Positions 1-64,000 of a stretch of 64,000 nt of DNA are shown piece after piece. Position 1 is the stretch's first letter. Each line of letters starts with the position of its first letter. This DNA comes from Salinibacter altiplanensis (GTDB taxonomy: Bacteria; Bacteroidota; Rhodothermia; Rhodothermales; Salinibacteraceae), in contig NZ_NCQY01000030.1 in the NCBI RefSeq assembly GCF_002894645.1, positions 258,394 through 322,393 of the forward strand, given 5' to 3'. The translations under genes and the position numbers were made by a program. The notes under the pieces are model-generated. The model saw only the letters and a list, made by a program, of their open reading frames with translations, was not told the DNA's origin and did no database searches.

Positions 1-1
1 G

Positions 2-961
2 AAAGTGTCTCCCTTGTGCATGGGCACGATGTCCTTCGGCGGCGCCGCGGACCGAGAAACGTCCGCCGCAATGTTTCGGCGGTGCCGTGAGGCCGGCATT
101 AACGCATTCGACTGCGCCGATGTGTACGAGGACGGCCGCTCCGAAGAGATTTTGGGCAGGCTGGTGGCCGACTGCCGCGACGAGGTCGTCCTCACGACCA
201 AGGCCTATTTTCCTACGGGCGACGGCCCCAACGCCCGTGGGGCGAGCCGCTACCACCTCGTCCGCGCCGTCGAGGACAGCCTACGGCGCCTCGACACCGA
301 TCGCATCGACGTCTTCTTCGTCCACCGCTTCGACGACCAGACCCGTCTCAGCGAAACCCTCCGCGCCCTCGAGACCCTCGTGCAGCAGGGCAAGGTGCTC
401 TACCTCGGGGCGTCGAACTTTGCCGCCTGGCAGGTGATGAAGGCACTCGGGCAGCAGCAGGCCGAAGGCTGGACGCCCTTCCACGTCCTTCAGCCGATGT
501 ACAACCTCACCAAGCGGCAAGCCGAGGTCGAACTCTTGCCGATGGCCCGAAGCGAACACCTCGGTGTGCTGTCGTACAGCCCGCTCGGGGGCGGCCTGCT
601 GACCGGCAAGTACGGGGTGGACCAACGCCCTGAGAACGGGCGGCTCGTCGAGAACCCGATGTACCAGACCCGCTACGGCGCCGACGTGCACTACCAGGTG
701 GCGGAGCGGTTCACAAACTTCGCCGCCGACCACGGCTACAATCCTGTATCGTTGGCCGTGGCGTGGGTGGCTCACCACCCCGCCATCACGGCCCCCATCA
801 TCGGCGCCCGGACCCTGGACCAACTGGAGGGCTCGCTCGGGGCGCTCGATATCGATATGACCGACGACCTGCGGGCCCAGATTAGTGCTCTCGCCCCCAC
901 CCCGCCACCGGCCACCGACCGCGTCGAGGAGCGATCGACGCACACCTACGGCGACCGTTAA
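2..961 (+). CDS. Aldo/keto reductase, 5' end cut by the window
   Basis: NAD(P)H-dependent oxidoreductase of the aldo/keto reductase superfamily, cytosolic, natural substrate unknown. The reading frame is open at the left edge: the first visible codons (K-V-S-P-L-C-M-G-T-M) match the stretch that normally follows about 10 N-terminal residues, so the true start lies outside the window. Counting from the GTG at position 5, the catalytic tetrad appears as Asp36, Tyr41, Lys66 and His107. The C-terminal part carries the usual IIGARTLDQL cofactor-binding segment. The visible 318 residues are close to full length. The next gene follows 17 bases downstream on the same strand, so the two may be cotranscribed. 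Confidence 0.9.
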   Translation, partial: KVSPLCMGTMSFGGAADRETSAAMFRRCREAGINAFDCADVYEDGRSEEILGRLVADCRDEVVLTTKAYFPTGDGPNARGASRYHLVRAVEDSLRRLDTDRIDVFFVHRFDDQTRLSETLRALETLVQQGKVLYLGASNFAAWQVMKALGQQQAEGWTPFHVLQPMYNLTKRQAEVELLPMARSEHLGVLSYSPLGGGLLTGKYGVDQRPENGRLVENPMYQTRYGADVHYQVAERFTNFAADHGYNPVSLAVAWVAHHPAITAPIIGARTLDQLEGSLGALDIDMTDDLRAQISALAPTPPPATDRVEERSTHTYGDR

Positions 962-978
962 CCCAGGCATTCCCCACC

Positions 979-1485
979 ATGAGCTATTACGTCCCCCAAA
1001 AAGAAGAATGGACGGCGGTATCGTCCAAACCCGATCCCCCGTACGTCGAGGTGGACGCGGAGACCGCAACCCTGCACGTCGTGGGCGGCACGGAGGCGTC
1101 CGTCCAGCTTGACGGGGCGCCCGTCGACCCCAGTGCCGACACCCTCCACACCGTGTCTACCGTCCCCCCGTCGCTTCGAGAGGGCGCACCGCTCTGTGCG
1201 CTTTATGTGCGGGGCCAAGACCTAGACGTCGAGGATCGGCGCACGGCGGAAGCGCCTTCCTCCCACGCGGATGTTCTAGACCAACTGCGGTCGGCCCTCG
1301 ACGAGATCCTGATTCCCGTTTACATCGACGATGCCATCGAAGAAGTCAGCGAGGGCAACGACGACGTGTTCGTGCTTCACACCGTCCAGCACGACGATGG
1401 GCGCGACGCCCCGCCCACCTACTTCCGCGTCGCGATCTTTCGGGACGGAGATCTCGTGTTGGAAACAGAACACGGCAGCCTCTGA
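979..1485 (+). CDS. Acidic protein of unknown function
   Basis: 168 residues starting MSYYVPQKEE. It is rich in Asp and Glu and has no signal peptide, membrane segment or recognised domain, so a soluble cytosolic protein is expected. The C-terminal half (about residues 85-168, with FRVAIFRDGD near the end) looks like a small alpha/beta fold, but this is an impression only. It begins 17 bases after the aldo/keto reductase stop and is probably cotranscribed with it. I do not recognise the family and assign no function. Confidence 0.7.
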   Translation: MSYYVPQKEEWTAVSSKPDPPYVEVDAETATLHVVGGTEASVQLDGAPVDPSADTLHTVSTVPPSLREGAPLCALYVRGQDLDVEDRRTAEAPSSHADVLDQLRSALDEILIPVYIDDAIEEVSEGNDDVFVLHTVQHDDGRDAPPTYFRVAIFRDGDLVLETEHGSL

Positions 1486-1569
1486 GAGTCTGGTATGTTG
1501 ATATTCCCTCGTGAGAGGCACCTTCCCGGAGAGATCGGGAAACTTCCGAGGACGCTCGGACGGGAGGTG

Positions 1570-1678
1570 GGTTGAGTGATGGGGCGATTTGCAGCCCGCC
1601 AAGGCCGCTCGCAGCGCCCCAAGCAAGGCGAGGAAGGTACCCTCCGGGGTGCCTGAAAGATAAATTAAAACAGACTCT
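1570..1678. repeat. Dispersed intergenic element, copy A
   Basis: A non-coding block about 60 percent identical (by eye) to 19490-19597 in the same orientation. Conserved landmarks are GGTTGA-TGA at the left end, GGCG-TTT, AGGC-GCTCG, and ATAAATT--AA--GACTCT at the right end. A central stem pairs 1614-1620 (GCGCCCC) with 1646-1652 (GGGGTGC, one G-U pair). The second copy has a different but also fully paired stem at the aligned place. Both copies lie 3' of a minus-strand gene. The rest of the 1486-1773 gap holds only the downstream terminator. Confidence 0.55.
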
Positions 1679-1704
1679 GAGGCCCCGCACGGGGCCTGAC
1701 CACA

Positions 1705-1742
1705 AAAAAGCGCCGAGCGGCCCAAGCCACCCAGCGCTTTTT
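1705..1742 (-). terminator. Rho-independent terminator after the fasciclin gene
   Basis: A 9-bp perfect inverted repeat, AAAAAGCGC (1705-1713) and GCGCTTTTT (1734-1742), encloses a GC-rich loop. Read on the minus strand it gives a GC stem followed by a run of T, about 30 bases after the fasciclin stop codon. Its symmetry would let it also stop transcripts coming from the left. A second small hairpin (GGCCCC/GGGGCC, 1681-1696) lies next to it. Confidence 0.75.
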
Positions 1743-1773
1743 GGTCAACTTGCTTGATCGAGACGTCCTCGTG

Positions 1774-2202
1774 TTAGCGGAGAATGCGATCAATCACGTG
1801 GACGATTCCATTCTCGGCGTCCAGATTGGTCTGCCGGACGGTCGCGTCGCCAATTCGGACCTGCTGGTCCTCATTGGTTCGAATGTGGAGACGTTTTCCG
1901 CTCATTGGCGTCAGAGACGAGCTCTCCGCCACGTCCCTGGCCCTTCGTCGGCCCTCGATCACGTGGTTTTTGAGGAGGTTCTGCAAGCGCGTTTTGTTCG
2001 TCGGCTTCATCAGGTCCTCAAGGACGCTTTCGGAGAGGTCCTCGAACGCCGCGTTGGTTGGGGCAAACACGGTGAACGGCCCGCCGCCTTTCAGCGTGTC
2101 GACGAGTCCGGCAGCCTGAAGGGCACTGACGAGGGTAGAGAAGTTCTTGTCATTCGTTGCAATATCAACGACGGACGGTGCTTTTTTCTGGACGGTAGAC
2201 AT
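1774..2202 (-). CDS. Fasciclin (FAS1) domain protein
   Basis: A single FAS1 domain of 142 residues from the ATG at 2202 (MSTVQKK). The H1 box (GPFTVFAPTNAAF) and the terminal H2-like segment (NGIVHVIDRIL) are both present, so the domain is complete. FAS1 proteins act in adhesion or surface interactions, but this one shows no clear export signal from the chosen start. An in-frame start at 2289 would add 29 residues (MYGRTVDKK and on) that do not resemble a signal peptide either, so I prefer the shorter form. The gene stands alone, with a strong terminator just downstream. Confidence 0.85.
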   Translation of the reverse strand: MSTVQKKAPSVVDIATNDKNFSTLVSALQAAGLVDTLKGGGPFTVFAPTNAAFEDLSESVLEDLMKPTNKTRLQNLLKNHVIEGRRRARDVAESSSLTPMSGKRLHIRTNEDQQVRIGDATVRQTNLDAENGIVHVIDRILR

Positions 2203-2617
2203 AACGGTATCGTTGGTTTTTTGATAGGGGAAAGTCCGTCCGAAGTTTTTTCGATCGGAGTATTTTTTGTCAACAGTTCTACCATACATACCAATTCTCG
2301 GTTCCCTTTTGTAATTTTATTTTTTTCTTTTTGAGGGATAACACATTGACGTCTCGATCCAAACTTCAGAGATGGCGCCATTCTCTCAGGAAATTCGGCG
2401 GCCGGAGATGACCGTGCATCGGCGGCCGACCGTGGCCGAGGTCCTCCGGCGGCTTCCAGCAGCGACCACTGATTGCAGGAATAAGGCCACTTCTTCCAGC
2501 CTCCGCGAAAAGATGTAACGGATCGACCGCGGAGGAAACGCAGGAAAATAAAATTGAGTACGAGTAGCCCTTAAGAAATCACTGCGACGTGCTATTCTTG
2601 ACTGGTCCACCGGCTCT
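2203..2617. other. Divergent intergenic region, no gene seen
   Basis: About 415 bases between the divergent fasciclin and msrA genes. The part nearest the fasciclin gene (about 2215-2340) is AT-rich, with T- and A-runs, and probably holds its promoter; a TTGACA (minus strand, 2269-2274) is present but has no convincing partner hexamer. The remainder is GC-rich with no credible reading frame, RNA gene or repeat. Confidence 0.5.
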
Positions 2618-3313
2618 ATGAACACATCCTACCGCTCGCCCTGGTTCGTCGGACTCGCCCTTTTCGCAATCGTCGCCACCAGCGGGCTGTTCTTGTACCC
2701 TTCGTCCTCGCCCAAAGCCGATGCCCCTACGACGACGCAGACTTCGTCGGTCAACCCAGCCGTGGCCGACACGGCCACGTTTGCCGGGGGCTGCTTCTGG
2801 TGCATGGAGCCGCCCTACGACAAGATGGACGGAGTCGCGTCAACCACCTCTGGGTTTGCCGGGGGCGAGCAAGTCGATCCCTCCTACCGCGAGGTGGCCA
2901 GCGGGACCACGAAGCACACCGAGGTGGTGCAGATCGTGTACGATTCCACAACGGTCTCGTACGACCGCCTCCTTCGAGTCTACTGGCACAACGTCGATCC
3001 CTTCGACGGCACCGGCCAATTTTGCGACCGCGGGGCCCAGTACCGCCCCGCCATCTTCGCGCACAGCGCCCGCCAGCAGCGCCTCGCGGAGCAGTCCAAG
3101 GAAGCAGTCGCCAGCCGGTTTGACCCATCCATCGCCGTGGAAATTGAGCCGTTGGACGCGTTTTACGCCGCGGAGCGGTACCACCAGGACTACTACAAAA
3201 AGAATCCGGCCGACTACAAGCGCTACCGCCAGGGCTGTGGGCGGGATGCGCGCCTGCGGGAGGTCTGGGGCGCGGCCGCGATGTCGGACGCTGTTCTCGA
3301 CGGCACGACGTAG
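2618..3313 (+). CDS. msrA: Peptide methionine sulfoxide reductase MsrA, exported form
   Basis: Reduces methionine-S-sulfoxide in oxidised proteins. The 231-residue product carries the GCFWC active-site motif (catalytic Cys59, with Cys62) and the conserved DRGAQYRPAIF segment. A GC-containing C-terminal tail (RQGCG) could supply a resolving cysteine. Unlike cytosolic MsrA, residues 8-27 form a hydrophobic segment followed by a Ser/Thr/Pro-rich linker, so the enzyme is probably exported or tethered to the outer face of the inner membrane. Start at ATG 2618. It is a single gene with no partner msrB nearby. Confidence 0.92.
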   Translation: MNTSYRSPWFVGLALFAIVATSGLFLYPSSSPKADAPTTTQTSSVNPAVADTATFAGGCFWCMEPPYDKMDGVASTTSGFAGGEQVDPSYREVASGTTKHTEVVQIVYDSTTVSYDRLLRVYWHNVDPFDGTGQFCDRGAQYRPAIFAHSARQQRLAEQSKEAVASRFDPSIAVEIEPLDAFYAAERYHQDYYKKNPADYKRYRQGCGRDARLREVWGAAAMSDAVLDGTT

Positions 3314-3543
3314 TCTCTCGCTCCCCCACGGTGCCAGCACTGGTCAACCCGGAAGTGCGTCGTCCCGGTGCTCAACACCGATTCTCGATGGTTCCTTCTT
3401 GACCTGAAAATTCCCGAGCGTCCGGATTTTAACACGGCCAAGATCACGGGACCAAGAGGTTTCGTTGCGTCCGCGGGCTGTCGTTTGTAGTATCAGCAGT
3501 GCGAATCTTTGCCCGTGCGTCCTGACGCAACGCCTCTTTTCTT

Positions 3544-5085
3544 ATGCCCACCGATCCGTCTCCCGCCGATACCGCACCGAGCTGGTCCGACCGCTGGCTG
3601 AACCGCATCGAGCGCACCGGCAACGCCCTCCCCGACCCGGTGACGCTCTTCTTTATCTTCATCGCGGTCGTGATGGTGGCGTCCTGGATCACCCACACGG
3701 CCGACGTGAGCGTGGTGCACCCGGGCACCGACGAGACGATCACGGCCGACAACCTCTTCTCCGACGAGAACATCCGCCGCCTCTTTACGGACATGGCGGA
3801 GACCTTTGCGGACTTTCCCCCGCTCGGCCTCGTCCTGGTCGTGATGCTCGGCATCGGGGTGGCGGACAAAACCGGACTCATCAGCGCCGCCCTCAAGTCG
3901 TTCGTTGCGAGCGTGCCGGATGCGCTCCTGACCGCCGCGCTGGTCTTTGCCGGCATCATGTCGAGCCTGGCGGTCGACGCCGGCTACGTGGTTGTCATTC
4001 CGCTGGGGGCGGTCCTCTTCTACGGCGTGGGGCGGCACCCGCTGGCGGGCCTCGGGGCCGCGTTTGCGGGCGTCTCGGCGGGCTTCAGCGCCAACCTCCT
4101 CCTGACCTCCCTGGACCCGCTCCTGGCGAGCTTTACCGAACCCGCCGCCCAACTGATCGCGGACGATTACAGCGTGCCGGTGACGGGCAACTGGTACCTC
4201 ATGATTGGCCTTACCCCCGTCTTCGTGGTCCTCGGGGCCTACATCACCGACACCATCGTCGAGCCGTACCTCGGGGAGTACGAGCCGCCGGAGGACTTCG
4301 ACGAGGAAGGCACCGAGTCGAGCGAGCTAACCGACGAGGAGCGGCGTGGGCTGCGGTGGGCCGGGATTGTAACGGGCCTCTCGATTCTGGGCGTCGTCCT
4401 GCTCGCCGTTCCGGACGGGGCGCCGCTGGCCGAATTTGAGACGCTGATCGAGAGCATCGTCGCCCTCATGGTGTTTCTGTTCTTCCTGCCCGGCCTCACC
4501 TACGGGATCGTGGTCGGCAAAATCGAGGACGACTCGGACGTGGCCGACATGATGGCCGCCTCCATGGCCGACATGGGCGCCTACATCGTGCTCGCCTTCG
4601 CGGCGGCCCACTTCATCGCCATGTTCGAATGGTCCAACCTCGGCTCCATCATCGCCATCAGCGGCGCGGACGCCCTGCAGAGCATCGGCTTTACGGGACT
4701 GCCGCTCCTATTCGCGTTCATCTTCGTCTCGGCCCTCATCAACCTGTTCGTGGGCAGTGCCTCGGCGAAGTGGGCCATCATGGCGCCGGTCTTCGTGCCC
4801 ATGCTCATGCTCGCCGGCGACCCCGGCTACTCGCCCGAAACCGTGCAGGCGGCCTACCGCATCGGCGACTCGTTCACGAACATCCTCACGCCCCTCCTGC
4901 CCTACTTTCCCCTCGTCATCATCTTCGCCCAGCGGTACGACGAGGACGCCGGGATCGGGAGCATCATCGCCCTCATGCTCCCCTACTCGGTCGGCTTTGG
5001 GATCGTGAGCACGATCGTCTTCCTCCTGTGGGTGCTGCTGGGCCTGCCGCTCGGGCCCGGGGCGGAACTGTACTACATGGGGTAG
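3544..5085 (+). CDS. AbgT-family transporter
   Basis: Inner-membrane transporter of the AbgT family. Named members import p-aminobenzoyl-glutamate, and others have been described as sulfonamide exporters; the substrate here cannot be read from sequence. The 513-residue protein has about a dozen hydrophobic helices. Family signatures include LPDPVTLFFIF near the N-terminus, GVADKTGLISAALKSF near residue 105, and SFTNILTPLLPYFPL near residue 440. A cytosolic loop around residues 240-270 is strikingly acidic, as expected for a salt-in halophile. It converges with the PIN-toxin gene, 15 bases away, and has no obvious operon partner. Confidence 0.88.
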   Translation: MPTDPSPADTAPSWSDRWLNRIERTGNALPDPVTLFFIFIAVVMVASWITHTADVSVVHPGTDETITADNLFSDENIRRLFTDMAETFADFPPLGLVLVVMLGIGVADKTGLISAALKSFVASVPDALLTAALVFAGIMSSLAVDAGYVVVIPLGAVLFYGVGRHPLAGLGAAFAGVSAGFSANLLLTSLDPLLASFTEPAAQLIADDYSVPVTGNWYLMIGLTPVFVVLGAYITDTIVEPYLGEYEPPEDFDEEGTESSELTDEERRGLRWAGIVTGLSILGVVLLAVPDGAPLAEFETLIESIVALMVFLFFLPGLTYGIVVGKIEDDSDVADMMAASMADMGAYIVLAFAAAHFIAMFEWSNLGSIIAISGADALQSIGFTGLPLLFAFIFVSALINLFVGSASAKWAIMAPVFVPMLMLAGDPGYSPETVQAAYRIGDSFTNILTPLLPYFPLVIIFAQRYDEDAGIGSIIALMLPYSVGFGIVSTIVFLLWVLLGLPLGPGAELYYMG

Positions 5086-5100
5086 CGAGAGAACTCGTCG

Positions 5101-5523
5101 TCAGTCTCGTCGGTCGTCGAGAATCGTGAGGAGTTCCGCAGGGGCATACACCGCCAGTGCGGCGGCGCTGAAGTCCGCCGTGTTGCGGGTCACGATTCCG
5201 TCGGCCCCGGTCGTGCGGGCGGCACTGTGGAGAACCGCGTCCTCGTAGTCGGCGAACCCGGACTCGGCCGCCTGCACCAGAACCTGGCGGTTGACTGCCG
5301 CAACGTCGAAGAGGCGGAGAAGCGCCTCCACCTTTTCGCGGGCCACGGCGTTGCCGCGGTTGCTGTCGAGAAGATAGTAGATCGTCGTGACGGTGGTCGC
5401 CCCGAGTATGCCCTCCAGGTCTCCGCGAGCATTCGCCTCGAAGAGATGCGCAGCAAATTCGACGAATGGGTCTCGATTTAGAAAAACATCAAGGACCACA
5501 TTCGTATCGAAAAGGATCCTCAT
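5101..5523 (-). CDS. PIN-domain protein, probable toxin
   Basis: 140-residue PIN-fold nuclease of the kind used as VapC-type toxins that cleave RNA. The metal-binding acidic residues are visible: Asp6 in ILFDTNV, the acidic YEDA segment near residue 93, and the TRNTADF segment near residue 118. Its start overlaps the stop of the upstream antitoxin-like gene by 4 bases (5520-5523), which suggests translational coupling in a two-gene operon. Length and motifs look intact, so it is probably active when not neutralised. Confidence 0.87.
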   Translation of the reverse strand: MRILFDTNVVLDVFLNRDPFVEFAAHLFEANARGDLEGILGATTVTTIYYLLDSNRGNAVAREKVEALLRLFDVAAVNRQVLVQAAESGFADYEDAVLHSAARTTGADGIVTRNTADFSAAALAVYAPAELLTILDDRRD

Positions 5524-5771
5524 GTCGACTCCTCCATGTATTTCTCCTCGAGATGCTGTTTGTAGTCGCCCTCGTTGGTCTCTTCTAGGACCCCGATAAA
5601 CTGACGGGTAGTGTTGGAAAACGAGGCCCGCTTGCAGTCCCCATCTTTTTCCGTCACGACGGCAAAGTACGCCTCCACAAGCCGAGAAACCGACGTATTC
5701 CGCTCCGATGCATACTCTTTGGCCCGCTCAATCACGTCCTCGTCGAGCCGCAGCGTGAGTTTTTTGGACAT
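5520..5771 (-). CDS. Antitoxin-like protein (DUF6364 type)
   Basis: 83 residues. The N-terminus (KKLTLRLDEDVIERAKEYA) has the pattern of a ribbon-helix-helix DNA-binding segment, and the C-terminal half is acidic and likely to fold on the toxin. It resembles the DUF6364 family that often precedes PIN-domain genes. It is first in the operon and overlaps the PIN gene by 4 bases. A palindrome at 5797-5825, just upstream of its start, is a likely site for autoregulation. Assignment as an antitoxin is inferred from size, fold pattern and position. Confidence 0.82.
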   Translation of the reverse strand: MSKKLTLRLDEDVIERAKEYASERNTSVSRLVEAYFAVVTEKDGDCKRASFSNTTRQFIGVLEETNEGDYKQHLEEKYMEEST

Positions 5772-5796
5772 GTCGGGAGAGAACAGTTGTTAGATA

Positions 5797-5825
5797 GACG
5801 TACATTGTCATAATTTTTGTACGTC
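5797..5825 (-). promoter_or_regulatory. Inverted-repeat operator of the toxin/antitoxin operon
   Basis: Two perfect 8-bp arms, GACGTACA (5797-5804) and TGTACGTC (5818-5825), are separated by a 13-base AT-rich spacer. The site begins 26 bases upstream of the antitoxin start codon. This is the usual place for a ribbon-helix-helix antitoxin to bind and repress its own promoter. Confidence 0.6.
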
Positions 5826-5911
5826 CCCTGTAGGTTCAGGTTCGGCCGAATCACGCCTCCACCCCTCAGCGTTTCGTTGCTGTGTGATTTTGGATTCTAA
5901 TCTCCCCGTCC

Positions 5912-7810
5912 ATGAGCGAGATTCTCGACGACAAGCCCGAGGTCCTCGTCCAGAAGCTCGACGCCCTCCCCACCGACCCGGGCGTCTACAAATTTCTGGA
6001 CGACGAGGACTCCGTCCTTTACGTGGGCAAAGCCAAGAACCTGCGCACCCGGGTCCGCACCTATTTCCAGAGCAGCCGCCAGCGCGACGGCCGGATCGAG
6101 GTGATGGTGCAGAAGGCCGCCGACGTGGACATCATCGTGACAGACACGGAGGCGGAGGCGCTCATTCTAGAGAACAACCAGATCAAGGAGCTGCAGCCCC
6201 GCTACAACGTCAACCTGCGGGATGACAAGACCTACCCCTACATCTGCATCAAAAACGAGCGCTTCCCCCGCGTCTTCAAGACGCGCACCGTGAAGCAGGA
6301 CGGGTCCGAGTACTTCGGCCCCTACGCGGACGTGTCCAAGATGAACGCGATGATGGACGCGGTCCGGTCGGTCTTTCAGCTGCGGACCTGCTCGCTCGAC
6401 CTCAGCGAAGAGAAGATCGAGGCCGGCAAGTACGACGTGTGCCTGCAGCACCACATCGACAACTGCAAGGCCCCCTGCGTGGGCAAGCAGTCCGAGGCGG
6501 ACTACAGGGAGACGATCGAGCAGGTCAAGAAGCTGCTCAACGGCCAGACGCAGTCACTGATCGACCTGCTGACGGACGAGATGCAGGCGCAGTCCGACCG
6601 ACACAACTTCGAGGAGGCCGCCCGCCTGCGGGACCAGATCAAGGCCCTCAAGGACTACTCTCAGCAGCAGAAGGTCGTCAGCCAGGACTTTGCCGACCGC
6701 GACGTGTTCGCCCTTCACGTCGAACGGGACGAGGACATCGGCTGCGGCGTACTGTTTCAGGTGCGGGAGGGCAAGATGATCGGGAAGCGGCACAAGTTTC
6801 TCCGCTCGGTGGAGGAGCGGACGAACGCGGAGCTCATTCTTTCTCTCGTCGAGAACTACTACACCGAGGCAAACTTCTACCCGGAAGAGGTCCTCCTCTC
6901 CCACGACCCGAACGACCACCCGGCCCAAGACACCCACGCCCTCGAAGAACTGCTGCGCCGGAAGCAGGGCCACCAGGTGCCAATCAAGGTTCCCCAGCGC
7001 GGCGAGAAGGCCAGCCTCGTCCGCATGGCCGCGTCCAACGCGAAGCTGCAGGTCGGCGAGTGGAAGACGCAGCAGATGAAGCGGGAGCGGAACCGGATTC
7101 CGGAAAGCATTAAGGCCCTGGGCGAGGCGCTCAACATGGACGAGCCGCCGCGCCGCGTCGACGGCATCGACGTGTCGCACCACGGCGGCAAGGAAACGGT
7201 GGCGTCCTGCGTCGTCTTCACCGACGCGACGCCCCGCAAGAGCGACTACCGCACCTACAAGATCCGCTCGACCGAGGAGGGCACCCCCGACGACTACAAG
7301 GCGATGCGCGAGGTGGTGCGGCGCCGCTACCGGCGTATGGTGGAGGAGGACGGCCCCTGGCCCGACCTCGTGGTCATTGACGGCGGGAAGGGCCAACTCT
7401 CCAGTGCTGTCGAGATGCTAAAGGAGGTCGGGGCCTTCGATCGGTTCCCTGTCATCGGCCTCGCAAAGCGCCTCGAAGAGGTCTACCGGCCCGGCGACTC
7501 CGACCCGGTCTTCCTGGCGAAGGACAGCCCGGCCCTGCAGTTGCTGCAGAAGGTGCGGGACGAGGCCCACCGATTCGCCGTCACCTACCAGCGCAAGCGC
7601 CGCAAGAAGAAAACCCTGCAGTCCGAACTGCTCGACATCCACGGCATCGGCCCGAAGACGGCCAAGACGCTGCTCGGGGAATTCGGGTCCGTGGCGAAGG
7701 TAAAAGACGCCGACGAGGACGCACTGGCCGAGGTCGTGGGGTCCGCAAAAGCCAAAACGGTGGCCGACTACTATGCCCCCGAGACGCCGGCCGCTGCAGA
7801 CACAAAGTAG
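5912..7810 (+). CDS. uvrC: Excinuclease ABC subunit C
   Basis: Nuclease of UvrABC nucleotide excision repair that makes both incisions around a lesion. The 632 residues show the complete family order. The N-terminal GIY-YIG domain has PGVYKFLDD and LYVGKAKNLRTRV (about residues 18-55). A UVR segment for UvrB contact lies near residues 205-240. The RNase H-like endonuclease domain has GIDVSHHGGKETV and VVIDGGKGQL (about 415-500). The C-terminal helix-hairpin-helix pair contains IHGIGPKTAKTLL. The start ATG at 5912 precedes MSEILDDKPE. It is divergent from the toxin/antitoxin operon and apparently monocistronic. Confidence 0.97.
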   Translation: MSEILDDKPEVLVQKLDALPTDPGVYKFLDDEDSVLYVGKAKNLRTRVRTYFQSSRQRDGRIEVMVQKAADVDIIVTDTEAEALILENNQIKELQPRYNVNLRDDKTYPYICIKNERFPRVFKTRTVKQDGSEYFGPYADVSKMNAMMDAVRSVFQLRTCSLDLSEEKIEAGKYDVCLQHHIDNCKAPCVGKQSEADYRETIEQVKKLLNGQTQSLIDLLTDEMQAQSDRHNFEEAARLRDQIKALKDYSQQQKVVSQDFADRDVFALHVERDEDIGCGVLFQVREGKMIGKRHKFLRSVEERTNAELILSLVENYYTEANFYPEEVLLSHDPNDHPAQDTHALEELLRRKQGHQVPIKVPQRGEKASLVRMAASNAKLQVGEWKTQQMKRERNRIPESIKALGEALNMDEPPRRVDGIDVSHHGGKETVASCVVFTDATPRKSDYRTYKIRSTEEGTPDDYKAMREVVRRRYRRMVEEDGPWPDLVVIDGGKGQLSSAVEMLKEVGAFDRFPVIGLAKRLEEVYRPGDSDPVFLAKDSPALQLLQKVRDEAHRFAVTYQRKRRKKKTLQSELLDIHGIGPKTAKTLLGEFGSVAKVKDADEDALAEVVGSAKAKTVADYYAPETPAAADTK

Positions 7811-7886
7811 AGTTGCCGACGAAAACCATCTGCAATAACGGCAACAAGTCCGTCCAACTGTTCTCCCTCAGCTCTCCTGAACTGAT

Positions 7887-8219
7887 ATGCCGCCCTCTGA
7901 TCCCGGATCGCTGCTCAATCGGCTCGTCGACGAACACTGGGACACCGCAGCCCGCCATGCCTGGCGCCAGTACGACCAGCGTGGGCGTGGGGCAATCGTT
8001 TTTACCGTCCAGGCCGACGCCGCCCCCGAGGAGCGCACCCCCCTCAAGTACCTCACCTTCAACGACGACTCCGCCGCCGAGGACGGGGCCTTTGCGAAGC
8101 TCCACGAACTGGTGCGATTGTACGACCCTGAACAGCAGGTCGTGGCCGCGGCCGTACTGCCCGACGAGCACACTGTCTTCGAGGTATACGAGCAGGAGCC
8201 ACTTCCCCCTCACGCCTAG
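7887..8219 (+). CDS. Small acidic protein of unknown function
   Basis: 110 residues starting MPPSDPGSLL. It is acidic, without signal peptide or membrane helix, and appears to alternate beta strands (GAIVFTVQA, VVAAAVLPDEH, VFEVYEQ) with short helices, suggesting a small alpha/beta fold. It follows uvrC by 76 bases on the same strand and converges with the thioredoxin-like gene. I do not recognise the family. Confidence 0.65.
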   Translation: MPPSDPGSLLNRLVDEHWDTAARHAWRQYDQRGRGAIVFTVQADAAPEERTPLKYLTFNDDSAAEDGAFAKLHELVRLYDPEQQVVAAAVLPDEHTVFEVYEQEPLPPHA

Positions 8220-8337
8220 ACGGAGCCCCAGAGCACCATCGATCTCAAGCGCGGACTCAAGTGCGGAACCAACGGGATCGCCTCCCATCCCGCGGCAAGG
8301 ACAGACAGAGAGAGAACCGTCTCCGGACGGATCGAAA

Positions 8338-8946
8338 TCAGCCCGCCGCAACGGCCTGAAGCCGTTCTGCGAGCTCTGCGTCGGTGTCTTTCCATCCTCC
8401 TCCCTCGTAGTGCTCCAGAAACTCGCCGATCAGCTCCATCTTGTCGTCGTACTGCTCCGCCAGCGTCTCAAACCGGCGGGCCGCTGCGTCCGGGCGTGGG
8501 CCCCATGTGAAGAGCTCCCCCCCGTCGGTTGAAAACACGACAAGCTTCGGGATGCTACGGCTCCCGTCTGTGAGGTACTCGTCCATGATGTCCAGATTCT
8601 CATCCCGCGGCAGGATGCGGAGCGAGACCTGATCGGACAGGGCCGCCGCCTCGGCGATCACAGGGAGCAGAAACGCCGAGTCGCCACACCACGGCTCGGT
8701 GAGCACCGTCCAGAGCTGCGGTTCCTCGATGGCCTCAACGGCTGCGCGCAGCCCCTCGGACGGGGCGTACGACACATGTACCTGGGCCTGTCGGTCCCAG
8801 TTGTATTCCAGATAGTGACGCTGGCGCCGCTCTTCCGGACCGGCATCGTCGGCGAGCGGCGTGTCGAGCTGTTGGCTCCACGCTTCTCGGTAGTCCTCGT
8901 AGTGAAGCCCGTCGTGGAGACGGCCTTCTTCGAAGAAGTTAGGCAT
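8338..8946 (-). CDS. Thioredoxin-fold protein with a single active-site cysteine
   Basis: 202 residues resembling the bacterial thioredoxin_9 group. An alpha-helical N-terminal extension is followed by a thioredoxin fold whose active-site segment reads TEPWCGDSAF. The second cysteine of a classical CxxC is replaced by Ser, so it would work as a monothiol protein or have lost redox function. The cis-Pro region (SRSIPKLVVF) is kept. There is no signal peptide, so it is cytosolic. It is a single gene on the minus strand. Confidence 0.82.
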   Translation of the reverse strand: MPNFFEEGRLHDGLHYEDYREAWSQQLDTPLADDAGPEERRQRHYLEYNWDRQAQVHVSYAPSEGLRAAVEAIEEPQLWTVLTEPWCGDSAFLLPVIAEAAALSDQVSLRILPRDENLDIMDEYLTDGSRSIPKLVVFSTDGGELFTWGPRPDAAARRFETLAEQYDDKMELIGEFLEHYEGGGWKDTDAELAERLQAVAAG

Positions 8947-9027
8947 TGATCGAGGGACGAAACGTTCGGGGAAGCAGTGAACAGGAGTGGCATTCTTCAG
9001 CGACCAGGCGGCTCGACCGGAGCGCCG

Positions 9028-9777
9028 CTACATCCAGTTGCGCAGCCTCGCCGCGAGATAGCCGCCCACCGCGAGGCCCGCCACCGTATAGATCGACTGC
9101 CGGAGGGCCGAAGACTCGTCGTCTCCCGAAAGGGAATCTTGCGCGGACTCGGCCTGCTCCTCGATGACCGCCCCTGCGTCCTCTACGAGCTGCCCTCCAA
9201 GCTCTTGGGCCTCATCGGAGGCCTCCGCCGTTGCGTGCCGGACCGTTTCTCCAGCCTCAGCCCCAACCCGCTGGGCGTGCTCAGAGGCCCGGCGGACTAG
9301 GTCTTCGGCGTGTTCGCGGATGCCTTCGCCCCGCTTCTGCGCCTCCTCCACGAGGCGATGACGGGTCTCTTCGGCCTGCTTGCGAATGCCGTCGCCGGAG
9401 CGCGCTGCCCGATCGGAAAGGCCTTCTCCCACCCCGGTCGCCACACGCTGCGCATCATCGGCCAGGCGGCGGAGCCGGCGACGGGCCTGCTCCGACAGGC
9501 TGGGCGACGGGCGCCGGGTAGCGACGGCCACCCCGTATCCGGCGGCCGCCGCCAGCAGTGAAGACAGGGTCGCCGCGAGGAACGGGCGTCGCTGAAGCCA
9601 GCCCTCGGCTTGCTTCCTCGCCTGCTGGGCCTTCAAGCGCGTTACCTCCGCCCGTAGTTCGCCGAGAAGTTCAGTCAGCTCTTGTGTCCTGTCACCCTCT
9701 GTCGACGCGTCCGATGGCGAATCTGGAGCTTCCTCCGACGCCTCAGTGGAGTCGGGTTCAAGATCGTGTTGGCTCAT
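9028..9777 (-). CDS. Membrane protein with long amphipathic helical region, unknown role
   Basis: 249 residues from the ATG at 9777 (MSQHDLEPDS); a TTG at 9798 would add seven. The order is: acidic N-terminus, a short coiled coil (TELLGELRAEVTRLKAQQ), a hydrophobic segment (FLAATLSSLLAAAAGYGVAVA), about 110 residues of Ala/Glu/Arg-rich helix with repeated RAxEHAxR-like patterns, and a C-terminal hydrophobic segment (VAGLAVGGYLAARL). The helical stretch resembles apolipoprotein-, phasin- or YtxH-like proteins only in composition. It lies 133 bases downstream of another small single-helix membrane protein on the same strand. Confidence 0.7.
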   Translation of the reverse strand: MSQHDLEPDSTEASEEAPDSPSDASTEGDRTQELTELLGELRAEVTRLKAQQARKQAEGWLQRRPFLAATLSSLLAAAAGYGVAVATRRPSPSLSEQARRRLRRLADDAQRVATGVGEGLSDRAARSGDGIRKQAEETRHRLVEEAQKRGEGIREHAEDLVRRASEHAQRVGAEAGETVRHATAEASDEAQELGGQLVEDAGAVIEEQAESAQDSLSGDDESSALRQSIYTVAGLAVGGYLAARLRNWM

Positions 9778-9910
9778 GGTATGGGAAAGGGTCAACAAAT
9801 GGGGGTGAGGAGAATTGAAGGCCGCCGAGGCCGAGAGCTCATACCCACGTCCAGAAACGGCGGCCCTACGTCGCCGATCGGCAGCGAATAAGTCCCGCCC
9901 TGCCGTACAG

Positions 9911-10147
9911 TTAGTCTCGAAGCATCACCCCCACGAACACGCCGACGCCGAACGCCCCAATCATCGTGGCCTTCTGATGCTGCTGCACCCACGAACGGGC
10001 CATGTCCTTCGCGAGAGAGGACGACACTCCATCGGGCATTGTCACCGGATCCTCCTGATCCCAGGATGGAGGATCAGTGTTCTCGAAGGGAGAACCCGAA
10101 GACAGCGATGGATCGCCGGATGCAGGGTCGGACGAAGGATCAGCCAT
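9911..10147 (-). CDS. Small protein with C-terminal membrane helix, unknown
   Basis: 78 residues. A Ser/Pro/Asp-rich disordered N-terminus is followed by an amphipathic segment (AKDMARSWVQQHQ) and one C-terminal helix (ATMIGAFGVGVFVGVML) ending in Arg-Asp. The layout is that of a tail-anchored membrane protein. It is the first gene of a minus-strand pair with the amphipathic membrane protein at 9028-9777. No family recognised. Confidence 0.68.
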   Translation of the reverse strand: MADPSSDPASGDPSLSSGSPFENTDPPSWDQEDPVTMPDGVSSSLAKDMARSWVQQHQKATMIGAFGVGVFVGVMLRD

Positions 10148-10369
10148 GGGGACGTAACCTTTTGATCGAGACGGAGTTAAAGCGAAGCAGATTTAGCATT
10201 TTCTGAGTAGCCGGGTGGGAACCAAGGCCCCGGTGCCGGCTTTGGCCCAGGGCATTTTTCTTGGTCGAACCGCCCTCGGTTCGTGTCGTAGGAGAGGACC
10301 GCGCTGGGATTCACGTTCGACCTTCTTTGTACGGCGTCGCTATTCGGATTTGACTCGCACACCAAAAAA

Positions 10370-13300
10370 ATGATTCCCTACTGGCGTCGATTTCTTCTCC
10401 TCTGCGTGCTCGGGGGAGCGGCTCTTTCTCCTGTTTGGGCTCAGCAGGAGGCCTCTCGTCCAGGGGACGCATTCGGGTCGGCGGTGGAATTGTACCAACA
10501 GCAGCTGTATCCGGACGCCGCCGCAGCGTTCTCCGCGTTTCGGCGGGGCCACCCCACACACGCTGCGGCTCCCCAGGCCCTTTACCTGGAGGCCCAGGCT
10601 GCCCTTGCCCGGGGAGACGACGAAGGCACGCGACGTTTGCTCAACCGGCTTCAGCACGACTACCCGTCGCACCCACGGGCCCAGACCGCCCGGCTCAGGC
10701 TGGCGCAGTACTACCTGGATCAGGGGTCCTCAGACCGGGCCACGTCTCAACTCCAGACCATCGCAACAGCTCCGAACCGCCCGGGCGAGGGCGCCCGGGC
10801 CCTCTACCTCCTCGGCCGAACGGAACAGGATCAGGGCAACCCCAACGCCGCCCTTCCCTACTTCAAGCAGGTCTACTCGCGCTACCCAGACGCCGAGCTG
10901 GCCCCAGCAGCGCTCTACGCCCAGGGCGTAACTCAGGTGCGTCTGGAGCGGTACGACCGGGCTACGGACTCATTCGAGCGCCTCGGCGAGCAATTTCCGA
11001 CTTCTCCCTTTGCGGAGAACCTGGGCACCGTCCTGGGCGAGGTGTACTACCGCCTTGGTCAGTACGAGAATGCGACCACGGAGCTCCAGCGCCGCCTTCC
11101 GGACCTGACGGGCTCTGATCGTGCTCGCACCCTGTTCCTCCTTGGCGAAACGTACAGCGCCCTCGGCCGGGGCGAGGACGCCACGACTCAGTACCGGGTG
11201 ATTCTGGAGGAGGCCCCAGACAGCCCCTACGCCCTCCCGGCCCGCTACGGCCTCGCCCGGCAACACTACTCTGCGGGGCGCTACGAGGCCGCCGCCGAGG
11301 CCTTCGCGACAGTGCGCTCGAAGGAGGACCCACTGGCCGTCAAGGCCACGTACTACGAGGCGGCAAGTCGGGCCCTCATGGGACGCAAAGCGGACGCCCT
11401 GAAGCTATACCGCACCTTTCTCGACCGGACCAGCGGGGGCCGGCTAGCAACCGCGGCTCAGTACGAAGTCGGGCTCCTCCACTACCGGGAAGAGCGGTAC
11501 GACCGGGCCGCGACGGCCTTTCGCTCCGTTGCCCAGCAGGCATCGTCGGAGGGACCACGCGGCAAGGCGTTCTACTGGCTCGGCAATGCCTCCCTGGCAA
11601 CCAACAGGCTGGACCCGGCCCTGGATGCGTACACCGAGGCGATTGATCGGGGGGCTGCGCCCGCAGCCGTGACGGCCAAAGTGCGGTTTCGGAAGGCGTG
11701 GTCTCTCTATCAGGGCGGCCGGTACGCCGATGCGGGCTCAGAATTTCAGGCCCTTGCCGAGGCGCACCCGGAAACAACTCGGGGCCAGGAGGCGCTCTTT
11801 TGGGGCGGCGACACGTTCTACCAGCAGAACCAATTTGGCGAGGCCCGCCGCCTGTTTCAGCAATACCTCGACACGAACCCAGACACTCCCCAGCGGGCCG
11901 GCGCCCAGTATGCCCTTGCCTGGACACACTTCAAGCAACGCCGCTTCGGGCCCGCGGCCCAGTCGTTTCGCCGGTTCCTGGACACGTACGAGGGAGACTC
12001 CACATCCGAGGTTCCGTACCAGCAGGATGCCCGCCTTCGACTCGCAGACTGCTACTTTGCCCTCAAGCAATACGACGACGCCCGTGCAGCGTACGACCGC
12101 GTCAGCGGAAAGGGCACCGAGTACGCGCTTTATCAGGGCGGCCGGGCCCTGTACTACGCAGGACGACCGGCCGATGCCCTTGACCGCCTCCGGCGATTTG
12201 TCGAGGACAGTCCAGACAGCCCATTGCGGCCCGATGCCCTGTACCGCATCGGGGACATCCACTTTCAGGAGCAGCGCTACGGCGCGGCGCGGGCGGCATT
12301 CACGCAACTGCTCGACGAACACCCCGAGCACGCTCGTGCCGCCGAGGCCCAATACGCCATCGGGGACACCCGCTACAATGCGGGTGAGATGGAGCGCGCC
12401 GTGGAGGCCTACCGCACCGTCCTGGAGGCCTATCCCGAAAGCCCCTCCGCCCGCGAAGCGGCCTCCAGTCTCTTTTTCGCCCTCAACGCCGCGGGCCAGC
12501 AGGACCGGGCCGACGACCTGATCGCGGCGATTGCGGATCAAGTGCCGGACGCCAACCTGGAAGACCGGCTGCGCTACCAGCGGGCCCGAGCCGCGTACCA
12601 GCGCGGAGACTCGAAGCGGGCGCTACGCCTCTTCCGCACGTTCGTGCGCACCGCCTCCACCCAGGCGCTCATCCCCGACGCGTACTACTACCTCGGGCTT
12701 CTGTACGCCGACACCGACCGGTACGACGAGGCCAAAAACTACCTGCAGCAGCTCGTCGAGCAGTACCCCGACAGCGAGTACATTCCGGAGGGCAGCCTCC
12801 GCCTCGGGGAGATCCACCTCGATCAGGGGGCGCATGAGCAGGCCGTAGACGCCTACCGCACCGCCGCCGAACACAACCAGACCCGGGACGACCTCCGCGC
12901 CCAGGCTCGGTACGGCCAGAGCCAGGCCCTCCTTCGACTCGGCCGGACCAGCGCGGCGGACACTCTTTTGTCTCAAACCTTAGACGCCAAGCCCCAGGGG
13001 CCCCTCCAAAATGCCGCCCGGCTCGGGCTGGGGCGCGTCCGCAACGAGCAGGGCCGCACCGACGAGGCACTCGCCCTTTACCGGCGTGTCGTTCGCGCAT
13101 CGGACGGTGAACCCGGCGCCGAGGCCCTGTACCGCCTCGGGAAACTGCTTCGGCGCCAGGGAGACGCGCAGACGGCCATCCGAGAACTGGAACGCATGCC
13201 GTCCCTCTTTGCAGGGCACCCTGAATGGGAGGCCCGCGCCCTGCTCGAACAGGCCCGGGCGTACCGCGACCGGGGCGAGACCGGACGGGCCGTTCAGCTG

Positions 13301-13381
13301 TACGACGAAGTACAGAAAGCATACGGCGGAACCCCGTTTGCCCAGACGGCCCAGGACGAGCAACAGGCGATCGAGTCGTAG
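10370..13381 (+). CDS. Large exported tetratricopeptide-repeat protein
   Basis: 1003 residues. Residues 1-24 (MIPYWRRFLLLCVLGGAALSPVWA) form a clear signal peptide ending in an AxA-like site. The rest is a nearly continuous TPR solenoid of the YbgF/BamD-like kind, with repeated A-x-Y-x-L-G and YPDSP-type turns, so a periplasmic scaffold is likely. It heads a same-strand cluster: 47 bases to an outer-membrane beta-barrel gene, then HU-like, HU/SPOR, exbB and exbD genes. Start at the ATG that begins the signal peptide. Role in the cluster is inferred: it may bridge inner- and outer-membrane components. Confidence 0.9.
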   Translation: MIPYWRRFLLLCVLGGAALSPVWAQQEASRPGDAFGSAVELYQQQLYPDAAAAFSAFRRGHPTHAAAPQALYLEAQAALARGDDEGTRRLLNRLQHDYPSHPRAQTARLRLAQYYLDQGSSDRATSQLQTIATAPNRPGEGARALYLLGRTEQDQGNPNAALPYFKQVYSRYPDAELAPAALYAQGVTQVRLERYDRATDSFERLGEQFPTSPFAENLGTVLGEVYYRLGQYENATTELQRRLPDLTGSDRARTLFLLGETYSALGRGEDATTQYRVILEEAPDSPYALPARYGLARQHYSAGRYEAAAEAFATVRSKEDPLAVKATYYEAASRALMGRKADALKLYRTFLDRTSGGRLATAAQYEVGLLHYREERYDRAATAFRSVAQQASSEGPRGKAFYWLGNASLATNRLDPALDAYTEAIDRGAAPAAVTAKVRFRKAWSLYQGGRYADAGSEFQALAEAHPETTRGQEALFWGGDTFYQQNQFGEARRLFQQYLDTNPDTPQRAGAQYALAWTHFKQRRFGPAAQSFRRFLDTYEGDSTSEVPYQQDARLRLADCYFALKQYDDARAAYDRVSGKGTEYALYQGGRALYYAGRPADALDRLRRFVEDSPDSPLRPDALYRIGDIHFQEQRYGAARAAFTQLLDEHPEHARAAEAQYAIGDTRYNAGEMERAVEAYRTVLEAYPESPSAREAASSLFFALNAAGQQDRADDLIAAIADQVPDANLEDRLRYQRARAAYQRGDSKRALRLFRTFVRTASTQALIPDAYYYLGLLYADTDRYDEAKNYLQQLVEQYPDSEYIPEGSLRLGEIHLDQGAHEQAVDAYRTAAEHNQTRDDLRAQARYGQSQALLRLGRTSAADTLLSQTLDAKPQGPLQNAARLGLGRVRNEQGRTDEALALYRRVVRASDGEPGAEALYRLGKLLRRQGDAQTAIRELERMPSLFAGHPEWEARALLEQARAYRDRGETGRAVQLYDEVQKAYGGTPFAQTAQDEQQAIES

Positions 13382-13428
13382 CGGCCCATCGTGTCTCGCC
13401 CCCGTCCCCTCACCCACTGATTTCCCAA

Positions 13429-15144
13429 ATGCCCTCGTCTAATCACGGGCTCATGTCCATGCTTTTTCGCTTCTCCGGCCTCTGGCTTGTCGGAATGGGG
13501 GTTCTGGCAATGGCCCCGGTCACGTACGGCCAGCAGGCCGATACGACACAGCTTCCCGAGATCGCCCCACGGGAGATCGAAATTCGGGGCGAGCGCGAAA
13601 TTGCGCTCCCCTCTCTGGAGCGACAGCCCTTGAGCGGCTTCACATCCCCCCCCACACTCCCAACGGTGCCGACAGGCCACCGTCCGTACGTCGGATCGCA
13701 GGACCAATCGTTAGACAGACTTCCGGAGAGCCTGCCGGTCCCCGAAACGGTGTCGTCGTCGCTGGCCCCAACGCCCGATCCGATCCAGGGCTTCTTGGAG
13801 GGCGGCAGCGGACGATACTTTAGCCGCTTCTTTGAAGGACGGGTCGGGGGGGCGCTGTCCTCCCACAGCCGGCTCTCTGTGCACGGCGCGTACACGGGAA
13901 CGGAAGCAGATCCAAACGACGACGTGGCGGAGGCCGCCGTGCGCCTCCAGCACACGAAAGATCCCCTTCGGATTGACGCAACGGCACACGGCAATGTACA
14001 GCGGTACACCCTCTACGGCGCCTCCCCCGTAGGCCCAGCCGCCTCCGAGGCCCCCGATCGGGAGAGCCACTCGGCCGGCGGCGCAGTACAGGTCCGGCAC
14101 ACGGACCGAGCCGCCCCGGCCCGAGCGAAGGTGCGCTACGACCAGACCGAGTACACGTCTTTTCTCGATGCCACGTCCACGGAGCAATCCTACAGCCAGC
14201 AGCAGCTGGGCCTCAGTGGGGAAGCGACGGTTCCACTTCCGTACCAGCCCCACGTGCAGGCCCGGTTCCGGCGGTCGTGGCTGGGAGAGGACCCGGAGAC
14301 CAATACAGCCTTTGATGTCGAGGCCAGCGGCACGGTCTCGTACTCCCCGACCGATCCTGTGTCGCTCGACGTCGGGGCCGCCGTGCTTGCCTTCGACACG
14401 CCCGCACAGCCGGGCCAGTCGTCCCCCGGGACCGCCGATGCGAGCTTCGTCGCGCCGGTCGTGGACGCCGGCTGGCGGGTCGCCGAGGGAACGCGCCTCT
14501 TCCTTCGCAATCGCCCCCGGCTCGGCGACACGGGCCTGGACCCGCTCTACGCGACCAACCCGTATGCCCGCCACGCCCCCTCTCTTCGTCCCACCCTCGA
14601 GACCACCCATGCCGAGGGCGGCCTCGCCCTCACCCGCGGCCTTGTGCGCATCGTGGCCGCGGCGGAATACCGCTACGCACCGACCTACCGGTTCTTCAGT
14701 CTTGCCAACGAGGGCCTGTACCGGGTTCAGTACGACCCCGCCCGCATTCTAGAGGGGCGCGGCAAGGTGGCGCTGCAAGGAGTTGAGGGCGTCCAGGCCT
14801 CACTGGGCCTGTCGGTCCGGGACGGGACGCTCCCCGACGTGGACAGCCCGATCCCGAACTTTGCCTCCGTCACGGCGGATGCCCTCGTCACCGTCTCGTT
14901 TGCGGGGGGCGACGGCTTTGTAAAGGCCCATGGGACATTTCGTGGCCCGCGCGACGCCGGGCTCCGCCGCGCCGTTCGCCTTGACCCGTACGTCTCTGTA
15001 GACCTCGAAGGCTCGTACGCCGTGGGATCGGACCTCGAACTGGTGGCCCGTGCCGAACAGCTCGCGCCGGACGCCCCGACGATGTGGGCAAACTACCCGC
15101 AGCCCGTCGCCGAACTTTCAATGGGTGTGCGGCTCCGGTGGTGA
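13429..15144 (+). CDS. Outer-membrane beta-barrel protein, function unknown
   Basis: 571 residues from the ATG at 13429. The signal peptide spans the N-terminal 36 or so residues (hydrophobic GLWLVGMGVLAMAPV, then TYGQQA). A Pro-rich linker follows, then many alternating-polarity strands ending in VRLRW, the C-terminal aromatic residue expected of a Bam substrate. There is no TonB-dependent plug domain that I can see, so it is a porin-like or structural barrel. It follows the TPR gene by 47 bases. An upstream in-frame start at 13225 is rejected because it would overlap the TPR gene and add residues of frame-shadow composition. Confidence 0.8.
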   Translation: MPSSNHGLMSMLFRFSGLWLVGMGVLAMAPVTYGQQADTTQLPEIAPREIEIRGEREIALPSLERQPLSGFTSPPTLPTVPTGHRPYVGSQDQSLDRLPESLPVPETVSSSLAPTPDPIQGFLEGGSGRYFSRFFEGRVGGALSSHSRLSVHGAYTGTEADPNDDVAEAAVRLQHTKDPLRIDATAHGNVQRYTLYGASPVGPAASEAPDRESHSAGGAVQVRHTDRAAPARAKVRYDQTEYTSFLDATSTEQSYSQQQLGLSGEATVPLPYQPHVQARFRRSWLGEDPETNTAFDVEASGTVSYSPTDPVSLDVGAAVLAFDTPAQPGQSSPGTADASFVAPVVDAGWRVAEGTRLFLRNRPRLGDTGLDPLYATNPYARHAPSLRPTLETTHAEGGLALTRGLVRIVAAAEYRYAPTYRFFSLANEGLYRVQYDPARILEGRGKVALQGVEGVQASLGLSVRDGTLPDVDSPIPNFASVTADALVTVSFAGGDGFVKAHGTFRGPRDAGLRRAVRLDPYVSVDLEGSYAVGSDLELVARAEQLAPDAPTMWANYPQPVAELSMGVRLRW

Positions 15145-15187
15145 CCCGGGCGGCACACGTGGAGTCCAGGTGAGATCGGTCCCCGCA

Positions 15188-15218
15188 TTTTATGTTGTGC
15201 CCCACAAATGTATTTTTA
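15188..15218 (+). promoter_or_regulatory. Possible internal promoter with palindromic operator
   Basis: TATTTTTA at 15211-15218 resembles the Bacteroidota -7 element (TAnnTTTG). A TTTT at 15188-15191 lies 19 bases upstream, close to the expected spacing of the -33 element. The spacer holds the palindrome TTGTG (15195-15199) CCC CACAA (15203-15207), a possible regulator site. The region is AT-rich compared with its surroundings and sits in the only gap over 100 bases in the cluster, just before the HU-like gene. Confidence 0.35.
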
Positions 15219-15261
15219 GACTGCCATTCGAAGCCGTCCCACTCATTCCCCGACGCTCGTC

Positions 15262-15468
15262 ATGGAGTCCCCATCGGCCGAAGACATCATCGAGGCGTTT
15301 ACCGACGTCGTCCAGGATCAATTAGGCACCGGAAACGCCGTAGAGGTGCCGGGCCTGGGCACGTTCTCCGCTGAACACCGCCCGAGCGAGGTACACGAGG
15401 AGGAGGGCGTCCGTCGCCTTGCGCCGCCGCGGAACCAAGTCGTCTTTGCCCCCGATCCGGACGCGTGA
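15262..15468 (+). CDS. Mini HU-like protein
   Basis: 68 residues. The helix-turn-strand pattern (ADDIIEAF-type helices, then VEVPGLGTFSAEHRP and LAPPRNQVVFAPD) matches the HU/IHF fold: GLGTF is the conserved beta-turn and the last segment corresponds to the strand before the C-terminal helix. The long DNA-contacting arms rich in Lys/Arg are missing or very short, and the protein is acidic overall. It lies 24 bases before the HU/SPOR gene and may be its partner or a dimerisation module. Ordinary DNA bending by it is doubtful. Confidence 0.7.
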   Translation: MESPSAEDIIEAFTDVVQDQLGTGNAVEVPGLGTFSAEHRPSEVHEEEGVRRLAPPRNQVVFAPDPDA

Positions 15469-15492
15469 CCCCGTCACCATTTGCAGAGCCCC

Positions 15493-16341
15493 ATGCCCAA
15501 ATCCATCATCCCTCTTCTCGCGGAGCGGCTCGACATTTCCGAGGAGCAGGTCCAGCCCCTGCTGAGCACCATGGTAGAGGAGCTCCGCCAGCGCGCCGAG
15601 TCCGATGGCGTCCAGCTGTCCGGGCTCGGGACGTTTCGGGAGGAGGACGGCACCCTTGCCTTTCGTCCCGCCCCTACCTTGCGTCGACGCGTCAACCGGC
15701 CGTACGAGGGCTTGTCTGCCGAGTCCCTCTCCCCCGCCACCGAGCGCGAGGCCTCTCCGGCCCAGGGCACGCCCGAGAAGGCGACAAATTCTGAGCCCTC
15801 CTCGGCGCCGGCGGCCGATCCGGAAGCGCCGTCCACACAGGATCGCTCGCCGGCTCGGCCCGACGCCAACGACCGGTCTGTAGATTCCTTCGTCCTCATC
15901 AGCCTCATCCTTGCGGGCCTCTTCTTGCTAGGGGCGGGCTGGTTCGTCATCAACCAGACCAACCTATGGGGCCCTACTCAAGACGCAGCGCCCCCCACGG
16001 CCACTGAGACGCCGCCCGACCAGGCTGAGTCCCCTTCTACGACCGGTTCCGCATCCGACCCACCGCCGGACGCTCCTCCGAGCGCAGACACAGAGGCGTC
16101 GGACACGCGGGACTGGACCATCGTAGTCGCCTCCAGCTCGTCCCGCGGCAGTGCCCAGGAGGCCGCCGACACGTACGGATCCCAGTTCGATTCGGTCGCT
16201 GTGGTGTCCGGAACGGTGGACGACGCAACGTGGTACCGCGTGACGATTGGGCGCTATCCCTCCGAGTCGGCCGCCGAACGCGTCCTCGACGAACGGACGG
16301 AGGCCCTTCCCCCAGACGCCTGGACCCACCAACTCGAATAA
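15493..16341 (+). CDS. HU-like domain, transmembrane helix and SPOR domain fusion
   Basis: 282 residues from the ATG at 15493. Residues 1-75 form an HU-like domain (helices, then GVQLSGLGTFREED). Residues 76-130 are a Pro/Glu-rich linker. Residues 132-154 are a membrane helix. A second Pro/Thr/Asp-rich linker leads to a SPOR domain at 207-282 (DWTIVVASS, WYRVTIGRYPS). SPOR domains bind denuded septal peptidoglycan, so the protein should place HU in the cytosol and SPOR at the cell wall. Such HU-TM-SPOR proteins are a known Bacteroidota architecture. It sits between the mini HU-like gene and exbB. Confidence 0.88.
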   Translation: MPKSIIPLLAERLDISEEQVQPLLSTMVEELRQRAESDGVQLSGLGTFREEDGTLAFRPAPTLRRRVNRPYEGLSAESLSPATEREASPAQGTPEKATNSEPSSAPAADPEAPSTQDRSPARPDANDRSVDSFVLISLILAGLFLLGAGWFVINQTNLWGPTQDAAPPTATETPPDQAESPSTTGSASDPPPDAPPSADTEASDTRDWTIVVASSSSRGSAQEAADTYGSQFDSVAVVSGTVDDATWYRVTIGRYPSESAAERVLDERTEALPPDAWTHQLE

Positions 16342-16370
16342 GACTCCCCCATCGCTTCCACTTCGCCCCT

Positions 16371-17108
16371 GTGCCTTCTGCTCTGCTGACCGCCGCTACC
16401 GCTCTCCCTCAACAGGTGGACACCACGGCCCTCGACACCACCCAGACCGCGTCGGGCCAGGCCTCCTCCCTCCTCGACATTCTGGTGCTGGGGGGATGGG
16501 TAATGATTCCGCTGGTGTTGCTCTCCCTGCTGACCATCTACCTGCTGGTGGAGCGACTTATCACAATCCGGCAGGCCGCCTCCGACCCGGAAGCCATCAC
16601 CGATCGGGTGCGCGAGTTTGTGCGAAACGGCAACGTCGAGGCCGGCATTCAGTACTGCGAAGAGAAAGACGTCCCCATTACCCGAATTCTTCAGCAGGGC
16701 CTCGAGCGCCTGGGGCGGCCGATCTCCGAAATTCAAGATGCCGTGCAGGCCGCTGGCAAGCACGAAACTTTTGATCTGGAAAAGCGGACAAACCTGCTTG
16801 CCAGCATCGCCGGCATTGCCCCCATGCTCGGCTTCTTCGGCACGGTGGTCGGCATGATTCGGGCGTTCCAGCAGATTCAAAACCTACAGGGCAATGTGAA
16901 TCCCTCCGTGTTGGCGGGGGGCATCTGGGAGGCCCTTATCACGACCGCGGCGGGCCTGCTCGTTGGCATCCTGGCGCTGTTCTCCTACAACTACCTCATG
17001 GGGCGCATCCGGCGCCTCTCCAACGACATGGAGCGCTCCGCCACCGACTTCATCGACCTTCTGCAGGAGCCGGTCTCGCCGGAGCGATCCGAGGAGTTGC
17101 CGTCGTAG
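16371..17108 (+). CDS. ExbB/TolQ/MotA-type proton channel subunit
   Basis: Inner-membrane subunit of a proton-motive-force-driven motor. 245 residues from the GTG at 16371. Three membrane segments are visible: near residues 30-57 (LVLGGWVMIPLVLLSLLTIY), about 140-165 (IAGIAPMLGFFGTVVGMI, the conserved channel helix), and about 180-205. The start is chosen because it follows the HU/SPOR stop by 29 bases and removes a frame-shadow extension that would overlap that gene. The partner ExbD follows 42 bases downstream. No tonB or tolA lies in the cluster, so the output component is unknown. Confidence 0.88.
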   Translation: MPSALLTAATALPQQVDTTALDTTQTASGQASSLLDILVLGGWVMIPLVLLSLLTIYLLVERLITIRQAASDPEAITDRVREFVRNGNVEAGIQYCEEKDVPITRILQQGLERLGRPISEIQDAVQAAGKHETFDLEKRTNLLASIAGIAPMLGFFGTVVGMIRAFQQIQNLQGNVNPSVLAGGIWEALITTAAGLLVGILALFSYNYLMGRIRRLSNDMERSATDFIDLLQEPVSPERSEELPS

Positions 17109-17150
17109 CCCCTGCACTGCCCCTCTCGCTGACGAACCGCCCGCCCCGCC

Positions 17151-17552
17151 ATGCCGCTCGACTTTTCTCCGTCCCGCGAGCCCATGACGACCTTCAGCCT
17201 CGCGGGCATGACGGACGTCGTCTTGCTGCTCCTGATCTTCTTCTTGCTCACCTCCAGCTTCATCCCCCAGATGGGCATTCAGGTCACCCTGCCCCAGGTG
17301 GACAGCGCCTCGCCCGTGTCGGAGCAGTCGATCACCGTCTCCCTGACGAAGGACGGCTCCTACTACGTGGCCGGCTCCCCTGTGACGCAGGCGCGCCTGG
17401 TCAGTGAGCTCCGCACCCTCCGGACCGATCAGCAGTTTCTCATCATGCGGGCCGACCAGGAGGCCCGCATCGGCCAGTTTGCCACGGTCGCCTCGGCGGC
17501 CCAGGCCCTGAACATGCGCGTGCTGGTGGCGACAGAGCGGGCGGGGCAGTAG
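17151..17552 (+). CDS. ExbD/TolR-type motor subunit
   Basis: 133 residues. One N-terminal membrane helix carries the essential protonatable Asp (Asp22 in GMTDVVLLLLIFFLL). A periplasmic ExbD/TolR domain follows (VTLPQVDSAS, ITVSLTKDGSYYV, RADQEARIGQF). With the upstream ExbB it should form a complete stator. It is the last gene of the cluster and converges with the comM-like gene. Which ExbD/TolR subtype it is cannot be decided by eye. Confidence 0.9.
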   Translation: MPLDFSPSREPMTTFSLAGMTDVVLLLLIFFLLTSSFIPQMGIQVTLPQVDSASPVSEQSITVSLTKDGSYYVAGSPVTQARLVSELRTLRTDQQFLIMRADQEARIGQFATVASAAQALNMRVLVATERAGQ

Positions 17553-17612
17553 CGGAGGGACAGAGTCCCGGCCTCCAGTGTCTCTCTGATGCGAGCCCCT
17601 CGCGCAAGCCCC

Positions 17613-19163
17613 TTACCCGTGCCACCAGTCGCGGTCCAGCGACCGGTACTGAACAGCCTCCGAGACATGCTCGGGCCGAATCGGGGCGCTGGCCTCCAGG
17701 TCCGCTACGGTGCGGGCCACCTTCAGAATGCGCGTGTATCCGCGAGCACTCAGCCCGAGCCGGTCGGAGGCCGTGCGGAGCAGGTTTTGCCCCGCGTCGT
17801 TGAGCGAGCAGTGCTCCTGAACCCGCTGGGCATCCATCTGGGCGTTGCTGTAGACGTCCTCCGCTGCCCCAAACCGCTCTGACTGCCGCGCTCGCGCCTG
17901 CACCACCCGCCTCCGAACGGTGGCGGACGATTCGCCGGACCGCTCGGCGCTCATTTTGTCGAAGTCGACCGGGGCCACCTCTACGTGCAGGTCGATCCGG
18001 TCCATGAGCGGCCCGCTAATCTTGCTCAGGTATCGTTGCACCTGGGCGGGCGTGCAGACGCACTCTTGATTCGGGTCGTTGAGGTGCCCACACGGGCACG
18101 GGTTCATCGAGGCGATGAGCATGAAGCGGGCCGGGTACGTGACGGTCGTCTCGGCCCGGCTAATCGTGATGCGCCCCTCCTCCATCGGCTGGCGGAGCAC
18201 CTCCAGCACACGCCGCTGAAACTCAGGCAGCTCGTCGAGAAAGAGCACGCCATTGTGGGCGAGAGAGATCTCGCCGGGCGTCGGGTGGGCGCCGCCGCCG
18301 CAGAGCCCGGCGTCCGAGATGGTGTGGTGCGGGGCGCGGAAGGGACGCGTGGCCAGGATGCCGTGGTCGGACGCGAGGTTCCCACTGACGGAGTGGATCT
18401 TCGTCGTTTCGAGGGCCTCCTCGGTGCTGAGCGGCGGCAAGATGGTCGGCATGCGGCGGGCCAGCATGGTCTTGCCGGACCCAGGCGGGCCCACCATGAG
18501 TGCATTGTGCCCTCCGGCCGCCGCGACTTCGAGCGCTCGTTTGACGTTTTCTTGCCCCCGTACGTCACTCAGGTCGCGCCGGTATTGACGGGCCTGATCA
18601 AAAATGGCGTCCAGGTCGTTCGTGTAGGGCTCGGGGGCCGCCGCCCCGTCCGGGGCTTGCAAGACGTCGAAGGCGTCGGCGATCGTCTCGACTGGATACA
18701 CCTTGAGGTCGTCCACGACGGCGGCTTCGGCGGCGTTCTCGACGGGCACAAGCACCCCGTCGTAGCCCTCCTCTTGGGCCTTCATCGCCATGGGCAGCAC
18801 CCCGTTGACGGGCCGGACGGTCCCGTCCAGCGCCAGCTCGCCCGTGAGCCAGTACTGATCCAGTACGTCCGCGGCGACCGCATTGCCGCTCGCAGCCACC
18901 CAGCCCACCGCCATCGGCAGATCGAACGCCGCACTTTCCTTCGGCACGTCCGCCGGCGCGAGGTTAATGGTAATGCGCCCCCACTCTACAGGGATGTCGT
19001 TGTTTTCGAGGGCGGCGCGCACCCGGTCGAAGCTTTCTCGCACTGCCGCCCGCGGCAGTCCCACGACCGAGAGCCCCCGCATGCCGGAAGCGACGTTCGT
19101 TTCCAGCTCGACCGGCAGGGCCTCAACGCCGTGGGTCGTGCTGCTCCAGACTTGACTCAACAT
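17613..19163 (-). CDS. comM: YifB/ComM-family Mg-chelatase-like AAA ATPase
   Basis: 516 residues. The N-terminal Lon-protease-like domain includes MRGLSVVGLPRAAVRESFDRV (near residue 30). The central Mg-chelatase AAA domain has Walker A GPPGSGKTML near residue 220 and LFLDELPEF near residue 310. A zinc-finger-like cluster (CPCGH, then CVC) lies near residue 365, and a C-terminal domain follows. ComM acts as a hexameric helicase promoting branch migration during natural transformation; the same family exists in many non-competent species, so the role here is inferred. Single gene, convergent with exbD. Confidence 0.94.
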   Translation of the reverse strand: MLSQVWSSTTHGVEALPVELETNVASGMRGLSVVGLPRAAVRESFDRVRAALENNDIPVEWGRITINLAPADVPKESAAFDLPMAVGWVAASGNAVAADVLDQYWLTGELALDGTVRPVNGVLPMAMKAQEEGYDGVLVPVENAAEAAVVDDLKVYPVETIADAFDVLQAPDGAAAPEPYTNDLDAIFDQARQYRRDLSDVRGQENVKRALEVAAAGGHNALMVGPPGSGKTMLARRMPTILPPLSTEEALETTKIHSVSGNLASDHGILATRPFRAPHHTISDAGLCGGGAHPTPGEISLAHNGVLFLDELPEFQRRVLEVLRQPMEEGRITISRAETTVTYPARFMLIASMNPCPCGHLNDPNQECVCTPAQVQRYLSKISGPLMDRIDLHVEVAPVDFDKMSAERSGESSATVRRRVVQARARQSERFGAAEDVYSNAQMDAQRVQEHCSLNDAGQNLLRTASDRLGLSARGYTRILKVARTVADLEASAPIRPEHVSEAVQYRSLDRDWWHG

Positions 19164-19489
19164 GGGACGCCCGGGACGTCAGTTCGGGGACGGACAACAG
19201 GGCATATAGACACATCCGCGCCGTGCGGCATAACGTTTGTATCGGCGACGCCCCAGGTCCCCACGCTCCAATCCTGCCCCCAAGAGGACCTGTGGCGCGA
19301 GGCATTGTCCAGTCCTGCGCCGATAAGAGCGATTGTACTCAACGAGAACGTCTTTTTCCCGCAGGTGCGAGAGGTCTTAACGGAGAGCCGTAGATTTTTG
19401 CCAAGAGTGGTCCTGATTTTGGGCGCCCCTACGGACAAGAACTGACGGAGCAAGGTCGCGTCCGAGACGAGACCGGCAGTGACCACTGC

Positions 19490-19597
19490 TGGTTGAATGA
19501 AGAGGCGCTTTCGGCTTCGTCGAGGCTGCTCGGGCCTCCCGAGTGAGGCAAGAGAATTTCCTTCGGGAGGCCCAGCAAATAAATTGGAATGGACTCT
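19490..19597. repeat. Dispersed intergenic element, copy B
   Basis: Diverged copy of the element at 1570-1678. A perfect 11-bp inverted repeat, GGGCCTCCCGA (19532-19542) and TCGGGAGGCCC (19563-19573), closes a 20-base loop containing GAGGCAAGAGAA; copy A has AAGGCGAGGAAG at the equivalent place. The right end reads AAATAAATTGGAATGGACTCTC. No T-tract follows the stem on either strand, so it is not a standard terminator. It lies 11 bases beyond the 3' end of the minus-strand cupredoxin gene. Apart from this element, the 19164-19607 gap shows no gene or RNA. Confidence 0.55.
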
Positions 19598-19607
19598 CAA
19601 GACCTAC

Positions 19608-20165
19608 CTACGCCACGATCATGGTGCCCTGCATGGTGGCCCAATGGCCCGGATACGTGCATACGTAGCCGTACTCGCCTGGCTCCGACGGCGTCGTAAA
19701 CGTCACTGATACCGTTTCACCCGGCTTCGATATGTCTGTGCCCGCCAGCACCGCAGGATGGTCGGGGGTGTACTCGTTCGATGACCCGGCCTTCACACCG
19801 GCCTGTCCAACCTCCTTAAAGATGTCTTGCTCCGGCGGCTCGTTCAGGACAAGCACGTTGTGCTGCATTGACGGACTCGAGGCGGTGTTCTCAAACACCA
19901 GTTCAATCTCTGTGTCCGAAGGCACCTCAAACTCCGTCTCTTTATACTTCATCTGGTTGCCCTTCGGGTGCAGCGTTACCGTCTGCGGGCCGCCTCCGCT
20001 TGACTGCCCAGAAGACTGGCTCGCGGACCCGGAGGAAGAGCCTCCCTCTTCTCCACTACCGCCTCCACAGGCCGACACCAACGACCCGGCTCCAAGCCCC
20101 GCAATGCCGACTACACTTAGGCGCTGTAAAAAATCGCGGCGCGTAACATCCTGTTTGTTCGCCAT
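19608..20165 (-). CDS. Azurin/auracyanin-like copper lipoprotein
   Basis: 185 residues. The N-terminus has a twin-arginine motif (RRDFLQ, Arg9-Arg10) and a lipobox-like VSAC with Cys33, then a Gly/Ser-rich tether, so it is probably Tat-exported and membrane-anchored. The cupredoxin domain keeps all type-1 copper ligands: His in SMQHNVL, then Cys169, His174 and Met178 with azurin spacing (C-x4-H-x3-M). It is a likely periplasmic electron carrier between respiratory complexes. Start at ATG 20165. Element copy B follows its 3' end. Confidence 0.92.
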   Translation of the reverse strand: MANKQDVTRRDFLQRLSVVGIAGLGAGSLVSACGGGSGEEGGSSSGSASQSSGQSSGGGPQTVTLHPKGNQMKYKETEFEVPSDTEIELVFENTASSPSMQHNVLVLNEPPEQDIFKEVGQAGVKAGSSNEYTPDHPAVLAGTDISKPGETVSVTFTTPSEPGEYGYVCTYPGHWATMQGTMIVA

Positions 20166-20554
20166 GGTGATGCAAAAAGATCAATTGGAGATCCAACTAA
20201 AATGTTCTTGGGTTCTGCGAGTTAAAAGCTCGTCGCAGCCGTGGGGTCCTATCCGTGATTAAGAGACCGCGAAAAGCAGTTTACTCACCCACGAAAACTA
20301 CTCGGGATCAAGCGGAATTTCGCCTTCATGTTCTCGTGATTGCAGATTAGGTCGGCAAAGAAGACTTACTACAAATGGTGAGGCTCGAAAACTAGAAATG
20401 AGGACTCAACACCTGTACAACTTTTGCCGAACACTTTCCATTTTCTTCGGAAATATATGTGGTCCCAGTTCGATTAGGATCGTATCGGAAACGAAAAATT
20501 TCCACAGAGAGTTGGTACGTTGGTTTTCCCCGGCAAGATTAGTTGCGTCCCGTC
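20166..20554. other. AT-rich divergent promoter region
   Basis: Nearly 390 bases between the divergent cupredoxin and DUF3047 genes. It is clearly AT-richer than the surroundings, with many stop codons in all frames, and probably carries promoters for both genes. I see no tRNA, riboswitch or strong inverted repeat, and no promoter pair good enough to name. Confidence 0.5.
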
Positions 20555-21352
20555 GTGCGCTCAGCGTTTGTCTACTCCGTCGTTCTCCTCGTACTCCCCC
20601 CTGCCCTCGGCCTCACGGCCTACGTTCATCAGAAGCAGTACGTGGGGCACTTCTCGGCCGCCGAGGCCGACTCCAACGGACACCCGTCCGGGTGGAGAAC
20701 CATCCGCTTCGGGGACGTGGAGACAGAAACCCAATACCAACTCGTTGAACGATCCGTCAAGGACGACTCCACCGCCGTGGTCCGTGCGGTCAGTGAAGGA
20801 GGAGCGGCTGGATTGGGGCGCAAAATGGACCTTGATCCCCGTCAGTTCCCGATGCTGTCGTGGCAATGGAAGGTAACCAACGTGCTTGACGAGGGCGACG
20901 CCCGGACGAAAGACGGGGACGACTACCCAGCCCGCCTCTACGTCACGTTCGACTACGACCCGAGCAATTTCGGTCTGGTCGATCGTGCTAAGTACGAGGC
21001 GCTCCGGGCCCTAGGGTACGACCAGGTCCCCACCCGGGCCCTGAGCTATGTCTGGGCGAGCCGGGTCCCCTCAGATACAATTCTCGCAAATGCGTTTACG
21101 GACTGGGTCCAGATGATCCCCGTCGAGAGCGGCTCGACGAAGGTGGGAACGTGGGTTGGAGAACGACGCAACATCCGTGTGGATTATCGCCGCGCATTCG
21201 GGGAAGCCCCGCCGCCCGTCGACGGCGTCGCCCTGATGACCGACACCGACAACACCGGCGGGGTCGCCACCGCGTACTACGGGGACATCATCGCCCGACG
21301 GCCGCCCTCGATCCAGGATTCTCAAATCGACTGGTCGGACTTGACCGATTGA
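20555..21352 (+). CDS. DUF3047 family exported protein
   Basis: 265 residues from GTG 20555; a TTG at 20543 directly follows an in-frame stop and would add four residues. The N-terminal hydrophobic segment (FVYSVVLLVLPPALGLTAY) is a signal peptide or anchor. The body matches DUF3047, a beta-rich family of unknown function, with GWRTIRFGDVETETQYQL, MLSWQWKV, ARLYVTFDYDP and TDTDNTGGVATAYYGDI. Location is periplasmic or inner membrane. It stands alone on the plus strand. Confidence 0.83.
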   Translation: MRSAFVYSVVLLVLPPALGLTAYVHQKQYVGHFSAAEADSNGHPSGWRTIRFGDVETETQYQLVERSVKDDSTAVVRAVSEGGAAGLGRKMDLDPRQFPMLSWQWKVTNVLDEGDARTKDGDDYPARLYVTFDYDPSNFGLVDRAKYEALRALGYDQVPTRALSYVWASRVPSDTILANAFTDWVQMIPVESGSTKVGTWVGERRNIRVDYRRAFGEAPPPVDGVALMTDTDNTGGVATAYYGDIIARRPPSIQDSQIDWSDLTD

Positions 21353-21400
21353 GCACGCCGCCCACCCGCACCCGTCCCTCACGCTCTGCCTCTCGTCTCG

Positions 21401-21592
21401 TCAGCGCGCACCTGTCCCGTCGGAGTTCTCGTCCTTGAACGTCTGAACGCGGCCGAAGAGGTCGTGCGGGCCCCAGATGCCGCTGCGCAGGCATTCGAGC
21501 TGCACAATCTGGCTGTGGTCCACGAAGAGGTTCACCTCCGGGCCGTAGTTCTGGGTGTACCACGGAAAGACATGCGGGTCGGTGAACGTGAG
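21401..21592 (-). pseudogene. C-terminal remnant of a ComA/HSA32-like phosphosulfolactate synthase gene
   Basis: The minus frame encodes FPWYTQNYGPEVNLFVDHSQ, continuing with IVQLECLRSGIWG and DLFGRV. This is the conserved C-terminal end of the ComA family, in the version related to plant HSA32. The remaining 200 or so upstream residues are missing: homology starts near 21592 and the methyltransferase stop lies at 21607. The open frame continuing upstream to 21676 is only a shadow of that gene. I read it as a 3' gene fragment left by a deletion or insertion. Confidence 0.65.
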
Positions 21593-21606
21593 GGCCGAGA
21601 GGGGAC

Positions 21607-22281
21607 TCAGGCCGGAAATTGGACTACTACGGGCGAGGGGGGGGAGGGGCGTGCCTCGGCTCCCATCATCCCCCACGCCAGATCGAACCGGTACCGGAAG
21701 GCATCCTGCACCTCGAAATTCGCGGGCCGCATCCTGTCCTTGAGTTCCTCGAGGGTGTAGCAGGTCTCATACGCCGGGTCTACCCGTTGGAGCAGGGCAT
21801 CCATCGTGCGGCAGGTCCAGTAATCCCGGCACCAGTCGAGTACGACGAAACGCCCCGATGGACGAAGCACGCGGTGCACCTCTTCCAGCACGGCCTGCGG
21901 GTGGGTGAAGTAGTGAAATGTGCTGGCACAGACGATCACGTCGAACGCACCGTCGTCGAATGGAAGGCCGTGCGCATCCGCCTTCTCGATCCGAACGTCC
22001 GCCTCTCCGGCGAGCTTGGTGCGGGCACGTTCCACCATGGCCGGGGCCAGATCCACACCCGTTAGCTCAGCGGCGGGCGTGTCCAGGGCGATGCGGTGCA
22101 GCAGTTCGCCGGTGCCACAGGCCAGGTCGAGCACGCGTTCGCCTGGCTCCACGGCGGCCGTCTGCTGGGCCACTGGGAGCGTCTGGTTCATGTAGCGCCG
22201 CCAGAAGAAGTCGTAGATGCGGGCCCATCCGTCGTATTGATCAGGGACAGAGGCTTTCTGATGGGGGAAAGACGACGACAT
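21607..22281 (-). CDS. SAM-dependent methyltransferase (UbiE-like)
   Basis: 224-residue class I methyltransferase. Motif I reads VLDLACGTGE (near residue 50), followed by ELTGVDLAPAMVERA, the acidic-loop DAHGLPFDDGAFDVI and the ASTFHYF segment; all core parts are complete. Substrate unknown. The last 15 or so residues (after GAEA) are Pro/Ser-rich and may be new sequence created when the neighbouring gene remnant was truncated, because the stop lies at the join. Its upstream neighbour is a permease pseudogene. Confidence 0.85.
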   Translation of the reverse strand: MSSSFPHQKASVPDQYDGWARIYDFFWRRYMNQTLPVAQQTAAVEPGERVLDLACGTGELLHRIALDTPAAELTGVDLAPAMVERARTKLAGEADVRIEKADAHGLPFDDGAFDVIVCASTFHYFTHPQAVLEEVHRVLRPSGRFVVLDWCRDYWTCRTMDALLQRVDPAYETCYTLEELKDRMRPANFEVQDAFRYRFDLAWGMMGAEARPSPPSPVVVQFPA

Positions 22282-22324
22282 CGAACAGACGCGGAATGAT
22301 GAATGCGTGTCGTGAGGAGCGCTT

Positions 22325-22775
22325 TCAGGCTCTGCCTTTCTCTCTCCCGGCGATGATGACGGCCCTGCTCATGTCAGCGCTCGTGTATGGAGTCCGTTCC
22401 CGGCGGCACGTGCCCGGTGTATTGAAGGTAGCCCCGGTCAGAATTTCCTCGCCAACCACCATCCACTCCTCGACGAACGAAGTCTCCATGAGGCGCCAGC
22501 CCTTGCGACTGCGGACACGCTCCCGCCAGTCAAAATTCTCCTCCATTTCCGGGGCCTCCCGCTCGGCCTCTCCACGGGCAACGTCAATCCAGTCCGTCGG
22601 GTACGTCCACCGGATGAGCAGGCTGGCGAGGGCAGTCAGCACCCGCCTGCCCACAATTCCCACGGCCAGCTACTGCGGCCCTAAAACGATGAGAATGGAT
22701 GCCCAGCTCGATAACAAGGTTCGTGGACGCAACCATAAACGCCACGGCGCTTACGAAGTGGGCTTGAGAGTTCGG
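22325..22775 (-). pseudogene. Remnant of a YraQ/DUF318-type permease gene
   Basis: Two adjacent minus-strand frames encode successive pieces of one permease. From about 22770 one frame gives FVSAVAFMVASTNLVIELGI. After a frame change near 22700 the next frame gives IVLGPQ, a stop, then GRRVLTALASLLIRWTYPTDW. It continues with APEMEENFDWRERV, GWRLMETSFVEEW and GEEILTG, which is the interhelix linker and start of the second half in this family. The protein then runs out of homology before the stop at 22325. At least one frameshift and one stop show the gene is dead. It lies 15 bases beyond merA on the same strand. Confidence 0.6.
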
Positions 22776-22789
22776 CTGAACGGGGCAGA

Positions 22790-24496
22790 TCACGTCGCGC
22801 AGCAGCTCAGCGTCTCGACGTCGCGGTCGAAGGTGAGCGCCGCCAGTTTGATCCCCTCCGAGAGCGTCAGGTACGGGTGCAGCAGGTCCGTCAGCTCCTC
22901 GGCGGTCAGTCCCTGCTGGATCGCCATCGAGACCTCCATAAGCAGCTCGCTGCCCTCCGGCGCCAGGATGCGCGCGCCGACGAGCCGACCCGTATCCCGC
23001 TCGCGCAGCAGCTTAATGAAGCCGCGCGTGTCGCAGGCCGCGAGGGACCGGGGCACCTGACCTAACGGGACCGTCGCCACGTCTACGTCGACATCCTGAT
23101 CGGCGGCCTGCCACTCGCCAATCCCCACACCCGCCACCTGCGGATCGGTGAAGATCACCCACGGGAGCGGCGCGGCGTGGCGGTCGCGGGCCGCCCCCTC
23201 AAGGGCGTTCTCGGCGGCGAGCTCCCCCTCGCGGGCGGCGGTGTAGACGAACGCCGGATCGCCGATCACGTCCCCCGCGCCGTAGACCGTCGGCACGTCA
23301 GTCTGAAGCGTGCCGTCGACCGAGAGGAAGCCGCGCCCACGGGTCTCGAGGCCGAGGGCTCTCAGGCCAAGATCGGCGGTGTTGCCCCGCAGCCCCGTCG
23401 CCACGAGCAGGTGACTTCCCGACAGGGTCCGCGCGTCGCCATCGATGATGGCCTCCACCTGAACGTGCCCGTTTTCGCGCCGGATGGTCTGCACGTCCGC
23501 GTCCGTGTGGACGGTAAGGCCTTCCTCGCGGAGGTATCCGGTGAGGGCCTTAGCCACGTCGGCGTCTTCTCGCGAGAGCACCTGCCCGGACCGCTGCAGG
23601 ATGGTCACCTCGCTGCCGAGGCGGGCGAAGGCCTGCGCGTTCTCCAGCGCGATGTAGCCCCCACCCAACACGACCAAATGCTCAGGCCGCTCGTCGAGGG
23701 CATACAGCTCCTCGTTCGTGAGGTAGCCCGCCTCTTCCAGCCCCGGAATGTCCGGCACAAACGTGTGCGCCCCGGTGGCAACGAGAATCCGCCGGCCCGT
23801 AATCGTCTCACCATCCACCTCGACCGAGCGGGGACCGGCGAGCCGCGCCCGCCCCTCCCGGATCTGAATGTTCGGGTCGCCCTCGGCCACGCCGAGGTAC
23901 TTCTCCTCCCGGAGGCCTTTGGCGAGCGACTGGACCTGATCGGTGACTGCCCCGAAGTCCGTGACCTCGCTTTCAGTGGCCATCCCGTCAAACGGGTGCT
24001 GGGCGGCGTTATGGTGGGCCTCCGCCGCCCGGATGAGCGCCTTCGACGGCACGCAGCCGACGTTCACGCAGGTCCCCCCGATGGGCAGCCCGCCGTTCGG
24101 CGGGCCGTCGTTGACAATCAGGGCGCGGTGGCCGAGGTCACTGGCTTTGAGCGCGGCCGCAAACGCCGCCGACCCACCCCCCACGACAAGCAGGTCGTAG
24201 TCGGCACCGGCGCCGTCCCCCGACTCCGACGACGAAGACAAAATAGCTGGCCCGGCGGCACGCTCCGACAAGTCATGAACTTCATGCGAGACGTGGGCGT
24301 CGTATCCGGCCTCGCCGATGGCCGCCTCCAGTGCCTTGGGATCGACATCGTCTCGGGCGGAGACCGCAGCGTGTCCGTCGGCCCAGTCGTCCAGCTGGAC
24401 ACTTTCGACGCCGTCGACACTGCGCAGCGCCTCAGCCACGTGCTCCCCGCACCCCGCGCAGGTCATGCCGTCGATTTCGAGTTCAAACTCGATCAT
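22790..24496 (-). CDS. merA: Mercuric reductase with N-terminal HMA domain
   Basis: Reduces Hg(II) to volatile Hg(0) with NADPH, cytosolic flavoprotein. 568 residues. The HMA domain has Cys13/Cys16 in GMTCAGC. The FAD/NAD disulfide-oxidoreductase fold follows with VVGGGSAAF near residue 106 and the redox pair Cys143/Cys148 in GGTCVNVGCVPSK. A second nucleotide-binding site (LGGGYIALENA) lies near residue 285. The C-terminal vicinal pair Cys565-Cys566 (LSCCAT), diagnostic of MerA, is present. It lies 27 bases downstream of the merT-merP fusion gene in an arsR-merTP-merA operon. Confidence 0.96.
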   Translation of the reverse strand: MIEFELEIDGMTCAGCGEHVAEALRSVDGVESVQLDDWADGHAAVSARDDVDPKALEAAIGEAGYDAHVSHEVHDLSERAAGPAILSSSSESGDGAGADYDLLVVGGGSAAFAAALKASDLGHRALIVNDGPPNGGLPIGGTCVNVGCVPSKALIRAAEAHHNAAQHPFDGMATESEVTDFGAVTDQVQSLAKGLREEKYLGVAEGDPNIQIREGRARLAGPRSVEVDGETITGRRILVATGAHTFVPDIPGLEEAGYLTNEELYALDERPEHLVVLGGGYIALENAQAFARLGSEVTILQRSGQVLSREDADVAKALTGYLREEGLTVHTDADVQTIRRENGHVQVEAIIDGDARTLSGSHLLVATGLRGNTADLGLRALGLETRGRGFLSVDGTLQTDVPTVYGAGDVIGDPAFVYTAAREGELAAENALEGAARDRHAAPLPWVIFTDPQVAGVGIGEWQAADQDVDVDVATVPLGQVPRSLAACDTRGFIKLLRERDTGRLVGARILAPEGSELLMEVSMAIQQGLTAEELTDLLHPYLTLSEGIKLAALTFDRDVETLSCCAT

Positions 24497-24523
24497 GGGA
24501 AAGCGAGGAACGGAGAGAAACGG

Positions 24524-25174
24524 TTACGAGGACGACTTCGGCTCGGACGGATACCCGGCGGTTTTCGTCGCCTCCGTCAGGGCCTCGACCGAGGTCGCGT
24601 CCGGGTCGAAGCGGACGACCGCCTCCGGCGGCTCATAGGTCGCGTCCACGCGGTGGACTCCATCCACGCCTTCAAGGGCCGTCGACACGGTCTTCGGGCA
24701 GGCCGCGCACGTCATGCCCTCTACCTCCAGGACCACCTGCTGGAAGGAAGCGGGCAGGGCAGCCTCCTTCTCCACGGATTCCTGCCCCACGGCGGCCTGG
24801 GCCTGCTGGGTGGCGGTGGCGGGCGAGGGCGCGACGAGGTACGGGCTCACGACGAGCACCAGCACGGCCAGGGTCCCGACGCCCAAGAGCGACCGCCGCG
24901 CCGCGGACGAGAACATCGTCTCGCAATCGCAGTCCGGCCGGCGGCTGAGCTGCCACTCGTTGTACCCGGCGTAGCCGAGGGCGGCGACGGCCCCCGTCAC
25001 AAAAATCCATCGGTACGGCGCCAGCGCCGTCAGACTGCCGATCCACGCCCCGCCCACCCCGAGGCTCACCAGGGCAAGCGGGATCGTGCAGCAGGCCGAC
25101 GCGGCGACGGCCGCCCCGAGGGCCGCTCCGAGACTCCAGTTCGATCCGGCATTCGAGGTGCTTTGCGTGCTCAT
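24524..25174 (-). CDS. merT: Mercuric ion transporter, MerT-MerP fusion
   Basis: 216 residues from the ATG at 25174. The N-terminal part is MerT-like: the first helix carries the paired cysteines (SACCTIPLALVSLG), two more helices follow, and the loop has CDCE. After an extra helix (VGTLAVLVLVVSPYLVA) and an Ala-rich linker, the C-terminus is a MerP-like HMA domain with GMTCAACPKTV. It should pass Hg(II) inward to MerA. Its ATG overlaps the end of the upstream arsR gene by 4 bases (25171-25174), which is strong evidence for an operon. Confidence 0.93.
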   Translation of the reverse strand: MSTQSTSNAGSNWSLGAALGAAVAASACCTIPLALVSLGVGGAWIGSLTALAPYRWIFVTGAVAALGYAGYNEWQLSRRPDCDCETMFSSAARRSLLGVGTLAVLVLVVSPYLVAPSPATATQQAQAAVGQESVEKEAALPASFQQVVLEVEGMTCAACPKTVSTALEGVDGVHRVDATYEPPEAVVRFDPDATSVEALTEATKTAGYPSEPKSSS

Positions 25175-25584
25175 GAGGTCGGTTCGGTTGCGTTCAAGTT
25201 CAGCGAAATCCCGGCCGTGTCGCCCTCCTCGAAAAACTCGACAAGCATCCGGGCGAAGGCGTTGTCGGTGCACACCGAGTAGTAGATCGTCTGCGCGTCG
25301 CGCCGGGCCTGAACCAGCGCCTTTTCCCGAAGGATCTTCAGGTGGCGGGAGACGGCCGGCTGGGTGATCTCGAAGATGTCGGCCAGGTCGCACACGCAGA
25401 GCTCCCCCGCCCGGTGCAGGACATACAAGATGCGGAGGCGCGTCTCGTTACTCGCCGCGTCGAAGTAGGCCGCCAGGGCCACGAGCCGCTCGTTCGCGTG
25501 GGCCTCGCTGCGGAGGGCGCCGAGGCGCTCCCCGGGCCGCTCGGGCTGGATGCAGTTCTCGTCGTCAACGTCGCGTCGGGACAT
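25171..25584 (-). CDS. ArsR/SmtB-family metal-sensing repressor
   Basis: 137 residues. Winged helix with the recognition segment ITQPAVSRHLKILREKALV, preceded by ELCVCDLADIF, the CxC metal-sensing motif in helix alpha-3 typical of ArsR-type sensors. It is first gene of the mer operon and overlaps merT by 4 bases, so it is the likely Hg(II)-responsive repressor in place of the classical MerR. A near-palindrome at 25611-25624, 27 bases upstream of its start, is a plausible operator. Start ATG at 25584. Confidence 0.92.
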   Translation of the reverse strand: MSRRDVDDENCIQPERPGERLGALRSEAHANERLVALAAYFDAASNETRLRILYVLHRAGELCVCDLADIFEITQPAVSRHLKILREKALVQARRDAQTIYYSVCTDNAFARMLVEFFEEGDTAGISLNLNATEPTS

Positions 25585-25610
25585 GTCTTTTGCTTGTGAT
25601 TGTCCTTATA

Positions 25611-25624
25611 TAGCGTAATCGTTA
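25611..25624 (-). promoter_or_regulatory. Candidate ArsR operator upstream of the mer operon
   Basis: TAGCGTAATCGTTA is an imperfect palindrome (TA-CG-4-CG-TA) inside an AT-rich stretch next to a TATATA sequence that could be the -10 region on the minus strand. Position and symmetry fit repression by the ArsR-family product of the first gene. Confidence 0.4.
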
Positions 25625-25778
25625 AATACAGTGCCGCTTTACTGGTTCCGGACCCAAGGCTCAGACACCATCCGGTGTGTACGAGCGGTTCTCTGCTACC
25701 TCGGTTCATTCTTGATCCCATCCGAAAGCAAATCTAAGTTTTTATTTATATTATAACTTTTAAAAAATTTACTCACCC

Positions 25779-26120
25779 ATGGGCTCCGATCTCAGTGAAA
25801 CGGTTCTCAGTGAAGCCTTCAAAACATTGGGAAACCCACACCGGCTCGCCCTGATGCAGCGGCTGCTTGCCTGTTCTCTTCCCTGCTCGAAGGCAGATCG
25901 GCCCGAAGACTGCGAGATGGACCCGACCTGGTCCAGCTTCGGGGAGCTTGCCGAGATGCTCGACGTCGGAAAAGCCACCGTCTCCCGTCATCTGAAGGAG
26001 CTGCGGCGTGCCGGACTCGTCGAACGCACCCGAGAGGGGCGCCGCGTCTATGTCCGAGCCAACGTCGACCGGATCGAGGAGCTTCGGCAGTTTCTCGACA
26101 CTCGGGTGCGCACCAGTTGA
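25779..26120 (+). CDS. Second ArsR-family regulator
   Basis: 113 residues. Winged-helix domain with LGNPHRLALMQRLL, then a cysteine-containing insert (ACSLPCSKADRPEDCEM) and the recognition helix region GKATVSRHLKELRRAGLVERTREGRRVYV. The insert supplies three cysteines that could bind a metal, unlike the CxC type of the mer regulator. It is transcribed away from the mer operon from a very AT-rich region (25730-25775) containing AAGTT/AACTT half-sites. Its target is unknown; the gene that followed it is now a remnant. Confidence 0.88.
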   Translation: MGSDLSETVLSEAFKTLGNPHRLALMQRLLACSLPCSKADRPEDCEMDPTWSSFGELAEMLDVGKATVSRHLKELRRAGLVERTREGRRVYVRANVDRIEELRQFLDTRVRTS

Positions 26121-26190
26121 TCGTATTCCGCTGATCTTCCCAGAACAGCCCCTCCGCTTCGACCTCCGTCCTTGCGACTATATTCCGTAA

Positions 26191-26379
26191 ATCGCTGGTC
26201 CATCCGACGCCTCCCACGTTCGGCGAGACTTGGGATGGAGCGTCGTCGCGACCATTGCCATGTACATCCCAATGATGGTCGGAATGGCAAGTGGCGTTGC
26301 CCCAATTCCGGAGCCTGTTCCAAGGGCGCTCGTGACACTGGTCTTCGGGGCCGGGCTCGGCTGGGGCCTCGGTCGATGA
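26191..26379 (+). pseudogene. Remnant of a small membrane protein gene
   Basis: An open frame begins right after a stop (TAA 26188-26190) and ends at TGA 26377-26379. It encodes a hydrophobic, conserved-looking stretch: LGWSVVATIAMYIPMMVGMA, then SGVAPIPEPVPRALV and a Gly-rich helix. No ATG, GTG or TTG gives a sensible N-terminus before the first helix except a weak internal TTG, so the 5' end appears lost. It lies 70 bases after the second arsR gene, where a regulated membrane protein would be expected. The 26380-26578 gap that follows has no gene. Confidence 0.45.
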
Positions 26380-26442
26380 CGCGAGTAATACCGACGACTA
26401 AAGATCGGTGCGCACCTGGTCGCTTCGGCTATGGGGGAAGGC

Positions 26443-26492
26443 TGTCGCGAGATGCACCACAAGGGCACGGCCTCCGGCCCCATCTCGCGACA
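26443..26492. repeat. Perfect 12-bp inverted repeat
   Basis: TGTCGCGAGATG (26443-26454) and CATCTCGCGACA (26481-26492) are exact reverse complements around a 26-base spacer. The repeat lies 87 bases beyond the stop of the minus-strand P-type ATPase gene. There is no T-tract on either side, so it is a poor intrinsic terminator. It could be a recombination site, an mRNA 3' stem or a relic of a mobile element. Confidence 0.55.
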
Positions 26493-26578
26493 CTCTCGCT
26501 CCGAATCCTTCGAAGCAAACTGCACCGCCAACCTCGGCACTTGGTGTTGGGCCTCGAAGGGCGATTGTGGACACCATC

Positions 26579-29248
26579 TCATTGGCTGCCCGCGACAGCC
26601 CCCACCTGCTCGCTCCCCAGTGGCACCGACACGCGGCGCAGCCGGAGCGCGTTGCCGATCACGAAGAGGTCGGAAAAGACCATCGCCAGTGCGGCCAGCG
26701 CGGGGGACAGCAGCAGGCCGAACGCCGGGTACAGCACGCCCGCCGCCACCGGAATCAGGAGCACGTTGTAGGCGAACGCCCAGAACAGATTCTGCTTGAT
26801 GTTGCGGAGGGTGGCCCGTGAGAAGTGCACCGCGTTCGGCACGCCGCGCAGGTCGCCGGCCATCAGCACGATGTCGCCGCTCTCGATGGCCACGTCGGTG
26901 CCGGTCCCGATGGCGATGCCCACGTCAGCCCGGGCGAGGGCGGGGGCGTCGTTGATGCCGTCGCCCACGAACGCCACGGTCTGATCGTCTGCCTGAAAGG
27001 CCGTCACCGCTTCGGCCTTCTCATCGGGCAGGACCTCGGCCTGCACGTGGTCGATGCCCAACTGGTCCGCAATGGCGTGGGCGGTGCGCTCGTCGTCGCC
27101 CGTAACCATGGCCACCTCGATGCCGAGCTGGTGCAGGGCGTCGAGCGCGGCGGGCGTCGAGTCCTTGATGGGGTCGGCCACCGCAACAATCGCAGCCAGC
27201 GTGCCGTCCACCGCCACGTAGAGCGGCGTCTTGGCGGCATCGGCCAGCCGGTCGGACGCGTCTTCGGCCTCATCCGAAACCGACACACCCTCCCGCTCCA
27301 TCATTCGGGCGGCACCAACAGTAATGGCCTTGCCGTCGACCGTAGCGGTCACGCCGTGTCCGGGGATCGCCTCGAATCCCGTGGCGTCCGGCAGGGCAAG
27401 CCCTTCGTCGTCGGCCCGCGCCACCAGGGCCGCCCCAATCGGGTGCTCAGACTGCATTTCGACGGCGGCGACCCAGCGCAGAAGCTCCTCCTCGCCAAAG
27501 CCGTTCTGCGGTAGAAAATCCGTGACCTCGGGCCGCCCCTTCGTGAGAGTGCCCGTCTTGTCGAGCGCCACGAGGTCGGCGGTGCGGAGGGCCTGGAGGG
27601 CTTCGCCCTTCCGGACGTAGACCCCCAGCTCCGCGGCACGGCCCGTGCCCACCATCACCGAGATCGGCGTGGCGATGCCCATCGCGCAGGGGCAGGCGAT
27701 GATGAGGACCGACACCGTCGTCACCAACGCGAACGTGAGCACTGGGTCAGGGCCAAATATCATCCAAACTCCAAATGTTAGGGCCGCGGTGGCAAGGACG
27801 AACGGCACGAACACCTTCACCACGCGGTCGGCGAGCGACTGGATGGGCGGGGCCGAGCCCTGGGCCGCCTCCACCATCTCCACGATCTGGGAGAGCACGG
27901 TTTCTTCTCCCACGCGGGTGGCTCGGAAGGTGAAGCTCCCCGTCTTGTTGATCGTGCCGCCCACGACCTCGTCGCCCTCATCCTTGCCCACCGGATCGGG
28001 CTCGCCCGTTACCATCGACTCGTCGACGTACGAGGAGCCGTCAATTACCTCTCCGCCCACCGGCACCTTCTCGCCGGGCCGCACGCGCACCACATCGCCC
28101 GGGACCACATCTCGCACGTCGACCTCTTGGGCCTCTCCGTCGCGGAGGACACGGGCCGTAGCGGATTGCAGATCGAGCAGCGTGCGGATCGCATCGCTGG
28201 CCCGCCCCCTGGCGAGCCCCTCCATGTAGTTGCCGGCCAGGATGAGGGTAATGATCGTCGCGGCGGCCTCGTAGTAGACGTGCACTGTGCCCTCCGGCAG
28301 AATCCCCGGCACGAACGTGGCCACGACCGAGTAGCCGTACGCCGCTGAGGTCCCAATCATAACGAGCGTGTTCATGTCCGGCGCCCCGTTTTTCAGGGCC
28401 GGCCAACCGTGCTTGTAGAAGTAGCGCCCGGGCCCGAACTGCACGACCGAGGCAAGCGCGAAAAGCACGTAGTAGAGCGTCTGTATGGACACCTGCTCGG
28501 TAATCCAGGCCTCCATCGCGGGAATGTGCAGCACGCCCATCTCCAGCCCAAAGACGGGCAGGGCAAAGGCCAACGCCCAAAACAACCGGTGCTTCATCGA
28601 CCGCGCCTCGTCTTCGTGGGCTTGACGTTCTACGTCGGTACGGTCGCGTCCCCCTTCCGTGCCGACCACCTCGTAGCCGGCATCGCGAACGGCCTGTGCC
28701 GCGTCTGCGGTCTCGGCCACGCCCGGGATGTAGCGCACCGTGGCCCGGTCAGTGGCAAGGTTCACCGTCGCCCCCAGCACGCCCTCCACCGCACCCAGGG
28801 CGTCTTCAACACGGGCGGCGCACGACGTGCGGCTCATGCCCTGCACCCCGAAGGTCGTCTCGGCAGTGCGCACCTCGTATCCGCTGTCGGCAACGGCCTG
28901 CACCAGTGTCTGAGCCGGCACCTGCTCCCCACCGCCGACGACGACCCGCGCCCGCTCGGTGGCAAAGTTGACGGTCGCTCTCGAAATCCCTTCCACCCGC
29001 GAGAGCGTCCCCTCTACACTCTGCGCACAGGAGGCGCACGACATGCCCTTCACCGGCAGCGTCAGGGGCGCTCCTTCCTCTTTGGACCCCTCTTCTCCGC
29101 TACGGTCGGAAGGCGGTGGTCCGGCCGTACGAGCGTCCCCGTTCGGCGACGAGGAATCGAGGGTCGAAGGGTCCCGAAGGGGCGTATCGGCCTCGGAGGC
29201 GGATGGGCTCACGGAGTGGCTCAGGGTTCTTTTTGGGGCGTATGGCAT
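26579..29248 (-). CDS. copA: Copper-type heavy-metal P1B ATPase
   Basis: Exports monovalent copper or silver across the inner membrane. 889 residues from ATG 29248 (MPYAPKRTL). An 60-residue acidic/Ser-rich N-terminus is followed by HMA1 with Cys71/Cys74 (GMSCASC) and a second HMA in which the first cysteine is Arg140 (GMSRTSC). Catalytic parts are intact: CPC in [13 protein letters not shown], phosphorylation site [12 protein letters not shown] loop, SEHPIG and [11 protein letters not shown]. The CPC motif and NLFWAFAYN near the C-terminus fit the copper subgroup. Its start adjoins a possible operator at 29256-29270. Confidence 0.95.
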
Positions 29249-29255
29249 GCCTGTA

Positions 29256-29270
29256 TAGGGTACCCCCCTA
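29256..29270 (-). promoter_or_regulatory. Candidate copper-regulator operator
   Basis: TAGGGTACCCCCCTA, with TAGGG and CCCTA arms, lies 7 bases upstream of the copA-type start codon. G/C-tract palindromes of this style are used by copper-responsive repressors of the CsoR type, but no such regulator is encoded in the window. On the minus strand CTATAC beside it could be part of the -10 region. Confidence 0.3.
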
Positions 29271-29463
29271 CACCACAAAGAAACAGAGAGGTTTCATTCT
29301 TGCCCGAGCGCCGTGTGCTCCTGCTTCATCGTTCTGCCAAGAACCCGTACAGCCCGGAACCGCGGGCGGGAGCGCCAATAGGGACTTCTGTCGCTCCTGT
29401 TGGGCCTCCGATGCCCCCTGGTCGACCTGTGCAGCTCGGTCTTTTCTCCATCCGCTCCGCTCC

Positions 29464-29817
29464 ATGATTGAAGTCACGATTCTCAACGCCCAGGAACTTG
29501 CCCGTCGCCAGATGGGAGCCCGCGCCGCCCAGGCCTCCGGGGCCGGGGTGGACATCGAGTCGGCCGTCCGAAACCAGATGGCCGATCACCTGGAGGAGGG
29601 GTTTCAGAGCCGTGGCATCGAGGCCTATGTCGATACGAAGGGGGCCCGGAAGCTAGAGATTACCGTCGAGGACGCCACGGACGCGGCGTGGCAGCAGGGG
29701 TACCTCGCCTGGCTGGTGGCCAAGTTCGTTCCGAGCACGGTCGAACAAAACCTCGCCCCGGAGGTCCGCGACCGGCTCAACGAACAGGGCATCGAGGCGG
29801 AGGTGGAGGTCGCGTAG
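29464..29817 (+). CDS. Protein of unknown function
   Basis: 117 residues starting at ATG 29464 (MIEVTILNAQ). Two thirds are charged helix (QELARRQMGARAAQ, MADHLEEGFQSRG), followed by KLEITVEDATDAAWQQGYL and a helical end. There is no signal peptide or membrane segment. An in-frame extension upstream to 29116 is a shadow of the copA gene and is rejected. It precedes the methyltransferase gene by 30 bases and may be cotranscribed with it. Family not recognised. Confidence 0.7.
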   Translation: MIEVTILNAQELARRQMGARAAQASGAGVDIESAVRNQMADHLEEGFQSRGIEAYVDTKGARKLEITVEDATDAAWQQGYLAWLVAKFVPSTVEQNLAPEVRDRLNEQGIEAEVEVA

Positions 29818-29847
29818 CTCGTCCCGTCTAGGCCTTGTCCTCGTGTC

Positions 29848-30615
29848 TTGTCGACAGCCCCCCATTCCTTCTCGGTGATCCTTCCTCCCCGCCCGGACCT
29901 TTCGACGCGTCTGGAGACCGAGGAGTGGATGGACGACTTTTCGATCACGGACGCCCGTCTTGCGCGGGCCCTCCGCGACCTCCGACGCATCAATCGGCTG
30001 CTCGGAGGGTACCGGGCAACGGATCATGTCCTCGACCCGATTCTGAAGCGACATGATCGCCTCCGCCTGTTGGATGTAGGGTGTGGGAGCGGCGACCATC
30101 TGCTCCACCTGGCCCGGCGGGGCGAACGCTTCGGGTGTACCCTGGACCTCATCGGCATCGACGCCAACCCCGTCACGGTTGGTCATGCCCGGGCCTATCT
30201 TGATCGACAGCTCTCTCCCTCCCTCCGGGCCCGCGTCCGTGTCGAGATCGGGGATGCCCGGGCCCTTCCCTACGACGCTGGGGCAGTCGACCTCACCCAC
30301 GCAGCCCTGTTCCTTCACCACTTCCACGGCCCTTCGGCGGTCCAGGTGCTTTCGGAGATGCAACGGGTGGCCCGGCACGGCCTCCTCGTAAATGATCTTC
30401 ATCGGCATCTCTTGGCCTACGCAGGCATCTGGGGCCTCAGCCGGGCCCTTGGGCTCGCCCCCATGGTCCAGCACGACGGTCCCGTGTCGGTGCGGCGCGG
30501 CTTCTGGCGGGCGGAGCTTCACACCCTCGCCCGTGCGGCCCAACTCCCTCCTGCCTCCATTCGGTGGCACTGGGCCTTCCGGTGGACCCTATCCACCCTC
30601 GCCCCCAATTCGTGA
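29848..30615 (+). CDS. Class I SAM-dependent methyltransferase
   Basis: 255 residues from TTG 29848; a GTG at 29875 (VILPPRPDLS) is an equally good start. Motif I is LRLLDVGCGSGDHLL, followed by DLIGIDANPVTVGHA and DARALPYDAGAVDLT. The N-terminal EEWMDDF followed by NRLLGG is typical of small-molecule methyltransferases that sit next to a FAD-dependent reductase. That reductase follows 117 bases downstream on the same strand, so the two probably modify the same lipid- or polyketide-like substrate. Confidence 0.85.
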   Translation: MSTAPHSFSVILPPRPDLSTRLETEEWMDDFSITDARLARALRDLRRINRLLGGYRATDHVLDPILKRHDRLRLLDVGCGSGDHLLHLARRGERFGCTLDLIGIDANPVTVGHARAYLDRQLSPSLRARVRVEIGDARALPYDAGAVDLTHAALFLHHFHGPSAVQVLSEMQRVARHGLLVNDLHRHLLAYAGIWGLSRALGLAPMVQHDGPVSVRRGFWRAELHTLARAAQLPPASIRWHWAFRWTLSTLAPNS

Positions 30616-30732
30616 TGGGGCCTCGTCGGAAGACGTTTCCACTCTGTGACGGACGGTCCCGCGACTGTGGGGAGCTCCACCGCCCGTAGCCAGTTGCATC
30701 GGCCCATTGCCATTCGCCTGTCGCAATTTGCT

Positions 30733-31893
30733 ATGCCCTACGACGCACTCGTGATTGGCGGCGGCCTGGCCGGGTGCAGCACGGCGTGTCAGCTTGCCCG
30801 CGAGGGCCACGACGTGCTCCTGGCTGAGCAGTCGACCTACCCTCGTCAGAAGTTGTGCGGGGAGTTTTTGTCGCCGGAGGCGCAGTCCTCCTTTCGGCGT
30901 CTGGGTGTGCTTGGCGACATCCACGCCGCGGGGGCGGAGCGCATCGACCAGGCATGCCTGACAGCCCCGAGCGGCGCCACAACATCCCACGCACTTCCCG
31001 ATGCGGCTCTTGGTTTTAGCCGCTATCAGCTCGACCAGATGCTCTTCCGAAGGGCCTGCACGGCTGGGGTTGAAGGCCGCTCTGGGACCCGGGTCACGGA
31101 CGTCCGGGGTAGCCTCCAGGATGGATTCGTTGCGACCGTCGGCGGGGACACCGTTGCGGCCCGTCTCGTTCTGGGAGCCCATGGGCGCAGGAGTCGGCTG
31201 GATCGGTCACTGGAACGGCCCTTCTTGTCGGAAACCACGCCGTACGTGGCCTTTAAGGCCCACTATGCCGGGCCCGCCGTGGCAGACCTGGAGAACACAA
31301 TTGAACTCCATAGCGCTCCGGGTGCGTACTGCGGGCTCTCACCGGTTGAGGAAAATCGCATCAATGTCTGTTGGATCGGGCACGCCGACGCCCTCAACGA
31401 CGCCGGCGGCACGCCCGAAGAGATGCTCAACACCGCCCTCCGCCAAAACCCGGCCCTGGACGAATTGCTCACCGGTCTCACTCGCGTGAGCGACCGCTTC
31501 AAAGCGGTGAGCCAGGTTCCCCTCATGCCAAAGTCTCGATTCGTGGACGACGTCTGCATGATCGGGGACGCCGCGGGCATGATCGCACCGCTCTGCGGCG
31601 ATGGGATGGCAATGGCGCTCCAGACCGCCGACCTGGTGAGCCCACTGGGCTCCGATTTTCTGAATGGGCAGTGCCCCGCACAAGCGTTCCGGACGAACTA
31701 CGAAGCCGCATGGACCGATGCGTTCGGGCAACGCATGCGGCTGGGCCGCTGGATCCACGCGGCGGCGTTTCGTCCAGGGGCCGCCTGGACCCTGGTGCAG
31801 AGCTGCCGTCTGCTCCCTCCCCTCGCGCGGTGGATGATCCGCAACACCCGCGGGCGACAGGATGTCCCCGTTGGGGCAGGCACGCCACAGTGA
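30733..31893 (+). CDS. FAD-dependent oxidoreductase, geranylgeranyl-reductase-like
   Basis: 386 residues from ATG 30733. The N-terminal Rossmann motif is DALVIGGGLAGCSTA. FAD-contact segments are YPRQKLCGEFLSPEA and, near residue 280, MIGDAAGMIAPLCGDGMAMAL. The architecture is that of the group 2 flavin monooxygenase/geranylgeranyl reductase family, which hydroxylates or reduces isoprenoid or polyketide substrates. No C-terminal anchor is evident. It pairs with the methyltransferase upstream. The longer frame starting at 30646 adds residues unlike the family and is not used. Confidence 0.87.
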   Translation: MPYDALVIGGGLAGCSTACQLAREGHDVLLAEQSTYPRQKLCGEFLSPEAQSSFRRLGVLGDIHAAGAERIDQACLTAPSGATTSHALPDAALGFSRYQLDQMLFRRACTAGVEGRSGTRVTDVRGSLQDGFVATVGGDTVAARLVLGAHGRRSRLDRSLERPFLSETTPYVAFKAHYAGPAVADLENTIELHSAPGAYCGLSPVEENRINVCWIGHADALNDAGGTPEEMLNTALRQNPALDELLTGLTRVSDRFKAVSQVPLMPKSRFVDDVCMIGDAAGMIAPLCGDGMAMALQTADLVSPLGSDFLNGQCPAQAFRTNYEAAWTDAFGQRMRLGRWIHAAAFRPGAAWTLVQSCRLLPPLARWMIRNTRGRQDVPVGAGTPQ

Positions 31894-31923
31894 ACGGTCT
31901 TCTCGTGCAGCACCCCCCCCCTT

Positions 31924-32871
31924 CTACCGGGCTGCTGCCCGGCGGAGACGGTCGTTGAGGGCTCGGCCCATCCCTTCGGCCGACACGGTTTGCGCGTAGA
32001 TTACCTCAATTTCCTTCTCGTCGCAGGTCCGAAAGATGTGAAAGAGGTCATGGGCGTAGGCCTGTACGTCTTCTTCGACATGCACCCGGCCCAGGGCACA
32101 CGCCTGGGCCGGGGCGTCGAGCCCCACGTACGCGTGGTCTTCTCCCGGGGCAACCTCCGACGGAGTGTCGACGAGCCGCACCCGGGCGGACGGCGCGTAG
32201 TGCCGGTGTCGCGTTCCCGGGCTCCGCGGAGCGGCCTCCCCCTCTGGGGACGCCCCCTGCACCGTTCCCAAAACCTGACGAAGCGACTCGACCGGGATGG
32301 CGCCGGGCCGAAGCACCGCGACAGGGTCCGTGGTGCAGTCTACGACTGTCGACTCGACCCCTGCGTCCGTGCGACCTCCCCGCAGAATACAGTCGATTCG
32401 GCCTCCCAGATCGTCCTCCACGGCCTCCCAGCTCGTGGGGCTCGGGCGGCCCGACTGGTTGGCGGACGGGGCGGGCACAGGCGTACCGCACGCCTCCAGG
32501 AAGGACTGTGTCTGTGAGAGACGCGGGATGCGAACGCCCACCGTCTCAAGGCCGGCCGTTACGACCGAGGGAAGATGATCATGCTTGGGCAGAATGAGCG
32601 TCAGGGGCCCCGGGACGAACTCGTTCAGGAGCTGCTGACCCGCGGGCGGCACGCGGGCGGCCACCTGCTTGATCTGTTCCCGCCGACAGACATGGACGAT
32701 GAGTGGATTGTCCGCCGGTCGTCCTTTCGCCTCGAAGATGCGACGCACCGCGTCCGGCTGAAGGGCATCCGCGCCAAGCCCGTAGACCGTTTCGGTAGGG
32801 AAAGCGACAAGCTCCCCACGACGAAGGTGGGCGGCCGCCTCCGCAGGAGATGTCGTGAGGGACGTCGCCAC
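31924..32871 (-). CDS. L-threonylcarbamoyladenylate synthase (Sua5/YrdC)
   Basis: Makes threonylcarbamoyl-AMP from threonine, bicarbonate and ATP for the t6A37 modification of ANN-decoding tRNAs. 315 residues from GTG 32871. The YrdC domain is complete: FPTETVYGLGADA, KGRPADNPLIVH, PGPLTLILP and SANQSGRPSP. An extra C-terminal Sua5 domain (about residues 205-315, beginning HRHYAP) makes it the long form. Upstream in-frame ATG 32976 would add 35 residues that do not fit the family. Convergent with the FAD gene, divergent from the YkvA-like gene. Confidence 0.93.
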   Translation of the reverse strand: MATSLTTSPAEAAAHLRRGELVAFPTETVYGLGADALQPDAVRRIFEAKGRPADNPLIVHVCRREQIKQVAARVPPAGQQLLNEFVPGPLTLILPKHDHLPSVVTAGLETVGVRIPRLSQTQSFLEACGTPVPAPSANQSGRPSPTSWEAVEDDLGGRIDCILRGGRTDAGVESTVVDCTTDPVAVLRPGAIPVESLRQVLGTVQGASPEGEAAPRSPGTRHRHYAPSARVRLVDTPSEVAPGEDHAYVGLDAPAQACALGRVHVEEDVQAYAHDLFHIFRTCDEKEIEVIYAQTVSAEGMGRALNDRLRRAAAR

Positions 32872-33003
32872 GTGGTAGGAACAAACGGTAAGTTCGAGAC
32901 AACGATCTGGAGGAGACGCGTTCACCGATGCGGTTGACTTTCCTCCCCATTCTCTCTTAGCATCGGAGGCACACATCTCACTCCAACCCTGGGCTCCTGC
33001 CGC

Positions 33004-33468
33004 ATGCCTTCCGACGCGCCTTCCCGAAAAGACACCCCGTCCACACTGCCCCTTTCTCTGGCCCCCGTGCCGGCCCGGTCCGAAATTGCGAGCGTTCTCG
33101 TTGAGGCCGCCCGTCGAGTCCTGCGGCGCCGCTTTCGGGTAGTCCTGCTTATCCGGGATGCCTATGCACACCTGGAGGCCAACGCCAACGCCCTCACGGC
33201 CGTGTGGGCCGATCTACGGACAACCCTCCGTCTCTTCGTAGCCTGGGCGCGCCGGTCGTATCGGGAGGTCTCCACGACGTCCCTCGTGCTTCTGGCGGCC
33301 GCCCTGCTTTACTTTGTCACCCCAGTCGATGCCATCCCCGATGCCCTCGGGGTCATCGGGTTCGTCGACGACGTGGCTGTCATTCAGACGGCCGTAGGGG
33401 CTGTGCGGAACGAGCTGGACCAGTTTCGCGATTGGGAGGAGAAGCGAGCCCTTTCTGCGTCCCCGTAG
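33004..33468 (+). CDS. YkvA family (DUF1232) membrane protein
   Basis: 154 residues. The DUF1232 core is clear: TTSLVLLAAALLYFVTPVDAIPD followed by GVIGFVDDVAVIQ, where the conserved acidic residues lie at the end of a hydrophobic helix. An amphipathic N-terminal region precedes it. Function of the family is unknown; the protein is expected in the inner membrane. A tiny membrane-protein ORF follows 40 bases downstream. Confidence 0.88.
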   Translation: MPSDAPSRKDTPSTLPLSLAPVPARSEIASVLVEAARRVLRRRFRVVLLIRDAYAHLEANANALTAVWADLRTTLRLFVAWARRSYREVSTTSLVLLAAALLYFVTPVDAIPDALGVIGFVDDVAVIQTAVGAVRNELDQFRDWEEKRALSASP

Positions 33469-33508
33469 CCCATTGGAGGCAATCGTTTCTCCGAACCCAC
33501 CGCCCGCC

Positions 33509-33589
33509 ATGTTCTCCTCCCTCTTCCTCGCCCTGGTCGCCGGGCTTCTCACCGGCGTGCTGATCGCCTGGTACCGACGGCAGAGCTAG
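33509..33589 (+). CDS. Tiny single-helix membrane protein
   Basis: 26 codons, ATG 33509 to TAG 33587-33589. The product is almost entirely one hydrophobic helix (FSSLFLALVAGLLTGVLIAW) closed by YRRQS, a positive-inside stop that predicts an outside N-terminus or cytosolic C-terminus. It follows the YkvA-like gene by 40 bases and ends 6 bases before the convergent ferredoxin gene. Size and composition resemble small regulatory membrane peptides. Whether it is translated is unproven. Confidence 0.45.
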   Translation: MFSSLFLALVAGLLTGVLIAWYRRQS

Positions 33590-33595
33590 TTCCAC

Positions 33596-33841
33596 CTAGG
33601 GGACGATTTGCTCTCCATTTTCGTCTTCAACGATGAGTGCGTCGACCGGGCACAGGGCCGCCGCCTCTTCCAGGCGTCCCTGGTCGATGTCCGGCGTTTC
33701 GTCTTGAAAGTCGACAATGTTGTCTTCCCGGATCACATAGACCTCGGGGGCGATGTTCGTGCAGTTGCCCGATCCAATACACAGGGTGCGATCAATCCGA
33801 ATCGTTTGACCGCTGATTTCTCGCTCGCGGGTGTCAGCCAT
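33596..33841 (-). CDS. Single-cluster ferredoxin
   Basis: 81 residues, very acidic. The cluster ligands are Cys21 and Cys27 (CIGSGNC) and the Cys of CPVDAL near residue 62. This three-Cys pattern with APEVY between them suits a [3Fe-4S] ferredoxin of the type that donates electrons to P450s and other oxygenases. No partner oxidase lies next to it. It is a cytosolic electron carrier in a single-gene unit. Confidence 0.9.
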   Translation of the reverse strand: MADTREREISGQTIRIDRTLCIGSGNCTNIAPEVYVIREDNIVDFQDETPDIDQGRLEEAAALCPVDALIVEDENGEQIVP

Positions 33842-33969
33842 GCTGCTATTGAAAGTGGATGTAGACGTGTCGGTTTAGAGTAGGTCTCCTGTTTCAGTGC
33901 CACGAGTGACCTCCCTACGCGTTCCCCCTCTCCTGGCGTGCATCGCCGGGGAGGTCTCCCTCTGTCCAG

Positions 33970-35955
33970 TCAGTCCGTGGCCTCAGAAGAGGCCTCAACA
34001 CCCTCTGAGTCCGGCGAGGCGGCCGTCGCCTCCGCGTCTCCGTCGAGGCCCAGGGTCTCGTCGAGAATGTTGCCCGCAATTTGAATGAAGTCCTGCTCGG
34101 TAATAATGCCGACAAGTCGATTTTCTCGCACCACGGGCAGGGCCCCAATTTCGTGATCGCGCATGAGCTCCACAGTCTCCAGGGTGGGACGATCCGGAGA
34201 TACCGAGATGGGATCCTCGATCATGATGTCTCTCACCGGCACGCCGCCCTCTGGTTGCTCGGTCCGTTCGGCCATGTGCCGGAGGAGGGTGCGGTGGCTC
34301 ACAAGTCCCACCAGCCGGTGCTCTTCGTCTTCCACGAGCACGTGGCGAATCTTTTGCCAATCCATGAGTCGCGCCACAAACTCGATCGACTCTTTCTCGT
34401 GGACAGTGAAGGGATCGGTCGTCATGTAGGCCTCTACGTTCGTCTCCTGCATGCCCGTAGGGGTGAATCCCTCTTCCAGGGTCGCCAGGGACCACTCGTG
34501 GACCGGGGCCCCGTCCTTCTGGCGCTCCACCATGCCCCGCGTGAGCGCCCCGAGACGCTCCGCCCGCGACCCAACGCCCTCCATGCGAGCCAGGGAGTCG
34601 AGCTGCCACTGGGCTCCGGTCTGCTGGGTGTTCACGCGCTTCTGGATCACCCCGAGGTACCGGTCGATGTCCGACGACGCAATGTCGGACGTGCGGAGTC
34701 CGTCTTCGGCCAGTGGAATGAGGGTGTCGAGAATCAGCTCGTGGGCCGGACGATGGGTGCCGTCCAGCCAAGTAAACTGGGAGGCAAGGCCACTCCGGGC
34801 AGCCGCGTTGAAATTGTACCGGGCCTCGTAGAAGTCAATGTGCTCCGACACGTCGTGATACTCCTGTGCCAGTCCCGCCACGAGCCCGTACCAGAAGACC
34901 GCGTTTGCAATCTCGTCGATGACCGTGGGCCCGGACGGCAAGACTCGGTTTTCAATTCGCAGGTGCGGCTTTCCGTCGGTGATGCCGTAGCAGGCGCGAT
35001 TCCAGCGATACACGGTGCCGTTGTGGAGCTGAAGGGCCTTGAGGTCGGGCACACCGCCCGCCTCCAACGTTTCGAGGGAGTTCTCGCCCAGCTCGGTCGT
35101 CAGGAGCACCCGAAAGCGCGAGATGTCCTCCCTGAAGATTTCCATCACCGACTCGTCCACCCAGTCCGAGCCGAACTGCACGCGAGGGCTCATTTCTCGC
35201 AGGTACAGGTTGCTCGACCGCGTGTCGACGGCCTGTTGAAAGAGGGCAATTCGCGTTTCACGCCAGAGCCGCTTGCCAAACAGAAGCGGAGAATTGGTGG
35301 CGGCGGCGAGGCAGGGGGCGGCCACCACCTGGGCGATGTTGTAGTAGCGCGGAAATTCCTCCGGCGACACCTGAAAGTGCGTCTGGAAGCTCGTATTGCA
35401 CCCCTCCAGCATGATGGAGTCGTGCTTCACGAACAGCTCGTCGATGCCCCGAATCTGATACTGCCCCGCCCCGCCCCGCAGCCGAGAGATGGCATCGTTG
35501 AGGGCGTAGTAGCGAGGCCGGGGGGTCATGTAGTCCATCGCAAAGTTCGAGAGGTGGGCCGTGGGCAAGATGCCCGTCATGGCAACCTCGCCGCCCACTT
35601 GCTGCGTGAGGCCCCGCACCTTCTCGATTAGCTCGGACGTCGACGCCTCCATCCGCTGGAAGCAATCCTCCCCAAACTGAAGCGGGTCCATGTTAAACTC
35701 CACATTGAACCGCGTCAGCTCCGTGACGATGCGCTCGTCGGTGTTCCGTTCGAGGACCTCTTCGATGATGGGGGCCGGCCCTCCTTGCGCGTCCACCATG
35801 AACAGCTCCTGCTCGGCCCCAATGCGGCGCATGCCGGTTTCGAACATGTTCTCGTGGAGCATGAGCCCCAGGGCGCGGACATCGCGCATCAGGTGATTCG
35901 TAAACTCGCGGAGTTTAGACGGAGCGGCGTCCCGGCGTACGTTGTGTTCACCCAT
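33970..35955 (-). CDS. Glutamate-cysteine ligase-like protein fused to two CBS domains
   Basis: 661 residues. The N-terminal 470 or so resemble the GCS2 carboxylate-amine ligase fold: IGAEQELFMV (residues 45-54) is the metal/ATP-binding GxExE-like motif, then FNMDPLQF, CNTSFQTHFQV and a conserved RYYN segment. The C-terminal part holds two CBS domains (roughly 500-555 and 567-625, e.g. HVLVEDEEHRLVGLVSHRTL and ALPVVRENRLVGIIT), which bind adenine nucleotides and could gate activity. A disordered acidic tail ends the protein. Exact substrate is unknown; glutathione or another gamma-glutamyl thiol is only one option. Confidence 0.85.
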   Translation of the reverse strand: MGEHNVRRDAAPSKLREFTNHLMRDVRALGLMLHENMFETGMRRIGAEQELFMVDAQGGPAPIIEEVLERNTDERIVTELTRFNVEFNMDPLQFGEDCFQRMEASTSELIEKVRGLTQQVGGEVAMTGILPTAHLSNFAMDYMTPRPRYYALNDAISRLRGGAGQYQIRGIDELFVKHDSIMLEGCNTSFQTHFQVSPEEFPRYYNIAQVVAAPCLAAATNSPLLFGKRLWRETRIALFQQAVDTRSSNLYLREMSPRVQFGSDWVDESVMEIFREDISRFRVLLTTELGENSLETLEAGGVPDLKALQLHNGTVYRWNRACYGITDGKPHLRIENRVLPSGPTVIDEIANAVFWYGLVAGLAQEYHDVSEHIDFYEARYNFNAAARSGLASQFTWLDGTHRPAHELILDTLIPLAEDGLRTSDIASSDIDRYLGVIQKRVNTQQTGAQWQLDSLARMEGVGSRAERLGALTRGMVERQKDGAPVHEWSLATLEEGFTPTGMQETNVEAYMTTDPFTVHEKESIEFVARLMDWQKIRHVLVEDEEHRLVGLVSHRTLLRHMAERTEQPEGGVPVRDIMIEDPISVSPDRPTLETVELMRDHEIGALPVVRENRLVGIITEQDFIQIAGNILDETLGLDGDAEATAASPDSEGVEASSEATD

Positions 35956-36095
35956 GAATGCGTGTGCGGGCTTGTCAGTGGCAAAACGGCGCGCCCCTCC
36001 GGACGCATCTGCCGGAAGGGATTCTCGAATTGAATTCTGGGCATTCGAACACTGGTTGCAAGGTAGAAACGGTTCGTAGTCATTATCAAATCAAC

Positions 36096-37958
36096 ATGAA
36101 CCACACCGAAGGCACGTCCGTCCAAAAGGGAGGCCACGCGAGGCCTATGTCCGGTCTGCACGGTTGCCTCTCATTGTTTCTTCTAGCACTCGTGGATGCC
36201 CGCTCACTCGTCTGGTGGCTCCGCCTTTGGGCCCCGATCGTCCTGTGTGCACTCTTGATCGGAGGGCCGTCTTGTGCCGTCGCGGCGCAGGAGCCCCGTG
36301 GCGCGTCCACCGATGCGACGAATCCTCGGGCGCAGCGGCTGCTTATCCAGGGCATGACCGAGACGCAGCTGGGCGACCACGAGGAAGCAATCTCATATTT
36401 TGAGGCGGCCCTGGAGCAGGCGCCGGAGTCACCGGTGCTTCTCCGGGCCCTTGCCGACGCGTACGACGCCCAGGGCGACCTCTCCACCGCCCTCTTCTAT
36501 GCACAACAGGCACACAGGAACGGGACCTCTCGTCCCGACTATGCCCGCCACCTCGCCGAGATGCAGCGGGCCGTCGGGGAACCGGCCGCGGCCCTTCGCA
36601 CCTACGAAAGCCTCCTCGGTCAATTTCCCGACTGCGACGACGCCTACCGGGCCCGGGCGACGCTTCAGGCAGAACTGGGACGAACGGAGGCCGCAATCCA
36701 GTCCTACGAGGCGTACCTCGATCGCGTCGAGCTTCCCCCGATTGACGTGTACCGCCGGCTGCTTCCCCTCTACCGCGAGACGGAAGACGAGGATGGCATC
36801 GAGGAAACGCTCCGCACCCTGGTGGACCGGCGCCCAACTATGCCCACCTATCAACGCCACCTCGGGAACTACTACGCCGACAGGGAACGCCCCCGAAAGG
36901 CGCTGGGCCTGTTGGCCCCGCTGGGACGTCGGCACCCCAACGACGATTCCCTCCAGCAACAGGTCCAACGGCTCGCCCACCACGCCGGACGCACGACCGC
37001 CCCGCCCCCGAAAGAGCAACCGTCCGACCCGTTGGGGTCTCAGCCCTCCTCCACGGAGGCTGCGCTGCGCCGTGCCCAATCAGTGTACGACACAGCCACG
37101 ATGTCGTCCCCGCCCGACACCACCCGGCTGCGTGCCGCGGCGGATCTGCTGCGGGATGCCTTGAGACAATCCCCCAATTCTGAGGCCGTACTGTCCCTCC
37201 AGGCCCAACTCTACGAGAGCTGGGGCCGCCCCGAGCAGGCGGGGCAGGCGATGGAGCAGCTTCTTGAGCTCGCCCCCCGGACCCCAGACCGGTGGGTCCG
37301 GGCCGCGAAGACATACTACCGGGCACGCCGTGACGTCCAAGCCGCCAAGCTGGCCGAAGAGGGAGGCCACCTCTTTCCAGGGCACATGCCCCTCGCCCGC
37401 ATCGCCGCCTTTGCCCTTCTGCGCTCGGGCACTCCGGGCCAGGCCCGCGAGCACTTCCAGAGTGCCCTCTCGCTCCTCGACGACTCTCCCCCCCCGCACG
37501 AGGAGGCCGTCCTTCTCGCCGGCCTTGGGCTTGCCAACAGCCGGCTCGGCCAGCCTCAGGACGCCGACGACGCACTGGAGAACGCTCTGGCTCTGGCCCC
37601 CGACCATTCCGACGTGCTTCGACTGTACGCCCAGAGTCTCACCCACCGGGGCGAGCGCCTGGACCGGGCGCTCGATCTTGCAGAGCAGGCGGTGGGGCAC
37701 GCCCCGGACTCGCCCCCCGCTCATCATGCGTTGGGGCAGGTTCACCTGCAGCGCAATGAATTGGATGCCGCCCGTCGTCACTTGCGCATTGCCCTCGACA
37801 CAGCTCCCCCTTCCGCCCCGCTGCTGGAGCGACTCGGCGATGTAGAAAAGGCGCTGGGCAACGACGCAGCAGCCCAGACGTATTGGCAACGCGCAGCCAA
37901 GCGTGCGCCTGATCGGGCGTCCCTCCGCGAGAAGCTTGCGGACCCGGCAAATTCGTAG
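36096..37958 (+). CDS. Exported tetratricopeptide-repeat protein
   Basis: 620 residues from ATG 36096; an internal ATG 17 codons later is also possible. A long N-region leads to a hydrophobic segment (WAPIVLCALLIGGPSCAVA) ending near AQE, so export is likely. The mature part is TPR throughout: a first block (AISYFEAALEQAPESP, YDAQGDLSTALFYAQQA), a Pro-rich break near residue 340, then a second block. It is followed 64 bases downstream by DUF4292 and EnvC-like genes, an order I know from other Bacteroidota genomes. Confidence 0.88.
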   Translation: MNHTEGTSVQKGGHARPMSGLHGCLSLFLLALVDARSLVWWLRLWAPIVLCALLIGGPSCAVAAQEPRGASTDATNPRAQRLLIQGMTETQLGDHEEAISYFEAALEQAPESPVLLRALADAYDAQGDLSTALFYAQQAHRNGTSRPDYARHLAEMQRAVGEPAAALRTYESLLGQFPDCDDAYRARATLQAELGRTEAAIQSYEAYLDRVELPPIDVYRRLLPLYRETEDEDGIEETLRTLVDRRPTMPTYQRHLGNYYADRERPRKALGLLAPLGRRHPNDDSLQQQVQRLAHHAGRTTAPPPKEQPSDPLGSQPSSTEAALRRAQSVYDTATMSSPPDTTRLRAAADLLRDALRQSPNSEAVLSLQAQLYESWGRPEQAGQAMEQLLELAPRTPDRWVRAAKTYYRARRDVQAAKLAEEGGHLFPGHMPLARIAAFALLRSGTPGQAREHFQSALSLLDDSPPPHEEAVLLAGLGLANSRLGQPQDADDALENALALAPDHSDVLRLYAQSLTHRGERLDRALDLAEQAVGHAPDSPPAHHALGQVHLQRNELDAARRHLRIALDTAPPSAPLLERLGDVEKALGNDAAAQTYWQRAAKRAPDRASLREKLADPANS

Positions 37959-38022
37959 CCGTCCAAGGGGACGCGTCCGAACGGTACTCACAGTTCCTCA
38001 TGAACAAGTCTTCCCCTCGATC

Positions 38023-38814
38023 TTGACGTCTGTCTCGCCCCCGTTGGCACCGCGTGCCTTTTTGCTTGCACTGGCGAGTGTTCTCGTTCTCGCCGGCTGC
38101 GGAAGCTCGTCGCCGAACACGACCCCAAGCCTTCCCAGCGCCTTTCCCGATCACTCCGTCGATCAGGTCCGACAGCAGATAGGACGGGGGACCGATACGA
38201 TCCGGGGCTACACCGCAAAGGCCCGGATTCGGGTTCGGACTCCCACCCAAACCCAGTCCTTTAATGCCACCGTCCGTCACCGGCGGGCCGACTCCCTCTT
38301 CATGCGCCTCAGCCTTTTCGGGATCGAGGGGGGACGCCTTTTGCTTACGCCCGACAGCGTGTTTTTCTACGATACGCGCAACACCGTGCTGCGCGTGGGG
38401 CCGGTGGAGGCCGTCCAGGAGCTTTTCCCCGCTCCGGTGTCGTCGGACCAGTTCTTCGACAACATGCTCGGGGTGCTCGCTCCCGCCGCCCGTCCCAAGT
38501 GGTCACTTCGGTCCGATAGCACTCTGTACTACCTGTCGGATTCCAACGACCGCGAGCGCTACACAGTCGATCCAGCCCACTGGCGCGTCGTCCGCTACGA
38601 GGAACGGTCCGCCACCGGAACTGTCCGTCAGAAACGACTGTTTTCGGACTTCCGACGGGTCGGGGGCCTGCTGTTGCCCGCCCGTCTCGTCTTTCAGCAG
38701 CCGTCCGACGACCTCCGAGCCCTGGTAAACTACGAGGACATGACCCTCAACCCATCGGGGCTCTCCTTCTCGCTCGACGTGCCGGAGGAGGTACCCCGCC
38801 GGCGGTTCCAGTGA
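38023..38814 (+). CDS. DUF4292 lipoprotein
   Basis: 263 residues from TTG 38023. The N-terminus has the lipobox LVLAGC followed by Gly/Ser, so it should be lipid-anchored. The body matches DUF4292, a LolA/LolB-like beta-sheet fold (IRGYTAKARIRVRTP, SLFMRLSLFGIEGGRLLLT, LLLPARLVFQ), suggesting a role in handling lipoproteins or lipids at the envelope. The TTG overlaps the TGA of an 8-codon ORF (38000-38026, MNKSSPRS), so translation may be coupled. It lies between the TPR and EnvC-like genes. Confidence 0.85.
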   Translation: MTSVSPPLAPRAFLLALASVLVLAGCGSSSPNTTPSLPSAFPDHSVDQVRQQIGRGTDTIRGYTAKARIRVRTPTQTQSFNATVRHRRADSLFMRLSLFGIEGGRLLLTPDSVFFYDTRNTVLRVGPVEAVQELFPAPVSSDQFFDNMLGVLAPAARPKWSLRSDSTLYYLSDSNDRERYTVDPAHWRVVRYEERSATGTVRQKRLFSDFRRVGGLLLPARLVFQQPSDDLRALVNYEDMTLNPSGLSFSLDVPEEVPRRRFQ

Positions 38815-38870
38815 CTGGAGTACGGCCCGCCGTTCGTCCCTTTCATCGCCGCCCGATCGTTCGTTTCGGA

Positions 38871-40109
38871 ATGCATCCCTCCTGGCCTTCACGACGGATC
38901 GCTCAGCGGGCGTTCCGAACCGGCCTCGTCGTGCTCCTCGGCCTCGCGGTCCCGGTCGGCGTCTCGGCCACGTACGGGCAGGGCGCCTCGTCCCAACGCG
39001 AGACGACCCGGCAGCGTCTGACCCAGCTGGAGCAGCAGATCCAACAAGAACAGCAACGCCTTCAGAAAACGGAGAAAGAGGCGGAGTCCACCCAGGAACA
39101 GCTCGCCTCGCTGCAACGAGAAATCGCCCTCCGCGAAAAGCTGGTCGCGACGTACCAGGCCCGCCTCGACGAGCTGGGACAGGAGCGCTCGCGTCTCCGC
39201 GACACGCTGTCGACCCTACAGACACGCCTCGAGGCACTTCGGGACGACTATCGGGGGCAGCTCTCTCACGCGTACAAGCATGGGCGCCTGCACGATCTGG
39301 CCTTGCTGCTCGCCTCCCAGTCCATCAACCAGATGCTCATCCGCGCGCGGTACCTTCGGCGGTTTGCCACCGATCGTCGCCAGCAGCGAAGTGCCATCCA
39401 GTCGGCCACCGACGAGGTCCGCTCCTCCCGCGAACAACTCGCCCAGAAGCGGACCGAGACCCGAGACCTGCTCGCCGAGGCACGCACGGAGCGCACGAAC
39501 CTGCGGGCCCTCGAACGGGAACGACGACAGGTCATCGACGAGCTACAGGCCCGGCGCTCCGAGCTTGAGCAGCAGATCGACCAGAAGCAACGACAGGCCC
39601 AACAGCTTGAAGAACGCATCCAAAAGCTTGTGGCGCGGGCCAAACGGGAGGGGGCTGCCTCGGGGGCGGAGGCGGAGGTCGCCGCCAGTCTGTCCGCGTC
39701 GTTCCAGGACAACCGCGGGGCCCTGCCCTGGCCCGCAGACGGGGCCGTAACCACCGACTTCGGCGACCAGGTGGACCCGGTCCACGAAACGACGACATAT
39801 CACCCCGGCATTCTCATTGCCACCTCGCCCCGAAGCCGCGTTCGGGCCATCTTTGACGGCACGGTGACGGGGGTCGACTTTGTGCCCGGGTACGGCACCT
39901 ACGTCGTCATTCAGCACGGCGAGTACCTGTCCGTCTACAGCAACTTCTCCAGCCTGTCCATTGCCGAGGGCAACCAGATCGAAGCGGGGCAGGTCATCGG
40001 CCAGGCCGGAACCGAGAGCGAGCCCCGAGGGGCCAGCCTCTTTTTCGGACTCGTCGACCGATCATCCAGCGAGTTTGTGGATCCGTCCGGCTGGCTCTCG
40101 GCCCGCTGA
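38871..40109 (+). CDS. EnvC-like murein hydrolase activator (degenerate M23)
   Basis: 412 residues from ATG 38871, which gives a proper signal peptide (FRTGLVVLLGLAVPVGVSATYGQG). A GTG at 38811 overlapping the DUF4292 stop is an alternative. Residues about 25-270 are coiled coil (LTQLEQQIQQEQQRLQKTEK). The C-terminal LytM/M23 domain keeps its frame (PWPADGAVTTDFG, GYGTYVVIQHGEYLSVYSNF) but lacks the HxxxD and HxH zinc ligands (HPGILI, SLFF). As in EnvC, it should activate amidases at the division site instead of cutting peptidoglycan itself. Confidence 0.9.
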   Translation: MHPSWPSRRIAQRAFRTGLVVLLGLAVPVGVSATYGQGASSQRETTRQRLTQLEQQIQQEQQRLQKTEKEAESTQEQLASLQREIALREKLVATYQARLDELGQERSRLRDTLSTLQTRLEALRDDYRGQLSHAYKHGRLHDLALLLASQSINQMLIRARYLRRFATDRRQQRSAIQSATDEVRSSREQLAQKRTETRDLLAEARTERTNLRALERERRQVIDELQARRSELEQQIDQKQRQAQQLEERIQKLVARAKREGAASGAEAEVAASLSASFQDNRGALPWPADGAVTTDFGDQVDPVHETTTYHPGILIATSPRSRVRAIFDGTVTGVDFVPGYGTYVVIQHGEYLSVYSNFSSLSIAEGNQIEAGQVIGQAGTESEPRGASLFFGLVDRSSSEFVDPSGWLSAR

Positions 40110-40165
40110 CCCGAAGGCGTCCCCATCGGATTCACAAAAACCTTTCGCCCGACGGAAGATGGTCA

Positions 40166-40198
40166 TTTGGGATTGCTGGAGGGTGGAGCGTATCTTCT
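40166..40198 (+). promoter_or_regulatory. Candidate Bacteroidota-type promoter of lpdA
   Basis: TTTG at 40166-40169 is followed 21 bases later by TATCTTCT (40191-40198), matching the -33 (TTTG) and the first part of the -7 (TAnnTTTG) element with the spacing typical of Bacteroidota. It lies 50 bases upstream of the lpdA start. Confidence 0.4.
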
Positions 40199-40247
40199 AC
40201 ATCAGATCCTCCTTCGCCTACACCCCCAATTTTCTTCTCGTCCCCTT

Positions 40248-41666
40248 ATGGCTACGGACTACGATTGCGTTATTGTTGGCAGCGGCCCCGGCGGCTACGA
40301 AACAGCCATCCGGGCCACCCAGCTCGGGATGGAGACGGCTATTGTTGAGAAGGACAAGCTGGGCGGCGTCTGCCTAAACGTGGGCTGCATTCCGACCAAG
40401 GCCCTCCTCAAGAGCGCCGAGGTCATGGCCGAGACGAACCACCTTGACGACTTTGGGCTGGAGCTGGACGGATCCATTTCCGTCGACTTCCCAAGCGTCA
40501 TTGAACGCAGTCGGGGGGCGGCCAACCAGATGAATCAGGGCGTGCAGTTCTTGATGAAGAAGAACGACATCGATGTGCTGCGCGGGCACGGCCGCCTGAC
40601 CGCCCCGGACACCGTGGAGATCGAGCCCTCGGTCACGATGGACGGCGAGGAGGTGGGGGAGGAGCGCACCGTCACGGCCGACCACGTCATTCTGGCCACG
40701 GGCGCACGCCCCAACGAACTGCCCTTCCTTCCCATCGACGGGGAGCACGTCGTGAGCTCGAAGGAGGCGATGCTCCAGACCGAGCAGCCCGACTCCCTCG
40801 TGATCGTGGGCGCCGGGGCCATCGGGGTCGAGTTCGGATACTTTTACAACCACATGGGCACGGACGTCACCATTATCGAGGTCCAGGACCGCATGGTGCC
40901 CGCCGAGGACAAGGACGTGTCGAAGGAGCTTGAGAAGGCCTACACGAAGATGGGCATCGACGTCATCACCGGCGCGGGCGTGCAGGGCGTCGACAAAGAC
41001 GCCGACCCGCTGCGGGTGGAGGTCGACACCGGCGACGGCACCGAGCACATTGAGTGCGACCAGGTGCTCTCCGCCGTCGGCGTCGTGGGCAACGTCGAAA
41101 ACATTGGCCTGGAGGAGGTTGGGGTCGAGACGGAGAACAATGACATCGTAGTGGACGAGTATTACCGGACCAACGTGGACGGCGTCTATGCCATCGGCGA
41201 CGTGACGGGGGCGCCCTGGCTTGCCCACAAGGCCAGCCACGAGGGCATTCTCTGCATCGAGAAGATCGCGGGACACGACGTGCGGCCGATGGACATGAAC
41301 GACGTCCCGGCCTGCACGTACTGCCAGCCCCAGATTGCGTCCGTCGGCCACACGGAAGAAGAGGCGAAGGAGGAGGGCTACGACGTGAAGGTCGGCAAAT
41401 TCCCGTTCAAGGCCAACGGGAAGGCCGCCGCACTGGGCCATCAGACGGGCTTTGTCAAGACCATCTACGACGAGAAGTACGGCGAATTCTTGGGCTGCCA
41501 CATTATCGGAGAGGACGCCACAGAGCTGATCTCGGAGGTCGTGACCGCCCGCAAGCTCGAAACGACGGGCCTCGAAATCATGGAGTCGATACACCCGCAC
41601 CCAACCCTTTCGGAGACGGTGATGGAGGCGACCCGCGAGGCCTACGGCCAGCCGATTAACATTTAG
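40248..41666 (+). CDS. lpdA: Dihydrolipoamide dehydrogenase
   Basis: E3 component of pyruvate, 2-oxoglutarate and branched-chain 2-oxo acid dehydrogenases, and L-protein of the glycine cleavage system; reoxidises dihydrolipoyl groups with NAD+. 472 residues from ATG 40248. FAD site VIVGSGPGGYETA; redox disulfide in GGVCLNVGCIPTK; NAD site VIVGAGAIGVEFG; the C-terminal HPHPTLSETV carries the active-site His-Glu pair. Longer frame from 40167 rejected. It stands alone, with no other dehydrogenase subunits adjacent; gcvT, a possible partner, lies 15 kb away. Confidence 0.96.
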   Translation: MATDYDCVIVGSGPGGYETAIRATQLGMETAIVEKDKLGGVCLNVGCIPTKALLKSAEVMAETNHLDDFGLELDGSISVDFPSVIERSRGAANQMNQGVQFLMKKNDIDVLRGHGRLTAPDTVEIEPSVTMDGEEVGEERTVTADHVILATGARPNELPFLPIDGEHVVSSKEAMLQTEQPDSLVIVGAGAIGVEFGYFYNHMGTDVTIIEVQDRMVPAEDKDVSKELEKAYTKMGIDVITGAGVQGVDKDADPLRVEVDTGDGTEHIECDQVLSAVGVVGNVENIGLEEVGVETENNDIVVDEYYRTNVDGVYAIGDVTGAPWLAHKASHEGILCIEKIAGHDVRPMDMNDVPACTYCQPQIASVGHTEEEAKEEGYDVKVGKFPFKANGKAAALGHQTGFVKTIYDEKYGEFLGCHIIGEDATELISEVVTARKLETTGLEIMESIHPHPTLSETVMEATREAYGQPINI

Positions 41667-41699
41667 GGTCTGTTTTGACCTTGGGTCGGGTCGCCAGAA

Positions 41700-41839
41700 C
41701 AAACCCCGACAGGACGAAAACTATTCTCTGAAGGAGGCCCACAGCGGTGCGCCCCGAGCAGGGCAGGAAGATGCTCCCCGGGCGGTCAATGAGTGCCTCA
41801 GAACAGGCTTCTGGCGCCCACGCATCTGGACTTTTCCAA
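41700..41839 (+). ncRNA. Candidate structured small RNA (6S-like shape)
   Basis: The stretch before the terminator at 41840 folds by eye into one long interrupted hairpin. The pairs run GAAG (about 41730) with CTTC, then GAGGC with GCCTC, and then CGCCC-GAGCA with TGCTC-GGGCG around a central GGCAGGAAGA loop. There is no credible reading frame. A rod of short helices and bulges followed by an intrinsic terminator fits 6S RNA or another small RNA, but no family consensus is recognised, and it could also be the lpdA 3' UTR. Confidence 0.35.
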
Positions 41840-41871
41840 GCCCCGTTCTCTCCGGAGGACGGGGCGTTTTT
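41840..41871 (+). terminator. Strong rho-independent terminator
   Basis: GCCCCGT (41840-41846) pairs with ACGGGGC (41859-41865); the loop contains a further CTCCGGAG palindrome, and the stem is followed by GTTTTTAT. It ends transcripts from lpdA and from the candidate small RNA. Confidence 0.85.
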
Positions 41872-42271
41872 ATTTCGGGCCCTGCGATCTAGTTCAGGCC
41901 CTACGACACCATTTCGACTCCACTCCGAACTGTGGAGCTGGGCCTCCCCAAACGTCATCCGGGAACCCGGGGGCACTGGAAAGCTCTTCGGGAGACTCAG
42001 AAGCTGTTTGATGGATTGATGTTCAGCCGACACGAGCGTAGCGACTGACGAGGCCCAGCCGAGTACACACAGTGGGCGAAGCTGCAAAATGGTGCCCACC
42101 TCTGTAGCGGGGGCCGAGCAGGAGCGAGGTCATGCCCGTGGGGGGCTACCGGGCGAATGCAGAAGCCCTTTTGCGCTGGGAGCAGAGCGACCAAGTACTC
42201 GTCGGGGTGGCCACAGAGCATCCGCCAAACAACTTCTCAGGGCTCTCTAGGGCTGGCTTCCTTCGCGGCAG
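41872..42271. other. Intergenic region with no supported gene
   Basis: About 400 bases between the terminator and the convergent M1 peptidase gene. Both strands contain short open frames with irregular composition (on the minus strand, fragments such as SSVATLVSAEHQSIKQLL), none with a convincing start or family. The pattern suggests decayed sequence, perhaps from a mobile element, but I cannot name one. It contains a GTCGGC-like palindromic patch near 42025-42055. Confidence 0.4.
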
Positions 42272-43930
42272 TCACAGCTGCTGTCGGCGGAGCACCCAGC
42301 CCTTCGGATCTACCGTGACCTCCGCCCCCGCCGGGGCCGCTACCGATCCGTTCCCCCCCTCCATGGTCACCCGCTTCGTGCGTCCCTCCACGCGCACCGG
42401 CACAGGGACCTCAAACGAGGCGCTCCCGGTCCCGGCCCACGCAAGTCGCAGTCGCCCCTCCTCCCGTCGCGTGTCCAACACAGGGAGTCCAGACTGGTAG
42501 AGATACACCTGGAAAAAGACGTCCAGGGATCGCCCCGAGACCGTTTCTGCAAGCTGAACAAAATCGTGGGTGGTGACGTGGCGGAACGGCACCTCTCCCT
42601 GCGACGCGGTTCCCTCCGGATACGCGAACCGTCGCAGAACCGTGCGGAGCGTTTCCTTCCCGACGACGTAGCGGAGGGTGTGCAGCACCAGGGCCCCACG
42701 GTGGTAGACGTCGCCGTGGTAGATTTCCTCGGCCGTGGTGGAGGCAGTTCGGGCGAGGGCCTGTCCCTCAGACATGCTTTCACGGGCATGGTCCATGCGG
42801 GCATGGTAGGCGCTGTTCCCGTCCAGGCGTTCGGCGTAGAGGGCCTCCAGATAGGTGGCCGTTCCCTCATGGAGCCAGAAGTCCTTCCAGTCGGCGACCG
42901 TCACGAGGTTGCCGTACCACTCGTGGGCCAGCTCGTGGAAATGGAGCGCGTCGAAGGAGGCATCGTACCCGAGGCCCCCAGGTGCAAAGTCGTGTCCGTA
43001 GGCGATCAGCGACTGATGCTCCATCCCGAGGAAGGGCGACTGGGCAAGTCCGTACTTATCCGTTCGGGGCGGGTAGGGCCCGAGCGTTTCTTCGAGGAAC
43101 CGCACCTGGTCCAAAAACCCTGGCAGGGCCCGGGCGGCCCGGGCCGAGTCCGACGGCAGTACGTAGGCCGAGACCGGCACGGCGTCGCCGCTGGTGCTGA
43201 CGTAGGTGGTGTCGAGACGAACGTACGGCGCGGCGTGGAGGGCGACATTGTACGTATTGATCGGCGTCGACACGTGCCACCGGTAGGTCTTTGTCGAGTC
43301 CGACGCCCGCTCCACCGAGCGGAGGCGCCCGTTGGAGGCAGCGACGAGCGTGTCGGGCACCGTGAACGCCAGGTCCATCGAGTCCGGCTCATCGGACGGA
43401 TGGTCCTTCACCGGCCACCAGAGGTCGGCCCCCTCGGCCTGGCACGACGTCGCGATCCAGGGCGCGCCTGACGGGGTCTTATCCCAGGTCAGCCCGCCAT
43501 CCCAGGGAGGATTCGGGGCAACGCGGGGACGTCCCTCGTACGTCACCCTTGCACGGAGGGTGTCGCCGGGCGCGTACGACCGCCCCAGCTCAATCCACAG
43601 CTCGTTCTGCCCGTTCCTGCGTTCTGTGGAACGCCGCATCTCCCCGTTCTCCCCCCTCTCCCAGGCCCGCCGCACAGACAGCCGACGGTCAAGGTTGAGC
43701 ACCAGGACCCCAAGCGTGTCCTCGACCACCGCCCGGACGGCGACCTCCCCGTCGATTCGCTCGCGGGCCGGGGCTACCGTGACGTCCAGGTCGTAGTGCA
43801 GGACGTCGTAGGCTGCCTGCTCAGGGGACAGCGGCCCGCCCGAGTCCTGTGCCGAGGTGGAGGAGCACCCAGCAAGTCCCCACGCGACCAAGAGCAGCAC
43901 GAGACCTCGGGCAACACCGCGATGGACCAT
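42272..43930 (-). CDS. M1-family metallopeptidase, lipoprotein
   Basis: Aminopeptidase-N-like zinc peptidase. 552 residues from ATG 43930, with a signal peptide ending in the lipobox LAGC (Cys22), so it is anchored in the envelope. The zinc site is HELAH (His332, His336) with the distant Glu355 in LHEGTATY; the exopeptidase GxMEN loop appears as GMEHQSLIAYG. The N-terminal beta domain (DVLHYDLDVTVAP) is complete. It lacks the long C-terminal helical domain of PepN, which is common among shorter M1 enzymes. An upstream frame from 44086 is rejected. Confidence 0.93.
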   Translation of the reverse strand: MVHRGVARGLVLLLVAWGLAGCSSTSAQDSGGPLSPEQAAYDVLHYDLDVTVAPARERIDGEVAVRAVVEDTLGVLVLNLDRRLSVRRAWERGENGEMRRSTERRNGQNELWIELGRSYAPGDTLRARVTYEGRPRVAPNPPWDGGLTWDKTPSGAPWIATSCQAEGADLWWPVKDHPSDEPDSMDLAFTVPDTLVAASNGRLRSVERASDSTKTYRWHVSTPINTYNVALHAAPYVRLDTTYVSTSGDAVPVSAYVLPSDSARAARALPGFLDQVRFLEETLGPYPPRTDKYGLAQSPFLGMEHQSLIAYGHDFAPGGLGYDASFDALHFHELAHEWYGNLVTVADWKDFWLHEGTATYLEALYAERLDGNSAYHARMDHARESMSEGQALARTASTTAEEIYHGDVYHRGALVLHTLRYVVGKETLRTVLRRFAYPEGTASQGEVPFRHVTTHDFVQLAETVSGRSLDVFFQVYLYQSGLPVLDTRREEGRLRLAWAGTGSASFEVPVPVRVEGRTKRVTMEGGNGSVAAPAGAEVTVDPKGWVLRRQQL

Positions 43931-43994
43931 TGAGGAAAGAGGACAAGATAGAAATGAAAGAAGGACATTGCCCATCGGCACGGCTCGCACCGCT

Positions 43995-44546
43995 TCATCG
44001 CCCGCCCAGGAAGATCTCCGTATACGCCCACACGCTGCCCAGCGCGAACCCGCAGGCACTCCCGACGAGCCCGACGAGGAGAACATCGAGCAGGAAGAGA
44101 CCGGTCCCGTGCATTGTGAGCGGGTCGTACACGAACACGGACACGGTCAGGACCGCGCAGACCGGAATCGTGATCTTGTTCTTCTCGCGGATGCGCCGGT
44201 ACTCCCCCGACAGTCCCTGCACGCGGTCGACGATGTCTTTGCTCACGCGTACCTTCTCCGCGCTGCGCCACCGCTCCGCGAACGACCGGCGTCGGCCCCG
44301 CCCGCTCGCCCCCTCCTCGTCCGACGCTTCTCCGTTGCGGGCGCCCCGGGACCAGGGGGCATCCTCCGATTCACTCAGGGTCTCGAAGGCCTCTCGGACC
44401 CGCAAAAACTCACGCTGGGCCTCCTCCTTGTCCCCCTCGTCGGCCTGGTCGGGATGACACTCCAGCGCGCGCCGACGGAACGCATGCTTGATTTCTTCCT
44501 GGGACGCCCCCGGATTGATGCCCAAAATGTCGTGGTACGTACTCAT
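43995..44546 (-). CDS. Membrane-anchored J-domain protein
   Basis: 183 residues. The N-terminal J domain spans residues 1-65 (TYHDILGINPGASQEEIKHA) with the HPD signature in ECHPDQA. An acidic/Arg-rich linker follows, then two C-terminal hydrophobic helices (ITIPVCAVLTVSVFVYD and LLDVLLVGLVGSACGFALG). It should recruit DnaK to the inner membrane. It lies between the M1 peptidase and mutS genes on the same strand. Confidence 0.9.
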   Translation of the reverse strand: MSTYHDILGINPGASQEEIKHAFRRRALECHPDQADEGDKEEAQREFLRVREAFETLSESEDAPWSRGARNGEASDEEGASGRGRRRSFAERWRSAEKVRVSKDIVDRVQGLSGEYRRIREKNKITIPVCAVLTVSVFVYDPLTMHGTGLFLLDVLLVGLVGSACGFALGSVWAYTEIFLGGR

Positions 44547-44636
44547 GGCGCCACGATGCCGGATGCAACGGACAGGACATGTGCGTCCTTTGGGTACCCG
44601 TTGAACCCGTCCGGGGGGCGTCTGTTGCGGCCGCCA

Positions 44637-47348
44637 TCAGTCCGCCAGCTTCTCTTTCATCTCCGCCAGTTTCATGAGCGCCTCCACCGGGGTAATGCGG
44701 TTCGGGTCGACCTCGCCGAGCATCTCTTTGATCTCTTCCGCGGCCGGGTCCGGCTGGCCAAAGAGGTGCATCTGGGTGGCCTGACTGTCCTCCAGGTCGG
44801 GCACCGCCTCGGCATCCCCCTTCTCCGCCCGCAGGCCATCCCCCGACGGCAGGTCCTCCGAGGTAGCATCGCCCGTCTCGTCGCCGCCCACCTCCAGATG
44901 CTGACTCTCCAGGTTCCGGAGCACCTCGCGGGCCCGGGCAATCACCGCGTCCGGCAGGCCGGCCATCTTGGCCACCTCGATGCCGTAGGAGTGGTCCGCC
45001 CCGCCCGGGATGAGCTTCCGGAGGAACACGATCTCACCCTCGTGCTCGCTCACCTGGATGCGGTAGTTGTGCACCCGCTCCAGGCGATCGGCCATGGCGT
45101 TGAGCTCGTGGTAGTGGGTCGCGAAGAGGGTCCGCGCCGCCACCTCGGGCCGCTCGTGCAGGTATTCCACGATGGCCCACGCGATCGAGAGGCCGTCGAA
45201 CGTGGACGTCCCGCGCCCCACCTCGTCGAACAGGATGAGGGACCGGGCCGTGGCGTTGTTGAGGATGTTGGCCGCCTCGTTCATCTCGACGAGGAACGTG
45301 CTCTCCCCCGCCGCAAGATTGTCGGACGCCCCGACGCGGGTAAAGATGCGATCGACGACCCCAATCTGGGCTGCGTCCGCGGGCACGAACGAGCCGACCT
45401 GTGCCAGCAGCACGATGAGGCCCACCTGCCGCAGGGCCACGCTTTTCCCCGCCATGTTGGGGCCAGTGATGATAAGGACCTGCTCGTCGTCCGGGTCGAG
45501 GTGCACATCGTTTGGGATGAACGGCTCGCCCGGCGAGAGCGTCTGCTCCACCACCGGATGGCGGCCCTCCTGAATGTCGATGGCGAGCCCGTCGTCCACC
45601 GACGGCCGCGTGTAGTCGTGCTGCTCGGCCCCCTCGGCCAGCCCCGCGAAGCAGTCGAGGTGCGCCAGGAGCTCCGCGTTCTCCTGCAGGAGGCCCGTCT
45701 GCTGGGCAATCCGGTCGCGGAGGTCATTGAACAACTCCTGCTCCAGCGTCTCGATCTTTTCCTCCGCCGTCAGGATCTTCTCTTCCATCTCCTTCAGCTC
45801 CGGCGTCACGTACCGCTCGGAGTCCACGAGCGTCTGCTTGCGAATGTAGTCCTCGGGCACCTTCTCGGCGTGGGTGTTGGTGACCTCGAGGTAGTACCCA
45901 AACACCTTGTTGAAGCCGACCTTAAGGGACGGAATGTCGGTCCGCTCACTCTCTTCCTTCTCCAGGTTGGCCACCCAGTCCTTCCCTTCCTGCGCGATGG
46001 TGCGCAGCTCATCGAGCTCTTCGGAGTGGCCGTCCCGGATGAGTCCCCCTTCACTGATCTTGGCCGGCGGGTCGTCCACGAGGGTGCTCTGGATCTGATC
46101 GACCATTTCGGGACAGGGACGTAGGTCGTCCTCGAGGGCGTCCAGGGCGTCCGAGTCGGCGTCCGTGAGTAGCCCCAACACGTTCGGAAGGCGGCGGAGC
46201 GTGTGTTTAATCGCGATGAGGTCGCCGGGCGCGGCGCGGCCCGTGGCCACCTTGCCCGCCAGTCGCTCCAGGTCCCCCATCTGGTTGAGCTCCGTACGCA
46301 GGTCTTCGCGCAGGGCACGGGCATTGACGAAGGCCTCCACCGCGTCCAGGCGGTGCCGGATGCGCTCCACGTCACGGAGGGGCCGCACCAGCCAGGCGCG
46401 GAGGCGCCGTCCCCCCATTGGGGTTTCCGTCTCGTCGAGGATGCTCACGAGCGTCCCGTCGTGCCCGTCGTCCTGGATGGACTGGACGAGCTCCAGGTTG
46501 CGCTTCGTCTCCGGGTCGAGCGCGATGTGGTCGTCCTTCGAGTAGCGCTTGATCTTGCGGACATGGGGCAGCCTGCCCTTCTGCGTCTCGCCCAGGTAGT
46601 GGAGCGCCGCGCCCGCCGCCACCACCCCCAGGTCCAACTCGTCCACCCCAAAGCCCTTCAACGAATGGGTGTCGAAGTGCTCCAGGAGCGTCTGGTACGC
46701 AAAGTCGTACTTGAAGACCCAGTCGTCCTGCTCGGTGACCGTAAAAGGGAGCTCGCGGAGATGCTGGTCAAGGCGCTCACGTTTTCGTTTGTCTACGATG
46801 ACCTCCGACGGGGCCACCGTTTGGATCAGGTCTTGCACCTGATCGAGGCCGGCCTCGGTGACACTGAACTCGCCCGTGGTGGCGTCGATGAAGGCAAACC
46901 CGATGCGGTCCTTGTCCTGGCCGGCGCCGAAGTGGAGGGCCGCCAAAAAGTTGGACTGCTTGGGGGTCAACAGCTGGTCGTGGAACGAGACGCCGGGCGT
47001 GACCACCTCCACCACATCCCGGTCCACCACCTTGCCGCTTGAGTCGTCGGCGTCTTCCACCTGCTCACAGATCGCTACCCGGAGGCCCGATCGAATGAGC
47101 TTGGGCAGGTGGCTGTCGAGGGCGTGGTGCGGGAACCCCGCCATCGGGACGTCGTCGGCGTCGCCGTTGTTGCGTTCGGTGAGCGTGATCCCGAGCAGTC
47201 GGCTCACCGTCTTCGCGTCGTCGTCGAACGACTCATAAAAGTCGCCCATGCGGAACAGCAGGATCGCCTTCGGGTGACGCTCCTTGATCTTGTAGTACTG
47301 CCGCATGAGGGGCGTACGCCCGCGCTGCTGGGTACTGGACTGGGCCAT
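44637..47348 (-). CDS. mutS: DNA mismatch repair protein MutS
   Basis: Recognises mispairs and starts mismatch repair with MutL. 903 residues from ATG 47348. The mismatch-binding Phe-x-Glu is Phe37/Glu39 in GDFYESF. Connector, lever and clamp regions follow. The ATPase has Walker A GPNMAGKSVALRQ, DEVGRGTSTFDGLSIAWA (Walker B/signature) and FATHYHEL. The C-terminus has an acidic insert (near residues 790-860) before a final helix-turn-helix dimerisation segment (ITPVEALMKLAEMKEKL). The longer frame to 47558 is not supported. mutL is not in the window. Confidence 0.97.
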   Translation of the reverse strand: MAQSSTQQRGRTPLMRQYYKIKERHPKAILLFRMGDFYESFDDDAKTVSRLLGITLTERNNGDADDVPMAGFPHHALDSHLPKLIRSGLRVAICEQVEDADDSSGKVVDRDVVEVVTPGVSFHDQLLTPKQSNFLAALHFGAGQDKDRIGFAFIDATTGEFSVTEAGLDQVQDLIQTVAPSEVIVDKRKRERLDQHLRELPFTVTEQDDWVFKYDFAYQTLLEHFDTHSLKGFGVDELDLGVVAAGAALHYLGETQKGRLPHVRKIKRYSKDDHIALDPETKRNLELVQSIQDDGHDGTLVSILDETETPMGGRRLRAWLVRPLRDVERIRHRLDAVEAFVNARALREDLRTELNQMGDLERLAGKVATGRAAPGDLIAIKHTLRRLPNVLGLLTDADSDALDALEDDLRPCPEMVDQIQSTLVDDPPAKISEGGLIRDGHSEELDELRTIAQEGKDWVANLEKEESERTDIPSLKVGFNKVFGYYLEVTNTHAEKVPEDYIRKQTLVDSERYVTPELKEMEEKILTAEEKIETLEQELFNDLRDRIAQQTGLLQENAELLAHLDCFAGLAEGAEQHDYTRPSVDDGLAIDIQEGRHPVVEQTLSPGEPFIPNDVHLDPDDEQVLIITGPNMAGKSVALRQVGLIVLLAQVGSFVPADAAQIGVVDRIFTRVGASDNLAAGESTFLVEMNEAANILNNATARSLILFDEVGRGTSTFDGLSIAWAIVEYLHERPEVAARTLFATHYHELNAMADRLERVHNYRIQVSEHEGEIVFLRKLIPGGADHSYGIEVAKMAGLPDAVIARAREVLRNLESQHLEVGGDETGDATSEDLPSGDGLRAEKGDAEAVPDLEDSQATQMHLFGQPDPAAEEIKEMLGEVDPNRITPVEALMKLAEMKEKLAD

Positions 47349-47561
47349 GGAGGTCCGGGTGCGGTCAATACATCTGATTCGAGGGGGAGGCCTCCACCGG
47401 GCAACGACAAGCCGTCCTCGTGGACTCGTGGGGCGACCGTCCACAGGCAAGGCCGGCCGCCGCTCGCACGGGGCCTCGACAGTTCGTACCGGTAAAACGT
47501 AGCCGTCCACGCCCCAAATCACAATGGACAACGCCTGGGCCCACCGATCCTTCATCACTCT

Positions 47562-48251
47562 TCAGACGCGGGCCGACGGCCGGCGCTTGAGCGTTCGGAG
47601 ACGTTTTCGGAGGGCGCGCTTGCGGGCCCTGAGGGCCGACTCCGGGTCGGCATCTTCGGCCGCAGGTACGGCCTCGTACGCCCCCGAGGCGTGGAGACGC
47701 TCGATCGAGGCCTCAAGCTCCGACACCGCGTGCCGCAGGGATTCTTTCGTGCCGGGCAGCGATGACTCGGGCGGGGCAGTAGGAGCTCGGGGAAAGCCCC
47801 ACGTCTCCAGGGAGTTGGCGATGGCCTGCACCGCCGCCGGATGCTCGGCGTCAAACGCCGATTCGAGGGCCCGGAACGTAGCGGTCGCCTCTTCATGGTA
47901 CGGATCGGCAACCGTGTCCGGATGACACAGCTTCGTGGCCCGGCGGTAGGTGCCTTTCAGGTCTGGATCGGAGCGGGCCGTCCTCGGGGAGGCCTGCTGC
48001 CGTCGCTCCTGGAACGCGTCGTAGGCCTCCTGGGCATCGTGGTAGGCATTGCGGAGACGCGCGCTCCGCATGCGTGCCTGCGCTGCTTCTTTGAGGCGCG
48101 CCATCTGAAGCCGAAGGACCTCCTCCTGGAGCGGCGCCACTTCCTCTTCGAATTGCGAGTGGGCCGCACGAATCATCTGCTCCAGCTCGGCCTTCTCTCG
48201 CAGGCGACGCGCCAAGGACCGTCGCAAGGATTGGAGATCAGAGCGTGCCAT
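47562..48251 (-). CDS. Coiled-coil protein with a J-like domain
   Basis: 229 residues from ATG 48251 (MARSDLQSLR). Residues 1-80 are coiled coil (LREKAELEQMIRAAHSQFEEE). The middle carries a degenerate J domain: LKGTYRRATKLCHPDTVADP keeps the HPD tripeptide, with helix TFRALESAFD after it. The C-terminus is basic (RKRALRKRLRTLKRRP). It may act as a DnaK co-chaperone or a nucleic-acid-associated factor. The second J-type protein of this neighbourhood lies on the other side of mutS. Confidence 0.78.
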   Translation of the reverse strand: MARSDLQSLRRSLARRLREKAELEQMIRAAHSQFEEEVAPLQEEVLRLQMARLKEAAQARMRSARLRNAYHDAQEAYDAFQERRQQASPRTARSDPDLKGTYRRATKLCHPDTVADPYHEEATATFRALESAFDAEHPAAVQAIANSLETWGFPRAPTAPPESSLPGTKESLRHAVSELEASIERLHASGAYEAVPAAEDADPESALRARKRALRKRLRTLKRRPSARV

Positions 48252-48394
48252 ATCCACAGTAAGGAAGGTTGTGCTGCGGCTTTTCTCTTCGGTGGTTAAA
48301 TGATACACTACGAGTGGGAGATCCGGGGCCCTCTCTCCCCCAGAGGCCCGGAGATCCCCCTCCACCCTGCTTTGCCTCGCTCTTCCTCTACTGC

Positions 48395-48817
48395 ATGTAC
48401 GACGTCCTCCTAATTCCGGTCGATCTCTCCAGCGCCAACGACCACGTTCTCGACAGGGCCCGGGCGCTCTCGACCCCAGGCGACACCCGCATGCTGCTGC
48501 ACCACGCCATCGAAACGCTTCAGGACGAAGCGCCCGGCGAGATGGACGACTTTTACGCGGACCTCCAGCAGGAGGCCGAGAAGAAGTTGGGGGACTGGGC
48601 GTCCACCCTGGCCGAGGACGGGTTTGACGTCGACTCCCTGATCACCTACGGGGAACAAGGCCCCGAGATCACTCGGGTCGCCGAAGAAGAGAACGCGGAC
48701 CTCCTCGTGATGCGATCACACCGCGTCAATCGGGACGATCCGGACAGCCCGGTCGGCACGGTGAGCCACCAGGTGGCCGTCTTCGCTCCCTGCTCCGTTT
48801 ATCTCGTGCGCCCGTAG
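48395..48817 (+). CDS. Universal stress protein (UspA family)
   Basis: 140 residues from ATG 48395 (MYDVLLIPVD). The fold is complete: first strand VLLIPVDLS, helix, then DLLVMRSHRVN and the C-terminal SHQVAVFAPCSVYLVRP. The Gly-x2-Gly-x9-Gly-Ser/Thr ATP-binding motif is only partly kept (MRSHR in place of GxxG), so it may belong to the non-ATP-binding group. Cytosolic. It is divergent from the J-like gene and converges with an outer-membrane protein gene. Confidence 0.9.
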   Translation: MYDVLLIPVDLSSANDHVLDRARALSTPGDTRMLLHHAIETLQDEAPGEMDDFYADLQQEAEKKLGDWASTLAEDGFDVDSLITYGEQGPEITRVAEEENADLLVMRSHRVNRDDPDSPVGTVSHQVAVFAPCSVYLVRP

Positions 48818-48831
48818 GTCACGGATCGCGG

Positions 48832-49512
48832 TCAGAGGGAAACTCGAAAGGCCCCACCGGCCCCGACGGTCACCCCATCGATATTCGTCACCTTCCGTCC
48901 CGTGACGAGTCCCTCCACGGTAACCGACTTGTAGGTGAGCCCGTACCGCAGCCCAATCGTCAGGCCCACGTTGGTCTGGTTGGTGTCCCACGTAGTGAGG
49001 AACAGCGGGGTGGACTGGCTCCGATCCAGATAGGCGTTGTCGGCGGCCACGCCCGGATCCGCCAAAATTCGACGGATGGTGAGTCCCTGGTCGACCGCCC
49101 CGATGATGCGAGGCCGCTCGCCCCGTCGCACCTGAAGGGTGGGTCCCGCAGACATCTGAAGCGTCTGATGAACCGCTCCGTCGGACCGGACGGGCCGCCA
49201 CACGACCGCTGTCGTCACGTTGTAGCGCCGCTGGTCCGCCCACGAGGTGGCCCCCTCGTACGCCCGACGGAGGTCCCGCTGAACAGCGGCGTCGCGGCGC
49301 AGGCCGATCCGCCCGCCCCACGCTCCGGATTCCCACCACGACACGTTGACCCCAATTCCCGTGGCCGTGGAAATCCCGTCCATGAAGACGGCCTGGACGG
49401 TAGAGCCCACGTCCCATCGATCCGACGTCTCCATTTGCGGCTGGGCCTCGGCAGGAACACACATCGAAAGGAAGAGAACGGCAGACACCACGTGCAGAAC
49501 CGAGGTTCGCAT
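48832..49512 (-). CDS. Exported beta-strand-rich protein, probably outer membrane
   Basis: 226 residues from ATG 49512. Signal peptide MRTSVLHVVSAVLFLSMCVPAEA, then alternating-polarity strands (GSTVQAVFMDGIS, GIGVNVSWWES, YNVTTAVVWRPV, VGLTIGLRYGLTYK) ending in FRVSL. Composition and length suit a small 8- to 10-strand outer-membrane barrel. No domain recognised. An upstream ATG at 49551 would put 13 residues before the signal peptide and is less likely. Confidence 0.72.
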   Translation of the reverse strand: MRTSVLHVVSAVLFLSMCVPAEAQPQMETSDRWDVGSTVQAVFMDGISTATGIGVNVSWWESGAWGGRIGLRRDAAVQRDLRRAYEGATSWADQRRYNVTTAVVWRPVRSDGAVHQTLQMSAGPTLQVRRGERPRIIGAVDQGLTIRRILADPGVAADNAYLDRSQSTPLFLTTWDTNQTNVGLTIGLRYGLTYKSVTVEGLVTGRKVTNIDGVTVGAGGAFRVSL

Positions 49513-49729
49513 GACGAAGCGACCGTCGGGGAAAGCGCAGCGACGCAGCATGGCGTTCCAGATTTTTATAAGCAGAAAGCTTCACGCCGAACACAATGTT
49601 TGAGAACTGAAAAAGTTTTGGGGTTCATGCAGGGGGGCTGCTCGGAACGTTCTTTCGCCCCTGGGCTTTGAGGCGACTGTTGTACACGGCCGCTGCTGGC
49701 CTTTTCCCCATGCTCTGAACGCCCCCTAC

Positions 49730-50674
49730 ATGGTCTACGGCATCACCGGAAACCCAACCAAGGATGCGCTCTGGGCCCCGTTGGCGAGGCTCATCGACCG
49801 ACTGCTAGATGACAACCTCCCGTTCCGGATCCACGAGCCCATCGCCACTGGCCTGATGGAACATGATCTCTTTGCCGAGGACGTGTGCCGCACCCATGCC
49901 GTGGACGACGTGGCGGAGGCCGGCGACGTTGTGCTCTCCTTCGGCGGGGACGGCACCCTCCTGCGCACCGCCCACCGGACAGGGCCCAACGGCACACCGC
50001 TTTTGGGCGTCAACATCGGTCGCCTCGGGTTCCTCGCCGACATTGAAATCGAGCAGATCCACGACGCCATCGACGCCCTGGAGGCCGGGAACTACCGGAC
50101 GGAGGAACGGCTGGTCCTTCAGGCCAACCTGGAGGCCGGCTCCGGGCTCGACACCGAGTGGGCCCTCAACGAGTTCGTCCTGGACCGCAGCGGGGCAGCC
50201 GGGCTCATCGAAATTGAGGTCGTCGTCGATGGCACCCCCTTGAACACCTACTGGGCCGACGGCCTCATCATTGGTACCCCCACGGGCTCTACCGCATACT
50301 CGCTCTCGACCGGCGGCCCCATTATCACCCCTGGGGTGGACGCCATCATTCTAAACCCCATCGCCCCTCATACCCTCACGGTTCGTCCGATCGTGCTCTC
50401 GGCCGACGCCACTGTCACCTGTCAGGTCCGTGAAAACGATCAACCGTACGTCTTTGCTGCGGACGGACAAAGCACAATGTTCGACGAGCACAATCTGGAG
50501 TTCAGCGTGGAGCGGGCCGACCACACAGTCAATCTCGTCAAGCTCCCTGGACAACACTTTTTCCACACGCTCCGGTCGAAACTGATGTGGGGCGTGCGTC
50601 GTTCGGGGGACTCGGACGAAGGGGGGCAGCCCATCTCCACCCCCCACGACCCCTCCTCGTTGAAGGGGGAGTGA
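49730..50674 (+). CDS. nadK: NAD kinase
   Basis: Phosphorylates NAD to NADP. 314 residues. The GGDGT motif is at residues 72-76 (VLSFGGDGTLLR). NE follows in ALNEFVLDR, and the conserved TPTGSTAYSLSTGGP segment lies near residue 190, with the C-terminal domain (ILNPIAPHTLTVRPIVL) complete. The extended acidic tail after about residue 290 (GDSDEGGQP) is probably a salt adaptation. Start ATG 49730. tRNA-Phe follows 60 bases downstream. Confidence 0.95.
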   Translation: MVYGITGNPTKDALWAPLARLIDRLLDDNLPFRIHEPIATGLMEHDLFAEDVCRTHAVDDVAEAGDVVLSFGGDGTLLRTAHRTGPNGTPLLGVNIGRLGFLADIEIEQIHDAIDALEAGNYRTEERLVLQANLEAGSGLDTEWALNEFVLDRSGAAGLIEIEVVVDGTPLNTYWADGLIIGTPTGSTAYSLSTGGPIITPGVDAIILNPIAPHTLTVRPIVLSADATVTCQVRENDQPYVFAADGQSTMFDEHNLEFSVERADHTVNLVKLPGQHFFHTLRSKLMWGVRRSGDSDEGGQPISTPHDPSSLKGE

Positions 50675-50734
50675 AACACCGGGGACGGTCGTTGACAGGC
50701 GCGGGTGAGGCTAGTACATTCGTGGGTGTTGCGT

Positions 50735-50807
50735 GGTCAGGTAGCTCAGGTGGTAGAGCAACGGCCTGAAAAGCCGTGTGTCGGCGGTTCGAATCCGCCC
50801 CTGACCA
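50735..50807 (+). tRNA. tRNA-Phe (anticodon GAA)
   Basis: A 73-base cloverleaf. The acceptor stem pairs GGTCAGG with CCTGACC, discriminator A. The D arm is GCTC/GAGC, the anticodon stem ACGGC/GCCGT around CTGAAAA (anticodon GAA), and the T arm GGCGG/CCGCC with TTCGAAT. The 3' CCA is not encoded (ACTT follows). A hairpin terminator lies directly downstream. Confidence 0.97.
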
Positions 50808-50813
50808 CTTCTC

Positions 50814-50857
50814 CCCCGCTTTCCGCCGCACAGCGGCGCAGAGCGGGGCTTTTGTTT
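50814..50857 (+). terminator. Rho-independent terminator after tRNA-Phe
   Basis: CCCCGCT (50814-50820) pairs with AGCGGGG (50842-50848); inside it CGCCGC pairs with GCGGCG around a 3-base loop. The stem is followed by CTTTTGTTT. The remaining bases up to fumC (50858-51144) hold no gene that I can support. Confidence 0.85.
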
Positions 50858-51144
50858 GGTGCGGACGGTCATCGCATGTCGTTCATCGGATTCCCGTCCC
50901 TCCTCCTTCGCCATGTGACGACCCGGCCCACACGGACTTTCACAGGCGTTTTTTCGCAGGCGCGACCCGTCCCGACGGCGTTCCGGCCCCTCCGGCCCCA
51001 GGCCCGGATCACATCCACGAGTGCGGAGTCCGAGACGCGGGGCGTTCGCCCTGCGTGGGGTCGAGCCCAGTCCGTCGCCCCTCGCTCGACGCCGAGGCCG
51101 CACAGTGCCCTTTCGCTTCCCGCTTCATCTGCCTCTTTCTCGCA

Positions 51145-52551
51145 ATGAGCTCTGACTACCGCACCGAAAGCGACTCGCTCGGAGACGTGCGCGTTCCCGC
51201 CACGGCCCTCTACGGCGCCCAGACCCAGCGGGCGAAGGAGAACTTTCCCGTCAGCGACCTTCGGTTCTCCCGCCGCTTCGTCGAAGCCCTCGGCCACGTC
51301 AAGCGGGCGGCCGCCCGGGCCAATCAGGACCTCAACCGCCTGGGGGACGACACCGCCGGGGCGATTGTCGAGGCCGCCGAGGAGGTGATCGACGGCACGC
51401 ACGACGAGGAATTCGTGCTCGACATTTTCCAGACGGGCAGCGGCACCTCCACAAACATGAACGCCAACGAGGTGATCGCCAACCGGGCCTCCGTTCTTCT
51501 CGGGGCCGACCGGGGCAGCAAGGCCGTTCACCCCAACGACGACGTAAACAGGTCGCAGTCGTCGAACGATACGATCCCGACCACCCTCCATGTCGCCGCG
51601 CGGATGGGCATCGAGCACGATCTCTTGCCGGCCCTGGAGGCCCTTCAGACGGCGTTTGAAGAAAAGGCGGAGGCCTTCGACGACGTGCTGAAAAGCGGTC
51701 GGACCCACCTGATGGACGCCACCCCGGTGCGCCTGGGACAAGAGTTTGGCGGCTATGCGGCCCAGATCGAACACGCAATCCAGCGGATCGAGTTGGCATC
51801 GAACCGCCTCTCGGAGGTCACCCTCGGCGGCACCGCCACCGGCACGGGACTCAACTGTCCAGAGAACTTTTCCGAAACGGCCCTCCAGCACCTCACCGAC
51901 GCCACCGGCCTCTCGTTCTACAAAACGGACAACCACTTCGCCCAGCAGGCCGGCAAGGAACTCTACGTGGACGCCCACGGGGCCCTGAACACCCTTGCCA
52001 CGGCCCTGCTTAAGATTGCCAATGACCTGCGGCTTCTCTCCAGCGGCCCCACGAGCGGCATCGGCGAAATCAAACTACCGGTCATCCAGCCTGGCTCCTC
52101 CATCATGCCCGGGAAGGTAAATCCCGTGCAGAGCGAACAGGTCATGATGGTCGCCACGCAGGTCACCGGGAACCACCAGACCCTCACGGTCGCCAACACG
52201 CACGGCAACTTTGAGCTGAACGTGATGATGCCCGTGATGGCCCACGCCATGCTCCAGAGCATCGACCTGCTCGCACACAGCGTGGACGCCTTCCGGAGCA
52301 AATGCGTGGAGGGCATTGAGGCAGATCGGGAGCGCTGTCGGGAGCTTCTGGAACTGAACCCCTCCGTCGCGACGGCCCTCAACACAGCCATCGGCTACGA
52401 CAAGGCCAGTGAGGTGGCCAAGACGGCCGCGGCGAACCGCGAGAGCGTCCAGACGGTGGTGAAGCGGATGGGCCTACTCGACGACGACGAACTCGACGAG
52501 TACCTGGACCTCCGTCGCATGACGGAACCGGGCGTGCCCGGGGACGAGTGA
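51145..52551 (+). CDS. fumC: Class II fumarate hydratase
   Basis: Interconverts fumarate and malate in the TCA cycle. 468 residues from ATG 51145 (MSSDYRTESD). Family landmarks: YGAQTQRAKENFPVS, SGTSTNMNANEVIANRA, GRTHLMDATPVRLGQE and the signature loop GSSIMPGKVNPVQSEQ. Length equals the family norm. The Asn-rich NDDVNRSQSSNDTIPT segment supports fumarase over aspartase. The in-frame extension to 50776 overlaps the tRNA gene and is rejected. Confidence 0.95.
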   Translation: MSSDYRTESDSLGDVRVPATALYGAQTQRAKENFPVSDLRFSRRFVEALGHVKRAAARANQDLNRLGDDTAGAIVEAAEEVIDGTHDEEFVLDIFQTGSGTSTNMNANEVIANRASVLLGADRGSKAVHPNDDVNRSQSSNDTIPTTLHVAARMGIEHDLLPALEALQTAFEEKAEAFDDVLKSGRTHLMDATPVRLGQEFGGYAAQIEHAIQRIELASNRLSEVTLGGTATGTGLNCPENFSETALQHLTDATGLSFYKTDNHFAQQAGKELYVDAHGALNTLATALLKIANDLRLLSSGPTSGIGEIKLPVIQPGSSIMPGKVNPVQSEQVMMVATQVTGNHQTLTVANTHGNFELNVMMPVMAHAMLQSIDLLAHSVDAFRSKCVEGIEADRERCRELLELNPSVATALNTAIGYDKASEVAKTAAANRESVQTVVKRMGLLDDDELDEYLDLRRMTEPGVPGDE

Positions 52552-52764
52552 CGCCGGTGCCCCGGACGGGGGCCCCACGGCCCAGTGCCACGGCACTTCC
52601 CCCGGCGAGCCCACGTTGTTACATGTCCCGGACAGACGGCGGTACGAAACTCCGGGGGGCGCCCGTTCAGAGAGGCCACAAGGCATCGCCGCAACGATCG
52701 AAGACGATCGCCGGCGACCCCTTCTCCCCCATCGCGTTTTTTTCTACGACTTTCCGCACGTCCC

Positions 52765-54324
<1,560 letters not shown>

Positions 54325-54451
54325 CTCGGGCCCGCTCTGCACCACCAGGACACTCCCTGCTTCCACGAGTCCCTTGTCCCCACGAAGAGGGGATGTTGTA
54401 CGGGGTTCAAGGTTTCTTCTCCCAGTCTCGTTCACGGATCGCCCCCCTCGC

Positions 54452-54691
54452 ATGACTGATTCGACGCCCTCCCTCGATGCCCCCCCCGACGCCGCCCAAA
54501 TTGCAGACCTGCGCGAGCAGGCCGCCGACGAGGGCCGCTCAGTTGAGGTTACGTTTCCGGGCGCCGACGAGGACCCGAAACGGTTTGTCGTCTCATCGCG
54601 TGGCACGTGCGTCGTGCTGACCAACCTGCGGGAGGACTCGTTCAACCCGTCGACGGCACCAGAAGACATCGCCGCTGCCCTTCAGGACTGA
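54452..54691 (+). CDS. Small acidic protein of unknown function
   Basis: 79 residues from ATG 54452 (MTDSTPSLDA). A disordered acidic N-terminus, one helix (AAQIADLREQAADEG), then a likely beta hairpin (SVEVTFPGADE, FVVSSRGTCVVLTNL) and a final helix. No signal or membrane segment. It follows the HtrA gene by 127 bases and converges with the CBM48 gene. The longer frame to 54206 is a shadow of the HtrA gene. Confidence 0.62.
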   Translation: MTDSTPSLDAPPDAAQIADLREQAADEGRSVEVTFPGADEDPKRFVVSSRGTCVVLTNLREDSFNPSTAPEDIAAALQD

Positions 54692-54736
54692 CGTCTTCCT
54701 GCGCAGCACACCATCGATCCCGAAGCGGAATGAGGG

Positions 54737-55036
54737 CTACGTCGCCACCACGCAATTCGTCGTCCCGAAGCCACTGGGCTCGAAGGCGTCGGCCTCTTCG
54801 TCGTTGATCCATCCGTCCTCCTCGCTGTAGTAGCGGAAGGCGTAGTGCCCGTTTTCCGAGAGCAGAACGTTTGTGCTGTAGGTCTGGTTGCTGCGGCGGA
54901 CGAAGCGATGCTCCCCGGGCGTCCAGTCGTTGAAATCCCCGACGACCGAGACCTCATCCCCGTACGGATGCTCCTCCGGAAGGACAAATGTAACCTTGAC
55001 GTGGGCGCTCGACTGCTTGTCTACTTTCCGAATCAT
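54737..55036 (-). CDS. CBM48 (isoamylase N-terminal-like) protein
   Basis: 99 residues forming one carbohydrate-binding module of the CBM48/AMPK-beta type: VKVTFVLPEE, VSVVGDFNDWTPGEHRF, then YAFRYYSEEDGWINDEEADAF. The Trp and Asn of the glycan-binding edge are present. No catalytic domain is attached and there is no signal peptide, so it may bind glycogen or a sugar-bearing partner in the cytosol. Short stand-alone CBM48 proteins are common in Bacteroidota. Confidence 0.87.
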   Translation of the reverse strand: MIRKVDKQSSAHVKVTFVLPEEHPYGDEVSVVGDFNDWTPGEHRFVRRSNQTYSTNVLLSENGHYAFRYYSEEDGWINDEEADAFEPSGFGTTNCVVAT

Positions 55037-55382
55037 GGAAGCAAGATGGGGAGGCTGGTGATTGGGTGCGTGAACATCCTCACTCAGGCTCGCTGGGCAG
55101 GGCTGAGAGATTCTTTGGATGGAGAAGCACCAGGCGCTACGTCAAGGGTCTCCCCTTGTGACGGTCGCCAGAGACAAAAAGCGCTTCCTTCGCCTCTTTT
55201 TCACGGGACACGTTCGTGGCAGGGGATCCCGTTACTCCTGAGCCGCTGTTGGCCCGTACTTCGGGCTGCTTCCTCTCCTCCTGCTGAACATTCGCCGCGG
55301 CCCTGGCGTGCATTTGTCCTTCGCCTGCGTTCGTAGGCCCCCTCACGGACGCCGTCTCTTCTCGTTACCCTCCCCACCGCGC
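55037..55382. other. Intergenic region with no supported gene
   Basis: About 346 bases between the divergent CBM48 and tyrA genes. It must hold promoters for both. A CTGAGAG near 55103 recalls the TPP riboswitch, but the rest of that consensus is absent. An AAAAAG/CTCTTTTT pair near 55177-55200 may be a weak stem. No open frame or RNA gene is convincing. Confidence 0.45.
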
Positions 55383-56486
55383 ATGATCAAACGACTTACC
55401 ATTATCGGAACGGGTCTTATCGGCGGCTCGCTCGGGCTCGCGTGGGCCCAACGACGGCCGGAGCTCACGATCGTCGGGCACGACCGGCCGGAGGTCTTAG
55501 AACAAGCCGAGGAGCGCGGGGCCATTGACAAGAAGGCGGCCGACCCGGTGTCCGCAGTACAGGACACGGACCTCGTCGTGCTCGCCACGCCCCTCGCCAC
55601 GACGGTTCGACTACTGGAGACCATTGCCGACGCGCTTCCGGATGGATGCGTCGTAACCGATGTTGCCTCGGTGAAAGAACCCGTCCTTGAACAGGCTGCG
55701 GATGTACTGCCCGACCATTCTACGTTCCTGGGCGGTCATCCCATGGCGGGCGCCGAGCACAGCGGCATTGAGCACGCGGACCCATTGCTGTTTGAGAATG
55801 CCGTCTACAGCCTCTGCCTTCCGGAGGAGACCGACGAGGATGCCCTGGAGGGACCGCTGGCTCCCGTCGTCGAGTTGGTCGAGGCCACCGGTAGTCGACC
55901 GCTCGTGCTGAACGCCTCTCGCCATGATCGCCTCGTCGCCGCCACCAGCCACGTGCCACAACTCTTGTCCGTGGCCCTTGTCAACCTCGTCGCCACCACT
56001 GAGGAGCAAGACCTGGCCCTACAGCTCGCCGGGGGCGGGTTCCGTGACATGACCCGCATTGCGTCGTCCCCCTTCGGCATGTGGCGAGACGTGCTCGTGG
56101 GCAACGAGCGTGAGATCCACGACGCCCTGAGTCGCCTGCGTCGGGGCCTTCGCACCCTCCGAAACCGGCTCATCGAAGAAGACCTGGAGGCCCTTGAGGA
56201 CACCTTCGCAGAGGCGCGCACGGCCCGCGACGCGATGCCGGGGGAGGGCAAGGGCTTCCTCCACCCGCTGTCCGACGTTTACGTGCAGGCCCCAGACGAG
56301 GCGGGCGTCCTCCACGAACTGTCGGGGCACCTCCTCGACGCGGACCTCAACATCAAGGACATCGAGCTTCAAACCATTCGGGAGGGGACCGGAGGGACCT
56401 TTCGGCTGGCGTTTGAGGAGGCGGACGACGCCGACAAGGCCGTCGCGGTGCTGTCGGAGGCCGGCTATGACGCTCGGCGTCCGTAG
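55383..56486 (+). CDS. tyrA: Prephenate dehydrogenase with C-terminal ACT domain
   Basis: Oxidises prephenate to 4-hydroxyphenylpyruvate in tyrosine synthesis. 367 residues from ATG 55383. NAD-binding IIGTGLIGGSLGLAW at residues 7-21. The catalytic-domain segment GGHPMAGAEHSGIEHA carries the conserved His residues. The C-terminal 75 residues (YVQAPDEAGVLHELSGHL) form an ACT domain for likely feedback by tyrosine. No chorismate mutase domain is attached. A consensus promoter for the next gene lies just after its stop. Confidence 0.94.
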   Translation: MIKRLTIIGTGLIGGSLGLAWAQRRPELTIVGHDRPEVLEQAEERGAIDKKAADPVSAVQDTDLVVLATPLATTVRLLETIADALPDGCVVTDVASVKEPVLEQAADVLPDHSTFLGGHPMAGAEHSGIEHADPLLFENAVYSLCLPEETDEDALEGPLAPVVELVEATGSRPLVLNASRHDRLVAATSHVPQLLSVALVNLVATTEEQDLALQLAGGGFRDMTRIASSPFGMWRDVLVGNEREIHDALSRLRRGLRTLRNRLIEEDLEALEDTFAEARTARDAMPGEGKGFLHPLSDVYVQAPDEAGVLHELSGHLLDADLNIKDIELQTIREGTGGTFRLAFEEADDADKAVAVLSEAGYDARRP

Positions 56487-56514
56487 CCTCCCCCGCGAAA
56501 TCATCCCCCCTTCG

Positions 56515-56543
56515 TTGACTAAACTGCCGCCATCGGATATTAT
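56515..56543 (+). promoter_or_regulatory. Sigma-70-like promoter of gcvT
   Basis: TTGACT (56515-56520), 17 bases, then TATTAT (56538-56543). Both boxes and the spacing fit the classical -35/-10 pattern. It lies about 70 bases upstream of the gcvT start and after the tyrA stop. Confidence 0.55.
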
Positions 56544-56611
56544 GAGGGGCCGTAGGTTCACGGCTCCACTCGTGCCTGTCGTTGCCCCTTCGCAGCTTTT
56601 TGTCTCTTCCG

Positions 56612-57736
56612 ATGGCCAATTCTGCTTCGTCTCTTCAGACCACTCCCCTCCACGGCGTCCACGAGGAGCGTGGCGCCCGCATGATGGAATTCGGCGGCTT
56701 CGAGATGCCCGTGCAGTACGACAGCATCATCGACGAGCACATGGCCGTCCGCAACGACGCCGGACTGTTCGACGTGAGCCACATGGGCGAGGTGCTCATT
56801 CAGGGCGATCAGGCCCTCAGCCTCGTCCAGCACCTCGTCACCAACGACGCCGAGACGCTCTACGACGGGCGCGCGATGTACACGGTCATGTGCACCCCCG
56901 ACGGCGGCATCATCGACGACGGCATCGTGTACCGCCGTGCCGAAGACGAGTACCTGATGGTCCTAAACGCCGCCAACAGGGAGCGGGACCTGGCGTGGAT
57001 GCACGATCACAACCCCATGGACGCCACGCTTCGGGATGTCTCTACCGAGACGGCCCTTCTTGCCCTTCAGGGCCCGAAGGCGCTCGATATCGCCCAGCCC
57101 TTCCTCAACGATGACCTCGACGACCTGTCGTTCTATCACTTCTGGGAACAGTCTGATGGAGCGTTTCTCGACTGCGAGACCGCCCTCATCTCCCGGACCG
57201 GATACACCGGCGAGCCGGGCCTCGAGCTGTACGTCCCCGCCGGCCGGGCCCGGCACGTGTGGACGACCCTTCTCGAAGCGGGGGCGGATCGGGGCCTGAC
57301 ACCGGCCGGCCTTGGCGCCCGCGACACGCTCCGGCTTGAGGCAGGGCTCTGCCTGCACGGCAACGACATCACGGAAGAAATCAACCCCTACGAGGCGCAG
57401 CTGGGTTGGCTGGTGAAGCTGGACAAGGGCGACTTCATCGGGCGGGAGGCCCTGCGGGAGATTCACGAGCACGGCCCGGAGCGCCGGCTCGTGGGCTTCA
57501 TGGCCACGGAACGGGGCATCCCGCGCCACGACGACGTCCTTCAGTCGCCGACGGGCACCGCCATCGGGGTCGTCACCAGCGGCACGCAGTCGCCCCTCCT
57601 CGATGCGGGCATCGGCCTCGGCTACGTTCCCAATGAGGCCTCCTATACGGAGCCGGGACAGTCCCTACAGGTCGCGAGTCGACGCCGTACGTTCGACGTG
57701 GACGTGGTCGAGCCCCCGTTCCACGAGAAGGCGTAG
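56612..57736 (+). CDS. gcvT: Glycine cleavage system T protein (aminomethyltransferase)
   Basis: Transfers the methylene group from lipoyl-bound aminomethyl to tetrahydrofolate, releasing ammonia. 374 residues from ATG 56612 (MANSASSLQT). Conserved blocks include AGLFDVSHMGEV, VLNAANRERDLAWM, SRTGYTGEPGLELYV, LGARDTLRLEAGLCLHGNDI and the C-terminal domain. The Asp of the catalytic LGARD motif is kept. gcvH and gcvP are not in the window. It sits 54 bases upstream of comB on the same strand. Confidence 0.95.
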   Translation: MANSASSLQTTPLHGVHEERGARMMEFGGFEMPVQYDSIIDEHMAVRNDAGLFDVSHMGEVLIQGDQALSLVQHLVTNDAETLYDGRAMYTVMCTPDGGIIDDGIVYRRAEDEYLMVLNAANRERDLAWMHDHNPMDATLRDVSTETALLALQGPKALDIAQPFLNDDLDDLSFYHFWEQSDGAFLDCETALISRTGYTGEPGLELYVPAGRARHVWTTLLEAGADRGLTPAGLGARDTLRLEAGLCLHGNDITEEINPYEAQLGWLVKLDKGDFIGREALREIHEHGPERRLVGFMATERGIPRHDDVLQSPTGTAIGVVTSGTQSPLLDAGIGLGYVPNEASYTEPGQSLQVASRRRTFDVDVVEPPFHEKA

Positions 57737-57790
57737 GCCCGTCTCCGCTTCTCGCGCTCCCCCCTCCCCTTCACCTGACTCGCCGTTCCG

Positions 57791-58528
57791 ATGGACGCTG
57801 AAGTCTTTTTGACGCACTCGAACATTTCGGAAGGCGATGTCCAGGACCGGACGGTCATTGTCATCGACGTACTCCGGGCCTGTTCTACCATCGTAACGGC
57901 CCTTGAGCGGGGCGCCCGGGCCGTAATGCCGGTTCCCGACATGGCCCGGGCCGGAAAAATTGCCAGCAACCTCGACCCCGATATGTATCGACTCGGGGGC
58001 GAACGCAATGGAGAGCAGATTGAAGGATACCACCTTGGCAACTCGCCACACGAGTACACACAGGACGTCGTGGAGGGCCGGGATATCATTCTGAACACCT
58101 CCAACGGAACGCAGGCCTTGGAACAGGCAAAAGAGGCCGAGACCCTCGTGGTCGCCTCCTTTCTGAACGCAGGCCGCGTCGTCGACTTCATCCGTCGGAC
58201 GGCCGACGCCGTAACCATCGTCTGTGCAGGCCGCCAGAACCGCCTCGCCCTGGAAGACACCCTCTGTGCAGGACTTCTGCTCGATCGCCTCTGGGACGGG
58301 AACGAGCCGTACCCCGTCACGGACTCGGCCCACACCGCCTACACGCTGTACCACACGGACCGGGACGATCTCGACAATGCCCTCCGGGGGGCCAACCACG
58401 CCGAGTGGCTTGCCGAACAGAACTGTGAAGCGGACCTGGACTACTGCTTCCGGATCGACGCCCTGCCCGTGCTGCCCTACTATACGGAGAACCGGCTTCT
58501 TCTGTACGAGGATGTCGCCTCGGCGTAG
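57791..58528 (+). CDS. comB: 2-phosphosulfolactate phosphatase (ComB family)
   Basis: Hydrolyses 2-phosphosulfolactate to sulfolactate, an intermediate of coenzyme M synthesis in archaea and of sulfonate metabolism elsewhere. 245 residues. Family motifs: VIVIDVLRACSTIVTALERGA, GGERNGEQIEGYHLGNSPHEY and the TSNGTQAL phosphate-binding turn; the active-site Cys of the DVLRACST segment is present. The ComA-type upstream enzyme is only a remnant at 21401-21592. Gene neighbours (gcvT, ftsK) do not explain its role. It might serve sulfolactate or sulfonolipid metabolism. Confidence 0.93.
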   Translation: MDAEVFLTHSNISEGDVQDRTVIVIDVLRACSTIVTALERGARAVMPVPDMARAGKIASNLDPDMYRLGGERNGEQIEGYHLGNSPHEYTQDVVEGRDIILNTSNGTQALEQAKEAETLVVASFLNAGRVVDFIRRTADAVTIVCAGRQNRLALEDTLCAGLLLDRLWDGNEPYPVTDSAHTAYTLYHTDRDDLDNALRGANHAEWLAEQNCEADLDYCFRIDALPVLPYYTENRLLLYEDVASA

Positions 58529-58702
58529 CACACGCCCTTTTTCTGCACACGCGCGGAGCGCTCGTCCGTGCCGCTCCGTTGCATTTGTGCCGCGTTGAGC
58601 CCACTTTACGGACCCTGTGCACTTCAATCAAACAACGGGTGCACACGCAAAGCCCCGGCCTATCGCTGCAACTTCCACTCTCCGACTCGCCTGTTCGGTC
58701 GT

Positions 58703-61438
58703 ATGGCTGCCTCGGATTCCGACACAAATACGGAGGAGACCTTTTTGATCTCCCCGCGTCGGAAGGTGGAGATTATTGGGCTGGTGGTGATGGTCTTCGC
58801 CCTGTTGGTATCGCTTGCCTTTGCCAGCTACCACCCCAGCGACGCCGTCGTTCTTCGTTCGGCGGAGTGGTCTGAGGTCGTGTTCAATCCGCAAAGCGCC
58901 CAGGCCGACGGGCCTGTCCAGAACGTACTCGGGCTTTTGGGCAGTCGGCTCGCGGAAACGTTCGTGCCCGGCTTTATCGGCTACGGCGTGCTCCTGCTGA
59001 GCAGCCTGCTCATGGTATGGGGCTACGCAATCTTTCGTCATGCCTCGCTGCATCGGCTCCTCTATCCGTCCCTCCTGACGGTCTGTTCTGCCTTCGTCCT
59101 GTCCTGCTTCGTAGGCTGGGGCCACCACGCGGCGGATGTCTCTCTTCGGGCGTGGGCAGGAAGCGTCGGCATCGGCACCGCAGGCTGGATGCAAAACGTT
59201 CTCGGGGAGGTCGGCTCCTTCATCCTCCTCCTGCTCGCGGGGGCAATCCTGCTCCTGCTCGTGGTGGACCACGACGTTCAGCGCACGGTGGACCGCATCA
59301 TTGAGGCCGCCTGCGCAATCGTGACGGGCGTCTCTGCCACCGGAGCCTACATCCAGAACCAGTGGACACAGGCCCGGACCCACACCGTACCGGAGGAGAC
59401 GCGGACCGCGACCGACCAGGCCTCGCCGGCCTCCCCCTCGGCGTCCGCGTCGGCCTCTTCTGCGAGCGATCCTTCGCCGTCTCCCACCGAACAAGATCCC
59501 GCCGCCCCTGCGCCTTCCTCTTCTCCTCCAGGCCGCCCCGATCCCCCCGAATTGGAGGACTCGTCCGTTCGTCGAAATGATTTGTTTCGGCCCGGGAACG
59601 ATTCCGCCGCGTCCGCCGCCGAGGACGACTCCACACCTGCGGCGCCCCCGTCTCAGCCCGCCGACGATCAGAGCGAGTCTCCCGACGGCGAGACGGCTGT
59701 GGCAGCGACGGAAGAGACCCCGCCGGACGATGCCCCCGCCCACACGGCTCCCCCCTCCTCGTCCTCAGACGCATCCACGTCCGACCCGCCGGAGCCCCCT
59801 GAGACCGAAGACGCCGCCCCAGTCCCGAACGCGCCCGACGACCCCGAGGACGATGTCTCGATGACGATCCAGGAGCAGGTCGAAGAGGAGACGACCGACG
59901 AAATCGAGCGGACCGCGGAGTTGCCGGAGGACTTCGAGTACGAGCCTCCGTCCCTCGACCTTCTCGATGAGTCGGCGGACACCGGCCCCACCATCAACCG
60001 GGAGGAGCTTGAGGAGAACAAGCGGGTGCTCCTCGACAAGCTCGAGATGTACAACATCGAGATTGAGGAGATCAATGCCGTGGTGGGCCCAACCGTCACG
60101 CGCTACGAGCTCACGCCCGCTCCAGGGGTCAAGGTCAGCCGCATCAAGTCGCTCGAGGACGACCTGGCCATGGCGATGGCGGCGCCCGGCGTCCGGATGA
60201 TTGCCCCCATTCCCGGGAAATCGGCCGTGGGGGTCGAGATTCCAAACCGGAACCGCGAGCTGGTCCGCCTCCGCAGCGTAATCGGGACCCGGAAGTTTCA
60301 GGACACCGACCTACAACTTCCCCTGCCCCTCGGCAAAAACATTGAGGGAGAAGTGCATGTGGGCGACCTCACAACCATGCCCCATCTTCTCATCGCGGGC
60401 GCCACTGGGTCTGGCAAGTCTGTGGGCCTAAACTCCATCATCACCGGTCTCATCTACGCCTGTCATCCGGCGAACCTGCGGTTCGTCATCATCGACCCGA
60501 AGAAAATTGAGTTGCAACAGTACACACAGCTCGAAACGCAGTTCGTGGCGGTCCCGGAGGACATTGACCAGACCGTGATCACCGACATCGACGAGGCCTC
60601 CGGGGTCCTCAAGAGCGTAGAGCACGAGATGGAAATGCGGTACGACCTGCTGTCGGACGCCAGCGTGCGCAACATTACCGGGTACAATGAGAAGTTTCAG
60701 GCCGGGGAGCTCGACCCCACGGACGGGCACCGGCACATGCCCTACCTGGTGGTGGTGGTCGACGAGCTGGCCGACCTGATGATGGCGGCCGGCGATGACG
60801 TGGAAGGCCCAATCTCACGCCTTGCTCAAATGGCACGGGCCGTCGGCATTCACCTCATCCTTGCGACCCAGCGGCCGTCGGTCGACGTGGTCACCGGCGT
60901 CATCAAGGCCAACTTCCCGTCCCGCATTGCCTTCGAGGTGGCGTCCCGGGTCGACTCCCGCACCATCCTGGACCAGGGCGGCGCCGAGGACCTCGTTGGG
61001 AACGGGGACATGCTTTTCCTGAGTGGCAGCGACCTGAAGCGCCTGCAGGGCCCCTTCGTGAGCGTGGAGGAGGTGGAAGAGGTCGTCGACCACGTGGCGG
61101 ACCAGCCCGGCGTCACTGCCTACACGCTTCCCTCCCTCCAGGATGCCGGCCACGGTCCGGACGAAACCCTGGGCGTGGAGGACACCGACGAGAAATTTGA
61201 GGAGGCAGCCCGGGTCATCGTGCGTCGTCAACAGGGCTCCGTGTCGCTCCTCCAGCGCAAGCTGGCGGTCGGGTACACCCGCGCCGCCCGCATCGTCGAT
61301 CAGTTGGAGGAAGCCAGCATCGTCGGGCCCTTCAACGGCACGAAGGCCCGCGACGTGCTCGTGGACGACGAACAGGAGCTCGACGAACTCCTGCACAGCG
61401 AGCCTCCCCCCGAGGAGACCGACCCGGAAGAGGCATAG
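58703..61438 (+). CDS. ftsK: DNA translocase FtsK/SpoIIIE
   Basis: Septum-anchored ATP-driven DNA pump that clears chromosome termini during division. 911 residues from ATG 58703. Four N-terminal membrane helices lie within residues 25-195. A linker of about 200 residues (roughly 225-430) is very rich in Ser, Pro, Asp and Glu. The motor has Walker A GATGSGKSVGLNS, VVVVDELADLMM and RLAQMARAVGIHLILATQRPS. The C-terminal gamma winged helix (QGSVSLLQRKLAVGYTRAARI) should read KOPS-type sequences. The longer frame to 58568 adds no family-like residues. Confidence 0.96.
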   Translation: MAASDSDTNTEETFLISPRRKVEIIGLVVMVFALLVSLAFASYHPSDAVVLRSAEWSEVVFNPQSAQADGPVQNVLGLLGSRLAETFVPGFIGYGVLLLSSLLMVWGYAIFRHASLHRLLYPSLLTVCSAFVLSCFVGWGHHAADVSLRAWAGSVGIGTAGWMQNVLGEVGSFILLLLAGAILLLLVVDHDVQRTVDRIIEAACAIVTGVSATGAYIQNQWTQARTHTVPEETRTATDQASPASPSASASASSASDPSPSPTEQDPAAPAPSSSPPGRPDPPELEDSSVRRNDLFRPGNDSAASAAEDDSTPAAPPSQPADDQSESPDGETAVAATEETPPDDAPAHTAPPSSSSDASTSDPPEPPETEDAAPVPNAPDDPEDDVSMTIQEQVEEETTDEIERTAELPEDFEYEPPSLDLLDESADTGPTINREELEENKRVLLDKLEMYNIEIEEINAVVGPTVTRYELTPAPGVKVSRIKSLEDDLAMAMAAPGVRMIAPIPGKSAVGVEIPNRNRELVRLRSVIGTRKFQDTDLQLPLPLGKNIEGEVHVGDLTTMPHLLIAGATGSGKSVGLNSIITGLIYACHPANLRFVIIDPKKIELQQYTQLETQFVAVPEDIDQTVITDIDEASGVLKSVEHEMEMRYDLLSDASVRNITGYNEKFQAGELDPTDGHRHMPYLVVVVDELADLMMAAGDDVEGPISRLAQMARAVGIHLILATQRPSVDVVTGVIKANFPSRIAFEVASRVDSRTILDQGGAEDLVGNGDMLFLSGSDLKRLQGPFVSVEEVEEVVDHVADQPGVTAYTLPSLQDAGHGPDETLGVEDTDEKFEEAARVIVRRQQGSVSLLQRKLAVGYTRAARIVDQLEEASIVGPFNGTKARDVLVDDEQELDELLHSEPPPEETDPEEA

Positions 61439-61515
61439 CCTTATGCATCTCTGGCCCATGCTCAGGGGCTGACGTTCATCCATACACCCTTTCTCTCCGA
61501 CTGGACTTTCTTCGC

Positions 61516-62655
61516 ATGAGTACACCATTTCCGACGATCGGCATTCTTGGCGGCGGGCAACTCGGCAAGATGATGGCGGCCGAGGCCATTCGCATGAACG
61601 TGGAGGTCCGGCTGTTGTCGCCAAAGGACGCCGGCCCGATGCGACCCTATGCTGAGACTCAGGTCGGCGACTGGACCGACCCGGACGTTCTCCGTCCCTT
61701 TGCGGCCGACTGTGACGTGGTGACGGTCGAGAGCGAGTGGGCCCCCGCCGATGCCGTCGCCGAGGTATTGCCGGACGATGCCGCCCTCTGGCCCTCGACC
61801 AAAACCCTGTCCCTCATCAAGGACAAGGGCGTGCAGAAGCAGCACTTGGTGGATGCCGAGTGCCCGGTGCCCGAGTTTGCGCGGTGCGAGACCCTCGCCG
61901 AGGCCCTCGACGCCGCGGAGGCCCTCGGCTATCCAGTGGTCCTCAAACAGTATCGCGGGGCCTACGACGGCTACGGCAACGCCACGGCCGACTCCGCGGA
62001 CGAACTTCGGCAGGCCTGGCCCGACCTGGCCGCCGGGGATGGCGCGATGGTGGAGACGTTTGCAGACTTCACGCGCGAACTCGCGGTGCAGGTAGCCCGG
62101 CGTCCCGACGGGAACCAGGTCGTCTATCCCGTCGCCTACACCGAGCAGCGCGACCATCGGTGCCACGCCGTGGAGGTCCCCGCAGCCATCGACGACGACA
62201 TTGCCGAGAAGGCCCGGCGCATTGCCCAGAGGTCCGTCGATGCAGTCGAAGGAGTCGGCCTCATCGCCGTCGAACTCTTCGAAATGCCAGATGGGCGTGT
62301 GCTGGTGAACGAGCTCGCCCCTCGTCCCCACAACACGGGCCACTATTCGATCGAGGGCGCTGCCACCTCCCAGTTCGAAAACCACGTACGGGCCGTTCTG
62401 GACTGGCCCTTGGGGGATCCTTCATTGCGAACCCCGGTCGCCGTCATGGTCAACGTGCTGGGCCGTCGCGAAGGAACACCCCCCGAAACCACTGGCTTGT
62501 CTCGGGCCCTGGAGACGGACGGCGTTACCCCCCACATCTACGGCAAGCCCGATGTCCGTCCCGGTCGCAAAATGGGCCACGTCACCGCCCTCGGTGCCGA
62601 CCGCGCCGATACGCGGAAGCGCGCCGAGATGGCCGCCGACGCAATTGAATTGTAG
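61516..62655 (+). CDS. purK: 5-(carboxyamino)imidazole ribonucleotide synthase
   Basis: ATP-dependent carboxylation of aminoimidazole ribonucleotide by bicarbonate in purine synthesis. 379 residues. N-terminal IGILGGGQLGKMMA; ATP-grasp domain with VVLKQYRGAYDGYGN, MVETFADFTRELAV, GVGLIAVELFEMPDG and the substrate loop NELAPRPHNTGHYSIE. Length is normal. It lies 77 bases after ftsK and 106 bases before purE, the usual partner. Confidence 0.96.
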   Translation: MSTPFPTIGILGGGQLGKMMAAEAIRMNVEVRLLSPKDAGPMRPYAETQVGDWTDPDVLRPFAADCDVVTVESEWAPADAVAEVLPDDAALWPSTKTLSLIKDKGVQKQHLVDAECPVPEFARCETLAEALDAAEALGYPVVLKQYRGAYDGYGNATADSADELRQAWPDLAAGDGAMVETFADFTRELAVQVARRPDGNQVVYPVAYTEQRDHRCHAVEVPAAIDDDIAEKARRIAQRSVDAVEGVGLIAVELFEMPDGRVLVNELAPRPHNTGHYSIEGAATSQFENHVRAVLDWPLGDPSLRTPVAVMVNVLGRREGTPPETTGLSRALETDGVTPHIYGKPDVRPGRKMGHVTALGADRADTRKRAEMAADAIEL

Positions 62656-62761
62656 TCGCTCGGGGAGACTCCAGACGTCCGTTCTGTTTTTGGCCGCGGC
62701 ACGCCCCGAGCACTCCGTCCACATTTACGTCGTGTCTTTCCAATAGTGTCCTTAGCCGACC

Positions 62762-63274
62762 ATGTCTACATCCGATGCACCGCCCGTTGGCATTGCCATG
62801 GGCAGCGACTCCGACCTCCCCGTGATGAAGGAGGCCGCCGAAGTCCTCGATGAGTTTGGCGTGTCCTACGAGATGCGCGTCCTCTCCGCCCACCGCACCC
62901 CCGGCGTCATGAAAGAGTACGCCGAGACCGCTCAGGAGCGCGGCGTGGAGGTCATTATCGCCGGCGCCGGCGGGGCGGCCCACCTCCCTGGCATGCTCGC
63001 CGCCAGCACGCCCCTCCCCGTCATCGGCGTCCCTGTAAAAACCAGTACGATGAACGGGATCGACTCGCTCCTCTCCATCGTCCAGATGCCGGGCGGCGTG
63101 CCCGTGGGCTCGGTGGCGATCAACGCCGCCGACAACGCCGCCCTGCTGGCCGTCCAGATTCTTGGCGTCGGGGCCCCCGACCTCCGTGCCAAGATGGCCG
63201 CGTACAAGGATGACCTGACGGAGACGGTAGCGGACATGGACGCGGACGTATCCGACCTCTCGAGCGATACGTAA
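62762..63274 (+). CDS. purE: N5-carboxyaminoimidazole ribonucleotide mutase
   Basis: Converts N5-CAIR to 4-carboxyaminoimidazole ribonucleotide, the step after PurK. 170 residues: [24 protein letters not shown] with the catalytic His, [14 protein letters not shown] and [14 protein letters not shown], all family hallmarks. It is the class I mutase because purK is adjacent. The C-terminal tail is acidic ([12 protein letters not shown]), a likely halophilic extension. Confidence 0.96.
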
Positions 63275-63303
63275 TTTCGACCCCTACCGGGTCTTTACGT
63301 GCA

Positions 63304-64000
63304 ATGTCGCTGTGGAAGCACACACTTTTTTTGGTCACCGCGCTGGTGGGACACGCCTGGATGGCCGGTGCCGCCTCCGCCCAAGAACGGACGCCCCCTC
63401 CATCACGGCACCAGACTACGGTTCGTGCAACCGCCGAGGTTGCCCTGGAGACCCTTCCCTCCGTGGATGCCACCACACTCCGGGCCGAAGATCGAGAGGC
63501 ACGGGACCAGGTCGGCCCCTACCGGTACGGCCGAACGATTGACACGCACCTGTCGCCCTCGCGGGACGGCACCTGGGAGCAGCTCCCGTCTGGACGCTGG
63601 CTGTGGCGTCTCCGCATCACGTCGCGCGACGCCGTCTCTCTGAGCCTCGGGTTCTCGACGTTTCAGCTGCCCCCCGACGCCACCCTGTTCGTACATGGCC
63701 CGGGCGACTCGGCCGTCCACGGGCCCTACACGGCAGCAGATGCGACCGACGGCCAACACTGGACCCCCCTCGTTCGCGGAGACGAGCTCATCCTGGAACT
63801 AGAGATTGCCGACCGTCAACGGGCCGCCGGGCTCACGGTCGGCCATGTCGTTCACGGATACCGGGCTTTGCCCACGGGTCCCCAAACGTCCCGTTCGAAA
63901 TCAGGGGCCTGCAACCTCGACGTGGCCTGCGAGGAGGCCGATCCCTGGCGCAACCAGGTGCGTGCCGTGGGCGGGTACACCCTGCGCCGGGGGCAGGACA
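63304..64000 (+). CDS. Lysyl-endopeptidase-like secreted protease, 3' end cut
   Basis: The frame from ATG 63304 is open to the window edge, giving 232 or so residues. A signal peptide (HTLFLVTALVGHAWMAGAASA) is followed by a propeptide-like region (ATLFVHGPGD, WTPLVRGDELILELEI). Then comes SGACNLDVACEEADPWRNQV, which matches the mature N-terminus of secreted lysyl endopeptidase/trypsin-like serine proteases of the Achromobacter protease type. The catalytic His, Asp and Ser would lie beyond the edge, so activity cannot be judged. It follows purE by 29 bases. Confidence 0.72.
   Translation, partial: MSLWKHTLFLVTALVGHAWMAGAASAQERTPPPSRHQTTVRATAEVALETLPSVDATTLRAEDREARDQVGPYRYGRTIDTHLSPSRDGTWEQLPSGRWLWRLRITSRDAVSLSLGFSTFQLPPDATLFVHGPGDSAVHGPYTAADATDGQHWTPLVRGDELILELEIADRQRAAGLTVGHVVHGYRALPTGPQTSRSKSGACNLDVACEEADPWRNQVRAVGGYTLRRGQD

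Follow-up and report, generated by a model that had tools for sequence, protein, structure and literature searches.

What does an ExbB/ExbD motor drive when no TonB gene lies beside it? The question is raised by a six-gene cluster of Salinibacter altiplanensis at positions 10370-17552 of the window (the whole stretch of DNA that was analysed, 64,000 nucleotides long), where genes for an exported TPR protein, an outer-membrane barrel, a small HU-like protein, an HU/TM/SPOR protein, ExbB and ExbD follow one another on the plus strand (Table 1). The first-pass annotation had read this locus as a proton-driven device without a TonB, in which the HU/SPOR protein serves as the arm and ties nucleoid, cell wall and outer membrane together. 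Its gene content and positions are confirmed: all six genes lie on the same strand, the intergenic gaps are short (24-117 bases), and the gene after exbD, which is comM/yifB-like, is on the opposite strand. It was also right about the window itself, since no TonB gene is found within these 64 kb and the TonB_C matches of the genome lie only elsewhere. A scan of the locus for promoters and terminators was uninformative. In both the TPR protein and the barrel the signal peptide is followed by a glutamine, which is usual in exported Bacteroidota proteins according to PMC10653852.

Table 1. The six genes of the cluster, with positions in the window and the matches on which each assignment rests.
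Feature	Position	Strand	Evidence
Exported TPR protein, 1003 aa	10370..13381	+	Pfam TPR families, NCBIfam YbgF/BamD-type repeats; kept upstream of barrel
Outer-membrane barrel, 571 aa	13429..15144	+	AlphaFold2 model; Foldseek best match BtuB
Small HU-like protein, 68 aa	15262..15468	+	PF00216 E 5.8e-8; HU-CCDC81 families
HU/TM/SPOR protein, 282 aa	15493..16341	+	SPOR E 1.3e-9; AF2 model; SPOR structures top fold matches
ExbB/TolQ motor subunit (type A, ExbB-A)	16371..17108	+	PF01618 3e-33
ExbD/TolR motor subunit	17151..17552	+	PF02472 5e-22

The neighbourhood recurs across Bacteroidota and neighbouring phyla, as the first-pass annotation had suggested checking. The recurrent order is TPR, barrel, (small HU), HU/SPOR, exbB, exbD and tonB, and the series TPR-barrel-(HU/SPOR)-exbB-exbD-tonB is found across Bacteroidota, Ignavibacteria, KSB1 and Latescibacterota. 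Within the class (Rhodothermia), the barrel and ExbB genes lie no more than 6 kb apart in 51 of 52 genomes, and the gene order is far from chance. ExbB/ExbD are thus consistently associated with the barrel, and in many clusters with HU/SPOR as well. The TPR gene of Balneolales lies away from the barrel, and in some Bacteroidia clusters the next gene after tonB is, judging by its sequence, probably folC. Two TPR-barrel-SPOR-TonB clusters without exbB/exbD (L097 in G131 and L099 in G079) have TonBs that lack the S/T-x3-H motif, and a third locus (L098 in G100, 6418-12704) carries TPR-barrel-HU-HU/SPOR with no ExbB, ExbD or TonB adjoining. Our literature search found nothing specific on the cluster, on plug-less receptors or on HU-SPOR proteins with ExbB.

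The missing arm is found by comparing these neighbourhoods. In those retrieved from 20 genomes of the class, the gene directly after exbD encodes a TonB wherever the genome falls outside Rhodothermales; these linked TonBs have a transmembrane helix, a Pro/Glu-rich linker and a TonB C-terminal domain. Across 60 genomes of the class, 30/30 of those outside Rhodothermales encode this protein (TonB-A) directly 3' of exbD, at a distance of 421-637 bases from ExbB; within that order it is unlinked in 22/22. Where enough downstream sequence was available outside Rhodothermales, barrel-bearing clusters include TonB in 12/12 cases from Balneolales and 24/24 from elsewhere. We therefore consider TonB as probably linked to the cluster ancestrally and relocated in Rhodothermales, an inference from its distribution. 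The linkage is not a quirk of Balneolales: the tonB-linked arrangement occurs also in Bacteroidia, Ignavibacteria, KSB1, Calditrichota and Latescibacterota.

A search profile built from the linked TonBs, with this genome's own protein left out, places the S. altiplanensis ortholog on another contig (G000:C4:52506-53216), next to pyruvate-dehydrogenase-type genes, with 168 bits versus less than 8 for the four other TonBs of the genome. The reading of the cluster as one without any TonB was rejected on this ground, the more so as a TonB consistently accompanies the exbB/exbD pair elsewhere, which is one of the observations that the first-pass annotation had named as refuting its reading. The motor-coupling motif S/T-x3-H is present in TonB-A alone among the genome's five TonBs (T12-x3-H16), and we rejected the other four as motor partners on both score and motif. 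The motif was counted in at least 31 of 60 TonBs, a lower bound given that the gene caller mis-starts or misses genes (e.g. at L057 and L125). TonB-A is itself a weak TonB_C match (29.7 bits against PF03544, with a cut-off of 24.6) and scores alike on TonB and TolA models. Four Balneolales loci (L063, L064, L066 and L067) have a TonB-A beside ExbB/ExbD that lacks the histidine of the coupling motif, and the motor pair remains there. In another protein of the genome (G000:C29:493649-495418; L015:5650-7419), two TonB C-terminal domains are joined to an M56-like membrane peptidase of the BlaR1 type; by motif, this protein is no motor partner. More generally, the relocated TonB-A is a warning that an ExbB/ExbD pair taken for an ‘orphan’ may be served by a TonB encoded at a distance.

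The motor residues of ExbB-A and ExbD are conserved: T158 of ExbB-A is present in 19/19 sequences, T192 is found in 17/19 and replaced by Ser in the remaining two, and the motor aspartate D22 of ExbD occurs in 19/19. In the ExbB tree, ExbB-A and the Bacteroidota cluster ExbBs are set apart from the genome's second, tandem-exbD ExbB with 100/100 support, and a flavobacterial exbB adjoining tonB groups with ExbB-A. The closest solved structures to ExbB-A are TolQ and then ExbB; likewise, the TolQ model scores above the ExbB model, and far below the TolQ cut-off. The genome's second motor (G000:C16:388668-390994; L012:6669-8995) comprises an ExbB-type protein, a small membrane protein and two ExbD genes, with no adjoining TonB, and is kept across the class beside a 3-isopropylmalate-dehydrogenase-like gene. 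Genes for ExbD-like proteins, TPR lipoproteins, a 944-aa exported protein and a 536-aa ExbB-like protein that carries a signal peptide form one run at G000:C29:83829-94793 (L014:830-11794); this third motor-like set looks like another envelope machine.

Could the HU/SPOR protein nevertheless be the driven arm, as first proposed? Its gene immediately precedes exbB in most Ignavibacteria clusters and in almost every Rhodothermia cluster, and the 282-aa protein has an HU-like domain, one transmembrane helix (~132-159) and a SPOR domain. However, that helix lacks S/T-x3-H in 15/15 members of the class and in 48/49 others. HU/SPOR is missing from barrel clusters in KSB1, Calditrichota, Latescibacterota and three unassigned bacteria; it is also kept where barrel, ExbB and TonB have been lost (see below). 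We rejected it as the motor arm on motif, on separability and on the existence of TonB-A. The nucleoid end of the device is unsupported as well, judging from the models. The HU domain of the 282-aa protein, a weak assignment if taken alone, matches PF18175 and PF00216 below their cut-offs and HU is not among its top fold matches; the predicted structure places a two-residue beta turn between strands 46-51 and 54-59, at the site of the DNA-binding arm. In the small HU-like protein, the R-N-P arm motif is absent in 13/13 sequences. A motor that drives HU/SPOR to tie nucleoid, wall and outer membrane is therefore very improbable, and the protein is better seen as an accessory, wall-binding (peptidoglycan) membrane protein than as an arm or a nucleoid tether.

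The closest known relatives of HU/SPOR are the HU-CCDC81/SPOR proteins of Bacteroidota, which Burroughs et al. (2017, Cell Cycle) are said to have predicted to act in chromosome partition. They share the two HU-like domains, transmembrane helix and SPOR domain; unlike in those proteins, the first HU here is a separate 68-aa gene, and HU/SPOR is further connected with the barrel and with ExbB/ExbD/TonB. Within the class, a profile of the small HU-like protein finds the N-terminal part of fused HU-HU-TM-SPOR proteins (E ~1e-9 to 1e-10). The small HU and the HU domain of HU/SPOR are the counterparts of the two successive HU domains that other species carry in a single HU-HU-TM-SPOR protein.

If TonB-A is the arm, the barrel is the most likely candidate for what it pulls. 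The AlphaFold2 model, built with 16 class sequences, has 22 strands (mean pLDDT 76.6), and Foldseek groups it with BtuB and other TonB-dependent receptors (best match BtuB, E 8e-18). At the sequence level, TbpA and PfeA also match its C-terminal strands. Unlike in those receptors, the place of the plug is taken by about 90 N-terminal residues (26-116) that are modelled as disordered. Moreover, the barrel has no Pfam match to the Plug domain (PF07715) and is not among the genome's 37 Plug matches, and the members tested reach the cut-off of no Pfam or NCBIfam family. On the strength of its model, the barrel is thus a predicted TonB-receptor-fold protein, undescribed so far, that has lost the usual plug. 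A 22-strand pore of the modelled kind would need a closing element, and none is apparent in the cluster data.

The N-terminal tail of the barrel holds a conserved stretch, LPEIAPREIEIRGE...LERQPLSGF, and after the signal peptide the family shares the motif LPEI.P.(D/E)IEIR(G/S) in Rhodothermia and LP(D/E)FVITG in Ignavibacteria. A TonB-box-like motif was found in 64 of 86 N-termini of the barrel family, versus 0.9 expected in shuffles. The motif resembles a TonB box or the start of a plug, and binding of TonB-A at this site is plausible.

Losses of these genes may tell whether the motor belongs to the barrel or to the cell at large. Barrel and TonB-A have identical presence in the class (53 of 60 genomes) and ExbB-A is found in 52. 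Seven genomes, all of one family (f7), lack the three together, so the joint-loss pattern comes mainly from one lineage and may reflect few events. At the f7 locus (L069, L101) a fused HU-HU-TM-SPOR gene stays at the syntenic place, no longer flanked by TPR, barrel, exbB and exbD; HU/SPOR is therefore separable from the module. A further genome (f6, G020) has TPR, barrel and HU/SPOR, and ExbB-A is absent. In genomes of family f21 (e.g. G104, G115 and G141) there are HU/SPOR matches and no ExbB-A, and the barrel search returns generic receptor C-terminus matches only; possibly the module was lost here once more, independently, and HU/SPOR was retained.

These data bear on the simplest alternative, which is that the pair is an ordinary TonB energiser for many nutrient receptors and that TPR, barrel and HU/SPOR adjoin it by inherited operon structure, with no common task. 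The 37 plugged receptors of S. altiplanensis need energy from some source, flavobacterial orthologs of ExbB-A are encoded in exbB-exbD-(exbD-)tonB operons that lack the barrel, and TonB systems of the flavobacterium Riemerella serve iron and hemin uptake (PMC4446302). Yet each of the seven genomes without ExbB-A and TonB-A retains 33-42 plugged receptors and 4-10 TonB_C matches. They also have the second ExbB, which was the sole close ExbB found there and is accompanied by two ExbDs in the cases inspected. The module is therefore not needed in f7 for ordinary TonB-dependent import and, from this pattern, looks dedicated to the plug-less barrel. Together with the identical presence of barrel and TonB-A across 60 genomes, this makes a purely general energiser rather doubtful, although by analogy with the flavobacterial operons the same motor may also power import.

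If not import, what is the module for? One answer is a Bacteroidota substitute for Tol-Pal, with TonB-A as TolA, the TPR protein as CpoB/TolB, and barrel and SPOR as outer-membrane and wall anchors at division. SPOR domains in general mark division sites. ExbB-A is slightly nearer TolQ than ExbB, and TonB-A scores about equally on the TonB and TolA models. The TPR protein has a signal peptide ending ...SPVWA|QQ, no lipobox and ~25-30 TPR repeats, and throughout Bacteroidota and adjacent phyla it is found paired with the barrel; its repeats score on the YbgF/CpoB model, as most TPR_6-type repeats would. In addition, passages of a 2025 survey report no tol-pal loci in Bacteroidetes and propose PorE instead, and they do not mention the ExbB/barrel cluster (PMC12204202). 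On the other hand, the whole-family loss suggests dispensability, and SPOR is missing in deep lineages. We regard the Tol-Pal substitute as a tentative possibility.

Another answer is secretion or assembly, where TonB-A would open the plug-less barrel to move a macromolecule, with the TPR protein as carrier. Pairs of TPR protein and barrel export polysaccharides in other systems, which offers a precedent. The TonB receptor Oar of Myxococcus is needed for protease secretion (PMC6434023). In the loci examined, however, no constant cargo gene or polysaccharide synthase adjoins the cluster, and a secretion device seems unlikely.

The reading we favour, with a probability of about 0.6, is that of a specialised Ton/Tol-type envelope machine, most of it encoded at this locus and made of ExbB/ExbD, the distant TonB-A, a plug-less barrel, a TPR protein and HU/SPOR as an accessory; since a Tol-like role or an export role would count as a variant of this reading, its probability overlaps with theirs. 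ExbB/ExbD would use the proton-motive force to drive TonB-A, which would engage and pull the N-terminal tail of the outer-membrane barrel. In the periplasm, the large TPR protein would bind the barrel as its partner, and HU/SPOR, where present, would act as a peptidoglycan-binding accessory and periplasmic partner. The purpose would be envelope upkeep or macromolecule movement rather than ordinary nutrient import. The weak TonB_C match of TonB-A, the loss of the histidine in part of Balneolales, the flavobacterial operons that lack the barrel, a joint loss seen mainly in one family and a pore with no apparent closing element argue against this assignment. A bolder version, which we consider possible though speculative, is an ancient, undescribed trans-envelope machine of Bacteroidota, Ignavibacteria, KSB1, Calditrichota and Latescibacterota, in which a dedicated ExbB-ExbD-TonB pulls a plug-less, receptor-fold barrel with a giant TPR partner as the Bacteroidota counterpart of Tol-Pal. 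What most deserves further work is the barrel, with its receptor fold, its lack of a plug and its dedicated motor. As the motor is widely conserved and has its own TonB, and the barrel is unfit as a normal receptor, a few gene deletions could put the question to the test.

Set beside known systems, the proposed machine resembles the Ton system in its motor Thr/Asp residues, in the S/T-x3-H motif and C-terminal domain of TonB-A and in the 22-strand receptor fold predicted for the barrel. It departs from that system in its modelled barrel, which is plug-less, in an operon that also encodes HU/SPOR and a 1003-aa TPR protein, and in the unlinked tonB of Rhodothermales. With Tol-Pal it shares a TPR protein that scores on YbgF/CpoB and a peptidoglycan-binding partner nearby, and its motor leans slightly towards TolQ. 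Neither TolB nor Pal is among the genes at the cluster locus; unlike in Tol-Pal, the outer-membrane partner encoded in the cluster is an integral barrel and the transducer has a TonB-type C-terminus.
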